DNA of 64,000 nt from a virus, in the IMG/VR virus record IMGVR_UViG_3300007072_000001, positions 35,666-99,665 of that record. One strand, 5' to 3'. The notes under the pieces were generated by a model. It did not search any database and was not told the DNA's origin. It was given only the letters and a program-made list of their open reading frames with translations. Shown here piece after piece: positions 1 through 64,000 of the stretch (the first letter of the stretch is position 1; each line of letters opens with the position of its first letter). The position numbers were made by a program, and so were the translations under genes.

Positions 1-816
1 TATCTTCGCTTTTACAACATTTCCTATTTTAGAACCATCACTACCTTCAATTTGTTCTTTTATTCTTACTTCTATACGAACAGAAGCGTAAAATTTCAGT
101 GCCCTTCCACCAGGGGTACTTATTGGCTTATAGTTTTTATTTGGACTATATGCACCAACAGCATCTCTTACCTGATTTATAAAAATAACACAAGCCTTAG
201 ATTTACCAATTACCCCAGTAAGACGTCTTAAAGCTGTGGACATCATTCTTGCCTGTGGTGCCATCTTTCTATCACCAATATGCCCTTCAAGTTCTTCCTT
301 AGGAACAAGAGCTGCAAGTGAATCCACAACAATAAGGTCTACAACATTTGCTTTAACAAACTTCTCAATTATATCTAATGCTTGTTCCCCACTATCTGGT
401 TGAACTATACCAAGAGATTTTACATCCACACCAATCGCCTCTGCATAATTTGCATCCATTGCATTCTCAGCATCAATATAAACTACTTTACCATTAAGTT
501 TTTGACAATTCTTTATTATTGACAAGCAAAGAGTAGATTTCCCGGAAGATTCTGGTCCAAATATTTCTACAATTCTTCCTCTTGGAACTCCACCAACACC
601 AATTGCCAAATCAAGTGAAAGTGCCCCGGTTGGAATTGCATCAACATTTATAGTTGGAATATCACTCAATTTTACAATAGTACCAGCTCCATATTGTTTG
701 TTTATTTCATTCAAAGTAGAATCGAAATCCTTTTGTTCCTTTTTTATATTCTTCTCTTCCTTTTGTTCCTTCTGTTCTTTCTTTTTCGATTCCTTCTTTT
801 CTTTTTTCTTTGCCAT
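1..816 (-). CDS. recA: RecA recombinase (3' end cut by window edge)
   Basis: RecA-type strand-exchange ATPase for recombination-dependent replication and repair. Only the first 272 codons are visible because the gene runs off the left edge. Seen: Walker A GPESSGKS near residues 88-95, Walker B LIVVDSL near 161-167, FINQVRD near 212-218 and the RecA signature ALKFYASVR near 239-247. The ATG at 816 follows GGAGG with 9 nt spacing. Odd: a roughly 30-residue Lys/Glu-rich leader precedes the usual RecA N-terminus, and the first 110 nt overlap the preceding helix-turn-helix gene out of frame. By these motifs it is bacterial-type RecA rather than T4 UvsX-like. It is last in a run of DNA-metabolism genes starting at 2128. 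Confidence 0.96.
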   Translation of the reverse strand, partial: MAKKKEKKESKKKEQKEQKEEKNIKKEQKDFDSTLNEINKQYGAGTIVKLSDIPTINVDAIPTGALSLDLAIGVGGVPRGRIVEIFGPESSGKSTLCLSIIKNCQKLNGKVVYIDAENAMDANYAEAIGVDVKSLGIVQPDSGEQALDIIEKFVKANVVDLIVVDSLAALVPKEELEGHIGDRKMAPQARMMSTALRRLTGVIGKSKACVIFINQVRDAVGAYSPNKNYKPISTPGGRALKFYASVRIEVRIKEQIEGSDGSKIGNVVKAKI

Positions 817-979
817 AACTTTTATCCTCCATCCATTGGTCTATTGAATGTTTTTGAAATCTCCAAAATGAAGCTATCTTCACTGCTGGTATTTGTTTTC
901 TTCCACAAAGCTTGTAAATTGTGACAGGTTTCACCTTCAAATACGAAGCCAGTTCTTTAACAGTGAAAACTTCATCCAT
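707..979 (-). CDS. Excisionase/MerR-like helix-turn-helix protein with overprinted tail
   Basis: Small DNA-binding protein, 90 aa. Residues 1-52 match the HTH_17/excisionase-type winged helix (FTVKELASYLKVKPVTIYKL, then a Trp-Arg-Phe wing and QWMED end). Residues 53-90 are Lys/Glu/Gly-rich and are encoded by the same DNA as the RecA N-terminus in another frame, so this tail is probably unstructured. Its ATG overlaps the stop of the TOPRIM primase gene by one base (TAATG), and the RecA ribosome binding site lies inside it. No integrase is seen in the window, so a regulator or recombination accessory role is as likely as excisionase. The fold assignment is good; the function is unknown. Confidence 0.75.
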   Translation of the reverse strand: MDEVFTVKELASYLKVKPVTIYKLCGRKQIPAVKIASFWRFQKHSIDQWMEDKSYGKEKRKEGIEKERTEGTKGREEYKKGTKGFRFYFE

Positions 980-1668
980 TACAATCTCTCACGAATCTTT
1001 TTAAAATACTTTTTAACATCTACTCCAGCAATCAAAAGGTCGTTGACGTCCTTCATTCCATCTTTAGCTATTTGCACTTTATACAAAATCATGTTCTTGT
1101 ATTTTTTTCTGTATTTATGCATAGCATCTTCTTTATCTTCCCAAAATTTTATCACATTTTTACCTGGTTCATCGTTATCCAGTACAAAATAAACTTTATT
1201 GAAATATCTGTAAATAATTTCGTGTTGTATTTGCGTCATTTTATTCCCACAAATTGCTATAGTGTTATGAAATCCTATTTGGTCCATACTTATACAATCC
1301 AATTGACCTTCAACTATAAACACTGTACCATTATAATATTCATGAATAACTTGATTAAGATTGTAGAACATACGACCCTTCTCGTAAAGCAAAGGATAAT
1401 TTAATGATGACATATGTTTCATATCCGCATCCTTGTCTATTGACCTACAATAATATGCTACAATTCTATTTCTCATATCATAATATGGAACTGTTATGCA
1501 ATTCCTTATATCGGTTGTATTAAATAATTTAAAGTCATCATTATAACCTATTCCAAATTTTTTTATAGTCTCATCAGTAAACCCACGATTATAAAGGTAT
1601 TTCAAACTCTCTTTATTATGATTACTTATGAGAAATCTTTGTGCTTTAATAAACTCTTTGATAAGCAT
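979..1668 (-). CDS. DnaG-type primase catalytic core (TOPRIM), zinc finger absent
   Basis: Primase catalytic subunit. It resembles the DnaG RNA-polymerase core: an N-terminal helical part, then TOPRIM with VEGQLD near residue 120 (the EGxxD motif) and LDNDEPG near 165 (the DxD motif binding the metals). At 229 aa it is far shorter than DnaG and has no CHC2 zinc-binding domain; that domain is a separate gene at 29576..30067. The frame has a TTG at 1677, but I chose the ATG at 1668; neither has a strong ribosome binding site, so coupling to the gene ending at 1646 is likely. It may work with the helicase encoded at 32587..33888. Confidence 0.9.
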   Translation of the reverse strand: MLIKEFIKAQRFLISNHNKESLKYLYNRGFTDETIKKFGIGYNDDFKLFNTTDIRNCITVPYYDMRNRIVAYYCRSIDKDADMKHMSSLNYPLLYEKGRMFYNLNQVIHEYYNGTVFIVEGQLDCISMDQIGFHNTIAICGNKMTQIQHEIIYRYFNKVYFVLDNDEPGKNVIKFWEDKEDAMHKYRKKYKNMILYKVQIAKDGMKDVNDLLIAGVDVKKYFKKIRERL

Positions 1669-2128
1669 TTTGTTCAAACCATTTTGGCACTGGACGATTA
1701 GTCCATCTGCAGAATTTTGCTTTTGCTTTTACATAATATTCCCGGTATGAATCACTCACAGAGTCTTTTTTAAATTCAATAGGCATACACCTTGGTGGTT
1801 TTTTGAAGCCAATAGATGGTAATATTGGTAGTTTAAGATTTTTTGTAACAGCTTCAGTCTTGTGAACTTTTCCATAACGATGAGTGTATTCATTGCATAA
1901 AGCTAATGCCAAACTACGAAGGTATAACCAATTTTCCTGAGATTGAGCACACCACAAAACACATGGATGGTTTTTATGTGTTGGTTTATAACCTTGAATT
2001 ATTGAACCATAAAGAGTTGATGTTGTTGAAAGAATTTGCGCATACTCAACAATCATCTTCACCACATGTTTATCACAATGATACTCAACACATTTTTGAA
2101 TGTCATCATCTAAGTAAAATATATTCAA
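1646..2128 (-). CDS. Conserved phage protein, HCDKHVVKM family
   Basis: 160 aa. The N-terminus MNIFYLDDD followed by EYHCDKHVVKM is a pattern I recognise from a widespread phage protein family of unknown function; I cannot name a reaction. Conserved His, Cys, Asp and Lys (HCDKH) plus later Trp/Cys residues suggest a metal or catalytic site. The start codon is TTG at 2128, placed 5 nt after AGGAGG. It is the first gene after an extended -10 promoter at 2155..2163 and overlaps the primase core gene by 23 nt. Confidence 0.85.
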   Translation of the reverse strand: MNIFYLDDDIQKCVEYHCDKHVVKMIVEYAQILSTTSTLYGSIIQGYKPTHKNHPCVLWCAQSQENWLYLRSLALALCNEYTHRYGKVHKTEAVTKNLKLPILPSIGFKKPPRCMPIEFKKDSVSDSYREYYVKAKAKFCRWTNRPVPKWFEQNAYQRVY

Positions 2129-2154
2129 AACTACCTCCTGAATTCTTTTGTAGC

Positions 2155-2163
2155 ATTATATCA
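2155..2163 (-). promoter_or_regulatory. Extended -10 promoter
   Basis: On the minus strand the sequence reads TGATATAAT, an extended -10 box (TGnTATAAT), about 32 nt before the TTG start at 2128. No convincing -35 is present, which is usual for extended -10 promoters. It would start the transcript covering the 160-aa gene, primase core, HTH gene and recA. The leader that follows contains AGAATTCAGGAGG, shared with several other genes. Confidence 0.6.
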
Positions 2164-2197
2164 CAAAAAAGATTATGGTGCATATTATTTTCTTTAT

Positions 2198-2274
2198 TGG
2201 CGGGTCCAGCAGGAATCGAACCTGCGACCAACCGCTTAGAAGGCGGTTGCTCTAATCCACTGAGCTACGGACCC
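2198..2274 (-). tRNA. tRNA-Arg (TCT)
   Basis: Complete cloverleaf on the minus strand: acceptor GGGTCCG pairing with TGGACCC, D-arm GCTC/GAGC, anticodon stem ACCGC/GCGGT with loop CTTCTAA giving anticodon TCT, T-arm GCAGG TTCGAAT CCTGC, discriminator G, and encoded CCA at 2198-2200. It reads AGA, a codon expected to be heavily used in so AT-rich a genome. Confidence 0.97.
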
Positions 2275-2349
2275 ATTTATTTAATACTGTAAACCAATGC
2301 ATGACACTACAAAAAGACATTAGCTTAAGCCTCTTATCAAATATAGCAC

Positions 2350-2619
2350 TTATTCAAAACATTTTTTGATAGCTGCCCTCAAATAATCTTCGCTTACGTT
2401 TCCTTCAACCATTTGACCTTTATCTTCATTCAATATTATAGTTGTTGGAAAAGCATATACATCAAATGCTTTTGCTATTTGTTTGAATTCAGGAGTAGAT
2501 TTAGTCAAATCAACTATTTCATGGGGTATACTATTCGATGTCATAACTTTGGTGAATCTTGGTTTAAACTCTTCACAAGCAGCACATCCAGGCACAGTAA
2601 ATAAGATTATCTTTCTCAT
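2350..2619 (-). CDS. Glutaredoxin/thioredoxin-like protein
   Basis: 89-aa single-domain thioredoxin fold with redox motif CAAC at residues 12-15 and the cis-proline loop (AFPTT) near residue 58. It would pass reducing equivalents to a disulfide substrate in the cytoplasm. It overlaps the preceding 64-aa NrdD-like gene by ATGA (2616-2619), which suggests the two act together in ribonucleotide reduction, like NrdH/glutaredoxin partners. The nonclassical CAAC motif and short length fit phage glutaredoxin-like proteins. Confidence 0.9.
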   Translation of the reverse strand: MRKIILFTVPGCAACEEFKPRFTKVMTSNSIPHEIVDLTKSTPEFKQIAKAFDVYAFPTTIILNEDKGQMVEGNVSEDYLRAAIKKCFE

Positions 2620-2810
2620 ATATCCCCGTCCATTTTTGGTACATCAAATAACACACGTTCTTTATATTCTTCTTGTTTGCCTTTGTTCCAATCTTTCACA
2701 GGACGAAAGAAGCCAACAACCCTACTGTAAACTTCACAAGGAGTTCCATGAACATTCTTCAACTCATCTTCAAGTTCTGCAATTCGTTTTAATATGGCAT
2801 CATTATTCAT
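2616..2810 (-). CDS. Stand-alone NrdD C-terminal (glycyl-radical loop) homologue
   Basis: 64 aa. After a short coiled-coil-like start, residues 22-52 (GTPCEVYSRVVGFFRPV then WNKGKQEEYKER) resemble the C-terminal glycyl-radical finger region of class III anaerobic ribonucleotide reductase (NrdD), including the Gly in the VGF position. A catalytic subunit is not in this window, so this may be a replaceable glycyl-radical part for the host enzyme, as small NrdD-like proteins in anaerobes are presumed to be. It is translationally coupled (ATGA) to the glutaredoxin-like gene. The family match is by recognition of the motif; the role is inferred. Confidence 0.65.
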   Translation of the reverse strand: MNNDAILKRIAELEDELKNVHGTPCEVYSRVVGFFRPVKDWNKGKQEEYKERVLFDVPKMDGDI

Positions 2811-2829
2811 GTCGCTTCTCCTTTAAAAA

Positions 2830-2905
2830 TGGTCGGAGCGACAGGATTCGAACCTGTGACTTTTTGGCCCCAAACCAGATGCGCTACCAACTGCGCTACG
2901 CTCCG
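2830..2905 (-). tRNA. tRNA-Pro (TGG)
   Basis: Cloverleaf on the minus strand: acceptor CGGAGCG/CGCTCCG, D-arm GCGC/GCGC, anticodon stem TCTGG/CCAAA with loop TTTGGGG (anticodon TGG), T-arm ACAGG TTCGAAT CCTGT, discriminator A and encoded CCA at 2830-2832. The anticodon stem carries one C-A mismatch, unusual for a functional tRNA but tolerated in phage tRNAs. Confidence 0.95.
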
Positions 2906-2906
2906 T

Positions 2907-3029
2907 TTATTTTTTTACTTTTGGCCTTTTAATTCCAAGCCTTTTGAGGGCTATTTCATGTTGCCTTAGTCTTTCTTCTTTTGTCATTGCGTCTTGCCCT
3001 ACATTTGCTGGTCTTAATTTTAATTTCAT
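2907..3029 (-). CDS. Small basic protein, 40 aa, unknown
   Basis: Unrecognised 40-residue ORF starting MKLKLRPANVGQDAM and ending in a Lys-rich tail (about one third Lys/Arg). The start has a strong GGAGG with 6 nt spacing inside the recurrent GAATTTAGGAGG leader. It ends one base before the tRNA-Pro gene. The ribosome binding site and codon use support translation; the high charge suggests nucleic-acid or protein binding. Confidence 0.65.
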   Translation of the reverse strand: MKLKLRPANVGQDAMTKEERLRQHEIALKRLGIKRPKVKK

Positions 3030-3050
3030 TACCAACCTCCTAAATTCTAA

Positions 3051-3143
3051 TTATGCCTGAGTAAGAACATCGAATTCATTTTCCCAAAACTTTCCATGTG
3101 TCCATGTTTCTGGCATTGCCACATGTAAGAGTGGTTCCCCTGA
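3051..3143 (-). other. In-frame open extension after the 87-aa gene
   Basis: After the TAA that ends the gene at 3144..3407, the same frame stays open for 30 more codons, including a coding-looking stretch MPETWTHGKFWENEFDV, and ends at a second TAA. It could be a readthrough tail, a decayed 3' end after a nonsense change, or a tiny independent gene starting at the internal GTG or ATG. No strong ribosome binding site decides this. Confidence 0.35.
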
Positions 3144-3407
3144 TTAAAAGGGATTGTGACCCTCTTCAAATTCGTCCAATGACACAATCTTCGCTGTACG
3201 CACTTTCATATATGAATCGCCAGTGTATTGCATACGAAAAACTTCATCCATAGGAATATTAATAGCTTTACCTATGTTATTTTGAAGCTCTTTACGTATT
3301 TTTTTTGAAACTTTCATTTTGACAGTCTTCTGTTCATTGAGATAATGAGCATCAACCCAATCACCATCAACTAACGTTGGTATAACTTTAAGCAGTTTGC
3401 TCTCCAT
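3144..3407 (-). CDS. Hypothetical protein, 87 aa
   Basis: Unrecognised soluble protein of mixed alpha/beta character (VKMKVSKKIRKELQNNIGKA then IPMDEVF). ATG at 3407 follows GGAGG with 5 nt spacing. It is the first phage gene downstream of the IS607-like remnant, which may separate it from its original promoter region near 4000. The frame remains open past its stop. Confidence 0.75.
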   Translation of the reverse strand: MESKLLKVIPTLVDGDWVDAHYLNEQKTVKMKVSKKIRKELQNNIGKAINIPMDEVFRMQYTGDSYMKVRTAKIVSLDEFEEGHNPF

Positions 3408-3504
3408 TTAATCCTCCAAATAATAACACATCTACCTATTAATTCTGATTGACTACACTAACTAAAAACAAGATACATTAAAAGATTTCTGAATATTAGG
3501 TTAT

Positions 3505-3552
3505 CAATTTTATTAAAATCAATAAAACTTATTATAAATTTTAATAAAATTG
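3505..3552 (-). repeat. 15-bp perfect inverted repeat 3' of the tnpB remnant
   Basis: CAATTTTATTAAAAT at 3505-3519 is exactly complementary to 3538-3552, with an 18-nt spacer. It lies 18 nt past the stop of the fused transposase ORF. It could be a rho-independent-like terminator (all A/U stem), a right-end hairpin of the element, or part of a vestigial guide RNA. Confidence 0.6.
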
Positions 3553-3570
3553 TTTATCAGTCAACATAGC

Positions 3571-3894
3571 TTATGCTACATTTACTCTGACTGGATGTAA
3601 CCCCACACCCTCTATCCCCTTTGCAAACGCTTCAGGAAATACTTTTTTCATTATTTGATAAGAAGCATTTAAATCTGCATTAATCAATTTACCGTCATTT
3701 GCTTTAAATAATCCTCTGTAAATTCGCCTTGCTTTATTATAATTTTCTTTTATAGGCAGTTCCCTATCCAAAAATGATGTTCCACTTGTATAACTTTCTT
3801 CTATTAGTATTACTTTTATTAATCCTTCTTTAACGTATTTTGTAAGAGTAGGTCTTGTTATTTGCAATAATTCTAATACTTCTTTAGATTTCAT
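3571..3894 (-). pseudogene. IS607 TnpA N-terminus fused to TnpB C-terminus (deletion derivative)
   Basis: Residues 1-28 (MKSKEVLELLQITRPTLTKY, then VKEGLIKV) match the MerR-type helix-turn-helix of IS607 serine recombinases. The remainder (EESYTSGTSFLD, RRIYRGLF, LINADLNASYQIMKK, GIEGVGLHPVRVN) matches the last ~80 residues of TnpB, including the RuvC-III Asp in NAD. The recombinase catalytic domain and RuvC-I/II are gone, so neither activity can remain. The junction falls where both parents have an IKV-like sequence, suggesting deletion at microhomology. The ORF is intact with a perfect sigma-70 promoter and AAGGAG 9 nt before ATG 3894, so a DNA-binding fusion protein may still be made. Confidence 0.85.
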
Positions 3895-3917
3895 TATAAT
3901 CATCTCCTTTTAAGATG

Positions 3918-3946
3918 ATTATATCATATATTTATTTAAATATCAA
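3918..3946 (-). promoter_or_regulatory. Sigma-70-type promoter of the tnpA'-tnpB fusion
   Basis: Minus strand: TTGATA (3946-3941), 17-nt spacer, TATAAT (3923-3918), about 24 nt before ATG 3894. The -10 lies within a short palindrome ATGAT-TAT-ATCAT, a possible autoregulatory site for the helix-turn-helix product. Confidence 0.75.
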
Positions 3947-4041
3947 TTATTTTTATTAAAATTTTTAATATTCTTTATCAATTTAATTAATTTTAATAAC
4001 TATATCTGCTCAAATCCAAATGTCCAGTTGTAACAAAGTGC

Positions 4042-4590
4042 CTAATCTGAATCTTCGCCTCTTCTTTTTGATAACTTTGTCTTCATTACAGCAAGAATTT
4101 GAGGTTTATTCACCCAGAAAAAATATTCATCTATATCTTTTTGCGATGGTACCCCTTTTGCTTCATAAACCCAAAGTTCAACAAAAGATTCTTTCAAGTT
4201 CTTATCAAAAACTTTGTATAATGGTCGTTCAATGATATTTGCATCATTATCTATTATTCCAACTTCTTCCATTGCGTCAAAAAGTGTTTTGTATAAATTG
4301 TTGAGGTCTCTACCCTTTCTAAGATTTGTAAATACCATTTCAACTATAACAACAGCATCTTTAAACTTCGGGCATTTATTGTTTATCGCATATGCCTTAA
4401 ACTCTTGCATCAAGACTTTTTTTGTCTCAAGTGCTTTGTGATTCATATAGAATCTTGGTTTACCTTCATAATATGACACATTATAAGTGTGATTAACTGA
4501 ACTTGGCATAGAAACTCTAAAATAGTACTTCTTTATAGCTTCTTTATTTTCACTTTCTTCTTCTTCCAATGTTTTAATTTTATCTTTCAC
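4042..4590 (-). CDS. rusA: RusA-family Holliday junction resolvase
   Basis: 182 aa. RusA enzymes resolve four-way junctions during phage recombination and packaging. The family core is visible: RKGRDLNNLYKTLFDAMEE then VGIIDNDANI, holding the conserved acidic residues (R-D-x-x-N-x-x-K-x-x-x-D and D-N-D). An N-terminal extension of about 60 residues and a C-terminal tail make it longer than E. coli RusA (120 aa). I chose GTG at 4590, 7 nt after AAGGAG, over the TTG at 4596. It sits downstream of the HAD-type gene and upstream of the IS remnant. Confidence 0.88.
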   Translation of the reverse strand: MKDKIKTLEEEESENKEAIKKYYFRVSMPSSVNHTYNVSYYEGKPRFYMNHKALETKKVLMQEFKAYAINNKCPKFKDAVVIVEMVFTNLRKGRDLNNLYKTLFDAMEEVGIIDNDANIIERPLYKVFDKNLKESFVELWVYEAKGVPSQKDIDEYFFWVNKPQILAVMKTKLSKRRGEDSD

Positions 4591-4610
4591 TTTCAAACTC
4601 CTTATTTCAT

Positions 4611-5663
4611 TTATACTATGTTTGATTTGCCTTCCCTTAGTTTCTTTAATAAGTCACTCTTTTGAGTATTAATTTCTGGCCATGCAAGCTTCAATACGTT
4701 TATGTTCAAATTTTTTTTCTTTATCTTATCAAGAATTCTTGCAATATCTTCATCAGTTAAATCTTTGTTGAGTTTCTCGTCAAGTTCTTCATCTAAAGAA
4801 GCTATAATAAATTTGTTTGGATTTACCTTTATCAAATCGCTTAATTTAACAATATACTGCTCTTTATTATAGACACTGATAACAAAAAACTCTCCTAACA
4901 CTCCATCTTTCAAAAATACAACTACTCTTCTCATAGAATCTGATGGATGCCCAAAATATGTGATCTGTGGCTCCATTTGTTTTTGCTCCCAATAAGACAT
5001 AAACTCAGAAACTTTTTTCATTTTATTCTTTATAAGCCATATAACAGATGGTTGCTTTTTTACGATCTCGTCAATTATTGGTTGTGTTAATTGACCTTTA
5101 CTCAATGACATCAATTGACCACCAGTTGCAAAATAAACATATTCATATTGACCTTGAGAAATAAAAGTAGATAACTTCATTTTCCCGGCCATTACTGTCG
5201 AATCTGTATTCTCCATAACTTCTATTTTTGAAACCTCAGAATCATATGTTTTAGACACATCAATATCCATTGATATAGCATCAATTGGAAATTCATTCAT
5301 TTTGTATCGTTCAACCATCATCAAAATATTTTCTTTATTCTTCTCTGACCATGGTTTATTATGTTCTACTTTCTCCGCCCTATCGTCGACAAATAATACA
5401 TAATAAGGTTTTTTCTCGCAAGATAATTCACTGTATGGGACGCCAATCTCTTCGAGATATGCCGCAGTTTTTTCCTCCATACTTTTATCTTGGTAAATCC
5501 TTGCAGTATAAATAGCTACTGGAACTCCAGCTTTGTGAAGTGCTCTTATGAATGCTACATTTTCAGGTATTGGTTTACCAAGTTCTGACCACTCAGTCTC
5601 TTCGAGGACCGTACCGTCAAGGTCAAACGCTATGTGCCTTTTGAATTGCTCGATATTATTCAT
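4611..5663 (-). CDS. HAD-superfamily phosphatase domain with large unknown C-terminal domain
   Basis: 350 aa. Residues 8-110 are HAD-like: FDLDGTV near 13-19 (nucleophile Asp), a TAR motif near 56-58 and FVDDRAEK near 88-95 (motif IV). This resembles phage/bacterial nucleotidase-type or PNKP-type phosphatases. The remaining ~230 residues are not recognised and include an acidic stretch with DEELDEKLNKDLTDEDIA. The frame is open upstream, but ATG 5663 (after AAGGG) begins just before the HAD fold and 10 nt after the previous stop, so I prefer it. Substrate unknown. Confidence 0.75.
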   Translation of the reverse strand: MNNIEQFKRHIAFDLDGTVLEETEWSELGKPIPENVAFIRALHKAGVPVAIYTARIYQDKSMEEKTAAYLEEIGVPYSELSCEKKPYYVLFVDDRAEKVEHNKPWSEKNKENILMMVERYKMNEFPIDAISMDIDVSKTYDSEVSKIEVMENTDSTVMAGKMKLSTFISQGQYEYVYFATGGQLMSLSKGQLTQPIIDEIVKKQPSVIWLIKNKMKKVSEFMSYWEQKQMEPQITYFGHPSDSMRRVVVFLKDGVLGEFFVISVYNKEQYIVKLSDLIKVNPNKFIIASLDEELDEKLNKDLTDEDIARILDKIKKKNLNINVLKLAWPEINTQKSDLLKKLREGKSNIV

Positions 5664-5673
5664 AAAACCCTTA

Positions 5674-6048
5674 TTATTGGTCAACCAAGACCCATTCAGC
5701 AGTGCCATCTTTTTTTCTTTCTTTAATCCATACCTTTCCAGGTGGTGGATTTGTTGATGGTTTTGGTGGATCAACTGCTGATATAAGTTTATTTATTTGT
5801 TCTTCCGTATAATTAAGTTTAAAGCTTTGTACAAGCTCTTCAAAATCACCACTTGTTATTTCCATGTCTTTAAGAGCACCAACAAGATTTGCCAATGCCA
5901 AATCATTAAAATCTTTAAATAATTCCGATGCATAAAATTTTTCAACATTATTTGTAATATCAAACTCCTCATCTTTAATGGAAGCTGCGAATTTATCTAT
6001 ATATTGGTCAAACAAACTTTCTATTTTCTGCTGTAATTTTGTTTTCAT
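5674..6048 (-). CDS. Hypothetical protein, 124 aa
   Basis: Unrecognised, acidic and largely helical (residues 1-95), followed by a proline-rich linker (DPPKPSTNPPPGK) and a short Trp-containing C-terminal segment (VWIKERKKDGTAEWVLVDQ) that may be a peptide-binding or beta-strand addition motif. ATG 6048 follows AGGTG. It overlaps the upstream 69-aa gene by 41 nt. Confidence 0.75.
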   Translation of the reverse strand: MKTKLQQKIESLFDQYIDKFAASIKDEEFDITNNVEKFYASELFKDFNDLALANLVGALKDMEITSGDFEELVQSFKLNYTEEQINKLISAVDPPKPSTNPPPGKVWIKERKKDGTAEWVLVDQ

Positions 6049-6217
6049 ATTTCTGCACCTCTCTCTCGAGTTTTTCTATTGCCATATTTGACTTGATAAA
6101 AACATCTATCAAGTAATATCTCTCTTTATCTGTCAAAGGAGCCATAGCATCTAAAATTCTTGTTGCTTGCTTTATGTTGTCCTTTGTATCTTGTATTTCT
6201 TTCTTGAAAGCTCTCAT
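6008..6217 (-). CDS. Hypothetical coiled-coil protein, 69 aa
   Basis: Helical throughout with heptad-like hydrophobic spacing (AIEKLEREVQKYENKI). Not recognised. AGAGG stands 5 nt before ATG 6217. It is the first gene after the hairpin at 6259..6287 and carries the recurrent 20-nt upstream box at 6230..6249, so it may head a transcription unit. Confidence 0.75.
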   Translation of the reverse strand: MRAFKKEIQDTKDNIKQATRILDAMAPLTDKERYYLIDVFIKSNMAIEKLEREVQKYENKITAENRKFV

Positions 6218-6229
6218 ATGTACCTCTTA

Positions 6230-6249
6230 TAAATACGTAAAATTAACTA
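6230..6249 (-). promoter_or_regulatory. Recurrent AT-rich upstream box, copy 1 (candidate phage promoter)
   Basis: Minus strand TAGTTAATTTTACGTATTTA, ending 12 nt before ATG 6217. It matches the consensus TAGTTAWTTTTACRTATTTA found upstream of five other genes in this window, and it directly follows a terminator-like hairpin. Confidence 0.5.
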
Positions 6250-6258
6250 TAATTATAA

Positions 6259-6287
6259 GTGGGAGCTGATTTATCATCAGCTCCCAC
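6259..6287 (-). terminator. Strong hairpin, probable terminator
   Basis: A perfect 12-bp stem (GTGGGAGCTGAT with its complement) closes a 5-nt loop, followed on the minus strand by TTATAATTAT. It lies 30 nt after the stop of the zinc-ribbon gene at 6317. The U-tract is weak. A 12-bp palindrome ATATGCGCATAT (6296-6307) lies just before it. Confidence 0.75.
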
Positions 6288-6316
6288 CATATACTATATG
6301 CGCATATTAACTCTGC

Positions 6317-6613
6317 TTACCGCAGTTCCGGTGGTAGAGCTGCAACATTAACCTTAGCTTCAAGACTTTGTATACCAAGAGAACTTTTACACGTAGGACA
6401 TTTCAAAAGTGTCCTAATTTTCTCCGGGTCTGTGTTCGTAGTTGGCTCTTTAAGCGCCTCATTCCACGACCACCATACCTGTCCTTCAGCTTCAGTTGAA
6501 CAGTTCTTGCAACGGAAAAGCTTTTTGTCTTTCATTGACCCAACTGTTGGAAGATTTGCATTCTTGTCTTCTGAAACAACTGGCTGCTTTTCATTGTCGA
6601 GTTCTTCAACCAT
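6317..6613 (-). CDS. Zinc-ribbon protein, 98 aa
   Basis: One zinc ribbon formed by CKNC near residues 35-38 and CPTC near 72-75, with a WWSWNEAL segment between. The first 25 residues are acidic and flexible. AGGAGG precedes ATG 6613. The family is not recognised; zinc ribbons of this kind occur in phage transcription or virion-assembly factors, but nothing here decides between them. Last gene before the terminator hairpin. Confidence 0.8.
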   Translation of the reverse strand: MVEELDNEKQPVVSEDKNANLPTVGSMKDKKLFRCKNCSTEAEGQVWWSWNEALKEPTTNTDPEKIRTLLKCPTCKSSLGIQSLEAKVNVAALPPELR

Positions 6614-6672
6614 TTTGGTCGCCTCCTTTCCTAACTTATTTTAAACCTAACCTAACTTCGCCATTCCAATCC

Positions 6673-7212
6673 TTACAATTCCAAACGAGATACATCAAAT
6701 CCCATTCTTTGCATCTCGTTCTTTACTATTCTTCCGAGTTCGTCCTCTCCTATACCCGGCAAAGCATTTCGGAATTTGTTTTTCATTTGATTAAATGTTA
6801 ATTCAATTTTTTCTATATTTTCCACTTCATCAAGTTTTGGAACAGAATATCTGTCTGAGTCTTGTCCTTGCGGAGTAATTGCAAATCTATTCGCTCTCCC
6901 TAAATCACTTGGTGTTTTAGCTGAATTATCCCAAGCCGGTCGTGGATCATGAGCTAAATCCATATAATTTTTAGAAACGAGTTTAAACTTATTTTTCAAC
7001 TTTACCCACACACCACCAATCTTTTCATTGTTAAGTTTTTTTGTGATAAGTTCAGCAATTACTTTTTTAAGGTCATGCTTTTTAACAAATGGATATTTGT
7101 TATAAACAATTGATGCCGTTACTTCCACATCATATTTATTCTCATGTAAAACCTTTAAAATGAAGTTTTCCATAGGATACTCTCTGTCTACCTTTCCGAA
7201 TAGTCTAAACAT
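6673..7212 (-). CDS. Hypothetical protein, 179 aa
   Basis: Residues 15-80 look like a winged-helix or RepA-like helical unit (YDVEVTASIVYNKYPFVKK, DLKKVIAELITKKL, GGVWVKLKNKFKLV). The C-terminal third is helical (NQMKNKFRNALPGIGEDEL). No family recognised. It is preceded by GGAG and by the recurrent upstream box at 7225..7244. Confidence 0.75.
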   Translation of the reverse strand: MFRLFGKVDREYPMENFILKVLHENKYDVEVTASIVYNKYPFVKKHDLKKVIAELITKKLNNEKIGGVWVKLKNKFKLVSKNYMDLAHDPRPAWDNSAKTPSDLGRANRFAITPQGQDSDRYSVPKLDEVENIEKIELTFNQMKNKFRNALPGIGEDELGRIVKNEMQRMGFDVSRLEL

Positions 7213-7224
7213 CAGTTCTCCTTA

Positions 7225-7244
7225 TAAATATATAAAATTAACTA
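7225..7244 (-). promoter_or_regulatory. Recurrent AT-rich upstream box, copy 2
   Basis: Minus strand TAGTTAATTTTATATATTTA, ending 12 nt before ATG 7212; the stop codon of the 58-aa gene (TAG) is its first three bases. Spacing to the start matches copy 1. Confidence 0.5.
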
Positions 7245-7418
7245 CAATATAATATCTGCACTCCTTATAATTGTTGTACTCTCTATCATGAAATTTGGAT
7301 ATTTATTTTCAACCTTAAGTTCTGCTTCTTCTTTTGATTCTGCTATAACCACAACTTTAAACTCATTTTGATACTCCGGATATTTATTTTCTAATTCAAT
7401 TAAGTATGTTTGCTTCAT
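7242..7418 (-). CDS. Hypothetical protein, 58 aa
   Basis: Short ORF with strong GGGAGG 5 nt before ATG 7418, overlapping the upstream gene by ATGA. It holds two similar halves (LENKYPEYQNEFKVVVIAES and KVENKYPNF), like the beta-alpha units of small phage proteins that bind nucleic acid or metal. Function unknown. Its stop lies inside the recurrent upstream box of the next gene. Confidence 0.75.
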   Translation of the reverse strand: MKQTYLIELENKYPEYQNEFKVVVIAESKEEAELKVENKYPNFMIESTTIIRSADIIL

Positions 7419-7747
7419 TTTGCCTCCCTTCTTGCAAAATTTTTATAATAATTATAATCCCCACCTCTATATATAGATGCTTCTCTTAAAAGCTCATCTC
7501 CCTTTTTAGTCAAAATGTGCTTCCTATTCGAAAGACGAATCTTAAAATAATCATCACCATAGCTTGTCAAAATACCATTCATAAAAAATCTCCGCGTTAT
7601 CTTAATGAACTTTTTATGTGTCATTTTTCTGTAAACCATTTTTATAAGATGAAATTGTGCAAATAACGTATGTGGCTTCATATCTCCATAATAACTAAGA
7701 ACTATAAATTCGTCATCCTTTAAATTTACTGAAGTCTTCAAGGCCAT
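7415..7747 (-). CDS. Hypothetical protein, 110 aa
   Basis: Basic protein with a plausible winged-helix pattern: helices (HLIKMVYRKMTHKKFIKITRR) followed by a strand pair (ILTSYGDDYFKIRLS, then HILTKKGDELLRE), reminiscent of PadR/MarR-type wings. The frame is open farther upstream, but ATG 7747 with AAGGAGG 12 nt upstream avoids a 146-nt overlap. Function unknown. Confidence 0.6.
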   Translation of the reverse strand: MALKTSVNLKDDEFIVLSYYGDMKPHTLFAQFHLIKMVYRKMTHKKFIKITRRFFMNGILTSYGDDYFKIRLSNRKHILTKKGDELLREASIYRGGDYNYYKNFARREAK

Positions 7748-8399
7748 AGTTTTTAAATACCTCCTTAATCTCTTTCTTAAATGCTTCATATCTTTCTTTA
7801 CTATCTTTATATTTTGTGAATATATCTTTTTCCATAAACTTTTGAATTGTTTTTCCAATCAAAAATAAAACAAGATTCAATCTTTCGCTTATTATTTTTT
7901 CGAGCTTTGAGCTCTCTTCAAGTTCTAATTGCAACTTCACTTCTTTCTCAACAATATCAGTAAGAACTTTCGTATAGTTTATAAGTAAAGATTCCATATA
8001 TGGGTCAATAAAGTCTTTACCATCTATCTTTTGTGCTTGCTCGACAATATGCATTCTTCTCACAAGCTTTTCCTTCAACATATGCATCAATCGAGCTCTA
8101 TCTCTCACATTTACAAAAGCATCTTTGTCTAACGATTGGTCGCTAGTAATACCTTTTTCAATAGCGGATTTTGCTGGAAGTGGAATAATTTCTATAGAAT
8201 CTAACGTTGGAGCATTAATATATTTCCTTCGTTCTGATATATATTCATTGAGTTCTTTAAGTGTAAATTTTATGTCACCTTGATACCTCTTTTTAATCAT
8301 CCCCATAACATCTCTTGCATTAATATTTTCATTTTTCAACCACAAATCAACATCTTCTAAAAGTGTTTGTGGAAGCATGTATATCTCTTTAAGTGCCAT
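7713..8399 (-). CDS. Hypothetical helical protein, 228 aa
   Basis: Mostly alpha-helical. The N-terminal 60 residues (VDLWLKNENINARDVMGMIK, then FTLKELNEYISERRKY) look like a DNA-binding or terminase-small-subunit-like helical domain; the rest is long charged helices. ATG 8399 follows GAGGAAG and overlaps the upstream gene by 11 nt. I do not recognise the family. Confidence 0.7.
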   Translation of the reverse strand: MALKEIYMLPQTLLEDVDLWLKNENINARDVMGMIKKRYQGDIKFTLKELNEYISERRKYINAPTLDSIEIIPLPAKSAIEKGITSDQSLDKDAFVNVRDRARLMHMLKEKLVRRMHIVEQAQKIDGKDFIDPYMESLLINYTKVLTDIVEKEVKLQLELEESSKLEKIISERLNLVLFLIGKTIQKFMEKDIFTKYKDSKERYEAFKKEIKEVFKNYGLEDFSKFKG

Positions 8400-9186
8400 A
8401 TTTAATCTTCCTCTCTAAAAGTCGCTTTATCTTTTTAACTATTCTCTTTCTTTCAAGTAAAATATATGTTGGGCTTGTCTTCATCAAAATGCTTATTGCT
8501 TTTGCCGATACCTTTAATAAAGTCAAACCCAATATAGCAGCTTGATTCTCCGTCATATCATTAAAAACCTTATCAATCTGAAATGTTTCTTTATATTCGA
8601 GCATCTCATACTCACACAAATCCATAGGTTGAACATCAAATGAATTATTTGTTATTGCTTCTTGCTGCATTTCTTTAAGAACTTCATCCTCATTAAATAC
8701 CACATCAAAAGGATCCTCTTCACCTTCCAAAATATCTTTGCCACTATTGTAATTTATAGATTCCAAATCTCGATCTTCTCCTTCAACATAAATTTGATTA
8801 AAATTAAACTCAAAAAAATCTTTCTTTTTCTCCACAAAAATTTTGTCGAATATCCAATCGTATTTTTTGATTCTCTTAAACTCAAAACGTCTCCGATTAG
8901 GCAGTATTAAAACAAATTTTACTCGTCCTCTACGTAGTTCGCAATCATTTCCTACAATACTATTCTTGCGAACGGTTTCTTGAATCACCTCATCATTTGT
9001 GAATCTGCTTATCTCAGTCTGTCCTATAAAATTAATATAATATTTCGAGCCATGAAAGTCTTCAACTGGAACTTCAGTAATAACATATTCGTCATAAATT
9101 CTATATCGAATCTTTTTTCGATTAAGAATGGCGACACATTTCCTTAGGGTATACTTGTTATTACACGAATAACAATATCCCTTCAT
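8389..9186 (-). CDS. Zinc-knuckle protein with sigma-region-4-like C-terminus
   Basis: 265 aa. CYSC near residues 5-8 plus a later Cys suggests a metal site at the N-terminus. Residues ~130-200 are very acidic. The C-terminal 50 residues (MTENQAAILGLTLLKVSAKA, then ILMKTSPTYILLERKRIVKK) have the spacing of a sigma-70 region 4/LuxR helix-turn-helix. This could be a transcription factor acting with host RNA polymerase; that role is inference. ATG 9186, 4 nt after the previous stop. Confidence 0.6.
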   Translation of the reverse strand: MKGYCYSCNNKYTLRKCVAILNRKKIRYRIYDEYVITEVPVEDFHGSKYYINFIGQTEISRFTNDEVIQETVRKNSIVGNDCELRRGRVKFVLILPNRRRFEFKRIKKYDWIFDKIFVEKKKDFFEFNFNQIYVEGEDRDLESINYNSGKDILEGEEDPFDVVFNEDEVLKEMQQEAITNNSFDVQPMDLCEYEMLEYKETFQIDKVFNDMTENQAAILGLTLLKVSAKAISILMKTSPTYILLERKRIVKKIKRLLERKIKYGT

Positions 9187-9190
9187 GTCA

Positions 9191-9469
9191 TCAACTTCCA
9201 GAATCGTCGTCCATGGTGAATTCGTTTCCTATCCCCAATGGCTTCGTTTTCCCAAATGTCCGCATTGTCATATCAATTATCTTCCTCTTATATTGTAAAA
9301 ATAATCTCTTATCAAGACCTTTGAATTTCATATACGGGAAAATATTAAATCTCAGTATTTGCTCAAAATACGCATCATAAGACATCATATGTCTGAAATG
9401 TTTTTGCCAAATAGGCTTGGCAATTTTGTGAATCTTGTCTATATTAATAGTTTGCAAGTTTCCCACCAA
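9191..9469 (-). CDS. Hypothetical protein, 92 aa
   Basis: Basic helical protein of unknown function (KPIWQKHFRHMMSYDAYFEQ) with an acidic end DDDSGS. The start is TTG 9469 or GTG 9466, just after AAAAGG. It is directly downstream of a perfect host-type promoter at 9484..9512 with a leader of only about 10 nt, so it probably heads the 9.5-6.3 kb transcript. Confidence 0.65.
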   Translation of the reverse strand: MVGNLQTINIDKIHKIAKPIWQKHFRHMMSYDAYFEQILRFNIFPYMKFKGLDKRLFLQYKRKIIDMTMRTFGKTKPLGIGNEFTMDDDSGS

Positions 9470-9483
9470 CCTTTTCGTACATA

Positions 9484-9512
9484 ATTATAACACATAAAAA
9501 AATTTTTGTAAA
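9484..9512 (-). promoter_or_regulatory. Sigma-70-type promoter
   Basis: Minus strand TTTACA (9512-9507), 17-nt spacer, TATAAT (9489-9484) with an upstream TG giving an extended -10. It lies in the only gap between 9469 and 9519 and drives the genes below it. Confidence 0.85.
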
Positions 9513-9518
9513 TTTATT

Positions 9519-10205
9519 TTAAAGCAACTCAGGAATATTTCCTATATTCAACTTTTTTTGATGTGGAACTCGTTTTAACAGTTTTTCGTGCTCCGTTCCT
9601 TTTACATCTTTTCTAAACTGTCCAATGAGAATTTTGCAGTTCTTAGGAGTTAGCAACTTCTCTTTTATTGCTACATCAATTGGAAAAGAGTCTGTATATG
9701 TCTGTTCTGTAAAAAGATTCAAATTCAATTTCTGCAAATGTAAAGAATTCCCGCTGGCTTCTATTTTTTTATCCAACATCTTTCTTATACCAGCTTCTGC
9801 CGCTTCCATTGCAGCCTTTTTTGCACCAACAAGTAAATATAAATTATAAAGTTGTTCATCGTTCTCCACACTCATAACAAAATCAGTGTTTAATGCAGTT
9901 TGATATACTTTACATTCTTTTCTTTTAAGACAATCATAACATTGAGATGATACAGCTCTCTCTTTGTAAATATCAATTGAATTTGTGAATTTTATTTCCT
10001 TAGTATAACCAAGCTCAATGTATTCTATTTCAAGAATAACCTCATCATACTCCTTTAACATTTTATTTACGAGTTCTTGTTGCCAAACATAAATCTTGTA
10101 AAAACTTTGCCCAGTTTCTTGATATTTAATTCTATTACCATCTATCTCTACATCTAAAAAACTAACATTACTTTCATAATCTGCACAATATTTTTTCTCT
10201 ATCAT
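9519..10205 (-). CDS. Hypothetical protein with cysteine cluster, 228 aa
   Basis: N-terminal half is beta-rich (EVILEIEYIELGYTKEIKFT); a CYDCLKRKECKVY cluster lies near residues 89-101; the C-terminal half is helical (KKAAMEAAEAGIRKMLDKKI). The three-cysteine cluster after a beta domain recalls RecB/Cas4-like nucleases, but I cannot find a convincing PD-(D/E)XK set. Its start overlaps the groES stop by 4 nt. Confidence 0.7.
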   Translation of the reverse strand: MIEKKYCADYESNVSFLDVEIDGNRIKYQETGQSFYKIYVWQQELVNKMLKEYDEVILEIEYIELGYTKEIKFTNSIDIYKERAVSSQCYDCLKRKECKVYQTALNTDFVMSVENDEQLYNLYLLVGAKKAAMEAAEAGIRKMLDKKIEASGNSLHLQKLNLNLFTEQTYTDSFPIDVAIKEKLLTPKNCKILIGQFRKDVKGTEHEKLLKRVPHQKKLNIGNIPELL

Positions 10206-10507
10206 TTATCTGCTCCTATTATTGCAAGAATGTCGTCCTCTTGAAGAACGAGCACCATGCTGTCATCTTTCTCGTTGAGTTTCACTTCGACACCACCATA
10301 ACGGGAATAAATTACTCTATCACCAACTTTTACCATCAATGGCTTTACTTCTCCATTAAAAAGAATTCTGCCCGGTCCAACAGCAATAACCTTACCAGTT
10401 TGTGGAGCCTCCCTTGCTCCTTCGGGAATAATAATACCTCCCTTTTTAATTTCTTCTCTTTTATCCGGCTCTATTATTACTCTATCGTTTACTGGAACTA
10501 TCACCAT
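10202..10507 (-). CDS. groES: Co-chaperonin GroES
   Basis: 101 aa, full-length GroES fold: NDRVIIEPDK strand, a mobile loop EIKKGGIIIPEGAREAPQTG at residues 18-37 containing the GGIIIP-type GroEL-binding tripeptide, then GKVIAVGPG and the roof strands ending DDILAII. It would cap host GroEL, as T4 gp31 does, to fold phage proteins. It is much closer to bacterial GroES than to gp31, so it was probably acquired from a host. GGAGG precedes ATG 10507; it directly follows the SbcC-like gene. Confidence 0.96.
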   Translation of the reverse strand: MVIVPVNDRVIIEPDKREEIKKGGIIIPEGAREAPQTGKVIAVGPGRILFNGEVKPLMVKVGDRVIYSRYGGVEVKLNEKDDSMVLVLQEDDILAIIGADK

Positions 10508-12333
10508 TACTGCACCTCCAAAGTAGATACTCCATTATTTTGTTTGACTATAATAAAGTTCTTAAAATACTTTTTAACATCTTCACTGTGTGATATTATG
10601 AGAATCATTTTATCTCGCTCTTCCAAAATCTTGAGCATACCATTTATCTTAGGCATGTTCCTTTTATCTATAGCATCAAATGTCTCATCGAATATCATTA
10701 TGTTAACTGATTCGCCATTGACAGTTTCGAACAGGTCGTTAAGTGCTATTTGAAAAATCATTTCAATAATTCTCTTCTCTCCAGTTGAAAGCTCTTCATA
10801 ATTAAACACAGTATCCCTACGATGAATATCTATATTCATCATGTTGCGCTTTTCAGCAAAGTCAAGTCTTATTTTAACTATCATATCATCAAATACTTTA
10901 TCTATCATATCATTAATACGTTCTTCGAGAAAATCTGTTATCTGTTGTATAACAAATTGCTTTAATCCATCTTTGCTAAAAATCTTCTTTATATCTTCCA
11001 AATCTGCCAATTGTTTATCTACTTCCAATTTCCTCTTTTGTAGTTCTTTAAGCTCATCTTCACGTTCTGCGAAATTATCAACCTTTGCTTTAAGCTCTAC
11101 ATATTTGAGCTTCAGTGAGTTTATCTCTTGAAGAGTAATATCAGCATCTTTATATTCGAAATATTTCTCATATTTTTCTTTGAGGTCAGTCAAATGTTTC
11201 TCTATCTTCTCAAGCTCAGCTTTCTTTGCATCAAATGAAGCTTTAACCTCTTTAAACTCCATTTTTAACTCATCATCAGCCTTCTTTTGTTCTTTAGCTT
11301 CCATATATTTTAACTTAGTACTATCATAAAGGTCTTTTGCATTCTGTATTTGTTGCTTGCAACCACTAATATCATTTTTGTATGCCTGAATAATCTTATC
11401 CTTATCTTTCAAACTTTGTCTGCACGTTGGACACTTTCCGGCATCTTTTATCATAGCAATTTTCTCTTCAAACTCTTTCATTCTTGATTGTTCCTTATCA
11501 ATATGATTCTTATATTCATTCATCTCATTTAAAAGTTTTTCCATACTTTCATCTGATGTTTTTATATTAGCAACAAGATTCTTAAGTTTCTTTCCTTTTT
11601 CTTTCAACCTCTCAATTGCCTGTTCAACTTCTTCTTTATCGGCTAATGGTTGTTTTTTGAGCCTTACATATTCTTGATATTTGGTAATCCCCTTCTCGTA
11701 TTTTTCATATTTATCCCACTTTCTAGAAACCTTTTTGAATTCTTCGTCAATATCTGCCTTCTGTTTAAGACTATTCTTGAAGTTCTCTATCATTCCATCA
11801 AGATTGAGCATCTTCAATTTATCATAATCAGCCTTGACCATTTCATATATTGTGTCAATGTTATTGTTGTTTGTAAATGTAATGAGAAGGTCTTTTTTCT
11901 CTGTGTCGTTCAATACAAAGAAATTATTTTTTGGAGTGAAGATAGTAATCATTCTGAAGAGGTCATAGTCAATTGTATCTGATATATAGTTTTGAAGTTC
12001 CTTCTTAAGACCAATCTGCTCTTTGTCACCTTCAAAATATCTTACAACATTTGTACCATCTTCTTTTTCACGTTGTATAGTCTTACCATCGAAATCAATT
12101 CTTACCTTCATGTTGCCACAATGGTCTCTTGAAATATCAGTAATGCCTTTCCTTAATGTCTTACCATAAAGTCCATAAAGCAATATGTCAATCAAAGCAG
12201 ATTTTCCTGCTCCGTTGCTTCCTTCGTAATCTCCATCTATTTTACCAAGCACCAAATATACCTTGTTCTCGATTGGCAACACAAGTTTATCATACACAAA
12301 AACATTCTTAGCTTTAAGTGATGTAATTTTCAT
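10507..12333 (-). CDS. sbcC: SbcC/Rad50-like recombination ATPase (T4 gp46-type)
   Basis: 608 aa, SMC-like: Walker A GSNGAGKSALID near residues 38-49, two coiled-coil arms, zinc hook CPTC near 300, ABC signature ELSTGEKR near 514-521 and Walker B MIFDETFD near 551-558. With the SbcD-like nuclease at 12893..13831 it forms the end-resection complex that feeds recombination-dependent replication. It is shorter than bacterial SbcC (about 1000 aa) and matches the phage gp46 size. ATG 12333 follows AAGGAG and abuts the next gene. Confidence 0.95.
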   Translation of the reverse strand: MKITSLKAKNVFVYDKLVLPIENKVYLVLGKIDGDYEGSNGAGKSALIDILLYGLYGKTLRKGITDISRDHCGNMKVRIDFDGKTIQREKEDGTNVVRYFEGDKEQIGLKKELQNYISDTIDYDLFRMITIFTPKNNFFVLNDTEKKDLLITFTNNNNIDTIYEMVKADYDKLKMLNLDGMIENFKNSLKQKADIDEEFKKVSRKWDKYEKYEKGITKYQEYVRLKKQPLADKEEVEQAIERLKEKGKKLKNLVANIKTSDESMEKLLNEMNEYKNHIDKEQSRMKEFEEKIAMIKDAGKCPTCRQSLKDKDKIIQAYKNDISGCKQQIQNAKDLYDSTKLKYMEAKEQKKADDELKMEFKEVKASFDAKKAELEKIEKHLTDLKEKYEKYFEYKDADITLQEINSLKLKYVELKAKVDNFAEREDELKELQKRKLEVDKQLADLEDIKKIFSKDGLKQFVIQQITDFLEERINDMIDKVFDDMIVKIRLDFAEKRNMMNIDIHRRDTVFNYEELSTGEKRIIEMIFQIALNDLFETVNGESVNIMIFDETFDAIDKRNMPKINGMLKILEERDKMILIISHSEDVKKYFKNFIIVKQNNGVSTLEVQ

Positions 12334-12891
12334 TCAACGAATCTCCTTATGAATCTTATCAATAAGCTCTTTCATTTTCTTCATAAGCCTCTTTGCATCT
12401 TTTGTAATCGTCTTATCCCATGGAAAAATAGAGTCAACTTTAACAAACTTTTTTGCATTATACATTTTTTTTTCTTCTTCAGTCTTCGGAGCGTAAAACA
12501 AATCTTTTAAACACAAATACGTATAATCATCATAGTCTAAATAAAACTCTGTATATTTTAATTTTTCATACGTTGTTCCTTTCTGCATTCCAAGTTGTTC
12601 TGCCATCCAATCAAGTTTATTCCAATAATATTTCAAATCCATATCAAACATCGCATACAATATTAAGCGATAAGTCCCAGTATTATATCTGAATTCTATT
12701 CTAAATCCTTGCCCCACTTTATCTCTCATTGGTCCGGTAATGAAATACCATTTACGTATATCTTTAACTTTCTTTAATAATGAACGCATTGAAGATATAT
12801 TAAATACACCACGTTCTTGATATATATCAAATTCCGTCTTGTTCTTTTCAAACTCTTGTATATAATTTATCGGATTATTGTTTATCTTCAT
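12334..12891 (-). CDS. Hypothetical protein between sbcC and sbcD, 185 aa
   Basis: Unrecognised; rich in aromatic residues (WYFITGP, MDLKYYWNKLDW, YTEFYLDYDDYTYLCLKDL) with a basic helical C-terminus. It is sandwiched with 0-1 nt spacing between the SbcD- and SbcC-like genes, so an accessory role in the resection complex is plausible. ATG 12891 follows GAGGG. Confidence 0.75.
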   Translation of the reverse strand: MKINNNPINYIQEFEKNKTEFDIYQERGVFNISSMRSLLKKVKDIRKWYFITGPMRDKVGQGFRIEFRYNTGTYRLILYAMFDMDLKYYWNKLDWMAEQLGMQKGTTYEKLKYTEFYLDYDDYTYLCLKDLFYAPKTEEEKKMYNAKKFVKVDSIFPWDKTITKDAKRLMKKMKELIDKIHKEIR

Positions 12892-12892
12892 T

Positions 12893-13831
12893 CTACACCC
12901 TCTCCATATATTCTTTTATCTTTTGTTCAAGATGCTCCTTACCTATCATCTTTAAATACTTTGAAACCATAGTAGTAAAATTAACATTAACTTCGAGCTT
13001 TTCTTTCTTAATTTCAACACCTTCTTCAACAAATTCAAGAGAAAGATATTCTTTGTCTTGAAGCTTTGCTCTCCAAACAGCTTTCTCCTTTTTGTCTTTC
13101 ACTTTAATAATGATACGTGACATTGCATTTATTTTTGCAAAATCATCTTCACTGTTAAGTTTAACAACATTAAATGTATATTCAATTGGAATTTTTTTAA
13201 ATTCTTTAGCCTTCGAATCTACTAAACCTATTCCAAAATCATATTGCAATTGCCCTAAATCCACTGGAGCAATACTGCCTACGTATATAACATTTTTTTG
13301 CTTTTGACTTTTGTGAATATCTCCTAAGATAAACTTATGTTCTGGCATATCAACGTGAATCGCAGAATCCAACACTTTTGAATCTGTTTCATAACCGTTA
13401 ATATTAAAATGACCAAATACCAATCCAGGTTTGGCCGCCTTGATGTCTTTTTCCAATTGCTTAGTATCTCTATTGTGGGATATGAAAGTCATCCCTTCCC
13501 ACTCCAGTACACTCTCCACAACTGTCAGATTCTTACATAAAGGGGCAATTGGCTGTAATATATGACCAGCCAAATTTCTATCGTGTTGCCCCAAAAGAGC
13601 TATAACTGGCTTATCTCCAAAAGATGCTATGAATTCACTCAAAACTTGTCGATATGAATTATCCATTGATGGAGTCATACCATAATCCCCAAGTAAGACA
13701 ACAAAGTCAGTTTCTTTCTGAATCTCTAAATTATCTGTAATGCTATTCTTGATTATATTAAAAAAGTCGACAACACGTTTTGTACCAACTTTTCCATCTA
13801 AGTGCATGTCTCCAACTACAAGACCTTTCAT
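12893..13831 (-). CDS. sbcD: SbcD/Mre11-like nuclease (T4 gp47-type)
   Basis: 312 aa calcineurin-like metallophosphoesterase. Metal-ligand motifs in order: GDMHLDG (7-13), LLGDYG (46-51), GQHDRN (in place of the usual GNHD, about 81-86), GHFN (about 139-142) and LGDIHKSQ (about 168-175). It is the nuclease subunit partnering the SbcC-like ATPase. The Asn-to-Gln change in the GNHD motif is also seen in other Mre11-type phage enzymes. ATG 13831 overlaps nothing and follows GAGG. Confidence 0.94.
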   Translation of the reverse strand: MKGLVVGDMHLDGKVGTKRVVDFFNIIKNSITDNLEIQKETDFVVLLGDYGMTPSMDNSYRQVLSEFIASFGDKPVIALLGQHDRNLAGHILQPIAPLCKNLTVVESVLEWEGMTFISHNRDTKQLEKDIKAAKPGLVFGHFNINGYETDSKVLDSAIHVDMPEHKFILGDIHKSQKQKNVIYVGSIAPVDLGQLQYDFGIGLVDSKAKEFKKIPIEYTFNVVKLNSEDDFAKINAMSRIIIKVKDKKEKAVWRAKLQDKEYLSLEFVEEGVEIKKEKLEVNVNFTTMVSKYLKMIGKEHLEQKIKEYMERV

Positions 13832-14101
13832 TTATTCCTCTTTTTTTCTCTTAACTGTTCCATCTTCCGCATAAACCTCTTTAGCAAGTTTTTTTATTTC
13901 TCTTCTTGATGTCGCTATGGAATTACCAAACTGTATTTCCACATCCATAGCTATCGTGTCAAGTTCTTTGATATTCTCTTTTATCACACTTGCTGGGCCA
14001 GTTATTTTTCTACGAATCTTCAATGCATTACGGAATCCACCAAGATTGTATTCACGTTCAACTTCAACTTCAATATTTACATTTTCAAGTTTTTCTACCA
14101 T
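13832..14101 (-). CDS. Hypothetical protein, 89 aa
   Basis: Small charged protein, beta-rich at the start (VNIEVEVEREYNLGG) then helical, with a basic C-terminus. Not recognised. It abuts sbcD and follows the hairpin at 14122..14145. Confidence 0.75.
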   Translation of the reverse strand: MVEKLENVNIEVEVEREYNLGGFRNALKIRRKITGPASVIKENIKELDTIAMDVEIQFGNSIATSRREIKKLAKEVYAEDGTVKRKKEE

Positions 14102-14121
14102 GTGTTGTCTCCATAAGAATT

Positions 14122-14145
14122 AGGGGAGAGGTTATCCTCTCCCCT
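14122..14145 (-). terminator. Hairpin between SSB-like gene and downstream operon
   Basis: A perfect 10-bp stem AGGGGAGAGG with its complement closes a 4-nt loop, 9 nt after the stop at 14154. What follows is AATTCTTAT rather than a U-tract, so it may be a partial terminator or an mRNA-stabilising 3' end for the abundant SSB-like message. Confidence 0.6.
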
Positions 14146-14153
14146 ACTCTCAA

Positions 14154-14768
14154 TTACTTAAATTCTTCATCGTCGTCATCATCGTCTTCATCTTTCTTTT
14201 TCTTATCATTGTCTTCATCTTCGTCTTCATCTTCGTCTTCATCTTCGTCTTCTTCGTCATCGTCTTTCTTTTTCTTCTTCACATCATCTTCATCTTCGTC
14301 TTCGTCATCTTCTTCGTCTTCATCTTTAGACTTTTTCTTTCTGTCAACATCATCATCTTTGAATTTTTTCTTTTTATTACCATCGTCTTCTTCATCTTCG
14401 TCTTCATCTTTCTTTTTCTTCTTGTAAAGTGCTGTGACTTTTGCAAATGTCCCTTCATCATTTGAATTGTGTTCAACAGCTATTTTACAAGACTTGCCAA
14501 CAAGATCTTCCGGGTCAAATTCTTCATCAACCTCAAGTTCACGTCCAAGTAAAATACTTACCCATTTGTAAGCCTTGTTGCCTACTTCTACTTCTGCTGG
14601 CATGTTCCCGTTGACTGTTTTACCTTCAAATTCCTCATCAGTTATCTTAAACGACACTTGGTAATAGTCACCGAACTTGCCATCCTTCTTCTCTATGCTC
14701 TTTACTTTTGCTGCATAGATTCCTTCATCTACAATTACCCTCTTCCTGACTGTTAATTTCTTACCCAC
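14154..14768 (-). CDS. SSB-like OB-fold protein with very long acidic tail
   Basis: 204 aa. Residues 1-112 look like an OB-fold of the phage DUF669/SSB-like type (EGIYAAKVKSIEKKDGKFGD, YYQVSFKITDEEFEGKTVN, FAKVTALY). Residues 113-204 are almost only D, E and K in alternating blocks, ending DDDDDDEEFK. Acidic C-terminal tails of SSBs dock recombination and replication partners; this one is unusually long and is encoded by near-repetitive GAT/GAA/AAA triplets. The start is GTG 14768, 8 nt after GGAGG. SSB role is inferred. Confidence 0.7.
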   Translation of the reverse strand: MGKKLTVRKRVIVDEGIYAAKVKSIEKKDGKFGDYYQVSFKITDEEFEGKTVNGNMPAEVEVGNKAYKWVSILLGRELEVDEEFDPEDLVGKSCKIAVEHNSNDEGTFAKVTALYKKKKKDEDEDEEDDGNKKKKFKDDDVDRKKKSKDEDEEDDEDEDEDDVKKKKKDDDEEDEDEDEDEDEDEDNDKKKKDEDDDDDDEEFK

Positions 14769-14798
14769 GACTCTTACCTCCTTTCTTAATTTTTTTTA

Positions 14799-15350
14799 TT
14801 ACCATATTTCGTCGAACTTAATTTTTATTTTATCATCCAATATCATTTCTTTTTTATTTTTAGTTATGTGCATTTTATACGAGAAGAAATTCAACAACTT
14901 CCTATGCTCGTAATATTTTCTTCCTTTATACTCCCTTATTTGCGAAACAAGAATCATATTTATTTTCTTCTCTGTAATAATGTCAAAAAGCTCAGATAAT
15001 TTCTTCTTATTCTCAATATAATTCATTGCAGTCAAACTATCAATAACAACAATATCAAACTTCAACTGTTCAAGCATACTCACAAGCCAATCAATATTAA
15101 AACAATCCAATATATATATATCTTTAGCCAACGTAATAAGTTTCTTGCGATATTTTGGAGATAAATGCTCTGAGTTCACATACACCACAGATTTTTCTGG
15201 ATTTTGTTTAATAATATAAAAACACATTGTAGTCTTACCAACATATGAGTCTCCAAAAATATTTAAACTTTCACCTTTTTTCAAAAAAATGTTATTCGTA
15301 ATTTTAATTCCTTTATAAACCATCTTATCAAAAAAATCTAAGAATGACAT
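14799..15350 (-). CDS. Mini RecA-fold ATPase (RadB/KaiC-like)
   Basis: 183 aa. Walker A GDSYVGKTT near residues 33-41, Walker B DIVVIDSL near 99-106 and an ILVSQIRE segment (132-139) equivalent to RecA FINQ(V)R. It lacks the RecA C-terminal domain and resembles archaeal RadB or phage RecA-like mediator proteins. With recA at the left edge the phage has two RecA-fold proteins. A regulator of the true RecA or a helicase-loading ATPase are both possible. Confidence 0.8.
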   Translation of the reverse strand: MSFLDFFDKMVYKGIKITNNIFLKKGESLNIFGDSYVGKTTMCFYIIKQNPEKSVVYVNSEHLSPKYRKKLITLAKDIYILDCFNIDWLVSMLEQLKFDIVVIDSLTAMNYIENKKKLSELFDIITEKKINMILVSQIREYKGRKYYEHRKLLNFFSYKMHITKNKKEMILDDKIKIKFDEIW

Positions 15351-15356
15351 ATGCCC

Positions 15357-15575
15357 TCAATTCAGGGAAACCAAATCCCTAATTTTTCTAGTTGTCTCTT
15401 TATTGTCCAAACGATATTTTGCTATAACCATTTCAGCAAATATCACCATAAAAAATTCTATAAGCCCATTGAGATTAATCTTGTTCTTTAATTCCAACTT
15501 CATACTTTTGGTCTCAAAAAGTAATATATCATTTTCAACTTTCACCTTTGGTTTTTCCTGCACTATTTTTCCCAC
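15357..15575 (-). CDS. Hypothetical protein, 72 aa
   Basis: Unrecognised; a hydrophobic helix (LIEFFMVIFAEMVIA) follows a short beta region. The likely start is GTG 15575, which lies within the end of the DnaE C-terminal gene (41-nt overlap). Confidence 0.55.
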   Translation of the reverse strand: MGKIVQEKPKVKVENDILLFETKSMKLELKNKINLNGLIEFFMVIFAEMVIAKYRLDNKETTRKIRDLVSLN

Positions 15576-16194
15576 CTTTCTTTTTATTCTTAGCCGCTGA
15601 TATACTATCTAAATACTCCTCGACTTTTCTATTTTCTGTTTTTCCCCAAGCATTTTCAAAAAAATCATAGTCATACAATATCTTTATAACGTTACTTGGA
15701 ATCTTACGAAAACCACCTTTAGGAGTTTCTGACTTTGCACGGTTCATAAAATCTTCAAAATTTTTATATGGTTTATTTTTAATAATTGTTTCTATAGTTC
15801 TCTCTCCCAACCCCTTGACAATTCTTGCCCCAGCATTTATCTCACCATCTTTGTTGATAGTAAAATGAACACTCATTTCATTTATGTTAAATGCATTAAT
15901 ATGTATTCCATGTTTGTCACAATCATCAATAATGCGGTCTATCTTTTCTTGTTTTTCTTCCGAATTCAACACAGCCAAATTGAAATACTTGCGATAATAA
16001 CATTTAAGATATGCCATTTGAAATGCAACATAAGCATAGGCACAACTATGCGAATTATGTGATACAATATCGTTTGCTAAAAAATTTCTTGGTTCATCAA
16101 TCATTTCTATATCAAAAGTTCTATCTTTGCCAATATGTTTTATATTTTTTATTTTTGAATATTTTATTATTTCCTTACTACCAAATCCCATCAT
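15535..16194 (-). CDS. dnaE: DnaE C-terminal fragment with C-intein
   Basis: 219 aa. Residues 1-47 form the C-terminal splicing half of an intein: block F-like RTFDIEMIDEPRNFLAND and block G IVSHN with the required His-Asn. Splicing would join Ser48, the start of the extein SHSCAYAYVAFQMAYLK, which is the conserved DnaE segment after FNK. The rest has the DnaE helix-hairpin-helix region (AGARIVKGLGERTI near 120). ATG 16194 overlaps the stop of the N-terminal gene (ATGA) and has its own GAGGTG, so this is a real second gene and not a sequencing frameshift. After trans-splicing it supplies the last 172 residues of the polymerase. Confidence 0.92.
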   Translation of the reverse strand: MMGFGSKEIIKYSKIKNIKHIGKDRTFDIEMIDEPRNFLANDIVSHNSHSCAYAYVAFQMAYLKCYYRKYFNLAVLNSEEKQEKIDRIIDDCDKHGIHINAFNINEMSVHFTINKDGEINAGARIVKGLGERTIETIIKNKPYKNFEDFMNRAKSETPKGGFRKIPSNVIKILYDYDFFENAWGKTENRKVEEYLDSISAAKNKKKGGKNSAGKTKGES

Positions 16195-17216
16195 AACACC
16201 TCTTTTATTTTTTTAATAACTACATCAATGTTATTTTCAATATCACTTGCCCAAAATCTCAAAATAATCCATTTTTTATTTTTCAAATAAGTATTACAAG
16301 ACTTATCTTGACCAATATTTCTTTTTTGAATAGCATCTATTTTTTTTCTATTTCGTTTTTTCATCCATTCTGGATTCACGTGGTAATAATCACCGTCAAC
16401 TTGAATTGCTATTTTTCTTTTTATATTTGCTATGTCTATAGAATGAAAACCAACAAGAACCTCGCTTTCAAATCCATCATAAATACTATTTTTTTTCATA
16501 GCATCAATTAACATTATATGTGGTTTTGTAAATTTTTTCGGAAACTTACCTTCCACGTGCATTTTTGCTGTAGTTGCCCTCATACGATTTATTACTTCTT
16601 CACTTCTTTTCCCCGGGTTTCCTTTTCTTTCTCTTTTTTTTGCAGATTCTTTCATTTTATCTATAGCATCCAAACTAAATACCCTGCCTTTTGCTTTTTC
16701 TGATACAGCTTTTAAAGGTAAATAATTATTTTTATTTTTTCCTTTATTGTGCGGTTGATTACCAAATTTCTTAAAAAAATTTCTATTCCTAATTCTTCTC
16801 TCAGACAATTTCTTTAATCTGATATCATTATCTTTTGTTAATCCTTTATTCCATGTATCGCTTATACCTCTATACGCAATTTGCAAAGTTTTATCTTTAT
16901 TTATTTCTTCAACAGTTTTCCAACCTTTATTCGTTAAAAATTTATGATTTTTTGTAGCTTTTATTTTTTTGCCACAACATAATTCAATTTCATAAACATC
17001 TTGTATCCCATTGTCTATAATACTTTTCACTGTATTAAAAATAAATTTATTATTATTAACATCATATGAATAAAGCATTGGTACATTTTTGTTTCTTTTA
17101 TATCTTAAAGTTCCATTAGTAGTTATTTTTGTATTATTATACAAATCCAAAATAGTAGTTTCTTTCTTGCGCATACCACCAAATTTTTTATATATTTTTG
17201 TATCTCCGGTTAAACA
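16054..17216 (-). other. Split intein in DnaE with VSR-like endonuclease
   Basis: Intein boundaries: Cys at 17216-17214 (CLTGDTKIYKK, block A), block B TKNHKFL about 90 residues later, the break between the two genes at 16191-16194, then blocks F/G ending in Asn before Ser at 16053. The first half carries from about residue 125 of the intein NUMOD3-like repeats and a VSR/EDxHD-type nuclease (QVDGDYYH, then a Lys-rich helix and LRFWASDIE). Splicing would yield a 912-aa polymerase. The insertion site, between FNK and SHS, is three residues downstream of the cyanobacterial DnaE split-intein site. Confidence 0.9.
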
Positions 17217-19436
17217 TTTGTTAAAGGCATAACCAGCTGCTTGAGCCAACTCTTCATATGCTTCGTCAACATCTTTTTTGCCATATTTTTTATACAACTT
17301 TTCTTTGTATGGCTCCATTACCATCATAAAACCTTTATCAGGCTTTTCAATATCTCTTCTAATATTGTCAGCCTCACCTATAGATATATCAAGCCAATCC
17401 GCAAGAATATTGTTAATTTGTTCTTGATATAAAAGTAATCCATATGTAGACTCTAAATGAGGTTTAAGTAATTTCGCAGTAGTGTAAGCGCCACCCCATG
17501 ACCTTTTAATATACTCCAAATGATAGCCAACTGACAATGGAGTTGGTCGATTAAGAGCATTAAGCTCAATCAAATTTTTGAATTTGGTTATATTTACCTC
17601 TTTAAGAAGTTCTCTAAAGTTGTGCGTTTCGAACTGAAACACATTCGCAGTATCCCCATCACGAAATATTTGAAGCACCTTATCATCTTTAAGGTCTAAA
17701 TTTAATAAATCAACATCTTTCTTTTCATATTTTTTAATATATTTTTTTGTCAATTGAATAATATCAAGAGCATCAATTCCACATATGTCAATCTTAAGAA
17801 AACCTTTCCCAGTCAAAGTCTTTCCATCAATTGCTGCTATAACATTTCCTTTCGATGATATAACCGGCAAATAATAATAAATTGGTTTATCAGTCATTAT
17901 TATACCAGTTGCATGAATACCAAAATGTCTAATATTTCCTTCAAGCCTCTTTGCCTTATCATAATATGGTCTGAATTCTTTTGGAATTCTACCTTCTGCT
18001 TCGTACACTTCAAGATTATCATTGAAAGAATTCGCCTCAGCAAAAGGAATGTTATAAACCTTAGCAACGTCCTTGAATGCTGATTTTGTTGTGAGGTTTA
18101 CATAATTTGGAATGTGTGAAGTGTTTTCTTCCCCGTATGACTTTATGTAAGCCAAAACTTCTTGACGTTTTGAAGTCTGAAAGTCTATATCGATATCAGG
18201 TTGTTTTTTTCTTGTTGGATTCAAGAAACGTTCAAAACTAAGCCCAAAACGAATTGGGTCCATCTCAGTTATGCCAAGTAGATATGATATAAGACAACCA
18301 CCAGCACTTCCACGACTTACACCAACCTCAATACCATTATTTTTTGCCCAGTTAACTATATCCTGAACAATCCAAAAATATTCAAGGAACCCAAGTTGCT
18401 TTATGACTTTATATTCATAATTCAGACGAGCAACATATTTATCTCTCTTTTTCTGCGGAATTCTTGTATCCAATGCCTTCTTCAACATTGTCTTAATTTT
18501 TGTCTCATCAAAATTTGTTTTTGGAAATACTTCTCCTTTTGGATATATATTAAATTCTTCTATTTTGTCCGCAATCTCACAAGTATTCTCCAGGAATTTG
18601 TCTACCATATCTTCATTAAATACTTTGGTCATAATTGATTTAACTTCGTCATAAGATTTAAGATAAACATCTCTATCATCAAATACCCAACCTTTGCCTT
18701 TTTTAATATCTTCCATTGTAAAATTATTGTCAACGTTATGTATTATATCTTGAAGCTCAGCATCTTCCCTTGAAAGATAATGAGTGTCAATTGTTATTAT
18801 ACTTTTAATCTTTAAGCTTTTGGCTATCTCCTGCATTTTACTCCAAACTGGTCCATAAACTTTTGTTCGCTCTAGAGCAATATATTCAAAATAAAAGTCA
18901 TCACCAAACATTTTCTTGAGACGTTCTGCATTCTTAATGGCTATATCCATTTGACCACTAGTGTCTCTATCACTTTCATTTCCTTTGTTAAGAGCATTAT
19001 CTACATATCGGGCTATAATTCCACTAATACAAGCACTTGATACTATAACATCGCCCTTGAGATATTCAAGAACAGTCCAATCAATTCTTGGTTTATAATA
19101 AAAACCAACTTTGACAGCATCATATTGAGCTTTAAGAAGCTTCCTATACCCAGCTTCATTCTTCGCAAGCAGAATTATATGTTTGTTCTTTTCTGCATCT
19201 TTACTTTTGATTGTCATGTCATTGACAAAATATGCTTCAACACCCAAGATTGGTTTAATCCCGACTCGTTTTGCAGCATCATAGAACTCAAACGCACCAC
19301 TCATGTTGCCATGATTTGTTTGAGCATATGCTTTCATTCCAAGTAATTTTGCTTTCTCTAAATACTTAATTGGTCGATACATTCCATCAAGAACTGAGAA
19401 TGTATCGTGATTGTGAAGGCTGACGTAATTCGACAT
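16191..19436 (-). CDS. dnaE: DNA polymerase III alpha (DnaE) N-terminal fragment with N-intein and endonuclease
   Basis: 1081 aa. Residues 1-740 are DnaE: PHP domain (LHNHDTFSVLDG at 7-18, TNHGNMSG near 40), then the polymerase palm with SRGSAGG near 374 and the catalytic PDIDIDF near 413-419, and the third Asp in FLKIDICGID near 570. Residues 741-1081 are the N-intein plus a VSR-like homing endonuclease. It is the replicative polymerase of the phage, working with helicase, primase and SSB genes here. I chose ATG 19436 (GAGGGG upstream) over an in-frame TTG. Using a bacterial-type C-family polymerase rather than family A or B is uncommon among myoviruses. Confidence 0.95.
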   Translation of the reverse strand: MSNYVSLHNHDTFSVLDGMYRPIKYLEKAKLLGMKAYAQTNHGNMSGAFEFYDAAKRVGIKPILGVEAYFVNDMTIKSKDAEKNKHIILLAKNEAGYRKLLKAQYDAVKVGFYYKPRIDWTVLEYLKGDVIVSSACISGIIARYVDNALNKGNESDRDTSGQMDIAIKNAERLKKMFGDDFYFEYIALERTKVYGPVWSKMQEIAKSLKIKSIITIDTHYLSREDAELQDIIHNVDNNFTMEDIKKGKGWVFDDRDVYLKSYDEVKSIMTKVFNEDMVDKFLENTCEIADKIEEFNIYPKGEVFPKTNFDETKIKTMLKKALDTRIPQKKRDKYVARLNYEYKVIKQLGFLEYFWIVQDIVNWAKNNGIEVGVSRGSAGGCLISYLLGITEMDPIRFGLSFERFLNPTRKKQPDIDIDFQTSKRQEVLAYIKSYGEENTSHIPNYVNLTTKSAFKDVAKVYNIPFAEANSFNDNLEVYEAEGRIPKEFRPYYDKAKRLEGNIRHFGIHATGIIMTDKPIYYYLPVISSKGNVIAAIDGKTLTGKGFLKIDICGIDALDIIQLTKKYIKKYEKKDVDLLNLDLKDDKVLQIFRDGDTANVFQFETHNFRELLKEVNITKFKNLIELNALNRPTPLSVGYHLEYIKRSWGGAYTTAKLLKPHLESTYGLLLYQEQINNILADWLDISIGEADNIRRDIEKPDKGFMMVMEPYKEKLYKKYGKKDVDEAYEELAQAAGYAFNKCLTGDTKIYKKFGGMRKKETTILDLYNNTKITTNGTLRYKRNKNVPMLYSYDVNNNKFIFNTVKSIIDNGIQDVYEIELCCGKKIKATKNHKFLTNKGWKTVEEINKDKTLQIAYRGISDTWNKGLTKDNDIRLKKLSERRIRNRNFFKKFGNQPHNKGKNKNNYLPLKAVSEKAKGRVFSLDAIDKMKESAKKRERKGNPGKRSEEVINRMRATTAKMHVEGKFPKKFTKPHIMLIDAMKKNSIYDGFESEVLVGFHSIDIANIKRKIAIQVDGDYYHVNPEWMKKRNRKKIDAIQKRNIGQDKSCNTYLKNKKWIILRFWASDIENNIDVVIKKIKEVL

Positions 19437-20074
19437 CAATAACCCCTCTTTTGCCTGTCATAATTCTCCCTATTCTTGGCAATATAATATGAGTAGAATT
19501 CCTCTTTTGTTATTTTTACAAACTTGCACAACGATATAAATGAACACAGCATGCTCTCCATAAGCTTCTCCACACGTTTTGCATTAAAATCATAATTCTC
19601 ATAAGTCTTCCAATATTTATAAGGTAATTCATCAAGAACATGACCCCATTCTGTTACTATACAATTAAGTGTTAATCTATAATCTGATGGTTCGCCAACA
19701 GATGTCCAATAAAAATCAAGATCCTCATCAAATTTCCTTATACCAAGGTACAAAAACATATTCATAAAGAAATGCCAAGCATCTATCGCTTCAAATTTCA
19801 ACTCAATACAATCTTCTTCTGATTTTATTCCATTATTAATTCTTTCCTGTAGTTCCCATATCTCGGCTACATAACAATTGAAATGATAGAGAGCCTCTTT
19901 GATACGGTCTTTATTGGTGTGGTCTGGAGTAATTGAACCTCTTTTTTTTGCATAAAACTTCTGGAGCTCGTATTGCATATTCATCATTATGTTCAATGCA
20001 TCTTTATCGTACTGCACCCTTGCAGCCTCAACAACTAATTGAACACATTTATTCTCTGGATTCAATCCACTCAT
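19436..20074 (-). CDS. Dimeric all-alpha dUTPase/MazG-like pyrophosphatase
   Basis: 212 aa, helical. AEIWELQERI (about 69-78) and ELKFEAIDAWHFFMNMFLYLGI (about 92-113) hold the E-x-x-E and E-x-x-D metal motifs of the dimeric dUTPase family, and the C-terminal YIAKNRENYDRQKRGY matches its K-N-x-N...RQ-GY ending. It would hydrolyse dUTP to dUMP, keeping uracil out of phage DNA; the window also has a dCMP deaminase and a UDG-like protein. AAGGAGG precedes ATG 20074; its stop shares a base with the dnaE start. Confidence 0.88.
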   Translation of the reverse strand: MSGLNPENKCVQLVVEAARVQYDKDALNIMMNMQYELQKFYAKKRGSITPDHTNKDRIKEALYHFNCYVAEIWELQERINNGIKSEEDCIELKFEAIDAWHFFMNMFLYLGIRKFDEDLDFYWTSVGEPSDYRLTLNCIVTEWGHVLDELPYKYWKTYENYDFNAKRVEKLMESMLCSFISLCKFVKITKEEFYSYYIAKNRENYDRQKRGY

Positions 20075-20184
20075 AATACTTCCTCCTTGAATGTTTTGTT
20101 GTAATGCTTTTGTATTTCACCGAGTTTCTCTTGTGCGAAAATACTTGATTTACATCTCTTTATGACTTTGTATGCTTCCGACAA
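20071..20184 (-). CDS. Possible small protein without ATG start
   Basis: An open frame reading EAYKVIKRCKSSIFAQEKLG and ending with an ATGA overlap of the dUTPase start looks coding, but the only candidate start is TTG 20184 and the frame is blocked by TAA about 50 nt upstream. It may be the out-of-frame end of the gene at 20160..20468 (frameshift mutation or recoding). Real start uncertain. Confidence 0.4.
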   Translation of the reverse strand: MSEAYKVIKRCKSSIFAQEKLGEIQKHYNKTFKEEVL

Positions 20185-20468
20185 ATCTCTGTCTTCTGTT
20201 GATTTATTGTTGTATTTGTCTGCTGTTGCTTACCATGTAATATATTAAACAAAAGTTTATTAACAAATTTCTTTATGTTATCAAATATTCTTACAAACCA
20301 AAAAGTAAAATCAAACATATCGACAATTTTAAATTTTTGCTTATCACAAAGTACAACTTTATGTTTTTGTGTAGTAAGACTTGGTTCAATATCAACCTCA
20401 AAATATATATCACTAACTGGAGGTTTATTTGTTTTGATTTTATATTTTTGCATTTTCATACTACCCAT
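20160..20468 (-). CDS. Hypothetical protein, 102 aa, possibly frameshifted at its end
   Basis: Unrecognised. The middle has an aromatic-rich amphipathic stretch (MFDFTFWFVRIFDNIKKFVN). The last ~25 residues (Gln/Thr/Lys-rich) look like non-coding translation, while the overlapping frame at 20071..20184 looks more protein-like, which hints at a lost frame. Start ATG 20468 or 20459; the ribosome binding site is weak. Confidence 0.55.
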   Translation of the reverse strand: MGSMKMQKYKIKTNKPPVSDIYFEVDIEPSLTTQKHKVVLCDKQKFKIVDMFDFTFWFVRIFDNIKKFVNKLLFNILHGKQQQTNTTINQQKTEICRKHTKS

Positions 20469-20529
20469 ATATACTTTCTAATTAATTATTACTATTTTTA
20501 AACAAACACAAATTAATTAAGTTGTTGTT

Positions 20530-21090
20530 TCATTTTTGTTTAGATTTAACATCCACTAAAACTCCAAGCTCATTTTGTAATTGCATCAACGATATTTTAC
20601 GACTACATTTATTGTCTATTTCTTCCAATGCAAGCATAAATGTATCTATCTCTTTTATATAACCCTTTATACGAATCTCTTTCTTCTCCGATTCTATTTT
20701 GTAAGCTTCAATACCATCATCTCTAAGCTTTTTTCTGGCATTCGCTTCCATATTCGCCTTTAATGTTTTCTCCCCGTCAACTTTTGTTTTTGCAGCGTCA
20801 TTGAGATATGTATCATATTTCTCCCCATATGCAAGCTTTACATCATAATCATAGAGTTTACATATAGTTTCTTGTCTCAAAGCTTTCTTCTTCAGAATCG
20901 CAAGTTTAGTTTGAATAACTTGAATCTCATCCATTATTTCATGCAATTTGTTAAGTGATGTTTCCTCTGGATTAAATGGTTTGCTTTTAATACTATCTTG
21001 CAATTCGTCTATTTCTTTGCGAATCTCCGAAATAAAATCGTTTTTCTTAAACTCAGCTCTAATTTCTTGTAATGTTTTCTTTTTGCTCAT
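20530..21090 (-). CDS. Hypothetical coiled-coil protein, 186 aa
   Basis: Highly charged and helical with long heptad stretches (ISEIRKEIDELQDSIKS, IQTKLAILKKKALRQETICK). The frame runs upstream into the tRNA gene, but ATG 21090 with AGGAGC fits. Size and helical charge pattern are compatible with a recombination mediator of the UvsY type, but I see no diagnostic motif. Confidence 0.75.
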   Translation of the reverse strand: MSKKKTLQEIRAEFKKNDFISEIRKEIDELQDSIKSKPFNPEETSLNKLHEIMDEIQVIQTKLAILKKKALRQETICKLYDYDVKLAYGEKYDTYLNDAAKTKVDGEKTLKANMEANARKKLRDDGIEAYKIESEKKEIRIKGYIKEIDTFMLALEEIDNKCSRKISLMQLQNELGVLVDVKSKQK

Positions 21091-21102
21091 AGTGCTCCTA
21101 AT

Positions 21103-21179
21103 TGGTTGCCGAGGCTGGACTCGAGCCAGCACAATGTCAAGTCCAAAGCCTGATGCCTTACCAGTTTGGCGACCCGGCA
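21103..21179 (-). tRNA. tRNA-Gln (TTG)
   Basis: Cloverleaf on the minus strand: acceptor TGCCGGG/CTCGGCA, anticodon stem TCAGG/CTTGA (one G-U) with loop CTTTGGA giving anticodon TTG, T-arm GCTGG/CCAGC with TCGAGTC in the loop, discriminator A, and encoded CCA at 21103-21105. It lies between two protein genes 8-13 nt away, so it must be cut from a polycistronic transcript. Confidence 0.93.
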
Positions 21180-21186
21180 ATATGTG

Positions 21187-21537
21187 TTATAATTTGAGAC
21201 GACATTGCTTAGGAAGCTCATATTGTATTACATTCTCTCTTTTAGTATAATCTTTTAATTTTGCCCCGTAAATCATATAATTAACTCTGCCTGTCATCAA
21301 CATCATCAAAGCAGTAGATATTCCACCAATTACAGGGCTACCACTTAAAAGTAAAAAATCATCCTTTGTTATACCAGTCTCTCGGAATTGTCTTTCGATA
21401 TCATATCTTAGCCTATCGGTTCCGAAGATATCTACATTACCTTCGGTAAGCTTTATCAGCTGGTACCCTTCTTTTTCAAGTTGCATAAGACTCTCGTTCA
21501 TATGTGGTCCCCAGTTGGTAATGTATACTTTTAGCAT
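21187..21537 (-). CDS. Conserved hypothetical phage protein, 116 aa
   Basis: Begins MLKVYITNWGPH and carries DDFLLLSGSPVIGGISTALM and a NYMIYG ending; I recognise this as a common phage/bacterial family of unknown function with a Rossmann-like beta-alpha pattern. AAAGGAG lies 7 nt before ATG 21537. A possible copy of the recurrent upstream box is at 21573..21592. Confidence 0.75.
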   Translation of the reverse strand: MLKVYITNWGPHMNESLMQLEKEGYQLIKLTEGNVDIFGTDRLRYDIERQFRETGITKDDFLLLSGSPVIGGISTALMMLMTGRVNYMIYGAKLKDYTKRENVIQYELPKQCRLKL

Positions 21538-21572
21538 ATAGATACTCCTTTCGTTACTGTTCATAATCTCTA

Positions 21573-21592
21573 AAAATACTTAAAAAAAACTA
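21573..21592 (-). promoter_or_regulatory. Recurrent AT-rich upstream box, copy 6 (weaker match)
   Basis: Minus strand TAGTTTTTTTTAAGTATTTT, starting at the TAG stop of the ORF ending at 21590. It matches the consensus less well than the other copies and is farther (35 nt) from its gene's start. Confidence 0.35.
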
Positions 21593-21712
21593 TTTCTTCT
21601 TATCGTACTCTGCGTAAACATTTTTTGTATTTAACACAATCGCATCGAGATACTTCCCTTTATACTGTGGTGGAATAAATTCTAGCGCAAGATTAATACT
21701 ATCTCCTGTCAA
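21590..21712 (-). CDS. Possible small protein or -1 frameshift extension of the sigma-like gene
   Basis: An open frame (21751 down to 21590) reads EEKFEIQTRLTGDSINLALE, then FIPPQYKGKYLDAIVLNT, and looks coding, but has no ATG. It overlaps the end of the sigma-like gene in the -1 frame. Either translation starts at TTG 21712, or ribosomes slip -1 near CAAAAAC about 36 nt before the sigma-like stop, giving a longer sigma-like protein. The slip heptamer is not optimal. Confidence 0.4.
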   Translation of the reverse strand: MTGDSINLALEFIPPQYKGKYLDAIVLNTKNVYAEYDKKK

Positions 21713-22479
21713 CCTTGTTTGAATCTCAAATTTCTCTTCACTGTGTTTTTGTCATTTTTCCTTATTTTTGATGCTATTTCCTCAAATTGTTCGAGAGTAA
21801 TGACATCGATGTAACTCAAAAATTCATTACCACTTCGTATACCATTAAAGTAGTTCTTTTTTGTGTATATTCTGCCATCGTTCATAAGAGCTATATCACC
21901 AATCCTTATATAGGTCTTTTTTATTTTGCCATATTTCTTTGCAACCGTCTGAAATTCTTTTAATTTGGACTTGTCAATTGGTTTACGTTTTTCTTTTCTA
22001 TCTTGTTTAATTTGAAAATTAAGAATGCGACTGATAACTGTCTCTGATATACCAAACATTTCCGACAACTGCTTTCCATTCCACCCTTCTTTGTGAAATG
22101 ATATAATGTCAGCAATGCGTTTGTCATGCTTGACCATTTCTTCAACGCGCTTTTCAATTTCGATTTCAACATCGACGTTCTGTAATTTCATATCCAGTTC
22201 GCTGATGAGGTCTTCAATCCTGATGTCATCTTCAGTATTGACAACATCATCAAAACTAAGAACGTTTGCATTTGGATTTTTAAGTTCATTGAGTTTGGCA
22301 TACTTCACTCCACGGGATATGAACGACTGGTTGATTGAATCGAGTTTACCTTTGGCATTCCTCTCGATAAAATAAAGAAATGCATCCTGCACTGCATCTT
22401 GAAGTCCATGTGACTCAATGTACCTCTTGTTCTTTGTGACATACTGCTCGTAAGCTTTCTCTAAGATTGCTGTTTCCAT
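21709..22479 (-). CDS. Sigma-factor-like protein
   Basis: 256 aa. Residues 25-70 resemble sigma region 2 of ECF-type factors (GLQDAVQDAFLYFIERN), and residues 128-165 a region-4 helix-turn-helix (IADIISFHKEGWNGKQLSEM then FGISETVISRIL). About 90 further C-terminal residues are unknown. It could redirect host RNA polymerase to phage promoters, perhaps the repeated TAGTTAWTTTTACRTATTTA boxes. ATG 22479 follows CAGGAGG; a terminator and small leader ORF precede the gene. Confidence 0.7.
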   Translation of the reverse strand: METAILEKAYEQYVTKNKRYIESHGLQDAVQDAFLYFIERNAKGKLDSINQSFISRGVKYAKLNELKNPNANVLSFDDVVNTEDDIRIEDLISELDMKLQNVDVEIEIEKRVEEMVKHDKRIADIISFHKEGWNGKQLSEMFGISETVISRILNFQIKQDRKEKRKPIDKSKLKEFQTVAKKYGKIKKTYIRIGDIALMNDGRIYTKKNYFNGIRSGNEFLSYIDVITLEQFEEIASKIRKNDKNTVKRNLRFKQG

Positions 22480-22547
22480 GTTTACTACCTCCTGAGTTAT
22501 AGTTTAACTTCTTTTTTTTCAACAACCTACTTCCTGATTTCTGGTTT

Positions 22548-22590
22548 CATTCAGCATCGCTGAATGTGTTGCACTTACACCCTCCTTTCG
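22548..22590 (-). promoter_or_regulatory. Leader with 7-codon ORF and small hairpin upstream of the sigma-like gene
   Basis: After the terminator, AAAGGAGG is followed 7 nt later by GTG and a 7-codon reading frame (MQHIQRC) that ends inside a stem-loop (ATTCAGC-GAT-GCTGAAT, 22549-22565). The combination of strong ribosome binding site, mini-ORF and overlapping hairpin resembles a translational leader or attenuator. No ligand or codon bias points to a specific mechanism. Confidence 0.35.
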
Positions 22591-22597
22591 TGTGTTA

Positions 22598-22638
22598 TAA
22601 AAAACCGAAAGCGACTGTACTCCTGAGAGTACAATCGC
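22598..22638 (-). terminator. Rho-independent terminator
   Basis: Stem GCGATTGTACTC/GAGTACAGTCGC (12 bp with one G-U) and a 4-nt loop, followed on the minus strand by TTTCGGTTTTTTAT. It ends the methyltransferase transcript and isolates the sigma-like gene, which must then have its own promoter or rely on readthrough. Confidence 0.92.
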
Positions 22639-22640
22639 CT

Positions 22641-22781
22641 TCATTCCATTATAGTAGTTGTAAAAGTCAGTATACTTGCTGACACCCAATAGATGGCTCT
22701 TACATAATCCTTACAAAAAATATACCCTATACAGGCTACTAAATCCAAAATACTTAAAAGATATGGGAAAAAATTTTTCAT
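22641..22781 (-). CDS. Small two-helix membrane protein, 46 aa
   Basis: Short ORF coupled to the methyltransferase by an ATGA overlap (22781-22778). It has two hydrophobic segments (FFPYLLSILDLVACIGYIFC and AIYWVSASILTFTTTIM) joined by a KDYVR loop, consistent with two membrane helices. It ends 3 nt before the terminator hairpin. Its function is unknown; a small membrane effector or holin-like protein is possible. Confidence 0.65.
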   Translation of the reverse strand: MKNFFPYLLSILDLVACIGYIFCKDYVRAIYWVSASILTFTTTIME

Positions 22782-23980
22782 ACACTCAACAACCTTGCTT
22801 TGGCTATTTCTACGTAACCTTTGTTCATTTCACACCCTATAAACTTTCTTTCTAACAAAACGGATGCCACTCCCGTAGTCCCACTACCCATAAAGGGGTC
22901 TAATATTATATCCCCCTTACGACTAAACATTGTAATAAGATAAGCCATCAGTTTTATTGGTTTTACGGTAGGGTGATTATTACCAACGGGTCTATCTATA
23001 TTTTTAAATTCGCCAGCATTGTTAGTTCTGCAAACCTGTCTATTATTTAATGCTTCACATCCTTTATTCTTTTCGCTCTTGCTTGCCTTGGGGAATATAG
23101 CAAATTGTGTTTCATACCATCTATCTAAATCAAAATATCTGCTATAACTTCCTTCATCTCCTCTTGGTTCATTTCCTTTTGTTGCACCTTGTTGCCTCTT
23201 ATAAACCTTACCATCATTTAAACTATCATCACTCACTAACAAATTAGCAGGGAAACGACCTTGCGGATTACTTTCTACTGATTTATTATCTTCTATTGTG
23301 GCAAAATTATCCCCTTCTTTACACTTACCTTTTTCACTTTGAAAAGGTATTCTGCAATTATCTAACCAACTTATACCTTTACCATTCTTTAATGCTTGGT
23401 CAACATAAGTTTTTTCTTCTAGGGGTTTCATAGCCACTATTATCATTTCAACAGCAGGCTTCGGTTGAAATCCACCATAAGCACCCCCAAATTCACTATT
23501 ACCTTTGGTTATAAAATCAGTTTTGCCTACTGTTCCACTTTCATAAATGGTATTTGATTTGTCACAATTTTCTATACTATTAGGGTTTCTGCCTATTACT
23601 TGCCTTTCAACCCTTCTACGTTTATCTATCATCTTTCCTATATTAATCGCTTTTGGAAACCCTGTAGCAAAACTCCAAACAATAGGGGTGAAATCTACTT
23701 TAAACCCTGCTTCCTCTATTCGTTGGCACATACGCCAATATACATCTGTCCTGGGTGCAGACATAGTACACATAAACGCACCTGGTTTTAACACTCTGAA
23801 GCATTCTTTAAATACTTCTTTATCAGGTAGACTTTTATCCCAGTTATGACCCTGATACCCATAAGGTGGGTCTGTTATAACTGCATCAACACTATTATCT
23901 TCCATCTGTTTTAACTTGTCTAAACAATTACCTAGGTAAATATCGGTATATTTTCTTTTACTTTTTCTATATAGTTTCAT
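22778..23980 (-). CDS. DNA methyltransferase, beta-class type (N6A/N4C)
   Basis: 400 aa. Catalytic motif IV DPPYG lies near residues 37-41 and the SAM-binding motif I DPFMGSGTTG near 360-369, so the order is IV before I, as in beta-class amino-methyltransferases. A long central insert (about 120-300) probably contains the target-recognition region. No restriction endonuclease is adjacent, so it is likely an orphan enzyme for anti-restriction protection. AGGAGG precedes ATG 23980; it overlaps the upstream gene by 14 nt. Confidence 0.93.
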   Translation of the reverse strand: MKLYRKSKRKYTDIYLGNCLDKLKQMEDNSVDAVITDPPYGYQGHNWDKSLPDKEVFKECFRVLKPGAFMCTMSAPRTDVYWRMCQRIEEAGFKVDFTPIVWSFATGFPKAINIGKMIDKRRRVERQVIGRNPNSIENCDKSNTIYESGTVGKTDFITKGNSEFGGAYGGFQPKPAVEMIIVAMKPLEEKTYVDQALKNGKGISWLDNCRIPFQSEKGKCKEGDNFATIEDNKSVESNPQGRFPANLLVSDDSLNDGKVYKRQQGATKGNEPRGDEGSYSRYFDLDRWYETQFAIFPKASKSEKNKGCEALNNRQVCRTNNAGEFKNIDRPVGNNHPTVKPIKLMAYLITMFSRKGDIILDPFMGSGTTGVASVLLERKFIGCEMNKGYVEIAKARLLSV

Positions 23981-24236
23981 TGAAAAAATCCTCCTCTCGG
24001 CATACTATATACCTTTCATTATTCTTAATTATCCTTAAAGTATTCAAACAGAGCTTGTCTAACTTTTTATTTTCGTCTGTCTCCTTTGGAAGATTTAGGA
24101 AGTATATTCCGTTTGGATTCAATTTCTTTTTTGCATCCTTCAGAGTAAGCTGTTTGAGCTCTCCAGATTTTAGTATGCCGCTCCTTAGTAATATTGCTGC
24201 TTCCAGCTTTTGGAACCACAGTTCTTTCAAGTCCAT
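23967..24236 (-). CDS. Hypothetical protein, 89 aa
   Basis: Unrecognised; N-terminal helices then GIYFLNLPKETDENKK and YIVCREEDF. AAGGAGGTGC stands right before ATG 24236. Overlaps both the methyltransferase (14 nt) and the ORF at 24067..24291 in another frame. Confidence 0.65.
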   Translation of the reverse strand: MDLKELWFQKLEAAILLRSGILKSGELKQLTLKDAKKKLNPNGIYFLNLPKETDENKKLDKLCLNTLRIIKNNERYIVCREEDFFNETI

Positions 24237-24291
24237 GCACCTCCTTCATTCCATATATAAGAGGGGGAATCTTTGAATCCATTGCTTTCAT
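24067..24291 (-). CDS. Possible overlapping small protein, 74 aa
   Basis: ATG 24291 has AGGAGG at good distance in the recurrent AGAATTCAGGAGG leader and is the first start after the promoter at 24337..24365. The first 27 residues (MKAMDSKIPPLIYGMKEVHG) precede the overlap; the remainder shares 170 nt with the gene at 23967..24236 in another frame. It may be a short upstream cistron or an ancestral start shifted by a frameshift. Confidence 0.4.
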   Translation of the reverse strand: MKAMDSKIPPLIYGMKEVHGLERTVVPKAGSSNITKERHTKIWRAQTAYSEGCKKEIESKRNILPKSSKGDRRK

Positions 24292-24336
24292 CTTCCTACC
24301 TCCTGAATTCTGATTTCTTTTTTATCTTACAATATA

Positions 24337-24365
24337 ATTATACACTATAAGGCAACGTTTGTAAA
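24337..24365 (-). promoter_or_regulatory. Sigma-70-type promoter
   Basis: Minus strand TTTACA (24365-24360), 17-nt spacer, TATAAT (24342-24337). It drives the methyltransferase operon (24291 to the terminator at 22.6 kb). Confidence 0.88.
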
Positions 24366-24393
24366 CTGATATTTTTAAGTTTCGTATATTTTT

Positions 24394-24408
24394 TTGTAAT
24401 CATTACAA
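24394..24408. promoter_or_regulatory. Palindromic candidate operator
   Basis: TTGTAAT-C-ATTACAA is a perfect 7-bp inverted repeat around one base, 29 nt upstream of the -35 at 24360-24365. It could be a repressor/activator site or a weak 3' hairpin of the metallopeptidase gene. Confidence 0.45.
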
Positions 24409-24431
24409 TCTAATGTTATATGCTGTTTTGT

Positions 24432-24875
24432 TTATTCTAATGCTGGTATTTTCGGTGTTGCTTTTTCGTTGTTCTTATTGACAAATTTATAGTCATCAAC
24501 GAGGTCAATATTATGAGTGGCATCTTTCAGTAAATATGTAAAGTCTTTGATGTTGTGGTCTACAGTGACATATTCGCCATCAGCATCCAAGCGGCAATGA
24601 CAATACTCATGAAGTATAGTCCACTTCTGTTCATCATTATCCAAGCGGTCAAAGTTATCACTAACTATGACCATAAAATATTTTTTCTCTGTCAGTAATG
24701 CATACTCGCCCTTAATTGGTTTAATGTAAGCTATTTTTGTTTTACTTCTTGCATTAGAACGAAGTACTATTATCCTTTCCGGTTCTACATTGATACGACC
24801 TTCAAGTGCGTTTTGTTCGAACATTTGTTTTAACAATGGTTGAAATTCCTCGTCCGCTAGTTGAAATTTGTTCAT
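24432..24875 (-). CDS. Putative phage metallopeptidase (HEYCH)
   Basis: 147 aa with a zinc-protease motif HEYCH at residues 89-93 in the context KWTILHEYCHCRLDADG, followed by a third candidate ligand in VDHNIKDF. This matches the putative phage metallopeptidase domain family found next to DNA-metabolism genes in Firmicutes phages; the substrate is unknown. Start ATG 24875 lies within the upstream gene (74-nt overlap). Confidence 0.82.
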   Translation of the reverse strand: MNKFQLADEEFQPLLKQMFEQNALEGRINVEPERIIVLRSNARSKTKIAYIKPIKGEYALLTEKKYFMVIVSDNFDRLDNDEQKWTILHEYCHCRLDADGEYVTVDHNIKDFTYLLKDATHNIDLVDDYKFVNKNNEKATPKIPALE

Positions 24876-25089
24876 ATCTATCCTCCAGTTTTGGTAAATA
24901 TCTCTTCAAACGTCTTTCGTCAAAATAAAACTTTTTATACAATTTTTGATTGCGATAAATGTGTACCCTTGTATCAAACCAAATTCTTATAATACAATTC
25001 TTTCCTAAAAAACTTACATATCGCTCGTGGACCCTATCTGGTCGGATACAATTACTTCGTAAAAACCTTTCCAGATATTCCACAAACAT
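24802..25089 (-). CDS. Hypothetical basic protein, 95 aa
   Basis: Arg/Lys-rich, with an alternating strand pattern (CIIRIWFDTRVHIYRNQ) and a Ser/Thr tail. It overlaps the kinase gene by 38 nt and the metallopeptidase by 74 nt, so its exact ends are uncertain, but no other frame covers the gap between them. Confidence 0.6.
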   Translation of the reverse strand: MFVEYLERFLRSNCIRPDRVHERYVSFLGKNCIIRIWFDTRVHIYRNQKLYKKFYFDERRLKRYLPKLEDRYEQISTSGRGISTIVKTNVRTKRT

Positions 25090-25594
25090 CTTCGATTTTC
25101 TCCTTCACTTCTTTTACAAGAATATCAAACTTATCATTGTAGACGAGCAACTTATGTTGAATCATTGATTGATTATGCAAACGAAGAAATATAGAACGCT
25201 CCTTTGCCAAATCTTGTTTTTCATCTTTGCCATCACGCTTTTTTATTCTTGATTGGGCAACAGCTTCGTGTACATCTATTGTTATGAGAATAACATTAGA
25301 TACATCATTGCCGAAGATTTTCTTTTCAAAGTCCGCTATATCAGTTTTAGTATTTCTTAATGTAAGGTCATAGACAGCTTCAGAAAGATGAAATCTATCA
25401 ACAATAATGTTGTCATTCTTGTGTTGTTGGTAATAATCAACAAAGAATTTTTTACGAGAAGTTTGACTCTTTGCGTCGACCTTTGCCCATTGTTCTCTAA
25501 TGTCAGCTCGCTTGTAGTTTGGGTAAAAACTAGTCAGTGCATCGATAAGTCCACTCTTCCCAGAGCCGTCTATGCCTTCGATAATAATGAACAT
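25052..25594 (-). CDS. Thymidylate kinase-like dNMP/deoxynucleoside kinase
   Basis: 180 aa P-loop kinase: Walker A GIDGSGKSG near residues 7-15, DRFHLSEAVYD near 66-76 (the DR-x motif of TMPK/dNK), and a LID-like RIKKRDGKDEK near 117-127. It would phosphorylate a (deoxy)nucleoside monophosphate. Given the nearby deaminase, UDG-like and U32/glycosyltransferase genes, a modified pyrimidine nucleotide is a conceivable substrate (inference). Confidence 0.85.
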   Translation of the reverse strand: MFIIIEGIDGSGKSGLIDALTSFYPNYKRADIREQWAKVDAKSQTSRKKFFVDYYQQHKNDNIIVDRFHLSEAVYDLTLRNTKTDIADFEKKIFGNDVSNVILITIDVHEAVAQSRIKKRDGKDEKQDLAKERSIFLRLHNQSMIQHKLLVYNDKFDILVKEVKEKIEDVCGISGKVFTK

Positions 25595-25597
25595 GAA

Positions 25598-26824
25598 TTA
25601 CCCTTTGTAGCCTATGACCTTGAAGAGGTCCTGAACTGGGTATTTCACATAGTCATCGAACTTCTTCATAGGCTCGATGTCCTTGATTTTCTTATCAGCG
25701 AGTACCATGCAGTCATAAGCATAAAGCCTGCACTTGATGTCATCTATCTTGAAGACGACATAGTTCTTATTGACTTTGGTACCACCAACTTTTTCAAGAT
25801 GAGCTTTGACAGCTTTGTAGAGAGCTTCGGTTTCCTTGCGGTCGATTTTACCTTTGCGGGTTCCTTTGCCTTCAGCTTTCTCTTTCTTTTCTTCCTTCTT
25901 TTCTTCTTTATCTTTCTTCTCTTCTTTCGGTTCCTTTTTCTCTTCCTTTTCTTCCTTGGCTTCGGCTTTCTTTTCTTCTTTCTTTTCCTCTTTAACTTTG
26001 TCAGCCACACTTTCTGCACCACTAAAATCGTATTCCTTCTGATTCTCCGCTTCAATAAGCCTCATATCAAGTGGAACAGTGACCAAACTAAATTTTGGAT
26101 GAGTTATTCCAAAAATTTCAAGTTTGTCACCTTTTTTTTCAATTTTTGTGATTTTTACTACTGTACCCCTTCCAACTGTTTTATAAACCTTCCCCAATTC
26201 AACATCTTTACCAACAACACCTTTCTCTTCTGACATATCAAAAACCTCCTTTATGGATATAATTTTATTCCTATAGTTATTAAAAATCGTTTCGTTGCCG
26301 TATTTTCTGTTTATGTCATCCACAAAACCATTTCTGCTCAAAAATGAAGGATGCCAAATAAAAAAATACTTGTACTTATCATTGGCATCGAATTGGTCCT
26401 TAAAGTAAGCTACAAAAGCTTTGGCTTGTTCTCCCATACATATTATATACTTCAAATTCCTCATTCTTTTAATTTCATTCAACAAAAACTTGTTTACACA
26501 TATTTCTGTAACTTTTAAATTTGGCACTTCATTTGTAGCACATTTAACAACATTTGTTAAATAAAAATCTTTTTCAGTCAATCCAAGTAGCTCTATCATC
26601 CAATGAAAAACAACTTCACTTTTAACCTTATCTTCTTTCTTTTTGTAAAATCCAAAAGGTACTATGTCTTCATTAGGTGTCTCTGGTTTTTGTTGTCCTG
26701 GTGTCTGTGCAATGAACAATATTTCCGAATCTATATTCCCTATATTACCACCGCGTTTATCTGACAAACAATTTTTATCACACTCAAATATTTTTTGATT
26801 CCAATCATTGACCATCTTTTGCAT
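25598..26824 (-). CDS. Uracil-DNA glycosylase-like domain fused to a second protein with internal start
   Basis: 408 aa. Residues 1-196 have the UDG-superfamily layout: FIAQTPG near 37-43 (motif A), YLTNVVKCATN near 88-98, and WHPSF near 157-161 (motif B His). Residue 197 is a Met preceded by AAAGGAGG 8 nt upstream (start 26236), so the C-terminal 212 residues are probably also made alone. They comprise a KOW/SH3-like segment, a Lys/Glu-rich single-helix linker (about 275-325) and an alpha/beta domain. The UDG part is full length, so the fusion arose by loss of its stop codon. Overlaps the deaminase gene by 20 nt. Confidence 0.8.
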   Translation of the reverse strand: MQKMVNDWNQKIFECDKNCLSDKRGGNIGNIDSEILFIAQTPGQQKPETPNEDIVPFGFYKKKEDKVKSEVVFHWMIELLGLTEKDFYLTNVVKCATNEVPNLKVTEICVNKFLLNEIKRMRNLKYIICMGEQAKAFVAYFKDQFDANDKYKYFFIWHPSFLSRNGFVDDINRKYGNETIFNNYRNKIISIKEVFDMSEEKGVVGKDVELGKVYKTVGRGTVVKITKIEKKGDKLEIFGITHPKFSLVTVPLDMRLIEAENQKEYDFSGAESVADKVKEEKKEEKKAEAKEEKEEKKEPKEEKKDKEEKKEEKKEKAEGKGTRKGKIDRKETEALYKAVKAHLEKVGGTKVNKNYVVFKIDDIKCRLYAYDCMVLADKKIKDIEPMKKFDDYVKYPVQDLFKVIGYKG

Positions 26825-27272
26825 TTTTAACCATCTTCCTCATACTAATTCCAGCTTCTTTCAATAACATCATTCCAAGTTCATCAGTATATTCCTCTTC
26901 ATACACTACTTCTTTGATGCCAGCATTAATTATTATTTTAGCACAAAAAGAACAAGGACTGTATATAGTATATATTGTAGCTCCTTCTGTTGGTATTCCA
27001 TGAAAAGCTGCCTGAGCAATTGCGTTTGCTTCAGCATGAGCTGCCATACAATATTCAAGCTTAGTCCCACTTTGAACATCCTCTCTCATGCAAACTCCCT
27101 TATCCAAACAACTTTTCACTCCCCTTGGAGCACCATTGTAGCCAGTAGATACGATATGTTTATTCACAACAAGAACAGCACCAACTTGTCTACGAAGACA
27201 AGAGCTACGTTTGGCCACAGTATAAGCTATGTCCATATACATCCTATCAGATTCAATTCGTCTTCTTGACAT
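26805..27272 (-). CDS. dCMP deaminase
   Basis: 155 aa zinc deaminase: HAEANA near residues 79-84 (His ligand and catalytic Glu) and PCSFC near 106-110 (two Cys ligands), with the upstream VGAVLVVNKHIVSTGYNGAPRG typical of dCMP deaminases. Converts dCMP to dUMP, the precursor of dTMP or of modified pyrimidines. Overlaps the glycosyltransferase and UDG-like genes by 20 nt on each side. Confidence 0.94.
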   Translation of the reverse strand: MSRRRIESDRMYMDIAYTVAKRSSCLRRQVGAVLVVNKHIVSTGYNGAPRGVKSCLDKGVCMREDVQSGTKLEYCMAAHAEANAIAQAAFHGIPTEGATIYTIYSPCSFCAKIIINAGIKEVVYEEEYTDELGMMLLKEAGISMRKMVKNAKDGQ

Positions 27273-28482
27273 TTAGCAACTCCATTATTGTGTCGTTTAA
27301 TATCTTAGCCCCTTCTTCCATTGTCTCCACATTATAAACTAAACTTCCATCTTCTTTAACAATTGCTTTAATCTTTTTTATAAGGTCTTTTACTGTATTT
27401 GTATAAGATGACATATTAACTATGTATTTGTAGTTCTTTTTCACAAAACCATTAACTCTAAACGTGTCTGATAATATAAGCTTAAGATTACACCATGCCA
27501 TTTCTCTACAGGCTATTCCGCCGTGTGGCTCTTCGTTTTTGTCAAACAATTGAACTCCAACATTTGATGTGCAAAGAAGCTCAATGTATTTTTCTCTTAC
27601 ATCTGGATATTTGAATAAATATATTGACTGACCGTGTTCAAGCACCAACTCTGTGAAATCTGTGTGGTCATTTTCTTTGATAATGCTAATATTTTGTTTC
27701 TGAAGTCTTTCAATCAAAATCTGCTTCCCTTTTTCTTTTGTTGGATTTGTGAAGATAAATTGAAACTCTCTTGTATCAAACTGTCCCGTGGTAATAGCAC
27801 CCAACATATCATGCCAGTGGTTATAATTTGTAGTTCCTATTCGTCCTGGAAATACTATTTTCCAAGGCACATTAAACCTCTCTACTGTAAACCTCTTCTT
27901 CCATTCATTTATTTCTTTTGCATATGCTCCTTGCTTTATAACTCGAATCTTTTTCTTAAGAATGTTTATGATTTTACTATTGAATTCATTCGCAGCATAT
28001 CGAATAAACAAATCCTTGTTGGCCTGAGTGATTTCAAATGCAACATCTGATGATATTACTCCATCCACCTGACGAATGCGATAATTGATATTCTCAGGTA
28101 AACCATGTCCTTGAAAATCATTCTTCTGTATGATTGGAGTATTTGGTGCAAGAATTCTTATATTTCTGGTTAACGTAGGATTATTATTTATAATAATATC
28201 TGGTTTATGTTCTTTGATTATTGCTTCAACCTTTTGAGCATTAAAATCATATCTCCCAATTTTTGAGTCCAAATACATATCAATTGGAATCATCGTAACA
28301 TTTGATGGCATTTCCTTATTGAATTCGCTTTTGCTCGGAATAAGGAATACCCATTCAAAAGTATTGTGCATTTCATTGATGCACTTAATGAATGTTAACA
28401 TGATATTAAATGTAGCTTCAGTATTCAGTACTGCCTTACCATTTGCAACAGAGCTGATTTGTGGATAATATAATATCTTCAT
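27253..28482 (-). CDS. GT-B-fold glycosyltransferase-like protein
   Basis: 409 aa. Two Rossmann-like halves: N-terminal MKILYYPQISSVANGKAVLN and C-terminal starting near residue 215 with WKIVFPGRIGTTNYNHWHD, then a donor-site-like VGVQLFDKNEEPHGGIACRE near 320-340. This resembles GT-B retaining enzymes (GT4-like). Substrate unknown. It overlaps the U32-family gene by ATGA and is embedded in DNA-metabolism genes, so modification of phage DNA bases is a reasonable guess; sugar transfer to a cell-surface or virion component is the alternative. Confidence 0.65.
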   Translation of the reverse strand: MKILYYPQISSVANGKAVLNTEATFNIMLTFIKCINEMHNTFEWVFLIPSKSEFNKEMPSNVTMIPIDMYLDSKIGRYDFNAQKVEAIIKEHKPDIIINNNPTLTRNIRILAPNTPIIQKNDFQGHGLPENINYRIRQVDGVISSDVAFEITQANKDLFIRYAANEFNSKIINILKKKIRVIKQGAYAKEINEWKKRFTVERFNVPWKIVFPGRIGTTNYNHWHDMLGAITTGQFDTREFQFIFTNPTKEKGKQILIERLQKQNISIIKENDHTDFTELVLEHGQSIYLFKYPDVREKYIELLCTSNVGVQLFDKNEEPHGGIACREMAWCNLKLILSDTFRVNGFVKKNYKYIVNMSSYTNTVKDLIKKIKAIVKEDGSLVYNVETMEEGAKILNDTIMELLNVKKTN

Positions 28483-29579
28483 TTGCTTACCATCCTTGTA
28501 ATTTTGTCCGCAAAATATCTCATTTTGCCTTCGTAATAAGACATCGCATTATGGTTGTTATCAACATCAAGTTCTTGCTGTTCACCATACACAAACTGTT
28601 CATATTCTGTAAGATGTTCTGGTCCTATTTTCTTCAATAAATCTGGAGTAAATTTATTTTCCCTTGTATTACCTATATTTTCAAGATGATACCAAAGCTC
28701 TCCAAAAGTGTAGTTTGGTATCATTCCAAGATAAATTTTCAAGACCTTAAGCACAAAATCCGTGGACGATGTTCGACCGGTTATTTTGAAATGATTGATT
28801 CCTATATCTTCATAATATCCAAGCCATTCTGGAAGGATAAATCTTGTTTTGAGCCATTCAGCAAAATCCGTTGCTCTTGCATGTATACAGTCTCTCATTG
28901 GATAATTTGAGAACAATTTACTTTCTTCAACTGTCTTTACATTTTGATGGTTCATATAACATGACATTCTGTTAGGACAATGGAATAAACAAAATTCATT
29001 TACCATTACTTCAACATCAATATATTGACCAAATGTCTTGCTGAAATCTCTTAAGAAATTCATATCCCTATTCTTCTGAAGGTTCATGCATACCTTTTTA
29101 ATTTTTGGATAACGCCTTAGAAGAAGTTCCATTTGGTATATTGAGCTGATGTGATAGATTGTTGAAAGCTCTATGTCTATATCAAGGTCAGATTGCTGAA
29201 GGACTTCTAATAAAAGTGTTGATGTGACTGTAATTCGTTTTATTTCATACTTTCGCAGGAACTCAACAAATCCAGCAGCATCAAACTTTGTCTTATCTAC
29301 GTTTGGGCCATTCATTGTGAGATTGAACATTATGCCGTTGTCTTCAAGTTTCTTTTTGATTCTCATCGTCTCTTCAATTGACTTATCAGGAAGGCGGTAC
29401 AAAGGTCTTGCTGTATATTGAGGAAATGTTGATGTTGTACTACCATACATCTCTTTTATTTTGAAATTTTTCTGCCCAGCGAGAGTATTTATTTGTTCAA
29501 CAGCCCCACTATTATTGAGCTCTATTATCTCATCAACAAGTTTTTCATCAAAGTTATTCCCAACCATAAAGTTTCTCAT
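28479..29579 (-). CDS. U32-family Fe-S TIM-barrel protein
   Basis: 366 aa. The C-terminal half carries MVNEFCLFHCPNRMSC (Cys197, 201, 207), a fourth Cys at 231 (YPMRDC), then WLGYYEDIGINHFKITGR, the pattern of the so-called peptidase U32 family. Characterised relatives (RlhA, TrhP, UbiU/UbiV) bind a [4Fe-4S] cluster and hydroxylate pyrimidines in rRNA/tRNA or ubiquinone precursors, often with prephenate and without oxygen. A phage copy coupled (ATGA) to a glycosyltransferase and to the primase zinc-finger gene is unusual. Substrate (DNA, tRNA, rRNA) is not determined by sequence. Confidence 0.75.
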   Translation of the reverse strand: MRNFMVGNNFDEKLVDEIIELNNSGAVEQINTLAGQKNFKIKEMYGSTTSTFPQYTARPLYRLPDKSIEETMRIKKKLEDNGIMFNLTMNGPNVDKTKFDAAGFVEFLRKYEIKRITVTSTLLLEVLQQSDLDIDIELSTIYHISSIYQMELLLRRYPKIKKVCMNLQKNRDMNFLRDFSKTFGQYIDVEVMVNEFCLFHCPNRMSCYMNHQNVKTVEESKLFSNYPMRDCIHARATDFAEWLKTRFILPEWLGYYEDIGINHFKITGRTSSTDFVLKVLKIYLGMIPNYTFGELWYHLENIGNTRENKFTPDLLKKIGPEHLTEYEQFVYGEQQELDVDNNHNAMSYYEGKMRYFADKITRMVSK

Positions 29580-30067
29580 TGAATAATCTCCTTAAGAAGT
29601 GTTTTATACAACTTCAATATTAACACATTATTTTCTGGTTGTAAATCAATTGTTTGCATTACTTTAGCAAATTTTATTCTCATGTTTTTATCGTTCTTCA
29701 CTATGTTGAACAAACGTTTTAATTCTTTATTTAATTTAAGATAAATTTCAAGATTTAATTTCTGCTTTTTCTTCGCAACAAGCATTTTTGCAGCGAATGT
29801 ATTGTACAAAAACATTACTGCATCTTCAAATCCCTTACCTTCAATCGCTCTAACTATTTCTATTGTATCATAGCCTTTGTGACATTTACCAAAACATTTT
29901 GCTATATTTATCTCATCATAAATGTACATCGATGGTGTTCTATCTTCATGATGTGGATTAATGCAACGAATCATGTTGCTTTCTGGTATCTTCACATCAT
30001 AATAAGCAAGAACATCCCTTATTGGAATTGATTTTACATAGTCAATCTGTCGCTGGCTTATTTTCAT
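29576..30067 (-). CDS. Primase zinc-binding (CHC2-type) subunit
   Basis: 163 aa. Residues 5-90 match the DnaG N-terminal zinc domain: IPIRDVLAYYDVKI, then CINPHHEDRTPSM (Cys and His ligands near 34-38), CFGKCHKG (near 57-64) and GKGFEDAVMFLY. The C-terminal 70 residues are a helical extension. It lacks TOPRIM; that half is the gene at 979..1668. In DnaG the zinc domain recognises template initiation sites, so these two products should assemble in trans. Coupled by ATGA to the U32 gene. Confidence 0.9.
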   Translation of the reverse strand: MKISQRQIDYVKSIPIRDVLAYYDVKIPESNMIRCINPHHEDRTPSMYIYDEINIAKCFGKCHKGYDTIEIVRAIEGKGFEDAVMFLYNTFAAKMLVAKKKQKLNLEIYLKLNKELKRLFNIVKNDKNMRIKFAKVMQTIDLQPENNVLILKLYKTLLKEIIQ

Positions 30068-30926
30068 TTGGCTCTTCCAAGTATTTCATCAAAGATTTAA
30101 AACATTTGTACTTCTCAATTAAAGCCTTTGGGTCATCTCTGGTTTCTATTCTTTTGTAGAATTCTTTTGGTACAAGACGAAGTCTTATAAGATTCATATT
30201 ATCATAAATCAATTTTTTGTTTGCCATGACTTTTGCTTTATCCTTTGGAGTCATTATTCCTTTTTTGTCTTCGATGAGAGCTTTATAAAATCTTTCAGCA
30301 ACATCTTCAAATTCAATGTCACTTAATATCAATGCATAGTCTGGAAAATATGCTGCTACAAGCTCTGACCGTTTCTTGAGTCCTTTGATTCCAATGATAT
30401 TATCACTTGCATCACCTTCAAGAGCCCATAATCCAAGAAGATGATGAGATAAAAGATTTGGTCCATATTCATCTTTAAATGTTTCAACATTTACTTCAAT
30501 ATCTCTTGCCGGATTATATACAGATATATTTTCGTTGATAATTTGGTGTATATCTCCGTCGCCAGAAATTATTTTTGTAGTTTTCCCAATGCGGTTCCTT
30601 TTGTAAGCAATGGTAGCACAAAGGTCATCAGATTCGTACTCCTCAACCATATACTGTTTAAAAAAATGAGAAAGGAATGATTGTGTATCGTTGAGTTGTT
30701 CGTAAAATGTGTCAGGCATTCTTTTTCTATCACCTTTATAAAGCACATTAATATTCTTTCGAATGGTCGATTTTCCCTCCCAAACAATTCGAACATCCTT
30801 ATCTTGTTTCTTGTATGAAAACACACCACGTATCATCCCCATAAATCCAGCAACATTCGGTCCTACAACTCGTTGTATCTTCCAGTAATGACGATAAAAA
30901 TCCGACATTCCATCAACGACTATCAT
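30042..30926 (-). CDS. 5'-3' exonuclease (FEN/T4 RNase H type)
   Basis: 294 aa. FEN-family features in order: MIVVDG at the start (metal Asp), YKGDRKRMP near 79-87, EYESDDLCATIAY near 116-128, SGDGDIHQI near 139-147 and the helix-hairpin-helix LEGDASDNIIGIKGLKKR near 190-207. It would remove RNA primers and flap structures at the replication fork. Overlaps the primase zinc-finger gene by 26 nt and its upstream neighbour by ATGA. Confidence 0.93.
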   Translation of the reverse strand: MIVVDGMSDFYRHYWKIQRVVGPNVAGFMGMIRGVFSYKKQDKDVRIVWEGKSTIRKNINVLYKGDRKRMPDTFYEQLNDTQSFLSHFFKQYMVEEYESDDLCATIAYKRNRIGKTTKIISGDGDIHQIINENISVYNPARDIEVNVETFKDEYGPNLLSHHLLGLWALEGDASDNIIGIKGLKKRSELVAAYFPDYALILSDIEFEDVAERFYKALIEDKKGIMTPKDKAKVMANKKLIYDNMNLIRLRLVPKEFYKRIETRDDPKALIEKYKCFKSLMKYLEEPNENKPATD

Positions 30927-31252
30927 TTCTTATCTCCATGATACGAAAGCAAAGGTTCCTCTCCTATTTTAAGAAGATATGGTACCCAATCACGACTGAC
31001 TTCGTTGTATGTATATGGGCATGTAATGATTTCTTTTCCGCTTGAAGTTTTAAACTTTATTTTACCCTTACATATAGCACAAGATTCTTGTCCGTCATCA
31101 TTGCATTTTTCATTAGTCTTGGTTTCGACTAAAATACAATGTTCTCCAGTGTGAGGATAAATGTATGTCTTTCCTATTTCGTAATATGGTTTTTTGTTCA
31201 TATAGCTCCAAGAAAGTTTAAAAGGAATGTTTATATTTATCAACCTCTCCAT
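30923..31252 (-). CDS. Hypothetical zinc-binding protein, 109 aa
   Basis: A cysteine cluster (KCNDDGQESCAICKG near 50-64, then TCPY near 77-80) suggests one zinc site. The frame is open upstream, but ATG 31252, 1 nt after the DUF932 stop, fits coupling. Not recognised. Confidence 0.7.
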   Translation of the reverse strand: MERLININIPFKLSWSYMNKKPYYEIGKTYIYPHTGEHCILVETKTNEKCNDDGQESCAICKGKIKFKTSSGKEIITCPYTYNEVSRDWVPYLLKIGEEPLLSYHGDKK

Positions 31253-31253
31253 A

Positions 31254-32087
31254 CTAGAATACTCTACCTTTGGGTATAGCAAGTTCATACATCTTGTGAA
31301 TTGCCATATTAGTCACCCACTGCGCATGCATTACACGATTTCCAACTCCTCTTTCCTTTTTATCAGGTTTTTCTATCTTTCTTGTCCAAAGGCTTGTTAT
31401 ACCATTGTAAAGACCATAAAGTGTTGGTGAATAGTTAATATCCTTTTTCCACTCGTTTATAATATTCTTTATCGTACGTTTGCCAAATTCAAGCTTTTCA
31501 AGAACGTTTACTGCATCTTCATCTTTAGTCAGTCGGTAATCGCCAAGCTTTTTAACAATTTCTGCAAATGACTTTATGTAGTTTTCTCTGACGTTAAGAA
31601 AGTTTAAAACAATGTCTTTGTCAAAAAGCTTGTCATTGCCAATGTGAGCTATTGATATCACATCTTTTTCCTTAGCATTATAACCTGCACCATTAAGACA
31701 AGTCAGCCTGAAAAAGCCAAATTCCATACGTAAACTGGTAGAACCATCATAACTGTTGAGCAAATATAGTCTAGTCTTATAGTTGTCACCATTAATTTTT
31801 GTTATATCTTTTGACCTAAGCTCTAAAATTACTCTTGCTCCACAATCACTCTGATATGATGTCACTATTTCGTACCCTTCACCAATAAGCACCTTAGCTG
31901 GATTAGCCATTGCATCACCGTGCTTTATGATACGATAATCCTTAGATACAATACCAAGTGTGGTCTTTGTGTCTTTTCTTACTATTGCAAATCTACCATC
32001 TATTACCTCACCTGTTCTTGCTATTGCAATTGGTTCCTTTGCAACATCAAAGTTGAGCTTTTGCAACTCGTTCATTTCGTCTACCAT
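31254..32087 (-). CDS. DUF932 family protein
   Basis: 277 aa. The central LLNSYDGSTSLRMEFGFFRL then TCLNGAGYN matches the DUF932/phage-plasmid-like family, present in many phages and conjugative plasmids and of unknown function (often near recombination genes). I chose ATG 32087 (12 nt after GGAGG); an in-frame TTG at 32099 abuts the ribosome binding site. It is the first gene after the promoter at 32126..32154. Confidence 0.85.
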   Translation of the reverse strand: MVDEMNELQKLNFDVAKEPIAIARTGEVIDGRFAIVRKDTKTTLGIVSKDYRIIKHGDAMANPAKVLIGEGYEIVTSYQSDCGARVILELRSKDITKINGDNYKTRLYLLNSYDGSTSLRMEFGFFRLTCLNGAGYNAKEKDVISIAHIGNDKLFDKDIVLNFLNVRENYIKSFAEIVKKLGDYRLTKDEDAVNVLEKLEFGKRTIKNIINEWKKDINYSPTLYGLYNGITSLWTRKIEKPDKKERGVGNRVMHAQWVTNMAIHKMYELAIPKGRVF

Positions 32088-32125
32088 TGTTATCTTCAAC
32101 CTCCTGAGTTCTAGATTTTAATTGT

Positions 32126-32154
32126 ATTCTACACTCAATAAAAAACGCTGGAAA
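32126..32154 (-). promoter_or_regulatory. Candidate sigma-70-type promoter before the DUF932 gene
   Basis: Minus strand TTTCCA (32154-32149), 17-nt spacer, TAGAAT (32131-32126). It is weaker than those at 9.5 and 24.3 kb but has the same spacing, in the 165-nt gap between genes, and is followed by the shared leader AGAACTCAGGAGG. The remainder of the gap (32155-32252) is AT-rich with no structure that I recognise. Confidence 0.55.
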
Positions 32155-32252
32155 CTTAAATTTTCTGTTTATCAAGCTACATAAACATCAAAATATTCTT
32201 TCTAATTAACATATTCCACCTGATATAAACTTTTCTATTAAAATAAAATGAC

Positions 32253-32594
32253 TTAAGTCTCAGTTATTGCTATAGTATATGTTTCGAGAAACTCCTTCAT
32301 ATAAGTAAGTATATTGGCATAATCAGATTCGAACTCCTCGTGTGATAGCACACTTTTTGTGTCAACAGAAATAGTAAGAACAAAAACTGGTCGTTGCACA
32401 ATTCCATGATTTGCCCCGACTCCGCCAGCAAATTTTATATCAGAAATATTTACCATCTCTTTTCTTACCCCTCCACCTATAATAAAACTAAGTCCCTTTT
32501 GGTCAAACTTTTTGCATAAATTCAAAAACTCAACTTTTTGAGACTCTGAAAGCTTATCAACAAAAGCTTTGAATACAATTTGAAACTTAATCAT
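32253..32594 (-). CDS. Hypothetical protein, 113 aa
   Basis: Alternating strands and helices (IKFQIVFKAFVDKLSESQKV, SFIIGGGV, PVFVLTISVDT). Not recognised. ATG 32594, 7 nt after AAGGAGG, overlaps the helicase stop by 8 nt; the frame is also open farther upstream, within the helicase gene. Last gene of the helicase transcript. Confidence 0.75.
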   Translation of the reverse strand: MIKFQIVFKAFVDKLSESQKVEFLNLCKKFDQKGLSFIIGGGVRKEMVNISDIKFAGGVGANHGIVQRPVFVLTISVDTKSVLSHEEFESDYANILTYMKEFLETYTIAITET

Positions 32595-33888
32595 CTTCAT
32601 CCTCCTTAAGCTTTGATTTAAACTTTTTCTTTTCTTTACCATCATCATCAACAGTTCCTATTGAATCAACCATTGTGTTGGTTGACCACTTCATTAAGAA
32701 GCTCATATCAATATCTTTTGGACCTTCTCTGTTTTTTACAATTTTAAGTTTTATCATATCTGAAGCGACCTTACCTTTTTTAATAAACGCAACAAAGTCG
32801 CAGTTATGGCTTATCATATCAGAATAACCTATGTTCTCCAAACCAACATCTGCTTGTTCAAGACTTTTTCTATTCGATTGAGCCGCAGTTATAACAATCA
32901 AATCTTCTCTCTTGGCAAGATTCTTGAGCTCTTTTGTTATCATACCAAGATCTTCATGTGTTGGTAATCCAAGACCACTTTGAACTAAGTTAGAACTAAG
33001 ATAATCTATGATAATAAAATCAAGTGGGTATTTCTTCTTAAATTTACGAACTTCATTTATAAAAAAATCTGGTGTTGTCATACCAGTGTGTTCTAAATTA
33101 TAAAGTGGATATTGATTGTCTTTAATTTGTTGAAGAACAGCTTTATATTTTGCTCTATCAACTCTTGCATATTTCAATGCATCAGCATCAATACCACCTT
33201 CTCTTGAGTCAAACATACGTTCAACTTGTTCAAGATACATTTCCAAACTAAAATTTATCCCCCAAAGATATTGTTTCGCAAGGTTGTAGCCCAAGTTAAA
33301 CATTATTTTACTTTTACCTTCACCACTTCGTCCTACAAAAAGATAGAGTTCCTTCTTGTTAAATCCACCAGTGTGTTTATCAAAAACTCGAAATCCAGAC
33401 GAAATGCCAGTTTTAAACCCGCCCTTCTTTACAAAACGATAACGATCAGCAACACCTTCATATATGAAACGGCCTTTTGTTTCTGAAGTCGTATCAATAT
33501 CAGAAATAACTTTGTTTATCTTAGCACTTATCTTGCTCAAATTTATATCTTTGTAATCTACATCTCCAACAATTTCCATAAACTTTTCTTTTGTATATTC
33601 ATTTTTAAGTTGGTCAATAAGAAAATGATAATTCTCCACTGGGTTTCTTGAGCTAAGCTTCTGAAACAAAATCGAAAAATCCGCATGATAATCATGTTCT
33701 TTAACAAACTTTTCGTACTCATCAATGGTTGGAATTTTATCGTACTCTTTATAAAACTTAAGAATAGATACTGCGAACTTCCTTAAACGTTCATCCGAAA
33801 TAAACTTAATGTATGAATGTTCAATAAAATCCTTTATATACTCCTCTTTAAAAAGATAACAAATTGTTTTTTCCATTATTTCTTGCAT
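32587..33888 (-). CDS. Replicative DNA helicase (DnaB/gp41-like)
   Basis: 433 aa. RecA-type helicase core: Walker A GRSGEGKSK near residues 187-195, NFSLEM near 214-219, Walker B DFIIIDYLS near 289-297 and the ITAAQSNR motif near 335-342. The N-terminal ~130 residues are helical as in DnaB. It unwinds the fork with the DnaE polymerase and split primase. A Lys/Asp-rich tail ends the protein. ATG 33888; overlaps the 74-aa upstream gene by 13 nt. Confidence 0.94.
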   Translation of the reverse strand: MQEIMEKTICYLFKEEYIKDFIEHSYIKFISDERLRKFAVSILKFYKEYDKIPTIDEYEKFVKEHDYHADFSILFQKLSSRNPVENYHFLIDQLKNEYTKEKFMEIVGDVDYKDINLSKISAKINKVISDIDTTSETKGRFIYEGVADRYRFVKKGGFKTGISSGFRVFDKHTGGFNKKELYLFVGRSGEGKSKIMFNLGYNLAKQYLWGINFSLEMYLEQVERMFDSREGGIDADALKYARVDRAKYKAVLQQIKDNQYPLYNLEHTGMTTPDFFINEVRKFKKKYPLDFIIIDYLSSNLVQSGLGLPTHEDLGMITKELKNLAKREDLIVITAAQSNRKSLEQADVGLENIGYSDMISHNCDFVAFIKKGKVASDMIKLKIVKNREGPKDIDMSFLMKWSTNTMVDSIGTVDDDGKEKKKFKSKLKEDEDD

Positions 33889-34100
33889 TTTAGCACCACG
33901 TAATTTTCAGTTTGTTCTACAATTTCAACTTCAACACCTTGCTTTTTAAAAAGAGAAATATATCCATTGTGATTCTTCTTTTCAGCAATAATATGAAATT
34001 TATTTTTTGCACAATTTTCTCTCATAAGAGTCAAAGCTATGTCAACTGCTTCTTTAATTTTACCAATACCACGACCTTGTATCTTTATTGTGTGTTGCAT
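33876..34100 (-). CDS. Hypothetical small protein, 74 aa (possible Alba/KH-like)
   Basis: MQHTIKIQGRGIGKIKEAVD followed by helices and strands (VEVEIVEQTENYVVLKCKK). The opening strand-Gly-Arg-Gly-helix resembles Alba-type nucleic-acid-binding folds, but the match is weak. It lies between the loader-like and helicase genes. Confidence 0.65.
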   Translation of the reverse strand: MQHTIKIQGRGIGKIKEAVDIALTLMRENCAKNKFHIIAEKKNHNGYISLFKKQGVEVEIVEQTENYVVLKCKK

Positions 34101-34102
34101 TA

Positions 34103-34684
34103 TTATTTAACCACCGTAATATCAGCACTATCAACCTCTATTTGCAAGAAGTCATCGTCCATAACTACTAATTCTGTTTTACCAAGGAAAATTATTGGTT
34201 TATTTTTGTCAACACGTTTTTTGATTTCGTAGTTATACTCTGGAGCTGCTTGCTTTTTGAAGATATCTTCAAAAATAACAACATCAGCTTTATTCATCGA
34301 AGTAATGTCATCAACTATTCTTGAGTCATTTCTGTAGCCGTTTATCGTAGCAACATGCCTCACAATCTTCCCATCAGCAATAAATTTCTTCGCCAAATAA
34401 TAAGCCAAAAGCTTGGCATATTTATCCTCTCCAGTTATTACAACAAACTTGTCAATCTCATCAACTTGCTTTTTTAGAGATTTTGAAAGCTTTATGTCAA
34501 CATTATACCGATCTGGAATCTCTGCAATCAATTCCAATATTGTTGAAAGACTACAATCACATATAGTATCACTTTCCATTTTTAAACCTTGCTCACATTT
34601 TTTACAATCTTTGTAAGGTTTAATGTCATGATATTTAATCCGCATATCATCAGTAAAAAACAATTCTATTACTTCAGCCCTCAT
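34103..34684 (-). CDS. Degenerate AAA+ helicase-loader-like protein
   Basis: 193 aa. A cysteine cluster (CKKCEQG, CDCS near 27-45) precedes an AAA+-like layout: FVVITGEDKYAKLLAYYLAK (where DnaC would have GxxGxGKT), ADVVIFEDIF near 132-141 (Walker B-like) and PIIFLGKTEL near 161-170 (sensor I-like). The P-loop lacks the expected Gly/Lys, so ATP binding may be lost. Position just upstream of the helicase gene supports a loader role. ATG 34684, after AAGGAGG, overlaps the upstream stop. Confidence 0.6.
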   Translation of the reverse strand: MRAEVIELFFTDDMRIKYHDIKPYKDCKKCEQGLKMESDTICDCSLSTILELIAEIPDRYNVDIKLSKSLKKQVDEIDKFVVITGEDKYAKLLAYYLAKKFIADGKIVRHVATINGYRNDSRIVDDITSMNKADVVIFEDIFKKQAAPEYNYEIKKRVDKNKPIIFLGKTELVVMDDDFLQIEVDSADITVVK

Positions 34685-35573
34685 ACATTGCCTCCTTAAT
34701 CTGTGCCTTAGTGTAATCATAGAAAAAATATTTCTTACTATGTTTTGTTTGCTTCAACAAAACATCAACTGAAGTTCCATATTCAACAGCAAGAAGTTCA
34801 AACAATCTAACTTTAGCTATAAAATTATTTTTTGGTTTATATTGCGAAATCAGTTGTTCATAAATTTTTCTATCATATCTTTTATAAAGTTTAATAGTAA
34901 TATCCTTTTCTGTGTCCTCAAGGTCATTAAATCTTTTTACATTCATCAAATATCTTATCTTTTTACGTTCAATGTTTGAAAGACTAACATCAAGATATTG
35001 CCAAACTGATGTTATGTCCTTTAATCCTTTCACAACAAGAAGATAGTTGCTGAGGACCTTATCATCAAAAAGCCAATCAATGTAAATTGGGTCCCCGTTA
35101 TGATTGCCGAACTGAACAGCCCTTTTTATAAAACCTCGTATATGAGCATCAGAAAGACCAGACATATAAAAGTTATCCATCAACTTTCTAAATTTGTTCT
35201 TGTATGTATTTTCGTTATTAATAACATATACAATCCCATATTCTTCGTTGTACAACTTCAAAAATAAATCAAGAAGTACTTGACCATTAAGCCTATCAAC
35301 CTTCTTCTCCTTTTGAGGCTTTGCCAACAAACAATCGTCAACTTTAATTTTAACTTTTGTATAAACCTCCACTGACCTTATCTTTATTTCATCTCTGTGT
35401 TTGTCATAACTCTTAAGACTAAAACCTTTAAACAACTCTTCTTGATTGCCTATACTTATTACCTTGCCGTAAAAATATTTATATCTCGCAATAGATGCTA
35501 ATATTGTCCAACGATTATAGTCTTTTGACTTACAAACAAGCAATCCATCTGAATCTTCCAAAAAAATAATCAT
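34674..35573 (-). CDS. Hypothetical protein, 299 aa
   Basis: No motif recognised; N-terminal alpha/beta part with VIS and VKIKVDDC strands, C-terminal helical part (VWQYLDVSLSNIERKK, FIAKVRLFELLAVEYGTSVD). It sits between the UvsW-like helicase (ATGA overlap) and the loader-like gene; replication initiation is a guess from context. Confidence 0.75.
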   Translation of the reverse strand: MIIFLEDSDGLLVCKSKDYNRWTILASIARYKYFYGKVISIGNQEELFKGFSLKSYDKHRDEIKIRSVEVYTKVKIKVDDCLLAKPQKEKKVDRLNGQVLLDLFLKLYNEEYGIVYVINNENTYKNKFRKLMDNFYMSGLSDAHIRGFIKRAVQFGNHNGDPIYIDWLFDDKVLSNYLLVVKGLKDITSVWQYLDVSLSNIERKKIRYLMNVKRFNDLEDTEKDITIKLYKRYDRKIYEQLISQYKPKNNFIAKVRLFELLAVEYGTSVDVLLKQTKHSKKYFFYDYTKAQIKEAMYEG

Positions 35574-37048
35574 TCTATCTCCTTCAGTATTTCGTCAACA
35601 CTTTCAACAACTGTGACTTCAAATTCTGGTTCTGATTGATAAGCCTTAATTCTACGTTTTGCATACCTTTGAAAATAATCTATCTTTTTATCCTCTGGAT
35701 GCTTTTGATTCCATTCCTTAACTTTAGGATTGTAGTCGTAGAAATCAATAACATATGGAGATTCACCATCGTCTTTTGGTCTCAAAACTCTTCCAACTTG
35801 TTGCACTGCATCAATTAATGACTTTGCTGCCCTTGCGTTTATCAACACGTTAAGGTTTGGTACATCAACTCCTTCCCCAAATAATGTTGAGATTACTATA
35901 TTGAATTCGCCTGTATTCATCTTCTTTATTGTCCTTATCTTTTCTTGTGATGAATCTTTTCCCGTTATGACCTTAATATTAAATCCAATATCATCAATGC
36001 GTTTAAGATGCTCGAGGATTCTGTTTATGTGATTAAGTCGAATTACGGATATAAGAACAATCTTATTTCGTTTTGCAAATTCATATGCAATTTTTGCAAT
36101 AATAGCATTCCGTTCATCGCTCTCAGCGAGAATCTTATATTGACTTGGATAAGCTAACTTCACATTCGAATTATGCTTCACTCTCACAAAATAAATATAA
36201 GGCTTTGCCAAATACCCCATTCTGATAAGTTCAGAAATCGACTTGTGATAAATCTTTGGACCAATCAGAGCCTCAATCATCATATCAGCCCCATCTTCTC
36301 TTTTTGGAGTAGCACTCAATCCAATACGATATAATGTATTATTTGCTTTTTTTGCAATTCTTCCAAGTTCATTAGCTGCAACATGATGTGTTTCATCAAA
36401 TATAATCACCTTGCAATCTCGTAAAATATGATTCCACTTTCCTGTAAGAAGTGATTGAAATGTCGCAATAGTGATTGTGTTTTCTTTTTTGTAAAATGTG
36501 ATGTTTCCTCCTATTGTATTAAATTCCGTTTTGCGCAATCCCATACGTTCTATAATTTTATCTTGAAGTTGTCCCAACAATGCTGTTCGATTCACAACTA
36601 TCAATGTTGGAAGATTGAGGTCAGCAGTCAACTTCACAAACATTTCAGTCTTTCCACTTCCAGTTGGAGATTGTATAATACCTCTTTTCTTTTTCTTGCA
36701 AACCTCATTAACTTCAACTTGATAACTCCTTTGTTGTTGACCTTCTAATTTAACATCATCAACTTTAACTTCATGATGTGCATAACGTTTTATAATTTTA
36801 TATTTAAGACCTTGTTTATTAAAAAATATTGTCATTCGTTTAACAAGCCCACTGTATGTTTCCATAATACCATCTTCATTCACCCAAAGCAATCTTTGCC
36901 TTCCATCCCAAAGTTTATTTTGGTACGCCTTAGAAAAGAAATAACCCTGCTTGCGATACGACAGCTGGTCGCTGAGCATCTCCGCGTAATGTTCATCTTT
37001 AAGACCATAAATTTTCGTATAAACTGGTTCCACATACAATTTTATCAT
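35570..37048 (-). CDS. UvsW-like SF2 DNA helicase
   Basis: 492 aa. N-terminal ~100-residue domain, then SF2 motifs: Q-motif/QQQRSYQ, Walker A SPTGSGKTE near 129-137, DETHH near 222-226, GLSATPKRED near 245-254, STLFGEGVDVP near 389-399 and the motif VI QQVGRVLRP near 418-426. It matches phage UvsW helicases that remodel recombination intermediates and R-loop origins. ATG 37048 follows AGGTG. It is the first gene of the DNA half, directly below the 37.05-37.39 kb junction. Confidence 0.92.
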   Translation of the reverse strand: MIKLYVEPVYTKIYGLKDEHYAEMLSDQLSYRKQGYFFSKAYQNKLWDGRQRLLWVNEDGIMETYSGLVKRMTIFFNKQGLKYKIIKRYAHHEVKVDDVKLEGQQQRSYQVEVNEVCKKKKRGIIQSPTGSGKTEMFVKLTADLNLPTLIVVNRTALLGQLQDKIIERMGLRKTEFNTIGGNITFYKKENTITIATFQSLLTGKWNHILRDCKVIIFDETHHVAANELGRIAKKANNTLYRIGLSATPKREDGADMMIEALIGPKIYHKSISELIRMGYLAKPYIYFVRVKHNSNVKLAYPSQYKILAESDERNAIIAKIAYEFAKRNKIVLISVIRLNHINRILEHLKRIDDIGFNIKVITGKDSSQEKIRTIKKMNTGEFNIVISTLFGEGVDVPNLNVLINARAAKSLIDAVQQVGRVLRPKDDGESPYVIDFYDYNPKVKEWNQKHPEDKKIDYFQRYAKRRIKAYQSEPEFEVTVVESVDEILKEIE

Positions 37049-37159
37049 ATAAATCACCTAAAAAATAAATGATGATGATGATGATGAAAAATAAATGATG
37101 ATGATGATGAAAAATTTCTATTTGTAGGATAGGAGAAGTTGCGTACGCACGCAATATCC

Positions 37160-37218
37160 TTATCATCATATTTTTCAACTTTATTTCTTTTTTTTCTTAT
37201 CATCATATTTTCCAACTT
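37160..37218. repeat. Two 22-nt iteron-like direct repeats
   Basis: TTATCATCATATTTT followed by TCAACTT at 37160-37181 and the same with one mismatch (CCAACTT) at 37197-37218, 37 bp apart. They lie beside the (ATC)n blocks in the junction and could be initiator-binding iterons. Confidence 0.55.
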
Positions 37219-37329
37219 CAATTTCTTTCTCAATATCTTAATATTATATCCCAGTACTGGTAATCGATATCGGGCGTGTGGCCTGCGTAGGGGATGTTTG
37301 TACGAAAATAATGTATACATCGTTTATTA

Positions 37330-37356
37330 CACTCTAAGATGACCATAGAGTGGTCA
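37330..37356 (-). promoter_or_regulatory. Mutually exclusive hairpins (attenuator-like)
   Basis: On the minus strand TGACCA-CTCTA-TGGTCA (37356-37340) and CACTCTA-TGGTCATCT-TAGAGTG (37352-37330) share bases, so only one can form. A TTTTTT run just precedes them. This is 35-60 nt after the last gene of the virion half. Confidence 0.45.
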
Positions 37357-37390
37357 AAAAACCGTTCTCTTTGGGCCAAGGTTGATATAT

Positions 37391-37660
37391 TTATTTGGTC
37401 CTTATAATATCATAATAAACAGACCTACCAAACGCCTGTTCCAAATTCTCTTCAAAAAGAGATGTATTCTCGTTTTTTGGTAAGTAAAGCATAAACATTA
37501 CCTTAGGAGATTTGTAGAACTGAATACGAAACTTTTTGAAGTTATTGAAACAAATTTCCTTTATTCTATCCTGAACCGAAGTTTCTACAAGAATAGTCTC
37601 CTTATTAATTTTAGCATATTTCCTTCCATTCTTGTAATACGTTCTAAAAATAAATGCCAT
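37391..37660 (-). CDS. Hypothetical protein, 89 aa
   Basis: Beta-rich basic protein (MAFIFRTYYKNGRKYAKI, VMFMLYLPKNENT) with a helical end. Not recognised. Last gene of the virion half. Confidence 0.7.
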   Translation of the reverse strand: MAFIFRTYYKNGRKYAKINKETILVETSVQDRIKEICFNNFKKFRIQFYKSPKVMFMLYLPKNENTSLFEENLEQAFGRSVYYDIIRTK

Positions 37661-37672
37661 ACCTCACCTCAC

Positions 37673-37903
37673 CTATATTATAGAATTCATTACCTCCTGA
37701 AAATACTTCTCTAATGCATATCCAGGATTGTAAATTAATTTTAATTTTTCGATATTTTCCTTTTCCTTGGCAGTTAATGGAGCTTGCGGAGCCTTGTATT
37801 TATAATCTTTTCTACACTCTTCAATCTTCTCCTTTTTTTTGTATGATTTACACTGATGAGCTCTTCCTTTCGTTTTAATTCCACAATCTACACACCATCC
37901 CAT
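37673..37903 (-). CDS. Small zinc-finger protein, 76 aa
   Basis: CVDCG (4-8) with HQC (16-18) and a further Cys near residue 29 suggest one zinc site, followed by a basic then helical tail. Its family is unknown to me. A strong GGAGG precedes ATG 37903. Confidence 0.7.
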   Translation of the reverse strand: MGWCVDCGIKTKGRAHQCKSYKKKEKIEECRKDYKYKAPQAPLTAKEKENIEKLKLIYNPGYALEKYFQEVMNSII

Positions 37904-37914
37904 TTTATTCCCTC

Positions 37915-38973
37915 CTATCGTTTTAAAAAATCTAATATGTTTATCTCACAATTATCTTTATAAGAAAAAACCTTTCCAATAATAGCATCAGCATAACCCA
38001 TATCCATTGCTTGTTTACGTTTTGTGAAATCCAATGTATCACAAGGAATCGTTTTTGGAGCACAAGCAACTACATCAGGCCCTCCATACATAGTAAGTAG
38101 TTCAATAAATTGTTCCAATATTACTTCTTGACCGTTCATAACAAGAGGAAGTGTTCCAATACCAACATCTCTAAACGCTTCATATTTTTTATTATCCGGT
38201 GCTCCTTGAGAGACTCCTAAATCTGATACATCATCTGGATAACAATACATAATCATAACTTTCTCAATCTTTTTATCTGGGAATGTTTTGTTATAATTAG
38301 CAAGAACTGCAAATGGATTATTTGCCGCAACTCCACCGTCAACCATCCATTGTGGTGATTTTCTTTGTTGTACGAGAGGTTGTATATTTATTGCGTCAAA
38401 TGCTATCGGAATCCCAGATGAAGCACATAAAGCATCAAATAATTTTACATCTTTATACTGCGGGTCCCAAGAGTTTATAAACTCTGGTTTTTTTGTATTA
38501 AGATTTCCAACACAAACTGCAAAATGTGTTTCTATGTTTGTGACAACATCTCCAACATTCTGATCTCCAAAAACATCTTTGAGTTTATTCTTTAGTGGAC
38601 TTCTATCAAGTACTGACTTTGCTCCAGTTATAGCCCCACCAATAACACGTGGCCACCCAAGGTCTCCATTATAAACATCAGAGTTTTTATTAATAGATTC
38701 CCATACTTCAATGGCAGTCATAAAAGGGTCTGGTAATTTTGGCATTCCTTCAGGTGGAGGTGGTAATACAGCTCCAAATTCCGCAAACAAAGCTGCATTA
38801 AGTGAACCAACTGAAGTACCGACTATAAGGTCTGCGTCTTGAACAACACCAGCTTGTGATAGTGCTACCATCCATCCTGCTTGATATGCTCCAGCAGCCC
38901 CACCACCACAACAAAATATTGCAAATCTTTTCGTTCCTGCTAAATCCAAAATTGGTATTGTTTGCAAATTCAT
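37915..38973 (-). CDS. Patatin-like phospholipase
   Basis: 352 aa. Oxyanion-loop GGGAAGAYQAG at 23-33, nucleophile elbow GTSVGS (Ser54), and the dyad partner DGGVAANNPF (Asp212). Patatins hydrolyse membrane phospholipid acyl chains. The usual Arg/Lys of the GGGxRG loop is Ala here, which may lower activity. A patatin in a phage late region is unusual; membrane attack at lysis or an effect on a host defence membrane are possible. No signal peptide is seen. Confidence 0.88.
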   Translation of the reverse strand: MNLQTIPILDLAGTKRFAIFCCGGGAAGAYQAGWMVALSQAGVVQDADLIVGTSVGSLNAALFAEFGAVLPPPPEGMPKLPDPFMTAIEVWESINKNSDVYNGDLGWPRVIGGAITGAKSVLDRSPLKNKLKDVFGDQNVGDVVTNIETHFAVCVGNLNTKKPEFINSWDPQYKDVKLFDALCASSGIPIAFDAINIQPLVQQRKSPQWMVDGGVAANNPFAVLANYNKTFPDKKIEKVMIMYCYPDDVSDLGVSQGAPDNKKYEAFRDVGIGTLPLVMNGQEVILEQFIELLTMYGGPDVVACAPKTIPCDTLDFTKRKQAMDMGYADAIIGKVFSYKDNCEINILDFLKR

Positions 38974-38980
38974 AATTATA

Positions 38981-39178
38981 TCACCTCACATTTTTTTTAA
39001 ACTCTTCTTCAGTCATTACCCTTACGTTAAATCCATCTGCATAAAATTCTTGCAGCACTTGTCTTATTTTTTCAGTGTTGTCATCTTTAACATTATCTAT
39101 TATTTGAATTGCAACCTCAAGAGGTGGAATATTGTCCGCTTGCCTACCATCATCTACAACAAAAAATTTATACTTCAT
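38981..39178 (-). CDS. Hypothetical protein, 65 aa
   Basis: Small alpha/beta protein (KYKFFVVDDG, VAIQIIDNVKDD, GFNVRVMTEEEF), looking like a compact ferredoxin-like fold. Overlaps its upstream neighbour by ATGA. Unknown function. Confidence 0.7.
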   Translation of the reverse strand: MKYKFFVVDDGRQADNIPPLEVAIQIIDNVKDDNTEKIRQVLQEFYADGFNVRVMTEEEFKKNVR

Positions 39179-39357
39179 TTAATCACCTTCTTACCATTTG
39201 ATTTACTTTCTACATTGTGTTCAATTTTTTGTTTAAGAATTTTATCAACTATTTTTCTTGTTCCTTCACTCATTTTTTGAAAATCTTTCTTCAATTTAGC
39301 CGAACTTACCGAAATTGGAATTAAAGTTTGCATTGCAATCACCTTTTTACCAGCCAT
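39175..39357 (-). CDS. Hypothetical protein, 60 aa
   Basis: Basic, helical (AKLKKDFQKMSEGTRKIVDK). Not recognised. Coupled to the next gene by ATGA. Confidence 0.65.
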   Translation of the reverse strand: MAGKKVIAMQTLIPISVSSAKLKKDFQKMSEGTRKIVDKILKQKIEHNVESKSNGKKVIK

Positions 39358-39371
39358 AGCCTGACCTCGAT

Positions 39372-39872
39372 TTAATTAGGTTTTGGCAAATGTTCTCCAA
39401 TCAATCCTTTCCAGAATAGTTCACCAGAAATGGCTCCATTTGCCACCAATACCATTCCAACGATTGTAAGTAATATTGTTATTGCTAACCATGGATTTTT
39501 TATTATAAATGTCCAAACATCAACCCAATTGAATTTTTTCTTTTCCTTTTCCTTATTTCTCGCAGTCAATTTTGCAACAAATCTCTCTTTTTCCTTCAAA
39601 TCAAGCTGTGCTAAAAGCATTGTAGTGTTCTTTTGTATTTCATCAACACACTCTGCCATATCATCAACTTTGTCTTTAATTGAAACCCATTTAGCATTCA
39701 TTACTTGAATATCTGCAGAAGTCTTTGTCCCCATATCTATAAGTGCCTTAAGAATATCTTTAAAATGAATAAGAGTCTCCGTAATATTTGCTACATTTTT
39801 GTACATTTCTAAATGTATATTTGAAACTTCGAAACTCGAAGATTTCTTTTTTGAGCTTTTCTTTTTAGTCAT
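39372..39872 (-). CDS. Coiled-coil protein with C-terminal membrane helix
   Basis: 166 aa. Ser/Lys-rich start, a coiled coil (about 20-105: IHLEMYKNVANITETLIHFK, DKVDDMAECVDEIQKN), then one membrane helix WLAITILLTIVGMVLVANGA near 131-150. The topology resembles XhlA-like or spanin-type lysis accessory proteins; this is not proven. It is next to the patatin-like gene cluster. Confidence 0.65.
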   Translation of the reverse strand: MTKKKSSKKKSSSFEVSNIHLEMYKNVANITETLIHFKDILKALIDMGTKTSADIQVMNAKWVSIKDKVDDMAECVDEIQKNTTMLLAQLDLKEKERFVAKLTARNKEKEKKKFNWVDVWTFIIKNPWLAITILLTIVGMVLVANGAISGELFWKGLIGEHLPKPN

Positions 39873-39890
39873 GTCCCCTCCGAGAATGCG

Positions 39891-40325
39891 TTATATTTTC
39901 TGATATAAAACATAAATTGGAGTATTAATTACAGGAACAAAATTAAAAATAATTGCAGTATGTGGAATATTAAGCCCAAAATCATTTCCACTACCTTCTT
40001 TCATCTGTTGTCCATTGTAAAAAACCAAAAATGGCGCAGTATTATCCAAAGTATTTGATAACGTAAAAACAGCACTTACTCCATCGGCGATAAACTCATC
40101 TTTAACCCAATCAATGCCACCGACAATAGATGCTATTTTGTCATGAATTGTTGGAGTTAATGATGTATGTTCATAAGGTAATGTCTCAGCATTTATTGCA
40201 GTACCATCACCAGTATCAAGTTTTTTAATGTCGCTTATTTGTATTGTGTCGTTCTCAATATTTAAGCTTGTTATTGAGTTAATTCCATGGTCTCTGTTTC
40301 TAAGCTTTGCTCTTAATCCAGGCAT
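39891..40325 (-). CDS. Fibre-associated protein, 144 aa
   Basis: Beta-rich repeat-like sequence ending in FLVFYNGQQMKEGSGNDFGL, resembling short phage fibre/appendage modules with a FYNGQ turn. It follows the 786-aa fibre gene with 12 nt spacing and may be a fibre tip or chaperone. Confidence 0.65.
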   Translation of the reverse strand: MPGLRAKLRNRDHGINSITSLNIENDTIQISDIKKLDTGDGTAINAETLPYEHTSLTPTIHDKIASIVGGIDWVKDEFIADGVSAVFTLSNTLDNTAPFLVFYNGQQMKEGSGNDFGLNIPHTAIIFNFVPVINTPIYVLYQKI

Positions 40326-40337
40326 TTGTTATACCTC

Positions 40338-42698
40338 CTATGCAACTTTTCTTCTCATAATCATTGTGCCAGTGCAATATATGTGTTTATTTAAAATAGC
40401 AGCACCGCTATTATCAGCTAAAATAACACAATATGTAAAACTAGCAGGTGCAAATCTTAACCAATCTTTTACTCTATCAGGTGTTGCAGGACTGTAATCC
40501 CCAGATATCCAATTCATGTTGGCACTTATAAGCTCATATTTTGAGCTGTCATAATTAAATATACAATCATATACTCCACCATAAAGCTCACGCATTAAAC
40601 CTTGAACTGGCCATACTTCAATGTTGTTCATTTTTGTGCTATCAATCATTACATTACTAAAGTTATCATCGGCTGCACCATATGTAGTAAAATTAGCATT
40701 AGAACTTTGCACATTATTGCTTGTTTGTTTCATAGTTGGCGTTTGTGGGGTCCAGTAAACAATTCGATCCATGTTTTGATTGGCAACTGTAGGTCTAAAC
40801 TCTTCAACAACCTCTGTAGGCCCATATTTTGCAAAATTAGTATTAAGAACAACTTGTGATGCTGGAATATGATTTGGCAACAATGCTCCACTTGGTATTT
40901 GAGCACCTTCAACAACACTTAATCCGTATATATTAAATGTATATGTACCAGGGGCTTGACATACTATAAAAAAAGCTATTTGAGAAGCACTAAAGCTTTT
41001 AACAACTATTTGATGATTATTCGAGTCTGCTGGCATATCGCGAATTACATCATACAATTTTACACCACACCTATAAACATTTGTTGAATTAATTCCCAAT
41101 GTCCATCTAAATTTTGCAGTAAAAAATGGTATTATACCAACCCAACCATGACCTGCAGCAAGAGGAAAATACAACCAAAAGGCACCTGGATTTGTACAAT
41201 TTACTGTAACTTGAATCATTGTCCCATCGTATGAAACAGTAGCTGTTGCGGTTCCAGCTCCTCCAGAATACCAAGTATAATAACATTTTGGAATATTTCT
41301 TGCTACACCATTTGTATCAAAGTCAATAATACCATCTGGCAACATTAATACATTTCTCCCACTTGTAGCACCAGCTATTGCAAAAGATGTATTTTCTGCT
41401 TTATTCAAAACCCCAACTGTTGTAAATCCTGCAAGTTTTGTACCATCTACATTATTTGCTTTATTCGTTTCTCGAAGTTCTGGAATTGATGTATCCCAAT
41501 ATACATACCCTAAAAATATTTCATTATCATCCCCAAAACCATAAAGCAATGGTCCATTATAATCTAAAAATGATACTGGGAATGCTTGGAAAACAGGTGT
41601 TGTTGCACCATTTGGGATGCAAACTTTGTAATATCCAGATGTAGGATATGTTATAACATCAAAAGGAATTTCTAAATAGCCAGAATTACTATTAAATTGT
41701 GGAAGAGAATTTATAGGATATTTTAGCCCATTAAAAAATAATGGTGGTGTAGTTGCTGCCACTCTTACATATTTTGTTGTTGAAGAAGTAGAATTTAATA
41801 TAGTCCCATAAGAATCGAACGATGGAAGTCCAGAAGAAAAAAATCCATTTCTTATAACATATTCTTGATTCGTTAATTGTGTCGAATCATATGTTGGAAT
41901 ATCTTTTGGGGCTATTCCATGTGGATTGTTTGAAGAAACCGTTCCAGTACCAACAGAATTAATATGGTCTTTTAATGAATATCTTTTTGGATTCCCAGCT
42001 GTACCATCTTGATAAGTAGTAGGTTTGAATGTCACACTTTCAAGTAATGCCCAAACTGCACTATCTTTTACACTTGCCTTTAATCTTATTGGGTCAGTTG
42101 GAAATGCAATACTTGGTTCAGTATAATAAGTTTGATTAGTATCAACGTTAACGTGAACAACAAACAACGCTGTTGGGTCAGGATTAACATTAGTATTTGT
42201 AATAATAATTTCATACCCTATATTCTTCACTGGATATTGCGTTACTCCATCATAATCAACCCTTGTGTCATTTACTGTTTCACTTCTTATTTCTTTAAAT
42301 TTAATCCATATCCATCTATCATATGGTGGAACTATCGAAAATGCTCCACCATTACTTAAGTCAATATTTAAGTTTCCAGAACTCTGACTTGGAGTCGGAG
42401 CAATCGTCCAAGGAGTGTTGGTATCAACAGTTATTACTTGACCAGTCGTATCTATGGCCATAACAGTATCTGCAACAACACTCATATTAAGATGGTGAAT
42501 ATCTGTACCTTGAGACATTACAAAATCACTTGTTTTGAAATCAAAACCAACAAGGTCATTGTCAGCCGGAACAAATCCTGGAGTGATAAATCCTTTTAGA
42601 TAGTTTTGAAGATATTGCCTCTGTTGTGAGGCCGCAGTATTTAAGTCTTCAATTATTCCATCTTCTTTATTAAAAAAGCTAAAACCATTAGGTTTCAT
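40338..42698 (-). CDS. Tail fibre/receptor-binding protein
   Basis: 786 aa. Very few charged clusters, rich in Thr, Asn, Gly, Pro and aromatic residues, with beta-sandwich-like stretches (NPHGIAPKDIPTYD, PSFDSYGTI, GTATATVSYDGTMIQVTV). The N-terminal ~60 residues (FNKEDGIIEDLNTAASQQRQ) probably attach to the baseplate. Carbohydrate-binding-module-like segment near residues 480-600. It follows the baseplate genes; likely host recognition. Confidence 0.8.
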   Translation of the reverse strand: MKPNGFSFFNKEDGIIEDLNTAASQQRQYLQNYLKGFITPGFVPADNDLVGFDFKTSDFVMSQGTDIHHLNMSVVADTVMAIDTTGQVITVDTNTPWTIAPTPSQSSGNLNIDLSNGGAFSIVPPYDRWIWIKFKEIRSETVNDTRVDYDGVTQYPVKNIGYEIIITNTNVNPDPTALFVVHVNVDTNQTYYTEPSIAFPTDPIRLKASVKDSAVWALLESVTFKPTTYQDGTAGNPKRYSLKDHINSVGTGTVSSNNPHGIAPKDIPTYDSTQLTNQEYVIRNGFFSSGLPSFDSYGTILNSTSSTTKYVRVAATTPPLFFNGLKYPINSLPQFNSNSGYLEIPFDVITYPTSGYYKVCIPNGATTPVFQAFPVSFLDYNGPLLYGFGDDNEIFLGYVYWDTSIPELRETNKANNVDGTKLAGFTTVGVLNKAENTSFAIAGATSGRNVLMLPDGIIDFDTNGVARNIPKCYYTWYSGGAGTATATVSYDGTMIQVTVNCTNPGAFWLYFPLAAGHGWVGIIPFFTAKFRWTLGINSTNVYRCGVKLYDVIRDMPADSNNHQIVVKSFSASQIAFFIVCQAPGTYTFNIYGLSVVEGAQIPSGALLPNHIPASQVVLNTNFAKYGPTEVVEEFRPTVANQNMDRIVYWTPQTPTMKQTSNNVQSSNANFTTYGAADDNFSNVMIDSTKMNNIEVWPVQGLMRELYGGVYDCIFNYDSSKYELISANMNWISGDYSPATPDRVKDWLRFAPASFTYCVILADNSGAAILNKHIYCTGTMIMRRKVA

Positions 42699-42707
42699 AA
42701 TTCCTCC

Positions 42708-43016
42708 TTAAAATTCTTTTATATATGTGACTAACAACTTAACACCAACTTCAAGTGGATCTGGAAAAAGTGTTGTAAATAAGTTGGCACCATCTTCTTG
42801 AATGTCTTCGACTGGAGTTGCAGCTAATCCATCAACAAACACCATAAGACTTCCTGGAACATAATTATCTGGTGTTGCAAATTGAACTTTAATTCCATCC
42901 ACTTGAGCGGTAAGGTTTTCTCTCTTAAACATATTGTTCAAACGGTTAAAGTTTTGATTAATCTCAGAAGACAAAATTGTTGTATTTGGTGCAAAATCAT
43001 CTTTCAAATTTGCCAT
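42708..43016 (-). CDS. Small fibre/appendage protein, 102 aa
   Basis: Helical start (SEINQNFNRLNNMFKRENLT), a trimeric-coil-like segment common in fibre anchors, then beta-rich VPGSLMVFVDGLAATPVEDI, similar in style to the fibre modules in the two genes below it. GGAGG precedes ATG 43016. Confidence 0.65.
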   Translation of the reverse strand: MANLKDDFAPNTTILSSEINQNFNRLNNMFKRENLTAQVDGIKVQFATPDNYVPGSLMVFVDGLAATPVEDIQEDGANLFTTLFPDPLEVGVKLLVTYIKEF

Positions 43017-43028
43017 ATATTTTCCTCC

Positions 43029-43424
43029 TTATGGTCCCCAAACACATTCATCCCACTTACCTACATCCCATTTGCAAGGTATTGTAGTAATGATTTCGTC
43101 TGGGTTTCCTATAATACCATACGAAATAGCACATGGACCTATGCCATCTGCATTCTCGGCACAAACCCTATAGAGATAATTTCCAGGAGCAAAATCAATC
43201 CAAAAGACATCTTTATCTGCATATTTATCGCCAGTAGTTATTATAGCCTGTGGTGTTCCCCAGTTTAAAAGAGCAGGATTACTTGTTTTATAAACATAAT
43301 ATCTAATCACATTAGTATACTGTGGCGGATTTGAAATATCCTGAATTACCTTACTCCATTTAACAATAGCATAATTAGCATTTCTGTTTATAAATAGATT
43401 TCTTGGAGCTTGTGGTGCCGCCAT
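43029..43424 (-). CDS. Fibronectin type III-like virion protein, 131 aa
   Basis: One FnIII-like domain at residues 3-105: PQAPRNLFINRNANYAIVKW start, IRYYVYKT middle strand, YLYRVCAENADGIG end (the typical Y-x-V-x-A-x-N-x-G). Phages use such Ig-like modules to decorate virions. The frame is open upstream, but ATG 43424 after GAGG is preferred. The recurrent upstream box lies at 43446..43465. Confidence 0.8.
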   Translation of the reverse strand: MAAPQAPRNLFINRNANYAIVKWSKVIQDISNPPQYTNVIRYYVYKTSNPALLNWGTPQAIITTGDKYADKDVFWIDFAPGNYLYRVCAENADGIGPCAISYGIIGNPDEIITTIPCKWDVGKWDECVWGP

Positions 43425-43445
43425 CTGTTTTTCCTCTTTTTTTAT

Positions 43446-43465
43446 AAAATACGTAAAAATAACTA
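43446..43465 (-). promoter_or_regulatory. Recurrent AT-rich upstream box, copy 3
   Basis: Minus strand TAGTTATTTTTACGTATTTT, beginning with the TAG stop of the gene at 43463..44665 and ending 21 nt before ATG 43424. Confidence 0.5.
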
Positions 43466-44665
43466 TCTTATAGGACACCATATACTGGCAGTGCCATACA
43501 ATATCTCATATTTTACATTAACTGGTATAATATGACGTATAAGTCTCTCTAAGATTTGTTTTGTAGCATCATCGTAAGGCCAAACAGGAATCCATATTCT
43601 TATGTTATATATCTTAAATTCCTTACTCATAAGAATTGCTCTTTTTGTATTCGCATCCTCAAGTACATTGTCAGTATAAACTCCAACTGTTAATCCTAAT
43701 GCTCCAACAGCAGTTCCTCCAACAACTTCTACATAAACGGCTTGAAGTCTTAAATAATTTCCGTTCTGTATTACAAACCCTTTGAACGTCTTTTTTAAAT
43801 CCGAGATAATAGCCGCAGTACCTACTGTTGATGGAGCAAATGTATGTATCATTTGGCAGTTATTTATCTTCAATTCCAAAGTTAAACCACTAACATCAAC
43901 TGTAGTTAAATCTGTAGTGCCGTCAACTCTCACAAAGTTCACCATCCAATATCTTGGTAATTGCCAAGCTATGTTTGGTCCAGTAGGTGGAAGTCCAGCT
44001 TCTCGTATGTAAAATCCATCGAACTCTCTATATGCATAAATCAGTGGTGCGACTCCTACAAAAGATTTTATCAATTCGACTAATCCAAATTGAGTAATTG
44101 CATGATTAACAAAACTTCTAACAGTTCCAAGATAATTAGTTGTGTCTCCAACAAGAGCCCTTCTGTAATCAGCTGTTAACATTGTCCCTTGCTTAAAGTA
44201 AAAATACCACCCATACATATCTTCCAAAATTGAGTTTTGTGTAGTATTGTAAAACAAATTACCGAATAATTTAAACAATTCAGTGTAATCATAATTGTAT
44301 GTTTTAGCTATTATGACATAGAAGGCAAATATGTTTATTGCGTAAAAAATCTGTTCATTAAATACTTTTCCATTAATGACTGTCTTAACAGTAAATTTCC
44401 CATATGGAGGCTTCATTTCGGAATAAATGAATGAGTTGCCAGCATTCAAAATTGTTTGTTTAACTTGATACAATACATCATCTACATATACTTCAACGTT
44501 TGTTCCTGGTGGAATTACTGATGCTGCTCCAAAATTTTCAACAAATGTCACAGAATCAATATATGGAATTATATTCTTCTCTTTGAAGTAAACCTTACCA
44601 TCTGGCAAGGTTTGAATCATATCTGTATAAATTATGTTGTTGCCATCAAAAGCAAAGAATCCCAT
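43463..44665 (-). CDS. Baseplate/tail protein, 400 aa
   Basis: Beta-rich structural protein (IPPGTNVEVYVDDVLYQVKQ, FYIREAGLPPTGPNIAWQLP) with no named family that I recognise. Position directly after the J-like baseplate gene and before fibres suggests a baseplate wedge or fibre-connecting protein. Confidence 0.7.
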   Translation of the reverse strand: MGFFAFDGNNIIYTDMIQTLPDGKVYFKEKNIIPYIDSVTFVENFGAASVIPPGTNVEVYVDDVLYQVKQTILNAGNSFIYSEMKPPYGKFTVKTVINGKVFNEQIFYAINIFAFYVIIAKTYNYDYTELFKLFGNLFYNTTQNSILEDMYGWYFYFKQGTMLTADYRRALVGDTTNYLGTVRSFVNHAITQFGLVELIKSFVGVAPLIYAYREFDGFYIREAGLPPTGPNIAWQLPRYWMVNFVRVDGTTDLTTVDVSGLTLELKINNCQMIHTFAPSTVGTAAIISDLKKTFKGFVIQNGNYLRLQAVYVEVVGGTAVGALGLTVGVYTDNVLEDANTKRAILMSKEFKIYNIRIWIPVWPYDDATKQILERLIRHIIPVNVKYEILYGTASIWCPIR

Positions 44666-44675
44666 TGTACTCTCC

Positions 44676-46169
44676 TTATGGATTGATTACTAATGTATTG
44701 AGCCTTATGTATTCAACTACGGAAGGCTGCAACACTGATTGCAATCCGAACGCATCAAGATCGAAGACTCCGCCGGCGAAATCAATGAAATCTACACCTT
44801 CGATATCTTCAACTAATCCAGTTATATCTGATTGAGCTATTTTATCTCCAAGTAATAATGCATTAACATAATCATTTATTGCAGTTGTCACAAGAGATTT
44901 AACGGCGTTAATATCATAACCAGCAACAACATAAAGAATAAATTGAATATTTAACTTTCTTACATTAGCCTTTTTAAATAATATCGTCACATCAACTGGA
45001 TTAATTGCACCAGTTATCGAACCAACCATAAAATATTCTCCACTTAAAAAGAAGTTGTACACATCATTTACTATCTGAAACTTTTTATAAGCTATAGATG
45101 CCGGTACCGTAGTTGCAGTCGGAGAATATATATAACTTCTTGCAAAGTTTGATTGAGCAAGAACTGATGTTGTATCTTTAACAATAATCCAATCTGTTAA
45201 AGAAATATTTACCCCGTTTACATACCAAGCTGAAAGGTCACTGTCGTCTATTGGTTGAGAAAGTAAAAGTACACCTTTTTCTCCATTTGGACCAAGAGCA
45301 TTAAATTGTATTGGAACATCCGCCGCAGTCGCAGATAATGTTTCATCCAAAAGATAAACATCAGCTTTGCCACCAAGCCCATCGTTTCTTGTCATAATTG
45401 GGTCATTTGCATCAGCAACGTAAACATCCTTAATCGAAGGGAAATTGTCCAATATAAGATTTCTTATGCCAGATTTTGTCGCCCAATTTGTCCCCATCAA
45501 TCTCTCTCTTATTCTTGCAATAAATTCGCTGTCGGTTTCTTCGTTCCTTCCATTTGTGATAGCTTCTTTGTTTGTGACAAATTGTATTCCAGGAATTTGA
45601 GATATAAGAACATTTATTGTTGAAGATGCCGTGTTTCCAGCTATACCATCAGAAAGAGCAGATATTGGAGCTTTGATTACGTGAAGATTTAACGAAGGGT
45701 CATACCAACTTCCAAGTACTGTCATTACAACTGTATCAGTAGTTTGATAATATTTTTCATCAAGTGTTTTTATTTGAGTCCCAGCTGGAATTGTAATATC
45801 AAATGTTGGTGGGTCAAATCTTCCAAAGTAAGCATATCCGGTTGCAACAATTGAAGTTCTCCTTGTCAAACCATAGTTTCCACCAAATTGGTCAATAAAT
45901 CCGGATATGTCATCTTTCACTTGGCTTTCTGTTTTATTCTCCACTTCCGCAACCTGTAAAATAAATTCTTCGTCAGTCAACAAATCTTCTATTCCAGTAA
46001 GTGTTTGAAGTCTTGTGCGATATTCAAGCAATATTCTATTTTTGTTGATTATGAAGGCAGTTGGCGTCAAAAATATATCAACTATAGCACTACCTGGGTT
46101 AAGCACCAAATCCTTTCTGTTCGCAAGTAGATTGTTTTTCAGCTCTGTAAACACATCAATTATTGACAT
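44676..46169 (-). CDS. Baseplate J-like wedge protein
   Basis: 497 aa. Layout of the gpJ/gp6 family: helical N-terminus (LVLNPGSAIVDIFLTPTAFI), a beta domain with FDITIPAGTQIKTLDEKYYQ (about 120-140), the conserved GNTASSTINVLISQIPGI, then EETDSEFIARIRERLMGTNW (about 210-230) and SIKDVYVADANDP. Forms the baseplate wedge that closes around the tube. Preceded by the gp25-like gene, the usual order. Confidence 0.88.
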   Translation of the reverse strand: MSIIDVFTELKNNLLANRKDLVLNPGSAIVDIFLTPTAFIINKNRILLEYRTRLQTLTGIEDLLTDEEFILQVAEVENKTESQVKDDISGFIDQFGGNYGLTRRTSIVATGYAYFGRFDPPTFDITIPAGTQIKTLDEKYYQTTDTVVMTVLGSWYDPSLNLHVIKAPISALSDGIAGNTASSTINVLISQIPGIQFVTNKEAITNGRNEETDSEFIARIRERLMGTNWATKSGIRNLILDNFPSIKDVYVADANDPIMTRNDGLGGKADVYLLDETLSATAADVPIQFNALGPNGEKGVLLLSQPIDDSDLSAWYVNGVNISLTDWIIVKDTTSVLAQSNFARSYIYSPTATTVPASIAYKKFQIVNDVYNFFLSGEYFMVGSITGAINPVDVTILFKKANVRKLNIQFILYVVAGYDINAVKSLVTTAINDYVNALLLGDKIAQSDITGLVEDIEGVDFIDFAGGVFDLDAFGLQSVLQPSVVEYIRLNTLVINP

Positions 46170-46171
46170 TA

Positions 46172-46591
46172 TTAACCCTCCACATATTGACGTTTAATTG
46201 TTAATAACTCTCCGTTTGTTAACAATATATTTAAAACAATAACAAAGCCATTAATGTTATCATTTACTTTCACACTTTGTATTGTGTCTATATTAATTGC
46301 TTCATTGCCATTCATCTGCTTTACGTACGTCAAAGCATAGACAATCTCATTTATTATATTCTCATCGACAGTTTTAGTCTTTCTTCCATTTATATATGTC
46401 GCTATCAATGTTCCATAATTCGGGAACAACAAATGACTGCCTTTAGTTATAAGAAGTATTTTGACTATATCTTGCGCTATCTTTTCTGCTCCTTCAATTA
46501 ACTTCATATCATGATTTTTAATAATAACATCATTGAAAGTTCCAAAAAATAATCCTTCTTCCGACTGTAGCAAATCTAAATCTTTTCCCAT
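46172..46591 (-). CDS. gp25-like baseplate wedge protein
   Basis: 139 aa, matching the size and pattern of T4 gp25/P2 W-type proteins: GAEKIAQDIVKILLITKGSH then LLFPNYGTLIATYINGR (P-x-x-G-T-x-L), and the beta end FVIVLNILLTNGELLTIKR. It initiates sheath assembly on the baseplate. Neighbour of the J-like gene with 2 nt spacing. Confidence 0.85.
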   Translation of the reverse strand: MGKDLDLLQSEEGLFFGTFNDVIIKNHDMKLIEGAEKIAQDIVKILLITKGSHLLFPNYGTLIATYINGRKTKTVDENIINEIVYALTYVKQMNGNEAINIDTIQSVKVNDNINGFVIVLNILLTNGELLTIKRQYVEG

Positions 46592-47076
46592 TATGAAGCC
46601 TCCAATTCTTTCAGAGCAATTATGTATTTGTTGATTAAATCAATCTTTTGATCTGCCAACTTTTGTTGCTGCTCTATAAATATGGTTTTATAACTTAGTA
46701 TATTAAGTCTATACTGCAACTCTTGAATGCGTGAATAGTATTGATTATATTCAGCTGCGCATATAGACAATATTTGAGAGCTTATCCCCGATGCGTATAA
46801 CACATTCAAAGTGTTAGGTTCCTCTAAAGTATCAACTTCCTTTTTGATAAAACCTTGAGCTACTTTTGTGTTCTGCAAAGTCTTGTCGAGATTATTTTTG
46901 TTCGATGTAATGATTTTCTTCATCTCTTCGAGTGCATTTATAACATCTTGTTTGTTTTGTATTGTAGCAGCTTGCGTCTTCATAACTTCAATAATATTTC
47001 TATCTGCCGGAGATTCGTACTGCTCCTTGTCTGAATAATCCCGTAAGTTGATGATTTGGTCTATTTTAAGTGCCAT
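46591..47076 (-). CDS. Coiled-coil tail protein, 161 aa
   Basis: Almost wholly helical with long heptads (DVINALEEMKKIITSNKNNL, QELQYRLNILSYKTIFIEQQ). Sits between the spike-like and gp25-like genes; probably baseplate-associated. Family not recognised. Confidence 0.7.
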   Translation of the reverse strand: MALKIDQIINLRDYSDKEQYESPADRNIIEVMKTQAATIQNKQDVINALEEMKKIITSNKNNLDKTLQNTKVAQGFIKKEVDTLEEPNTLNVLYASGISSQILSICAAEYNQYYSRIQELQYRLNILSYKTIFIEQQQKLADQKIDLINKYIIALKELEAS

Positions 47077-47077
47077 A

Positions 47078-47797
47078 TTATTTCTCCGCCTTTACTTTGA
47101 GACTACCTTGTATTGGAGAACCAGTAACTGGACATATTGGAAATGAGCCATTTGGCCCAGATGTCACAACATTACCATATAATTGATTCCCAAAATTTAT
47201 TTTCTCACCTTTAAGTGTTATAACTCCATCTTTCGTTATTGTCAATTCTACTTTAGGACTTACAACTTTTATACCATCATCATTTATTACTGCCTCAAAT
47301 ACAGTATCTTGCTTTACCTCTCCATTTTCATCGACTGTTATTCTTTCCTTACCACTTCTAAAAATCTTAATATCCTTATCTATATTTACTCTAACACCAT
47401 CATAAGTTGTTAATGTATATTCTTTGAGTGTTGCTATATACCCATTAAGATTTAGTTCAAATTCATTAAGCATAGTTGAATCAACAAATTTAATAGCACC
47501 ATTATTGTCAAAATAAATGTACTGTCCATAAATCCCTTGTAGTTGAAGCTCTCCACTCTTAAGAAGATATTCCCCAGCTCGCTTTTGTGGATCAGTATCA
47601 ATTTGCCATATTTTAACGATCTTAAATATTTTATCATCATAATTGTAGTATAATACTATGTCTTTAACCAACGGCATTGTTTGAAAATGAATATGATTAT
47701 TCAAGTCAACATCATAGACGGCACCAGTGTATAGGTCCCTTATCTTGATTTTGTTAAGTGCTTCGTTTATTGACCTAATTTCTGCCAAACTGAACAT
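47078..47797 (-). CDS. Baseplate spike-like protein (gpV/gp5-type)
   Basis: 239 aa. N-terminal OB-fold-like strands (IRDLYTGAVYDVDLNNHIHF), then a repetitive beta-helix-like part (VVSPKVELTITKDGVITLKG) and a C-terminal CPVTGSPIQGSLKV segment, as at the tips of short membrane-piercing spikes. Located next to the hub gene. Assignment from architecture, not a full motif. Confidence 0.65.
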   Translation of the reverse strand: MFSLAEIRSINEALNKIKIRDLYTGAVYDVDLNNHIHFQTMPLVKDIVLYYNYDDKIFKIVKIWQIDTDPQKRAGEYLLKSGELQLQGIYGQYIYFDNNGAIKFVDSTMLNEFELNLNGYIATLKEYTLTTYDGVRVNIDKDIKIFRSGKERITVDENGEVKQDTVFEAVINDDGIKVVSPKVELTITKDGVITLKGEKINFGNQLYGNVVTSGPNGSFPICPVTGSPIQGSLKVKAEK

Positions 47798-47805
47798 TTA
47801 TCCAC

Positions 47806-50787
47806 CTATATGATTCCAGAAGATGCATTACCAACTTTAAGTAATTCTTTTGCTATCTGTTGATAATTGTCTCCTAAGACTTCTAAATGATATACATCAG
47901 CATAATATATAGTTATTGGTGCACCAGTTGAATCTTTTAAGTTTAACGGAGATATATCGAATTGAATCATTGGATATCTTTTTACAACATCAAAATGCTT
48001 TATTAATATTCCTTCAAACCAATCATAAAATGCAGATTTGTATGTAATTGTAGTTTTTACAACATTATCATCAGACAAAGGCATGAACTCTCTATATGGA
48101 TATAAAAATTGAGCTTTACCTGGATTTGCCCCTCTTGCTGGAATATGAATATCTATAGCCCTTCCTTGTTGATGCGATTCCAAAAGATGTTGACTTGTAT
48201 TATTTAGTTTTTTGTCAATAGATTCAGCACTTACAGTATTTGCTTTTGAAAGCATTATGTTCAATTGCAACATATCCATTGTCAAAAAAAACTGTGGATG
48301 GACTATATATGAACCATTACTATTATAAATAAATCTTGTTTGATTATTTGGAGCACTGCCTGCAGAATATCTGTAGTTTACAAGCGAAGCAACATCTGTG
48401 GTTGTTATTCTAACAAAGTCGTTTTCCCAAGAGAAAGATGTATTAATAGCAAATTTTTTAAGAGCTGAATTTGGCATATAAACTAAATTTGGTGTTATTC
48501 CACCATCATAATTTCTCAATGCTGCTTCAAAAACAGTCTTCATGTCCGCATCACATTCTACAATTCTATTTAAAAGCAGTTGTTTGACAAATCCTATTAA
48601 CATTTGGTCATACCCTGTATCCATATTATATATATCCAAGTTTACATTATCATTTTCATATATCTTAAACGGATATCCATGATGATTAATTGTTTTACCG
48701 GCGAAAGATTTATACAAATTTTTTGTATATTGTATGTTTTGCTTGAATGCTTCGGTTGCATTTGTAAATGTAGAAAATTTAGGATTACTGTTAACTTCAT
48801 ATATAGTTCCATTATTTACTTTAACATCGAAAAATCTTTGCATTTTCACTTTAAAAGATTTGTATGTTGTTCCATCGCTATCAAGCTGAGCTGAGTCTGC
48901 CTCTTTTATTTGTATTTGAGTATTTCTTGTTTTTGCTTTTTGAGCAATTTGTGTATCTTCATATGTTATTTTTATAAAATCAAGAATTGATGGTAATACT
49001 TTAAACGCTGGAATCAGTTTTTTATCTTTTATCTTATCATAAAATGCATCTATTTGCTGCTTAGATTTTTTTTTGTATTCAGCAGACGTTAATCTTGAAG
49101 TTGCTATATTTTGAAATATTCCATATCTTCTATAAATATTTATAATATCAACAATATTTCCAGCAGACTTATTACTTGCAGCTTTTGGTTCTACCATCTC
49201 CATTGTTCTCAAATAAGAGAACGTCAACTTCGTTAAAGGATATTTTCCATATTCAACTGAACGCTCAACATCTATCAAATATCCAAATGACCCAGTTTTT
49301 TCACCCAGGGAGTTCACCGCACCTTCAATTGGCTTTTCTATATAGTACATTTCTCCTATTTTAAATCTATCAATATCTTGAGTTTTTACTTGAATCTCTA
49401 ATTTTCTCGTCATACTATTTTCTATAACATTGTTCATCGCAGCAAGCAGCGTTGCCAATTCAGATGATGTAGCATTTGGATTTGTATATGGTTCTCCGTT
49501 TCGAAAACCATATTTGACCAAACCTTTTACATCAATATAAAATGTAGGCTTCCAATCTACTTGTCCTACAAATGGCCATACGAACTGAGCATCAGTTCTC
49601 GTTTTTATGTCAGCATTATCAAAAGTAAGTTTTTCAGATAATATCTCGCTTTCTTTAATATAGTGACTATATGCTGGATTCAATACATATATTGGTTCGC
49701 CATTTTCATTGTTAGTCAATATTAATGCTGAATCTTTTACATTGTCTTCTGGTAATTGACCATAGTAATTATATAACGGTGGACGAACTACAAATTTACC
49801 ATCAACATCTACGAAAAAGTTATACATCCCTTGCTTAATCACATCTTCAAAAACCGAGGCAGCAGTTTTAAAAGATGGCCTAAATAATTCAAAATTACTT
49901 GTTATCATTTCATTATAAGCTTTATGTTCTCCATGTTCGACTTTTGCCCATTGAAAATCTCCAAAACCAGTATACTCTCCATATTTTTGCATCAGTCTTA
50001 AAAACACAAATATTATTGCAAATGAAGCTGGGTTTTTATCTGTTGACTTTGCAAAAGATTCATTGAATGCTTTAGCATCAAAATAATAATTCACAGTGTT
50101 TATTTCAACATCCGATTTAGATTCTACAGCAAACATGTAATTCACAAGAATTCTCTTTATAATTTGAAACACATTGAAATTATTATATATATCCGAAAAT
50201 ACATTTTCTTCAAGATCTTTAGTATCTCTTCCAGATACTGCATAGTTTGCAACAGCCCTATCAGCAACTGTATGAGCTATGTTATATAAATATCCTATAT
50301 CCCCTACTGAAGCATCTCTTGATGGGAATTCCCCATAACTAATTTCAGTAGAAACTGAAACAACAAATCCTATTAAAACTACTTTGCCATCTTCTTTAAT
50401 TACTACTAAATCATTATCTCTTATCAGAAAATCTGATGTTTGTTTAAATACAATATTCTGAACTTTAAAGACAACGTTCAATTGTTTGTTGATGACATAA
50501 CCTTCAATTTGTTTTGATATGTCAAACTCCTCAATATAAAATTGATTTTCGTCTTTCGCAAGGTCTATCATATCATCTAAAGCTTTAGTATAATAATCAA
50601 GATATAAATCTCTTTTTCTTTGTTGTTCAGTTTTCTGTTGCCCTTGCATTTGAATGACCGTAAAGGCATTTCTCCAAAATGTATAGCTTGAATCGCTGTC
50701 CTCATAATCAAAAAAGTTATATTCCAAAATTTTTCTTATGTCTGCATTTTGGCTATTAAGTCTATAGACCTTTGCTTCAATATTCAT
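47806..50787 (-). CDS. Baseplate hub protein with M15 peptidase-like C-terminal domain
   Basis: 993 aa. The N-terminal ~550 residues resemble gp27/XkdQ-type hubs (IRKILEYNFFDYEDSDS, FFVDVDGKFVVRPPLYNYYG, FKIGEMYYIEKPI). The C-terminal domain carries ESHQQGRAIDIHI (about 870-882), the S-x-H-x-x-G-x-A-x-D zinc motif of M15 D,D-peptidases, and DVYHLEV (about 966-972) supplying the third His and catalytic Glu. The tail would thus bring its own peptidoglycan peptidase during injection. ATG 50787 overlaps the next gene by ATGA. Confidence 0.8.
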   Translation of the reverse strand: MNIEAKVYRLNSQNADIRKILEYNFFDYEDSDSSYTFWRNAFTVIQMQGQQKTEQQRKRDLYLDYYTKALDDMIDLAKDENQFYIEEFDISKQIEGYVINKQLNVVFKVQNIVFKQTSDFLIRDNDLVVIKEDGKVVLIGFVVSVSTEISYGEFPSRDASVGDIGYLYNIAHTVADRAVANYAVSGRDTKDLEENVFSDIYNNFNVFQIIKRILVNYMFAVESKSDVEINTVNYYFDAKAFNESFAKSTDKNPASFAIIFVFLRLMQKYGEYTGFGDFQWAKVEHGEHKAYNEMITSNFELFRPSFKTAASVFEDVIKQGMYNFFVDVDGKFVVRPPLYNYYGQLPEDNVKDSALILTNNENGEPIYVLNPAYSHYIKESEILSEKLTFDNADIKTRTDAQFVWPFVGQVDWKPTFYIDVKGLVKYGFRNGEPYTNPNATSSELATLLAAMNNVIENSMTRKLEIQVKTQDIDRFKIGEMYYIEKPIEGAVNSLGEKTGSFGYLIDVERSVEYGKYPLTKLTFSYLRTMEMVEPKAASNKSAGNIVDIINIYRRYGIFQNIATSRLTSAEYKKKSKQQIDAFYDKIKDKKLIPAFKVLPSILDFIKITYEDTQIAQKAKTRNTQIQIKEADSAQLDSDGTTYKSFKVKMQRFFDVKVNNGTIYEVNSNPKFSTFTNATEAFKQNIQYTKNLYKSFAGKTINHHGYPFKIYENDNVNLDIYNMDTGYDQMLIGFVKQLLLNRIVECDADMKTVFEAALRNYDGGITPNLVYMPNSALKKFAINTSFSWENDFVRITTTDVASLVNYRYSAGSAPNNQTRFIYNSNGSYIVHPQFFLTMDMLQLNIMLSKANTVSAESIDKKLNNTSQHLLESHQQGRAIDIHIPARGANPGKAQFLYPYREFMPLSDDNVVKTTITYKSAFYDWFEGILIKHFDVVKRYPMIQFDISPLNLKDSTGAPITIYYADVYHLEVLGDNYQQIAKELLKVGNASSGII

Positions 50788-51326
50788 AATAACCTCGTTT
50801 TTAAAGATAAATCATTTAAATATCCAGCAACTCCCTGTTCTACTTTGTCTTGTTGCTCTGGCTTTCCTAAAAATGTGATATCAAACTTTACCAATCCAAG
50901 ATGTTCATCAGATTCATCACATGTAAAACTTGTTATAATACCTTTGTAGAGACTTTCACCAAGAGGCATATTCTTTATTTCCAAGAAAAATTTATATTTA
51001 AATAATGTAAAATTTGTTTCATAAAACTTACTCTTATACAAATTATAAATATTTTTTATTGTATCATCTGAATTAATTGGTGTTGGTATGACAAATGGAG
51101 ACACATATGAGTCCCCAGATATGGTTATCTCAACTTCTGAAGAATACCACTGCGATGTATCTGCTTTTTTAATGCCAAAAAACTCAGAACCACTTGGCTT
51201 CATATCATACTTAATTGTTTTAGCTAAAAATACAGCTCTACCTATCTCTTGCTCATACTCGCCTGTCTCCTCGTTCTTCTCTCTTATAGATAATATTAAA
51301 TCTCTGTTTTTTAAAAGATAGCTCAT
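50784..51326 (-). CDS. Tail protein between tape measure and hub, 180 aa
   Basis: Beta-rich (VEITISGDSYVSPFVIPTPI, FKYKFFLEIKNMPLGESLYK, LVKFDITFLGKPEQQD). Position (tape measure, this, hub) equals the gp48/gp54 or XkdP-like proteins that join tube and hub. No LysM motif is seen. Confidence 0.7.
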   Translation of the reverse strand: MSYLLKNRDLILSIREKNEETGEYEQEIGRAVFLAKTIKYDMKPSGSEFFGIKKADTSQWYSSEVEITISGDSYVSPFVIPTPINSDDTIKNIYNLYKSKFYETNFTLFKYKFFLEIKNMPLGESLYKGIITSFTCDESDEHLGLVKFDITFLGKPEQQDKVEQGVAGYLNDLSLKTRLL

Positions 51327-53089
51327 TAGTATTTAATCTCCTTAATCATTTTAGTGCCTTTATTGGCATTTTCCAATGATGCATTCTTTAAAAATCTTCC
51401 AAGTTCAGCCTCTTTATTAAACCCAGGAAGAATACGAATCAAAGTTGCAAACCCATCAAGAACGACTGACTGTAATTTTGTTATTACATCTAATATTTTT
51501 TCCTGAACATCTTTGCCAGCCAAAGCGGCAGCACCTATACCAGCGATTTCTTCAGAAACTTTTCCGGTCGATAACAATGCTTCTTTAAATTCCTCTTCTG
51601 TTTTAACACCAGCAATTCTATCTTGAAATCCTTTTGATGTGATTGCCTTCATGAGAGCAACTCCACTTGCTCCCATTTGCCTAATTTCAGGCATTGCAAG
51701 AGCCAATTTTTCTGCAATGTTAGGACCACCGATTTGCCCAGCAAGTGTATTGATATAAGCACTTAATGCTTGTATTGGTCCTTTTTTTAATGCTTCTCCA
51801 TATTGCTCTCCAATATTTGCAGCATTAGTGTTCATAACAGCCATATATTTTATCGTATCAAACCCACTTACAGCCTTTCCAAGTGCATCAAATAATGCCT
51901 CAGCTTCTGCTGCATTTTTTGTGACTTCACTAAATGCAATTTCAATAGCACTCATTGCCTTCACAGTCTCCATAATATTTTGCCCTGTCATAAATGCCTT
52001 TTCTCCGGCAGCGCTTATAACATTCATCAAAGACTGTGACGAAACTCCACTATCTTTTGCAATTGTGTATATTTGCATTAACATAGCTTGAACTTCATTT
52101 GTAAGATTTAATCTAAAATATTTCGCATTCTTTATAATCTGTGGCATAAACTCTGTAGAACCAAATATCGCAGTCCCAATCTTTTGCAATTCAGCAGATG
52201 CTTGTATCGTTTTACTTATTAAAAGGTCTTGATCTTGTGAAGTTCCAGTTAAGGCTTTTTCTTGTTCAAGAGTCATTTTTGCAAGCGCAATGGCACCATT
52301 ATTAACAGCATCTTTAAAAGCGTCCATCAATTGATTAAATGTCATCCCAAAACCAGCTGCTTTTGTCATCTGCATCCCAAATGATTGTGCATATATAGCT
52401 TGAGCAGCCCAACTTCTTCCCATAAATCCACCGGCTCTTAATGTCGCGTTGCTAACTTCTTCCATTCTTCTTGTAAGTTTCTGAAATGCCGACATTGCTA
52501 TCATTAAACCAACTCCAACTAACGTCAGACTTCCGGCAGTCTTTGAAAGAGCAGAATCTGTTTTTACAGAAATTCCAAAAAATTTATGCATCCCTTCTTG
52601 AAACTTTGATTGAACATCTAACATTCTAGCAGAAAACATTTTCCACAATCCACCATGTTCAGCAGCCATAATCTTAACTTTTATTTTGTTCTGTTCTAAC
52701 TCAAATTTATGACTTCGAATTATAGCTTTTTGTAATTCTGATAATTTTATTTTACCACTTTTTTCTAATTTTTCGAGATGTTCCATTTGATTGACAATTA
52801 TTTGAAGTTCTTTCTGAGACCTCGCTTTTACAAGATTGCCTTCAAGCAATCTACGTTCTATACTTTCATCTGTTGCTGTTTTTATTTTATTAATAGAATC
52901 GACAGTAGTTCCATATTTTTCAGCAAGCCTTTCGAGTTCTTCACTATTTGCTTCAATCTCTGGCCCGAGAGTCTCCATTATAGAAATAAGTTTGTAAAAA
53001 TTATCCTTATTAGAAGACAAAGCTAAATCTAATTGTTGTCCAACTTCGGCTAACTCTTTAGCTGTTTTTGCTGCATCGCCTTCTGCCAT
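51326..53089 (-). CDS. Tail tape measure protein
   Basis: 587 aa. Coiled coil in the first 150 residues (NSEELERLAEKYGTTVDSIN), a hydrophobic stretch near 185-205 (AGSLTLVGVGLMIAMSAFQ), then Ala/Gly-rich helices with many Met and Gln. It follows the chaperone G/GT pair, the usual order. At about 0.15 nm per residue a tail near 90 nm would be expected. It would be ejected into the host during infection. Confidence 0.88.
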   Translation of the reverse strand: MAEGDAAKTAKELAEVGQQLDLALSSNKDNFYKLISIMETLGPEIEANSEELERLAEKYGTTVDSINKIKTATDESIERRLLEGNLVKARSQKELQIIVNQMEHLEKLEKSGKIKLSELQKAIIRSHKFELEQNKIKVKIMAAEHGGLWKMFSARMLDVQSKFQEGMHKFFGISVKTDSALSKTAGSLTLVGVGLMIAMSAFQKLTRRMEEVSNATLRAGGFMGRSWAAQAIYAQSFGMQMTKAAGFGMTFNQLMDAFKDAVNNGAIALAKMTLEQEKALTGTSQDQDLLISKTIQASAELQKIGTAIFGSTEFMPQIIKNAKYFRLNLTNEVQAMLMQIYTIAKDSGVSSQSLMNVISAAGEKAFMTGQNIMETVKAMSAIEIAFSEVTKNAAEAEALFDALGKAVSGFDTIKYMAVMNTNAANIGEQYGEALKKGPIQALSAYINTLAGQIGGPNIAEKLALAMPEIRQMGASGVALMKAITSKGFQDRIAGVKTEEEFKEALLSTGKVSEEIAGIGAAALAGKDVQEKILDVITKLQSVVLDGFATLIRILPGFNKEAELGRFLKNASLENANKGTKMIKEIKY

Positions 53090-53099
53090 TTGCTTTTCC

Positions 53100-53797
53100 T
53101 TACATTATTTTTTTCAACTCACTTACAACTGTTTCATATCCAGGACCTTCGTCTTTACCAAAGGTCATAGTGTTCTTGCCACTGTTTGATAAACTTTCAT
53201 AGAACTGTCTTTCTTCATCCGCATCTTTTTCCATATTATTTAATATCCAAAGTCTTTGAAACGGAGTAAGTTGTTTATATCTATCTTCAGTAGGTAAACA
53301 CCTAAATTTTTTGCAGATATACCAACTTTCTCTACTATAAGGATGTTCAATCAGTCCTTTTTTTTTAAATCATCAAATATCTGACTTGAAGAATCCTCAT
53401 ATTTTGTATACAAAGCAAGTATAGTATAGTAAGTTAGCCCTCTCAAAAACTTCTCAACCGCATCTTTATTCTCAATATTTACCTTTACTTCCTCTGTTTT
53501 GCCACCTTCTGCAACAAGCATTGAAATGCTTGTGATGGCCCTCGAAAGAACAAGGTATCTCATCTCTTCAGTGTACTTTTGAAAATCTTTGTTTATCTCA
53601 GGAATTCTAGATTTTAAAAGATTTTCGAGTACAGAACGCTCTTCACCAGTAAGAGCTTTCATCTTAATAACAACAGAATTACCATCCGGAACTTCTTTAT
53701 CCCCTTCTTTCTTTTTTCTTTCGATAACATACGTGAATTCTTCCTGCCCGATGATGTTTCTACGAATTTCGTCCAAACTAATCTGTTTTTCTGCCAT
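53100..53797 (-). CDS. Tail assembly chaperone gpGT, -1 frameshift product
   Basis: Ribosomes that slip -1 at 53357-53363 leave the 148-aa gpG frame 2 codons before its stop and read another 85 residues (GLIEHPYSRESWYICKKF, then LTPFQRLWILN, ending KKIM), giving about 232 aa. The downstream frame lacks any own start and reads as clear protein, ending 10 nt before the tape measure ATG. G and GT chaperones shield the tape measure during tube assembly. Coordinates span the 0-frame plus the -1 extension (shift at 53357). Confidence 0.9.
53351..53797 (-). CDS. Tail assembly chaperone gpG (unshifted product)
   Basis: 148 aa, helical, starting MAEKQISLDEIRRNIIGQEE with VVIKMKALTGEERSVLENLL in the middle. 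It occupies the classical position between the tube genes and the tape measure, and ends at a TGA two codons after the A AAA AAG slip site. It is the major product; gpGT is the minor one. Confidence 0.9.
   Translation of the reverse strand: MAEKQISLDEIRRNIIGQEEFTYVIERKKKEGDKEVPDGNSVVIKMKALTGEERSVLENLLKSRIPEINKDFQKYTEEMRYLVLSRAITSISMLVAEGGKTEEVKVNIENKDAVEKFLRGLTYYTILALYTKYEDSSSQIFDDLKKKD
53357..53363 (-). promoter_or_regulatory. Programmed -1 frameshift site A AAA AAG
   Basis: The minus strand reads TTA AAA AAA AAG GAC TGA in the gpG frame, so A AAA AAG is in the exact phase of the dnaX-type slippery heptamer; nine A residues precede G. Slippage opens the 85-codon extension. Confidence 0.9.
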
Positions 53798-53807
53798 ACC
53801 TTGCCTC

Positions 53808-54485
53808 CTAAGATAAAAATGGTATTTTAAAATCTTTTAAAAATGTATTTTGGTTAGATATAATGTCTTGCATAACAGCTTGAAAATTACCCAAAACTTC
53901 CACATATCCAACGTTGCTATTCTGTAAAGTAATGATACTGTTTGGCTTTATTGTAAGCTTTTTTATAACTATCATATCTTCACTTTGTAAATCAAGATTA
54001 ACATTCTCTTTTGTTATCCAACAATCATAATAAAAAGTGCTTTCTTTAATAGTGCCGTCTGGGTTTTTTACAGTTTCTTGAAGCATAAGTGGAACGAATT
54101 GCTTTATTAATCCATTTCCTTCAATCTCAAGAGCTTTAGTGACATCATTCTTGTTAATTGGTTTGTAATACACAACCTTATCCAGTGTTAAATTGTAATC
54201 TAATGCAGTTGGTATTGTTTGATATGCTTCATATGAAAAAGGACCAAGTGCCCTTCTTTGCATTACGGTCTTAGCAAAGTCTTTATTTACATTTAATATA
54301 CCACCGATAAGATTGTCTATTTTTACCGATTGCCCAAATAAGTCAGAGAAATTTTCATATATAGCTCTACTCCCAATTTTACTCAAATTAAATAGTTGAG
54401 GATAAATATAGGTTTTAAAGCTATGGCTTTGAATCATCTCTGCTCTTGTTTCAGGGATGGTAATGGTATTTTTAAGATTAGCCAT
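53808..54485 (-). CDS. Tail tube-like protein, paralogue 2
   Basis: 225 aa. N-terminus MANLKNTITIPETRAEM is nearly the same as that of the next upstream gene (MAELKNTITLPETLA), and both have an LDYNLTLDKVVYY / ADYKLKFDTVVLY segment, so they are tandem paralogues. A tube or tube-initiator/terminator role is likely from position after the sheath. I chose ATG 54485, which starts at the shared N-terminus. Confidence 0.78.
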   Translation of the reverse strand: MANLKNTITIPETRAEMIQSHSFKTYIYPQLFNLSKIGSRAIYENFSDLFGQSVKIDNLIGGILNVNKDFAKTVMQRRALGPFSYEAYQTIPTALDYNLTLDKVVYYKPINKNDVTKALEIEGNGLIKQFVPLMLQETVKNPDGTIKESTFYYDCWITKENVNLDLQSEDMIVIKKLTIKPNSIITLQNSNVGYVEVLGNFQAVMQDIISNQNTFLKDFKIPFLS

Positions 54486-54526
54486 ATATCTCTCCAATCA
54501 GCTCTTGGTTCTTTAAAAACTAATAT

Positions 54527-55057
54527 TTAAATCTTTGGATTGCTTGGTATAACTCGAGAAGCAGCAGCGTTGATTTCCTTTGTAATGAGTAAGTCATCGG
54601 CCTCTGCATCAAAATTAATTGGGTTATTTTGAAACCAAACACCAGCAAAAGTTAATGTTTTCTTCGGAATATCTCCAGGTGCTTTCATAACAAGCTGAAT
54701 TATCGCTGGTTTGCTTTGATACATTATGTCTGAAGAGTCATAACCAAACTGTGTAAAAAAATCTTTTTTGTACAATACAACAGTATCAAATTTTAATTTA
54801 TAATCTGCAAGTGATGGGTATGTTTCATCAATTTCCCCATTCTTCTCTAGACCAAAAGTCCTGTAATACTTAATATCACCTCTATCATTAGTATAATCGA
54901 CTTTACGAACTGCCCCTATTTGTACAAGAGGAACGCTCATAAGATCTTCATTACCAAGTTCTTTGGTACCATCATACAGTGCACCGAATATTGCTACACC
55001 TATTTTTAGTCTTGCGAGAGTTTCTGGTAATGTAATTGTGTTCTTTAATTCAGCCAT
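54527..55057 (-). CDS. Tail tube protein, paralogue 1
   Basis: 176 aa, about the size of gp19/XkdM-type tubes. Beta-barrel-like pattern with DYKLKFDTVVLYKKDF and a C-terminal DLLITKEINAAASRVIPSNP. It directly follows the sheath gene (18 nt gap), the usual sheath-tube order in myoviruses. Assigned from position and size. Confidence 0.8.
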   Translation of the reverse strand: MAELKNTITLPETLARLKIGVAIFGALYDGTKELGNEDLMSVPLVQIGAVRKVDYTNDRGDIKYYRTFGLEKNGEIDETYPSLADYKLKFDTVVLYKKDFFTQFGYDSSDIMYQSKPAIIQLVMKAPGDIPKKTLTFAGVWFQNNPINFDAEADDLLITKEINAAASRVIPSNPKI

Positions 55058-55075
55058 TGTCTTAATCCTCCTTTA

Positions 55076-56944
55076 TTAGGATATTGTTGCTCCAAAGGTC
55101 ACTAGTATCCAGTCAACATCAAATGTTGGTTTAAATTCAAAGGATACATTTAGCTGCCTTGGGTCATTTGGTTCGAATGCAACTCCTAACTTCTTGAAAG
55201 TATTTATCTCTGTGATTCTTACTTTGTCCTCAAGAATCATTCTCACAATTGATTCTGTTCTTGGTATTGTTATATCTTGAGACCTTGTATTTACTATTGA
55301 AGCCTGAAGATTCTTTCTTATAGACTTTTTAAGCGAATCTTTCTGTTTAGCAACCTTAAGTTCAGATTTAACTACACTTGTTGTGTCCGTGGACAAGAAG
55401 TGAACTATCTTCTGCACTGCTCCATCTTGCTGAACAAGTATACCTCCGTTTTGACCTATAAGCCTCTTTTCATTCATCAAATATGGGTCATCGATGTAAT
55501 CAAAAGCTGAAACTATTTTGCCTGATATTGGCTCACCGGCATCGTAATCTGGATTTGTAAATACTCCAGCTATATAAGCAGCGAGATATTCAGTGCCGAA
55601 GATGTTAGTACCGTTCTTAACATATGGATTTACAACAACTCCAATTCTTTCATCTTGTATTCCAGAAATTAACTGAAGTACATTACTGAAAGTTATATTT
55701 GACGCAACTCCAATTAAAGCTGTTCGCTCTTGATTGACAACTGTGGAGTTCATTTTTGCTACATAATTCTTGATGTAGCCGACGAGTGAATCTCCAAAGT
55801 CAAGACCTTTGAGAACAACTAAGCAATATCCTTGCTGACCATTTACTAACTGCTCAGTATTTTGTATTGCCTTTCTCCAATTGTTATCATCAACAACGTC
55901 ATCGATTGTCTGACTAGTGACAAATGCTTGAGCACCACCTTGATTCGCGTAGAAACAAGCCCAAGAGATATCATAGTTTCCGATATCATTGACAACATAT
56001 TCAGAAGTTGTGTCAGGATTTTCATCCCAGTTTGGATAGAACGTAAGTTCCGTTTCGCTCGCAACAGTCTGCACAACTCTGATTTGTCCTTCGCCAGTCC
56101 CATTTGTTATCTTCACATAATAACCTGGTCTAACTCCATTAGTAATAAATGTTGCACTTGAGTCCACCAAATTTGCACCAGTAGAAACCGCCGTCACTGT
56201 TCCAGCCGCTATTTCATTCGGAAGTTGAAGTGGTCCATATTCAGCATAAACATCTTCCAATCTTGTGAAGAACTTTTGAACATATTCTGTAGTTTTCTTG
56301 TGTCTTTTATATCCAACAGTAAACTTAGTTCCAGCCACTGGTTCTTTTGATTCTATCTTTTGGCCTTTTGTAAACCCAAGCAGTGAAAGAGAAGAACCAC
56401 CTTCAATCATTACAAGAAGTTTTCCTGTAAGCTTTAATTTCCCAGTACCATCATCAGATGCAACATTATAACTAAGAAGTGGATTCATTATATTATTAAT
56501 ATCAGTTGCAATTTGAGCCGCTGTTCTTCCAATCCCAGCTGTAAGAGAAATAGTTTGTTCTTCTCCATCAATATTTATTTTTATAGTGTTGTTTGTTGCT
56601 GTCACATCAAATGGGCCAACCTCTGAACCGACAATGCTTTGCGGCATATTCCAATCTACATAGTAAGAACCACCAGTTTCTGTCAACTTGAAGTCTGTAC
56701 CATTGATATACACAACTCCAGTTGAGTCAATTACACTCAACAGAGATATTACTATTTCATCGTCTGTAAGTAAATCTTGCCCATTAACTGTTGTTCCTCT
56801 TGTAAGAACCTTTAACACATCAAGTTCCTTTCTTCCGAGACCTACAAATAAAGGATAAAAAGCCCCAGGAGAAACCAACGGAGCAGAAACATCCTCAATT
56901 TTAAAATAAGCCCCTGGCTGTACGTACAACGGTGCAATGTTCAT
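55076..56944 (-). CDS. Tail sheath protein
   Basis: 622 aa. N-terminus APLYVQPGAYFKIEDVSAP and C-terminal domain with ITIPRTESIVRMILEDKVRI, INTFKKLGVAFEPNDPRQLN and VDWILVTFGATIS match contractile sheath proteins (handshake-forming termini). A large variable middle domain (about 60-350) is presumably surface exposed. Identifies the phage as a myovirus. Confidence 0.9.
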   Translation of the reverse strand: MNIAPLYVQPGAYFKIEDVSAPLVSPGAFYPLFVGLGRKELDVLKVLTRGTTVNGQDLLTDDEIVISLLSVIDSTGVVYINGTDFKLTETGGSYYVDWNMPQSIVGSEVGPFDVTATNNTIKINIDGEEQTISLTAGIGRTAAQIATDINNIMNPLLSYNVASDDGTGKLKLTGKLLVMIEGGSSLSLLGFTKGQKIESKEPVAGTKFTVGYKRHKKTTEYVQKFFTRLEDVYAEYGPLQLPNEIAAGTVTAVSTGANLVDSSATFITNGVRPGYYVKITNGTGEGQIRVVQTVASETELTFYPNWDENPDTTSEYVVNDIGNYDISWACFYANQGGAQAFVTSQTIDDVVDDNNWRKAIQNTEQLVNGQQGYCLVVLKGLDFGDSLVGYIKNYVAKMNSTVVNQERTALIGVASNITFSNVLQLISGIQDERIGVVVNPYVKNGTNIFGTEYLAAYIAGVFTNPDYDAGEPISGKIVSAFDYIDDPYLMNEKRLIGQNGGILVQQDGAVQKIVHFLSTDTTSVVKSELKVAKQKDSLKKSIRKNLQASIVNTRSQDITIPRTESIVRMILEDKVRITEINTFKKLGVAFEPNDPRQLNVSFEFKPTFDVDWILVTFGATIS

Positions 56945-56956
56945 TTTAAACCTCCT

Positions 56957-57187
56957 TTAATCTAATTCTGGCAGTTTAATGCCAAAATCTTTATTTTTCT
57001 TTTTCTTTTCATCTTTCATTGCTTGTTTTATTTCATCAATTTCTATTCTTTCAACTTTTATTAATTTTTGCTCAACAAGTTGAAGAAGTTCTGTATCATA
57101 TTCATTTACAATTTCATTATGTCTAAGCTCTCTACCGTGATACTTTACTGTACCATTTATTCTTACCTTAACTTTAAACTTTATCAT
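56957..57187 (-). CDS. Hypothetical protein, 76 aa
   Basis: A short beta segment (IKFKVKVRINGTVKYHGREL, then EIVNEYDTELLQLVEQKLIK) like the small DUF7210-type proteins encoded by sheath genes, ending in a charged tail. Coupled (ATGA) to the gene above. Function unknown. Confidence 0.7.
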   Translation of the reverse strand: MIKFKVKVRINGTVKYHGRELRHNEIVNEYDTELLQLVEQKLIKVERIEIDEIKQAMKDEKKKKNKDFGIKLPELD

Positions 57188-57828
57188 ATACCAGCCTCAA
57201 TATTCAATTGCATTTGCTGCACATGATATACAAGGTCTCTATCAATGTTGTTCTCAAAATTGGTTGTGACCTTTGTACTAATTGTTGCTTGATAAACATC
57301 ACTGCCATCTACATCAACTACAGTTTCAGGTTTAATGTTTATTTTATTAAATGTAAGATTGTTTTCGAAGAATTTCTCCTGAAATACATAACGCATGTAA
57401 AGAGACACATAAGACATCAACTGTTCTAAATCAACAACACTTTTTGCCATAATATGTATATTTATGTTAAGTGTAAGAATACCACCATAACGATAATAAA
57501 CTTTTCCATTTTCTTCTACTTCAGAAAGAAACTCATCTCCAAGAAACGAAATGCCAGCATCTCCACCTTCAGATTCAACTATCAATGCTGGAAGTTTATC
57601 CACTCGTTTTGGAAAGTTTCTATAAATATGAATTTGAGTTTTTTCACTGTTATCAGAATATCTATATCTTAATGGTGTACTTTCATGACCAAACCCAACT
57701 CTTAAAGCATCAACAAAAGCCTTTTTAATGCCGAAAAAATACAAATATGTAAGGCTCCTTAATTCTAAAGGAGTACGACCTGCCTGTACAACTGGCTTAA
57801 TTGTTTCTACTGGTCCTTGTACCATCAT
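57184..57828 (-). CDS. Neck/tail-terminator-like protein, 214 aa
   Basis: Alpha/beta protein of the size and position of tail-completion or neck proteins just upstream of the sheath: HIYRNFPKRVDKLPALIVES near 75-94 and INIHIMAKSVVDLEQLMSYV, a pattern common in tail terminators (P-A-I-x-V and a strand-helix following). AGGAGC precedes ATG 57828; the recurrent box is at 57855..57874. Confidence 0.7.
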   Translation of the reverse strand: MMVQGPVETIKPVVQAGRTPLELRSLTYLYFFGIKKAFVDALRVGFGHESTPLRYRYSDNSEKTQIHIYRNFPKRVDKLPALIVESEGGDAGISFLGDEFLSEVEENGKVYYRYGGILTLNINIHIMAKSVVDLEQLMSYVSLYMRYVFQEKFFENNLTFNKINIKPETVVDVDGSDVYQATISTKVTTNFENNIDRDLVYHVQQMQLNIEAGI

Positions 57829-57854
57829 AGCTCCTATTGTTCTCTTTTATTTAT

Positions 57855-57874
57855 TAAATATGAAAAAATAACTA
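57855..57874 (-). promoter_or_regulatory. Recurrent AT-rich upstream box, copy 4
   Basis: Minus strand TAGTTATTTTTTCATATTTA, overlapping the TAG stop of the 94-aa gene and ending 26 nt before ATG 57828. Confidence 0.5.
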
Positions 57875-58156
57875 TGGTAAATATGGCAAGTATCCAGGTG
57901 GCGTTGGAACTACGATTGGGGCTATAGGACTCCCAGGAGTAGTACTTAAAGCCTGAACAACTTGTGTTTGTTGCCACTGCGACCAAGTAAGACTTATGCC
58001 TTCCGCTATAGCTTTTATCATCTTTTGTTGCTCTGGTGTAAGTTCTGTTGTTGGAACTGGAACCCCACTGTTATTAAATACATATTTCACCAAACCATTA
58101 GCAATAAAAGCTGCTTCTATATTTGCTGCAATTACATTAGCTGTTGGAGCTGGCAT
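57872..58156 (-). CDS. Small virion-associated protein, 94 aa
   Basis: Starts MPAPTANVIAANIEAAFIAN with a helix, then ELTPEQQKMIKAIAEGISLT and a Pro-rich end. Resembles short helical proteins encoded in neck regions of Firmicutes phages. ATG 58156, after AAGGAGG, preferred over farther in-frame starts. Confidence 0.65.
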   Translation of the reverse strand: MPAPTANVIAANIEAAFIANGLVKYVFNNSGVPVPTTELTPEQQKMIKAIAEGISLTWSQWQQTQVVQALSTTPGSPIAPIVVPTPPGYLPYLP

Positions 58157-58400
58157 ATAAATCCTCCTTTTTATTCGGTAATGGACACCATATTGGAATC
58201 TCAACTGCCATAACATTATCTTTTGTTATAACTTTCTTAAAAGGTGGTGCTAACATAAACTTTGGATGATGACAGCATAACTCTTTCATTTCTTTTCTTA
58301 TATATACACAACTTTGACATCCAGTAAGTACTTTAGCAATGTAAAGCCATTTTTTATGTGGAGTAATAGTGCCCTTGGTTTCTATCTCTTGTGACTCCAT
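58137..58400 (-). CDS. Cysteine-rich hypothetical protein, 87 aa
   Basis: Six cysteines incl. GCQSC and ELCCHHPKF and a final IWCPLP, suggesting one or two metal sites. Not recognised. It overlaps the 94-aa gene by 20 nt and the gene above by 47 nt. Confidence 0.6.
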   Translation of the reverse strand: MESQEIETKGTITPHKKWLYIAKVLTGCQSCVYIRKEMKELCCHHPKFMLAPPFKKVITKDNVMAVEIPIWCPLPNKKEDLYASSNS

Positions 58401-58596
58401 GTCTACCCTTCTCCTTCCATCTTTTAAAGCCAGGATATTTATTATAATATAAAGTTGGTTTCATTATTCTTGGAGGATTTTGCCAGAAAACTTTATCTCT
58501 TTGTGGAGATAAATTTATGCCTGGAGAAAGCTCACTCACAATCTCTTCGTCTGTTTTTCCATCAAGCAATAATTTTCGAATTTGGGTTTTTAGCAT
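58354..58596 (-). CDS. Hypothetical protein, 80 aa
   Basis: Starts MLKTQIRKLLLDGKTDEEIV, which resembles a short helix-turn-helix, followed by a basic Trp/Tyr-rich tail. The frame is open upstream, but ATG 58596 after AAGGAAG fits. Overlaps its neighbours at both ends. Confidence 0.55.
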   Translation of the reverse strand: MLKTQIRKLLLDGKTDEEIVSELSPGINLSPQRDKVFWQNPPRIMKPTLYYNKYPGFKRWKEKGRHGVTRDRNQGHYYST

Positions 58597-59014
58597 CGGC
58601 TTCCTTCTTCGCTTTTTTTTCTTTGTCTTTCTTTCTAAAATATAATGCAAGGACTATTAATCCTATGTTAAACAATATAGCTCCAACTTTACCACTGTTA
58701 ATAAGAAAATCTTGTATTGTCATTCCAACATTTGATGTAGATGCCACAACTGCCCCAACTGTTTCATCAAGCTCATTACCAACAATATTAGATGAAGATT
58801 CCAACATTGCAAGCTTTGGTTTGTGCATAGTTCCATAAGTTATCCACCCAAGATTTGCTAATGTGACGAGCACAGTGACAATAATTGTAATAAGATATTT
58901 AAAGTTATCTAAATAAACTTTAATAACTTCACCAATCATTTTAGCATTCTTTATCTTCTCTCTCTGAATCTTAATTTTTTCTTTTTCTTTATAAAGTTTT
59001 ATATCACTTGACAT
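58562..59014 (-). CDS. Two-helix membrane protein, 150 aa (holin candidate)
   Basis: A charged helix, membrane helix 1 YLITIIVTVLVTLANLGWIT near 41-60, a loop, membrane helix 2 VGAILFNIGLIVLALYF near 111-127, and a Lys-rich cytoplasmic end. It follows the endolysin by two short genes, so holin or lysis-timing roles are plausible. ATG 59014 chosen (AAAGGAG upstream). Confidence 0.6.
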   Translation of the reverse strand: MSSDIKLYKEKEKIKIQREKIKNAKMIGEVIKVYLDNFKYLITIIVTVLVTLANLGWITYGTMHKPKLAMLESSSNIVGNELDETVGAVVASTSNVGMTIQDFLINSGKVGAILFNIGLIVLALYFRKKDKEKKAKKEADAKNPNSKIIA

Positions 59015-59186
59015 TGCCACCATCTCCTTTCGACTTAACATCTTTTTTATCAACAAACCAACTCTTATTGTCGTAAAATACTAAGAACTTTTTTTGATGT
59101 TTTTCTTGAACTTTACATTCTGCTTCTTTTGGCAATACATCCCCGGTTATTCTGCTGACTATATTTTTTTTAATTATTACTTTCAT
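59004..59186 (-). CDS. Hypothetical basic protein, 60 aa
   Basis: Lys-rich small protein with strands VKVIIKKN.. and FLVFYDNKSWFVDKKDVKSK, SH3-like in style. Coupled by ATGA to the membrane protein gene above. Unknown function. Confidence 0.6.
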   Translation of the reverse strand: MKVIIKKNIVSRITGDVLPKEAECKVQEKHQKKFLVFYDNKSWFVDKKDVKSKGDGGNVK

Positions 59187-59320
59187 TTATAAAACGCCCT
59201 TTTAACCGTGTCACTTGCTATCATTGCCGTAACTGAACTCATTGGCTTTTCTGACTTTTTTTGTGCTATAACAACTCCAATAATAACTCCAACAATTAAT
59301 CCACAGATGAAATATAACAT
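59183..59320 (-). CDS. Small membrane protein beside the endolysin, 45 aa
   Basis: Begins MLYFICGLIVGVIIGVVIAQ, a single membrane helix, followed by a short hydrophilic tail. ATG 59320 overlaps the endolysin stop by one base with GGAG upstream; an in-frame start farther up lies inside the endolysin gene. A pinholin/antiholin-like or spanin-like function is possible. Confidence 0.65.
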   Translation of the reverse strand: MLYFICGLIVGVIIGVVIAQKKSEKPMSSVTAMIASDTVKRAFYK

Positions 59321-59871
59321 CACGCCACTCCATTTAATTTTTGTAGTTGCTTTCCAACACGATTTACCCATCCTCTAAAAAAAGTTTCTTGTGTTGAGTC
59401 AGCCTCTACTATTTTTACATACCGTTCAAATTGTAGTCCTATTACAACTTTCGCCGTATATAGTGTGTCAGCAGGGGAAAGACTATTAATTATTGACATT
59501 GTTTTTGAGCCCATTACCCCATCTACTATCATATCAAGCCAGCTAATAGCATTTCTATTCAAAAGATTCAACGTTCTTTGAACAGCCCTGCATGCAGTCC
59601 CAGTACCACAATTCACTCCAAAATCAAATAAAATCTCTGCAAGCATTTGACTATTCATCTGATCGAGCTTCAAAACATCCCAATAATCTTCTTTATAAAT
59701 CTGCTTTACAAAATCCAAAGTTAAATCTTTCATTTCTCCTTTGTAGCCATGTTCTCTTGCTTTTTTAATTGTGATTCCAAAATTCGTTTCCCCACCTTTG
59801 TCAGTAGGATTATTTACATATCCACCTTCTACATTAAGAACTTTAGGAATTGCCAGCTCGAAGTTAGCCAT
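59320..59871 (-). CDS. Endolysin, GH108-type muramidase
   Basis: 183 aa. VEGGYVNNPTDKGGETNFGI at residues 14-33 is the GH108 (ZliS-like) signature with catalytic Glu15; a C-terminal peptidoglycan-binding-like half follows (FDFGVNCGTGTACRAVQRTL, WLDMIVDGVMGSKT). It would cut the glycan strand at lysis. No signal peptide, so it needs a holin; small membrane proteins lie just downstream. ATG 59871 chosen. The preceding gene is a homing endonuclease. Confidence 0.93.
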   Translation of the reverse strand: MANFELAIPKVLNVEGGYVNNPTDKGGETNFGITIKKAREHGYKGEMKDLTLDFVKQIYKEDYWDVLKLDQMNSQMLAEILFDFGVNCGTGTACRAVQRTLNLLNRNAISWLDMIVDGVMGSKTMSIINSLSPADTLYTAKVVIGLQFERYVKIVEADSTQETFFRGWVNRVGKQLQKLNGVA

Positions 59872-60526
59872 GTTTGTTCTCCTTAATTGTTTTAATACAT
59901 TTATCCATATCATTATATATTTCATCTTCCCAAAATCTTATAACTTTATACCCAAGCTCTTTTAATTTGTTGTTTCTATATTCATCTTTCTTTTTTTGTT
60001 TTGGTAAATTATGCCAATAGTTTCCATCCACTTCAATTATTATGTTGTGCTCTGGCAAACAGAAGTCACAGAACCCTACGTCCTTTACATAATGCTGTTT
60101 GATTACCAAATAACATTCTTTGAGTAAGGCTTCGTACATTATAATTTCTGGCTTTGTATCAAATAATTTTGGTTTACCATTTAAAAAGTTTTGAGCTATT
60201 TTTTTTGCAAAATCTGGATTTTTAAGTTTTTCTTTCATTGCATTTGAAAGTTTTCTTTTTGTATCTAACGACCTATGTTTTCCAAACCAATATTTTGTAG
60301 GTTTTTTTTCTTTAGCTAATCTCATTTTATTTTTAGTATCTTCACTATGCCTTTTACCATAAAATGGATTTTCTTTTCCTATCATTTTTTTTCTAAATGG
60401 ATAAAATTTTAATTTAGCATCTTCCGACCATTTCCAATGCTTTCCTTTGGAGTTCTTAGTAATTTCAGAAATTTTTGATAATTTTTCTATAGTTTTTAAA
60501 CTTCTTACATATACTCCACTTGGCAT
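59864..60526 (-). CDS. Free-standing homing endonuclease, NUMOD3 plus VSR-like (EDxHD)
   Basis: 220 aa. Residues 25-100 hold NUMOD3-type DNA-binding repeats (GKENPFYGKRHSEDTKNKMR, WFGKHRSLDTKRKLSNAMK). Residues 125-215 are the VSR-like nuclease: KPEIIMYEALL, DFCLPEHNIIIEVDGNYWHN (Asp, His), KKDEYRNNKLKELGYKVIRF, WEDEI. It is wedged between a neck-like gene (TAATG overlap) and the endolysin (8 nt overlap). Such genes spread by cutting an allele that lacks them. It shares its nuclease type with the endonuclease inside the DnaE intein. Confidence 0.9.
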   Translation of the reverse strand: MPSGVYVRSLKTIEKLSKISEITKNSKGKHWKWSEDAKLKFYPFRKKMIGKENPFYGKRHSEDTKNKMRLAKEKKPTKYWFGKHRSLDTKRKLSNAMKEKLKNPDFAKKIAQNFLNGKPKLFDTKPEIIMYEALLKECYLVIKQHYVKDVGFCDFCLPEHNIIIEVDGNYWHNLPKQKKKDEYRNNKLKELGYKVIRFWEDEIYNDMDKCIKTIKENKHG

Positions 60527-61497
60527 TAGAAGTTGCTCCTTCCTTGAGGGTTATATCTTGAATCTGCTGTCTTGGCCAAAGCCGCGTTTATTGTGTCAAC
60601 AGAAACAATTCTTCTTATATCCATCAAATGTATCAAATCAAACTTAATGTCCTGTCTTGTCGCAACATCTCTTGGAGCACTAACTTTCACTTCTTTTACC
60701 TCATATCGTTCGCCATCAAGTCTTCTTACTATCATATCCCCAACCCTTAAAATTGGATCTGGGACCGTCCATCCATCGTATGTCTGGGATACCTTCAATC
60801 CAGCCAAAGTACCTTTAAAATCTTTTGCTGGCATCATATTAAATCTTATGGTCATTTTTATAGGAGGATAATATCCTCCAACAATGCCAGTCCCAAAACA
60901 AAGATTACATCTATCACTTCCACGAAAGTCAGCATTAGCATCACTTTTATCTGTACAAGCGCATGGTATGCCAAATGGACTATCACTGCCCCATCTTCTC
61001 ATATATACATCGCAAGTTGTACCATCATTTTCGAGAACAAATTTTACCTCAGCTGGAATAAGTTCAGTAATAACATACTTCATTGAGCTATTTATGTTAT
61101 CAGTCTCTGGAAATACAAAACTTGGAGTAATAGGACTTTCAGTCTCTTCCATAAAATTTCTTTTGCTTACATCATAGAATGTTTCACCGCTTTCGTTTAT
61201 AAAAGTCTCAACCCCACCAACGACCTTCGATACCCAAAAATAAAAGTGCATGTTTTGTGGATATATTGGCAATTTGAATTTCAGTTGATTTGTTGTTATT
61301 CGGTCACGATTAACTTTATACCTATATAATGGGAACATACTAAAATAAACATTATAGCTATCAGCATTTGGTTCTGCATCCCATTCGATAGTCACAATAT
61401 CAAAAGCACCAATATAAACTCCACCCCACATTGGGTCGAAATATTCTTGTTTGTCATCATCTTGTATTGATGTCCTATCAATTTTCTTTATTGCCAT
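60526..61497 (-). CDS. Neck/tail protein with FnIII-like start and zinc motif
   Basis: 323 aa. Residues 30-115 look FnIII-like (IVTIEWDAEPNADSYNVYFS). Near residue 180-210 a cysteine set CACTDK..CNLCFGTG followed by GIVGGYYPP resembles a DnaJ-like zinc knuckle seen in phage connector proteins. C-terminal half beta-rich (ILRVGDMIVRRLDGERYEVK). Probably a virion component near the neck. GGAG-type site precedes ATG 61497. Confidence 0.7.
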   Translation of the reverse strand: MAIKKIDRTSIQDDDKQEYFDPMWGGVYIGAFDIVTIEWDAEPNADSYNVYFSMFPLYRYKVNRDRITTNQLKFKLPIYPQNMHFYFWVSKVVGGVETFINESGETFYDVSKRNFMEETESPITPSFVFPETDNINSSMKYVITELIPAEVKFVLENDGTTCDVYMRRWGSDSPFGIPCACTDKSDANADFRGSDRCNLCFGTGIVGGYYPPIKMTIRFNMMPAKDFKGTLAGLKVSQTYDGWTVPDPILRVGDMIVRRLDGERYEVKEVKVSAPRDVATRQDIKFDLIHLMDIRRIVSVDTINAALAKTADSRYNPQGRSNF

Positions 61498-61739
61498 TAT
61501 TTACTCCCATTATCTGCACTGCTTTTGCCATAATGGTCTCCTATGACATTACCTGTACAAAAAGCAGTGAACACTGCTGTGATAGCAAAAACTACACCAC
61601 CAAATGCTTGTGTTGCTAAATTATCTGGAAGTTTATAAAGACACCATATGCCCATTATTCCAAGGACAAGAATACTGAACAAACATGCAAAGAACTTTTT
61701 TGATGAAAGATTTTTTAAAATTATTTCTACAAAACTCAT
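61497..61739 (-). CDS. Two-helix membrane protein, 80 aa
   Basis: Basic start, helix 1 FFACLFSILVLGIMGIWCLY near 16-35, helix 2 FGGVVFAITAVFTAFCTG near 46-63, then a hydrophilic tail. Holin-like topology; it is one of three membrane proteins in the 58-62 kb stretch. GGAGG-like site before ATG 61739. Confidence 0.6.
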   Translation of the reverse strand: MSFVEIILKNLSSKKFFACLFSILVLGIMGIWCLYKLPDNLATQAFGGVVFAITAVFTAFCTGNVIGDHYGKSSADNGSK

Positions 61740-61766
61740 ATCTTCCCTCCTACATCACTAAATACA

Positions 61767-62027
61767 TTATTTTATATTTTTCTTCTTTTCTTCTTCGAGC
61801 CCTTCTTGAAGCATTTTGATAGCAGTTTTTACTTTATGATTTTTTACAAATGGAGCCAAAAGATTGATTAAACCTCTAAGCATTGGGGCATTAAGAACGT
61901 TCTCCACAAACCCAGCTGCCAAACATGTTTTTGCTGTTATAACTCGATGCTTTGAAAATTGTTGAGCTAACTCTTTTTCAGCACCTTCGAGATAAGATAC
62001 AATAGCTTTGACTTTGTTTTCATCCAT
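61767..62027 (-). CDS. Hypothetical helical protein, 86 aa
   Basis: Helical (KVKAIVSYLEGAEKELAQQF, LINLLAPFVKNHKVKTAIKM) with a charged end. Not recognised. Confidence 0.65.
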   Translation of the reverse strand: MDENKVKAIVSYLEGAEKELAQQFSKHRVITAKTCLAAGFVENVLNAPMLRGLINLLAPFVKNHKVKTAIKMLQEGLEEEKKKNIK

Positions 62028-62044
62028 AAAATACTCCTATAAAA

Positions 62045-62566
62045 TTAAAAACTCATTCCAAAAGTTGCTCTTACAAATTGCCCTAATTGATTTTGATAAC
62101 GTGGACTTCCAAGAACTATCATGTTCCTTGACCATAAGTAATTTTTAATGTTAATAACTTGTTCTTTATAAAGCTTCAACATGTTCTCGTAACTTCTATT
62201 TAACTTCTCCACTCTATCAAATGCGATTGAAAACCCATTATCAGTGTATGATACATCGTTAAGTGTCCATTTCATTTGCATAAATAAAGCAGTAAATGCA
62301 TTAACTCCCAAAACTAATGTTTGGTCCATTCCAGCTGGAAAATTTTTTACTGTCCACCCAGTTACTGGTTGTGTCCAATTCATATCATTAATTACAAGGT
62401 CAACATATGAAAGAATTCGTCTATTCATTGCTATATCATCAATGTCACCAAAAGCCTCTTTATTCAAAAAAGGCTTTGGCAGAACATTTCTTACAGCCTG
62501 AAGAATTCTTATTTCAGTTGCTGTTAGACCTGTTTCTGGAACTGGTTGTTCTGCTGGTATAGGCAT
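62045..62566 (-). CDS. Virion/neck protein, 173 aa
   Basis: Helical start (LTATEIRILQAVRNVLPKPF) then LVINDMNWTQPVTGW and a C-terminal FVRATFGMSF ending. The pattern of an N-terminal helix followed by a Trp/Pro loop occurs in head-tail connector proteins; I cannot name the family. GGAG upstream of ATG 62566. Confidence 0.65.
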   Translation of the reverse strand: MPIPAEQPVPETGLTATEIRILQAVRNVLPKPFLNKEAFGDIDDIAMNRRILSYVDLVINDMNWTQPVTGWTVKNFPAGMDQTLVLGVNAFTALFMQMKWTLNDVSYTDNGFSIAFDRVEKLNRSYENMLKLYKEQVINIKNYLWSRNMIVLGSPRYQNQLGQFVRATFGMSF

Positions 62567-62577
62567 TTAAAAGCTCC

Positions 62578-62967
62578 TTAACTGCCTGAAATGACTTCAT
62601 CACCTTGAATAACATCAAGTTTAACTTCAGCTGGAAGCTCATTGGTGACAACAACTTCGTTTATTGTACTACCACATATTGTAAATTGTCCATTCACCGG
62701 TATAGCATTAACACTTCCATTAATGTTTACTTTAACTGGTGCATAGCTATAAAGAGAAATATATTCAATTGTGTCACTTATTAAGTCAAGAGTTTTTGAA
62801 ACTGGAGTGTAAGGACCAGGCGAAACTCCTGTTGCAGCATTAATATGAATTACATCTTGTCTGGAGTTGTTATAATTAAGAACTGGCTCTTTCTTCAAAT
62901 ATCCTATTCTGACATTATTCTCGTCAAAAATCTCAACCATCGATGTATTGATTATTTGATTTGCCAT
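62578..62967 (-). CDS. Beta-rich virion protein, 129 aa
   Basis: Beta-rich with few charges (VRIGYLKKEPVLNYNNSRQ, VKVNINGSVNAIPVNGQF). Likely minor virion protein. GGAGG before ATG 62967. Confidence 0.65.
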   Translation of the reverse strand: MANQIINTSMVEIFDENNVRIGYLKKEPVLNYNNSRQDVIHINAATGVSPGPYTPVSKTLDLISDTIEYISLYSYAPVKVNINGSVNAIPVNGQFTICGSTINEVVVTNELPAEVKLDVIQGDEVISGS

Positions 62968-62977
62968 AATATCCTCC

Positions 62978-63658
62978 TTATTTTACAACTTCAGCAGATA
63001 TTGATACAAAGTGGTTTCCAGCGCTCCCACCTTCAAGCTCAACTTCAAATATTGAACCAATTGGAATTGGAATTTTTGTTGAAAATATCTGCCCACTTGT
63101 CGTATCAGACCTATATGCGTATCTACGAATTGCTACCCCATCTATTTTCACAAGAACATCTCCAGCTGCGTACCCACCGACCACAATTTCAGTTAAATAA
63201 ATGAAGTTCACAAATGTTGTATTTACTACATCATTCCCAACTGCTGTATTAGCAAGCCAAGATTTAAAATAGTATTTGTTGCCATATATCCATCCATCTC
63301 TATCAACCATAACTTCCTGGGCAGCTGGTTTTGCAGTTAAAGTAAGTGTAGCACTTACGTAAGCAGGAAATGCATTAATTTCTTTTGCCCAAACATAAAA
63401 TACTTTTGAGTATGGGTTATTTGGAAAGTTAACGGTGATTGTCACTGTTTTTGCATCAATCAATGAGTTCATTGAAGAAGTGTTTACAGTGTTGCCATCG
63501 TTCGTAATAACAGCAAAATTTGAAGTACCACCAACACGTCTTGGAATTGCTATGGTATATTTTGTATTATCTATCGATATAAGCCTCAAATCAAAATCAG
63601 CAGCATATACTGCCATAGATGTCGTTAACATTGTAATCATTAATATAAACTTTTTCAT
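62978..63658 (-). CDS. Signal-peptide-bearing beta-rich protein, 226 aa
   Basis: Begins MKKFILMITMLTTSMAVYAA, a classic Sec signal peptide with an AxA-type cleavage site (VYA/AD) near residue 19. The mature part is beta-rich and Ig-like in style (ATLTLTAKPAAQEVMVDRDG, VLVKIDGVAIRRYAYRS). An exported protein amid virion genes is unexpected: it might coat the host surface (superinfection exclusion) or be an acquired secreted protein. GGAGG precedes ATG 63658. Confidence 0.78.
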   Translation of the reverse strand: MKKFILMITMLTTSMAVYAADFDLRLISIDNTKYTIAIPRRVGGTSNFAVITNDGNTVNTSSMNSLIDAKTVTITVNFPNNPYSKVFYVWAKEINAFPAYVSATLTLTAKPAAQEVMVDRDGWIYGNKYYFKSWLANTAVGNDVVNTTFVNFIYLTEIVVGGYAAGDVLVKIDGVAIRRYAYRSDTTSGQIFSTKIPIPIGSIFEVELEGGSAGNHFVSISAEVVK

Positions 63659-63682
63659 TTGTCCTGCCTCCTTTTCTTATAT

Positions 63683-63702
63683 TAAATATGTAATAATAAC
63701 TA
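63683..63702 (-). promoter_or_regulatory. Recurrent AT-rich upstream box, copy 5
   Basis: Minus strand TAGTTATTATTACATATTTA, starting at the TAG stop of the repeat protein and ending 24 nt before ATG 63658. Confidence 0.5.
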
Positions 63703-64000
63703 TCTCCAAAGCCATTGAAACAATAAATTAAAATTTGTTGGTTGTAGTATTGCATCTGGAGTTGGTATTGAAGTTATTGTTAGCGTCACTGTGGGTGTTG
63801 CCGTAGGAGTTATAGTAGAAGTAATAGTTTGAGTTATAGTTTGAGTTATAGTAGAAGTAATAGTTCTAGTTATAGTCGGAGTAGCTGTTCTAGTAATAGT
63901 TGGAGTCACTGTTTGAGTAATAGTAGGAGTAGCTGTTCTAGTAATAGTTGGAGTAGCTGTTCTAGTAATAGTTGGAGTCACTGTTTGAGTAATAGTAGGA
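63700..64000 (-). CDS. TPT-repeat protein, 5' end outside the window
   Basis: At least 99 codons are open to the window edge. Octapeptide-like units (TPTITRTA, TPTITQTV) repeat with a 24-nt DNA period, then a short unique end FNLLFQWLWR. Thr/Pro-rich repeats of this type are typical of extended linkers or surface stalks. It precedes the secreted protein gene. The true start lies beyond 64000. Confidence 0.75.
   Translation of the reverse strand, partial: PTITQTVTPTITRTATPTITRTATPTITQTVTPTITRTATPTITRTITSTITQTITQTITSTITPTATPTVTLTITSIPTPDAILQPTNFNLLFQWLWR
63781..64000 (-). repeat. 24-bp minisatellite in the TPT-repeat gene
   Basis: Units close to GTAGCTGTTCTAGTAATAGT-TGGA (plus strand) repeat in tandem with diverged copies toward 63781, running off the right edge. 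All units keep the reading frame, so repeat number can vary without breaking the gene. Confidence 0.85.

Follow-up and report, generated by a model that had tools for sequence, protein, structure and literature searches.

A repeat-bearing gap at the head of a phage replication module as a candidate DNA control site and possible replication origin

What does a packed phage genome hold in the 333 bp that stand at the head of its replication genes? The window analysed here, 64,000 nucleotides in length, comprises bases 35,666-99,665 of a 99,665-bp virus record, and all genes selected by a codon-based gene model lie on its minus strand. Within a 24-nt repeat array, one end of the record (L003:1-120) overlaps the other (window 63881-64000) exactly over 120 bp; the map is therefore probably circular, about 99.5 kb in length, and was opened in a repeat region. 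In the direction of transcription, a UvsW-type helicase lies directly past the gap and heads a packed run of replication genes, in the order DnaB, exonuclease, primase-like protein, DnaE-type polymerase and primase; farther along come the portal, head-protease-like and major head genes. Past the record ends the map continues with a baseplate J-like gene, a patatin-like gene and a pair of small unknown genes, and so returns to the junction. The gap is a module junction, with tail and baseplate genes plus three further genes upstream and the replication genes downstream. A sequence-only reading had set the boundary between virion and replication genes exactly here; this is correct in outline, but the patatin-like phospholipase and the two small unknown genes (37391-38973) intervene.

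Three observations belong to this gene map. The patatin-like phospholipase gene (37915-38973, minus strand) ends the tail module. The DnaE-type polymerase occupies two minus-strand frames, 16191-19439 and 15535-16194, the first with an unmatched tail after residue 830; the split is perhaps an intein or homing insertion. A 256-aa protein at 21709-22479 (minus strand) has a weak helix-turn-helix match and looks sigma-factor-like by eye, its family matches being weak throughout.

The features of the junction and its surroundings are as follows.

32587-33888, minus strand: DnaB-like replicative helicase (family matches, PHROG and Pfam)
35570-37048, minus strand: UvsW-type DNA helicase, first gene past the junction (PHROG phrog_16, E 1.6e-74; Pfam ResIII, Helicase_C)
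37054-37059, minus strand: ribosome-binding site AGGTGA of the UvsW-type helicase gene, read from the sequence
37058-37390: gap between genes at the module junction (gene model; codon scores in all frames)
37061-37084, plus strand: left repeat copy 1, AAAAATAAATGATGATGATGATGA, exact 24-nt repeat
37087-37110, plus strand: left repeat copy 2, identical to copy 1, 26 bp on
37139-37154: 6-bp hairpin TTGCGTGCGTACGCAA, the only copy in the record
37140-37149: 10-bp palindrome TGCGTACGCA, core of that hairpin
37150-37251, minus strand: 34-codon open segment with coding-like codon use (score 20.5), possible gene remnant
37159-37181, minus strand: right repeat copy 2, minus sense GTTGAAAAATATGATGATAAG, direct repeat
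37196-37218, minus strand: right repeat copy 1, minus sense GTTGGAAAATATGATGATAAG, direct repeat 37 bp from copy 2, start to start
37159-37248: least stable 90-bp duplex within the junction, a candidate for unwinding
37243-37248, minus strand: TATAAT hexamer without a fitting -35 box (sigma-70-like site scan)
37251-37260: perfect palindrome CCAGTACTGG, 2 bp upstream of TATAAT
37265-37272: 8-bp palindrome CGATATCG
37265-37304: GC-rich patch
37311-37320: 10-bp palindrome ATGTATACAT
37331-37355, minus strand: two short hairpins that overlap and exclude each other (37331-37351 and 37341-37355), as read from the sequence
37391-37660, minus strand: unknown 89-aa gene, last before the junction (gene model)

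As a whole, the gap does not read as a gene. Codon scores over its entire length are negative in all six frames, each with 3-10 stops, and an 88-aa frame at 37054-37320 was rejected on its overall score of -13.5 and the lack of a homologue, though its middle part looks coding. The gene model leaves 13 gaps of at least 140 nt, the junction included; most of the others hold missed genes or a tRNA, those of 345, 411 and 426 nt containing coding-like segments of 90, 130 and 64 aa, and the junction is the longest in which no missed gene or tRNA was seen. The 34-codon segment scores within the range of real genes (14.4 +/- 6.3 for real 34-codon windows), a value that 0.1% of shuffles of the whole junction and 1.4% of local ones attain. 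No homologue of it was found in the record or among 50,697 phage records, and no ribosome-binding site was seen by eye. Its purine-rich make-up may explain the coding-like score; it is also possible that it is the remnant of a decayed gene.

The repeats stand out. Every element that the sequence-only reading had listed was recovered: the (GAT)n blocks, the pair of 22-nt repeats 37 bp apart, the 6-bp hairpin, the perfect palindrome, the GC-rich patch and the two mutually exclusive hairpins, whose fold energy is ordinary. The left repeats hold the sole (ATG/GAT)n runs of at least four units in the 99,665-bp record, and the right repeats are identical at 22 of 23 positions. The longest exact direct repeat of the junction has 24 nt; none of 300 dinucleotide shuffles had one longer than 14. 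GC-rich 10-bp palindromes (at least six G/C) number ten in the record, two of them in the junction, and none of 1000 shuffles had two; counted together, palindromes of at least 8 bp exceed chance weakly (five versus a shuffle mean of 2.3, p 0.08). All four occurrences in the record of the pattern AAAATA[N0-2]TGATGAT fall in the junction, and the similarity of left to right repeats is no better than in shuffles.

The candidate unwinding region ranks 355 of 99,575 overlapping windows, within the weakest 0.4% of 90-bp duplexes in the record, while AT content alone is less extreme (rank 1,327 of 99,606 at 60 bp). The GC-rich patch, at 60% GC over 40 nt, ranks 42 of 99,626 overlapping windows, and no other 95-nt window of the record is as rich in pyrimidines as 37060-37154 on the minus strand. 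RNA folding of the junction is no stronger than chance (z -1.18, -1.01 and -0.58); among GC-corrected 120-nt windows, 37096-37215 ranks an ordinary 324 of 2489. This ordinary folding points to sites acting at the DNA level. A structured RNA or riboswitch was rejected on these z-scores and on the absence of any Rfam family match at the junction, as was a long imperfect hairpin pairing right with left repeats (z -1.01, with left-right similarity at shuffle level). Relative to GC content, the 120-nt window with the strongest folding in the record is 3496-3615, part of which falls in an AT-rich gap (3408-3570).

Taken together, position, repeats, palindromes and weak duplex speak for a control site that acts at the DNA level and stands before the replication genes. 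Our tentative reading, drawn from the sequence, is of a cis-acting site that would most likely be a replication origin of the kind built from direct repeats and an AT-rich unwinding stretch. In such an origin, the paired repeats (37061-37110 and 37159-37218), the palindromes or both would be binding sites for a protein of the phage or its host; the weak duplex at 37159-37248 would open and take up the DnaB helicase, primase and DnaE-type polymerase of the phage; and replication would start at the junction.

The junction has direct repeats beyond chance and a candidate AT-rich unwinding element, as such origins do; several other signals of an origin were looked for and not found. A GC-skew profile, which had been suggested as a check, keeps one sign round the whole record (40 windows of 2.5 kb) and does not change it at the junction; third-position skew on the coding strand is nearly equal below (0.203) and above (0.225). 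No DnaA box (TTATNCACA) occurs within one mismatch in 36900-37500, the nearest exact match lying at 36785 inside the helicase gene, and a DnaA-dependent origin was rejected on this ground. Iterons are usually spaced by whole helical turns, a rule that is not universal; the spacings here, 26 and 37 bp, amount to about 2.5 and 3.5 turns and are thus out of helical phase, and the repeats stand two plus two, unlike a regular iteron array. The 299-aa and 205-aa proteins encoded between UvsW and DnaB gave no detectable homology to an initiator or loader, and single-sequence structure models of them were unusable (pLDDT 37.6 and 47.2). The earlier proposal of an origin with iterons is compatible with the location, direct repeats, palindromes and weak duplex, but a regular array, whole-turn spacing, a DnaA box and a skew change were not found.

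A comparison with described origins highlights both likeness and difference. In the Bacillus subtilis phage SPP1 (PMC6316719), both origins, oriL and oriR, consist of direct repeats and an AT-rich unwinding element; the junction resembles them in having direct repeats that adjoin an AT-rich stretch, and resembles oriR in its long intergenic location. A DnaB-type helicase gene in the genome is a further likeness. Unlike SPP1, the present phage has no recognisable gp38-like initiator or gp39-like loader, the origin function of the junction is putative, and its 35-40 kb region has no sequence similarity to any phage record. With the R-loop origins of T4, oriF and ori(uvsY) (PMC3016281), the junction shares a TATAAT followed by weak duplex and a neighbouring UvsW-type helicase gene. 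No middle promoter is shown at the junction, and the RNA:DNA hybrid advantage in the minus sense is unremarkable (it ranks 6,585 of 99,605 over 60 nt, and 11,496 of 99,575 over 90 nt), on which a T4-type R-loop origin in that sense was rejected. The iteron origin of the phage satellite PLE likewise has repeats within a noncoding region, but PLE has a RepA_N initiator (PMC7145576), and none was recognised here.

The phage's own promoters bear on how the replication genes are switched on. A 24-nt motif, ATAGTTATTTTTTnnTATTTAnTA, has ten minus-strand sites scoring at least 26, while the best plus-strand score is 11.8 and the best in a reversed control 14.3; the matrix was trained on nine of them, and the tenth (43466, score 28.4) lay outside the training set. 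By first base the sites lie at 63703, 57875, 43466, 7245 and 6250 in the window, with five more in L003/L004. The motif stands close upstream of ribosome-binding sites; nine of the ten sites fall in modelled gaps, 9-25 nt from a gene start, and eight are in the virion half of the map; the motif also exceeds the control maximum in two of five related records, L065 (24.3 and 22.6) and L066 (17.2). It is likely the late promoter of this phage; the promoters of AR9 are an example of a phage promoter motif (PMC5312081). The phage promoter motif (ATAGTTATTTTTTnnTATTTA) is absent from the junction, where its best score is -1.5 (minus strand) versus at least 26 for the ten sites, and a late-promoter reading was rejected accordingly. 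The junction is therefore not of that promoter class, and the replication genes need another promoter: below 37 kb the motif has no strong site before them, just a weak one at 21593. No intrinsic terminator (GC-rich stem followed by a T run) was found in 37000-37700. The suggestion that late and early transcripts meet here agrees with the location, direct repeats, palindromes and weak duplex, but has neither a terminator-like site nor unusual RNA structure on its side.

That other promoter could be the whole function of the site. In this alternative, which we hold to be a real possibility though short of an even chance, the junction is the promoter and operator of the replication operon and no replication starts there: a regulator bound to CCAGTACTGG beside the TATAAT would make up for the lack of a -35 box, and the repeats would serve as additional sites for regulators. 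Both the 2-bp juxtaposition of palindrome and hexamer and the gene map speak for it. Among high-ranking sigma-70-like sites in 25-37 kb, a single one was called intergenic (32506), and it lies inside a gene missed by the model; with no strong site of the phage motif serving the replication genes, a promoter is expected near the junction. Yet no convincing sigma-70 promoter was found there, sigma-70-like sites occur at chance frequency in the region and the window, the palindrome with its TATAAT has no second occurrence in the record within 3 mismatches of 18, and read-through from late promoters could serve the replication operon. We place an origin slightly ahead of a promoter or operator alone, and both may hold together. 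One form of their union, which we consider improbable, is a two-fold arranged origin-promoter in which a single regulator would switch on the replication operon as well as open the origin, and the UvsW-type helicase, as the first gene product, would act back on the site; two repeats on one strand and two of related form (the AAAATA[N0-2]TGATGAT pattern) on the other would flank the TGCGTACGCA hairpin. The layout is a guess, since left and right repeats are no more alike than shuffles would give.

It is unlikely that the gap is a functionless spacer left by a decayed gene and expanded trinucleotide repeats. Tracts of (GAT)n can grow by slippage, and the 34-codon segment could be what remains of the gene; but neither repeat period, 26 or 37 bp, is a multiple of 3, no homologue of the segment was found, the two GC-rich palindromes go beyond chance, and 333 bp without function would be unusual for so packed a genome. 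Least probable of all is a different DNA site, for packaging, partition or recombination. Such sites also show palindromes and paired repeats; the portal and head genes lie far from the junction on the map.

Relatives of this phage are remote or fragmentary. The major head protein is 28.6% identical to gp27 of phage G, and named relatives are remote. IMG/VR was queried with UvsW, DnaB, DnaE, the major head protein and baseplate J, and genome contigs with baseplate J and the major head protein; the nearest relatives found are five head-protein-bearing fragments at 61-82% identity, and UvsW is absent from all five records. The junction with its flanks matched one of these five records, over just 28 bases in a GAT run, and no relative spanning the junction was found in the collections searched. 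The right-repeat pair pattern had no match in IMG/VR, the junction DNA none to plasmids, and the 35-40 kb region no DNA match to phages, with just short partial phage matches at E up to 1. Four of 48 UvsW-type loci in IMG/VR have apparent upstream gaps of at least 200 bp, all of them partial matches with extrapolated starts, so a large gap does not regularly accompany uvsW. A literature search returned the analogues but not this site.

Our analysis presents the junction as a small and precise target for learning how an uncultured, isolated phage lineage starts replication. The new motif describes a promoter class that stands mostly before virion genes, and the replication module must be switched on differently.
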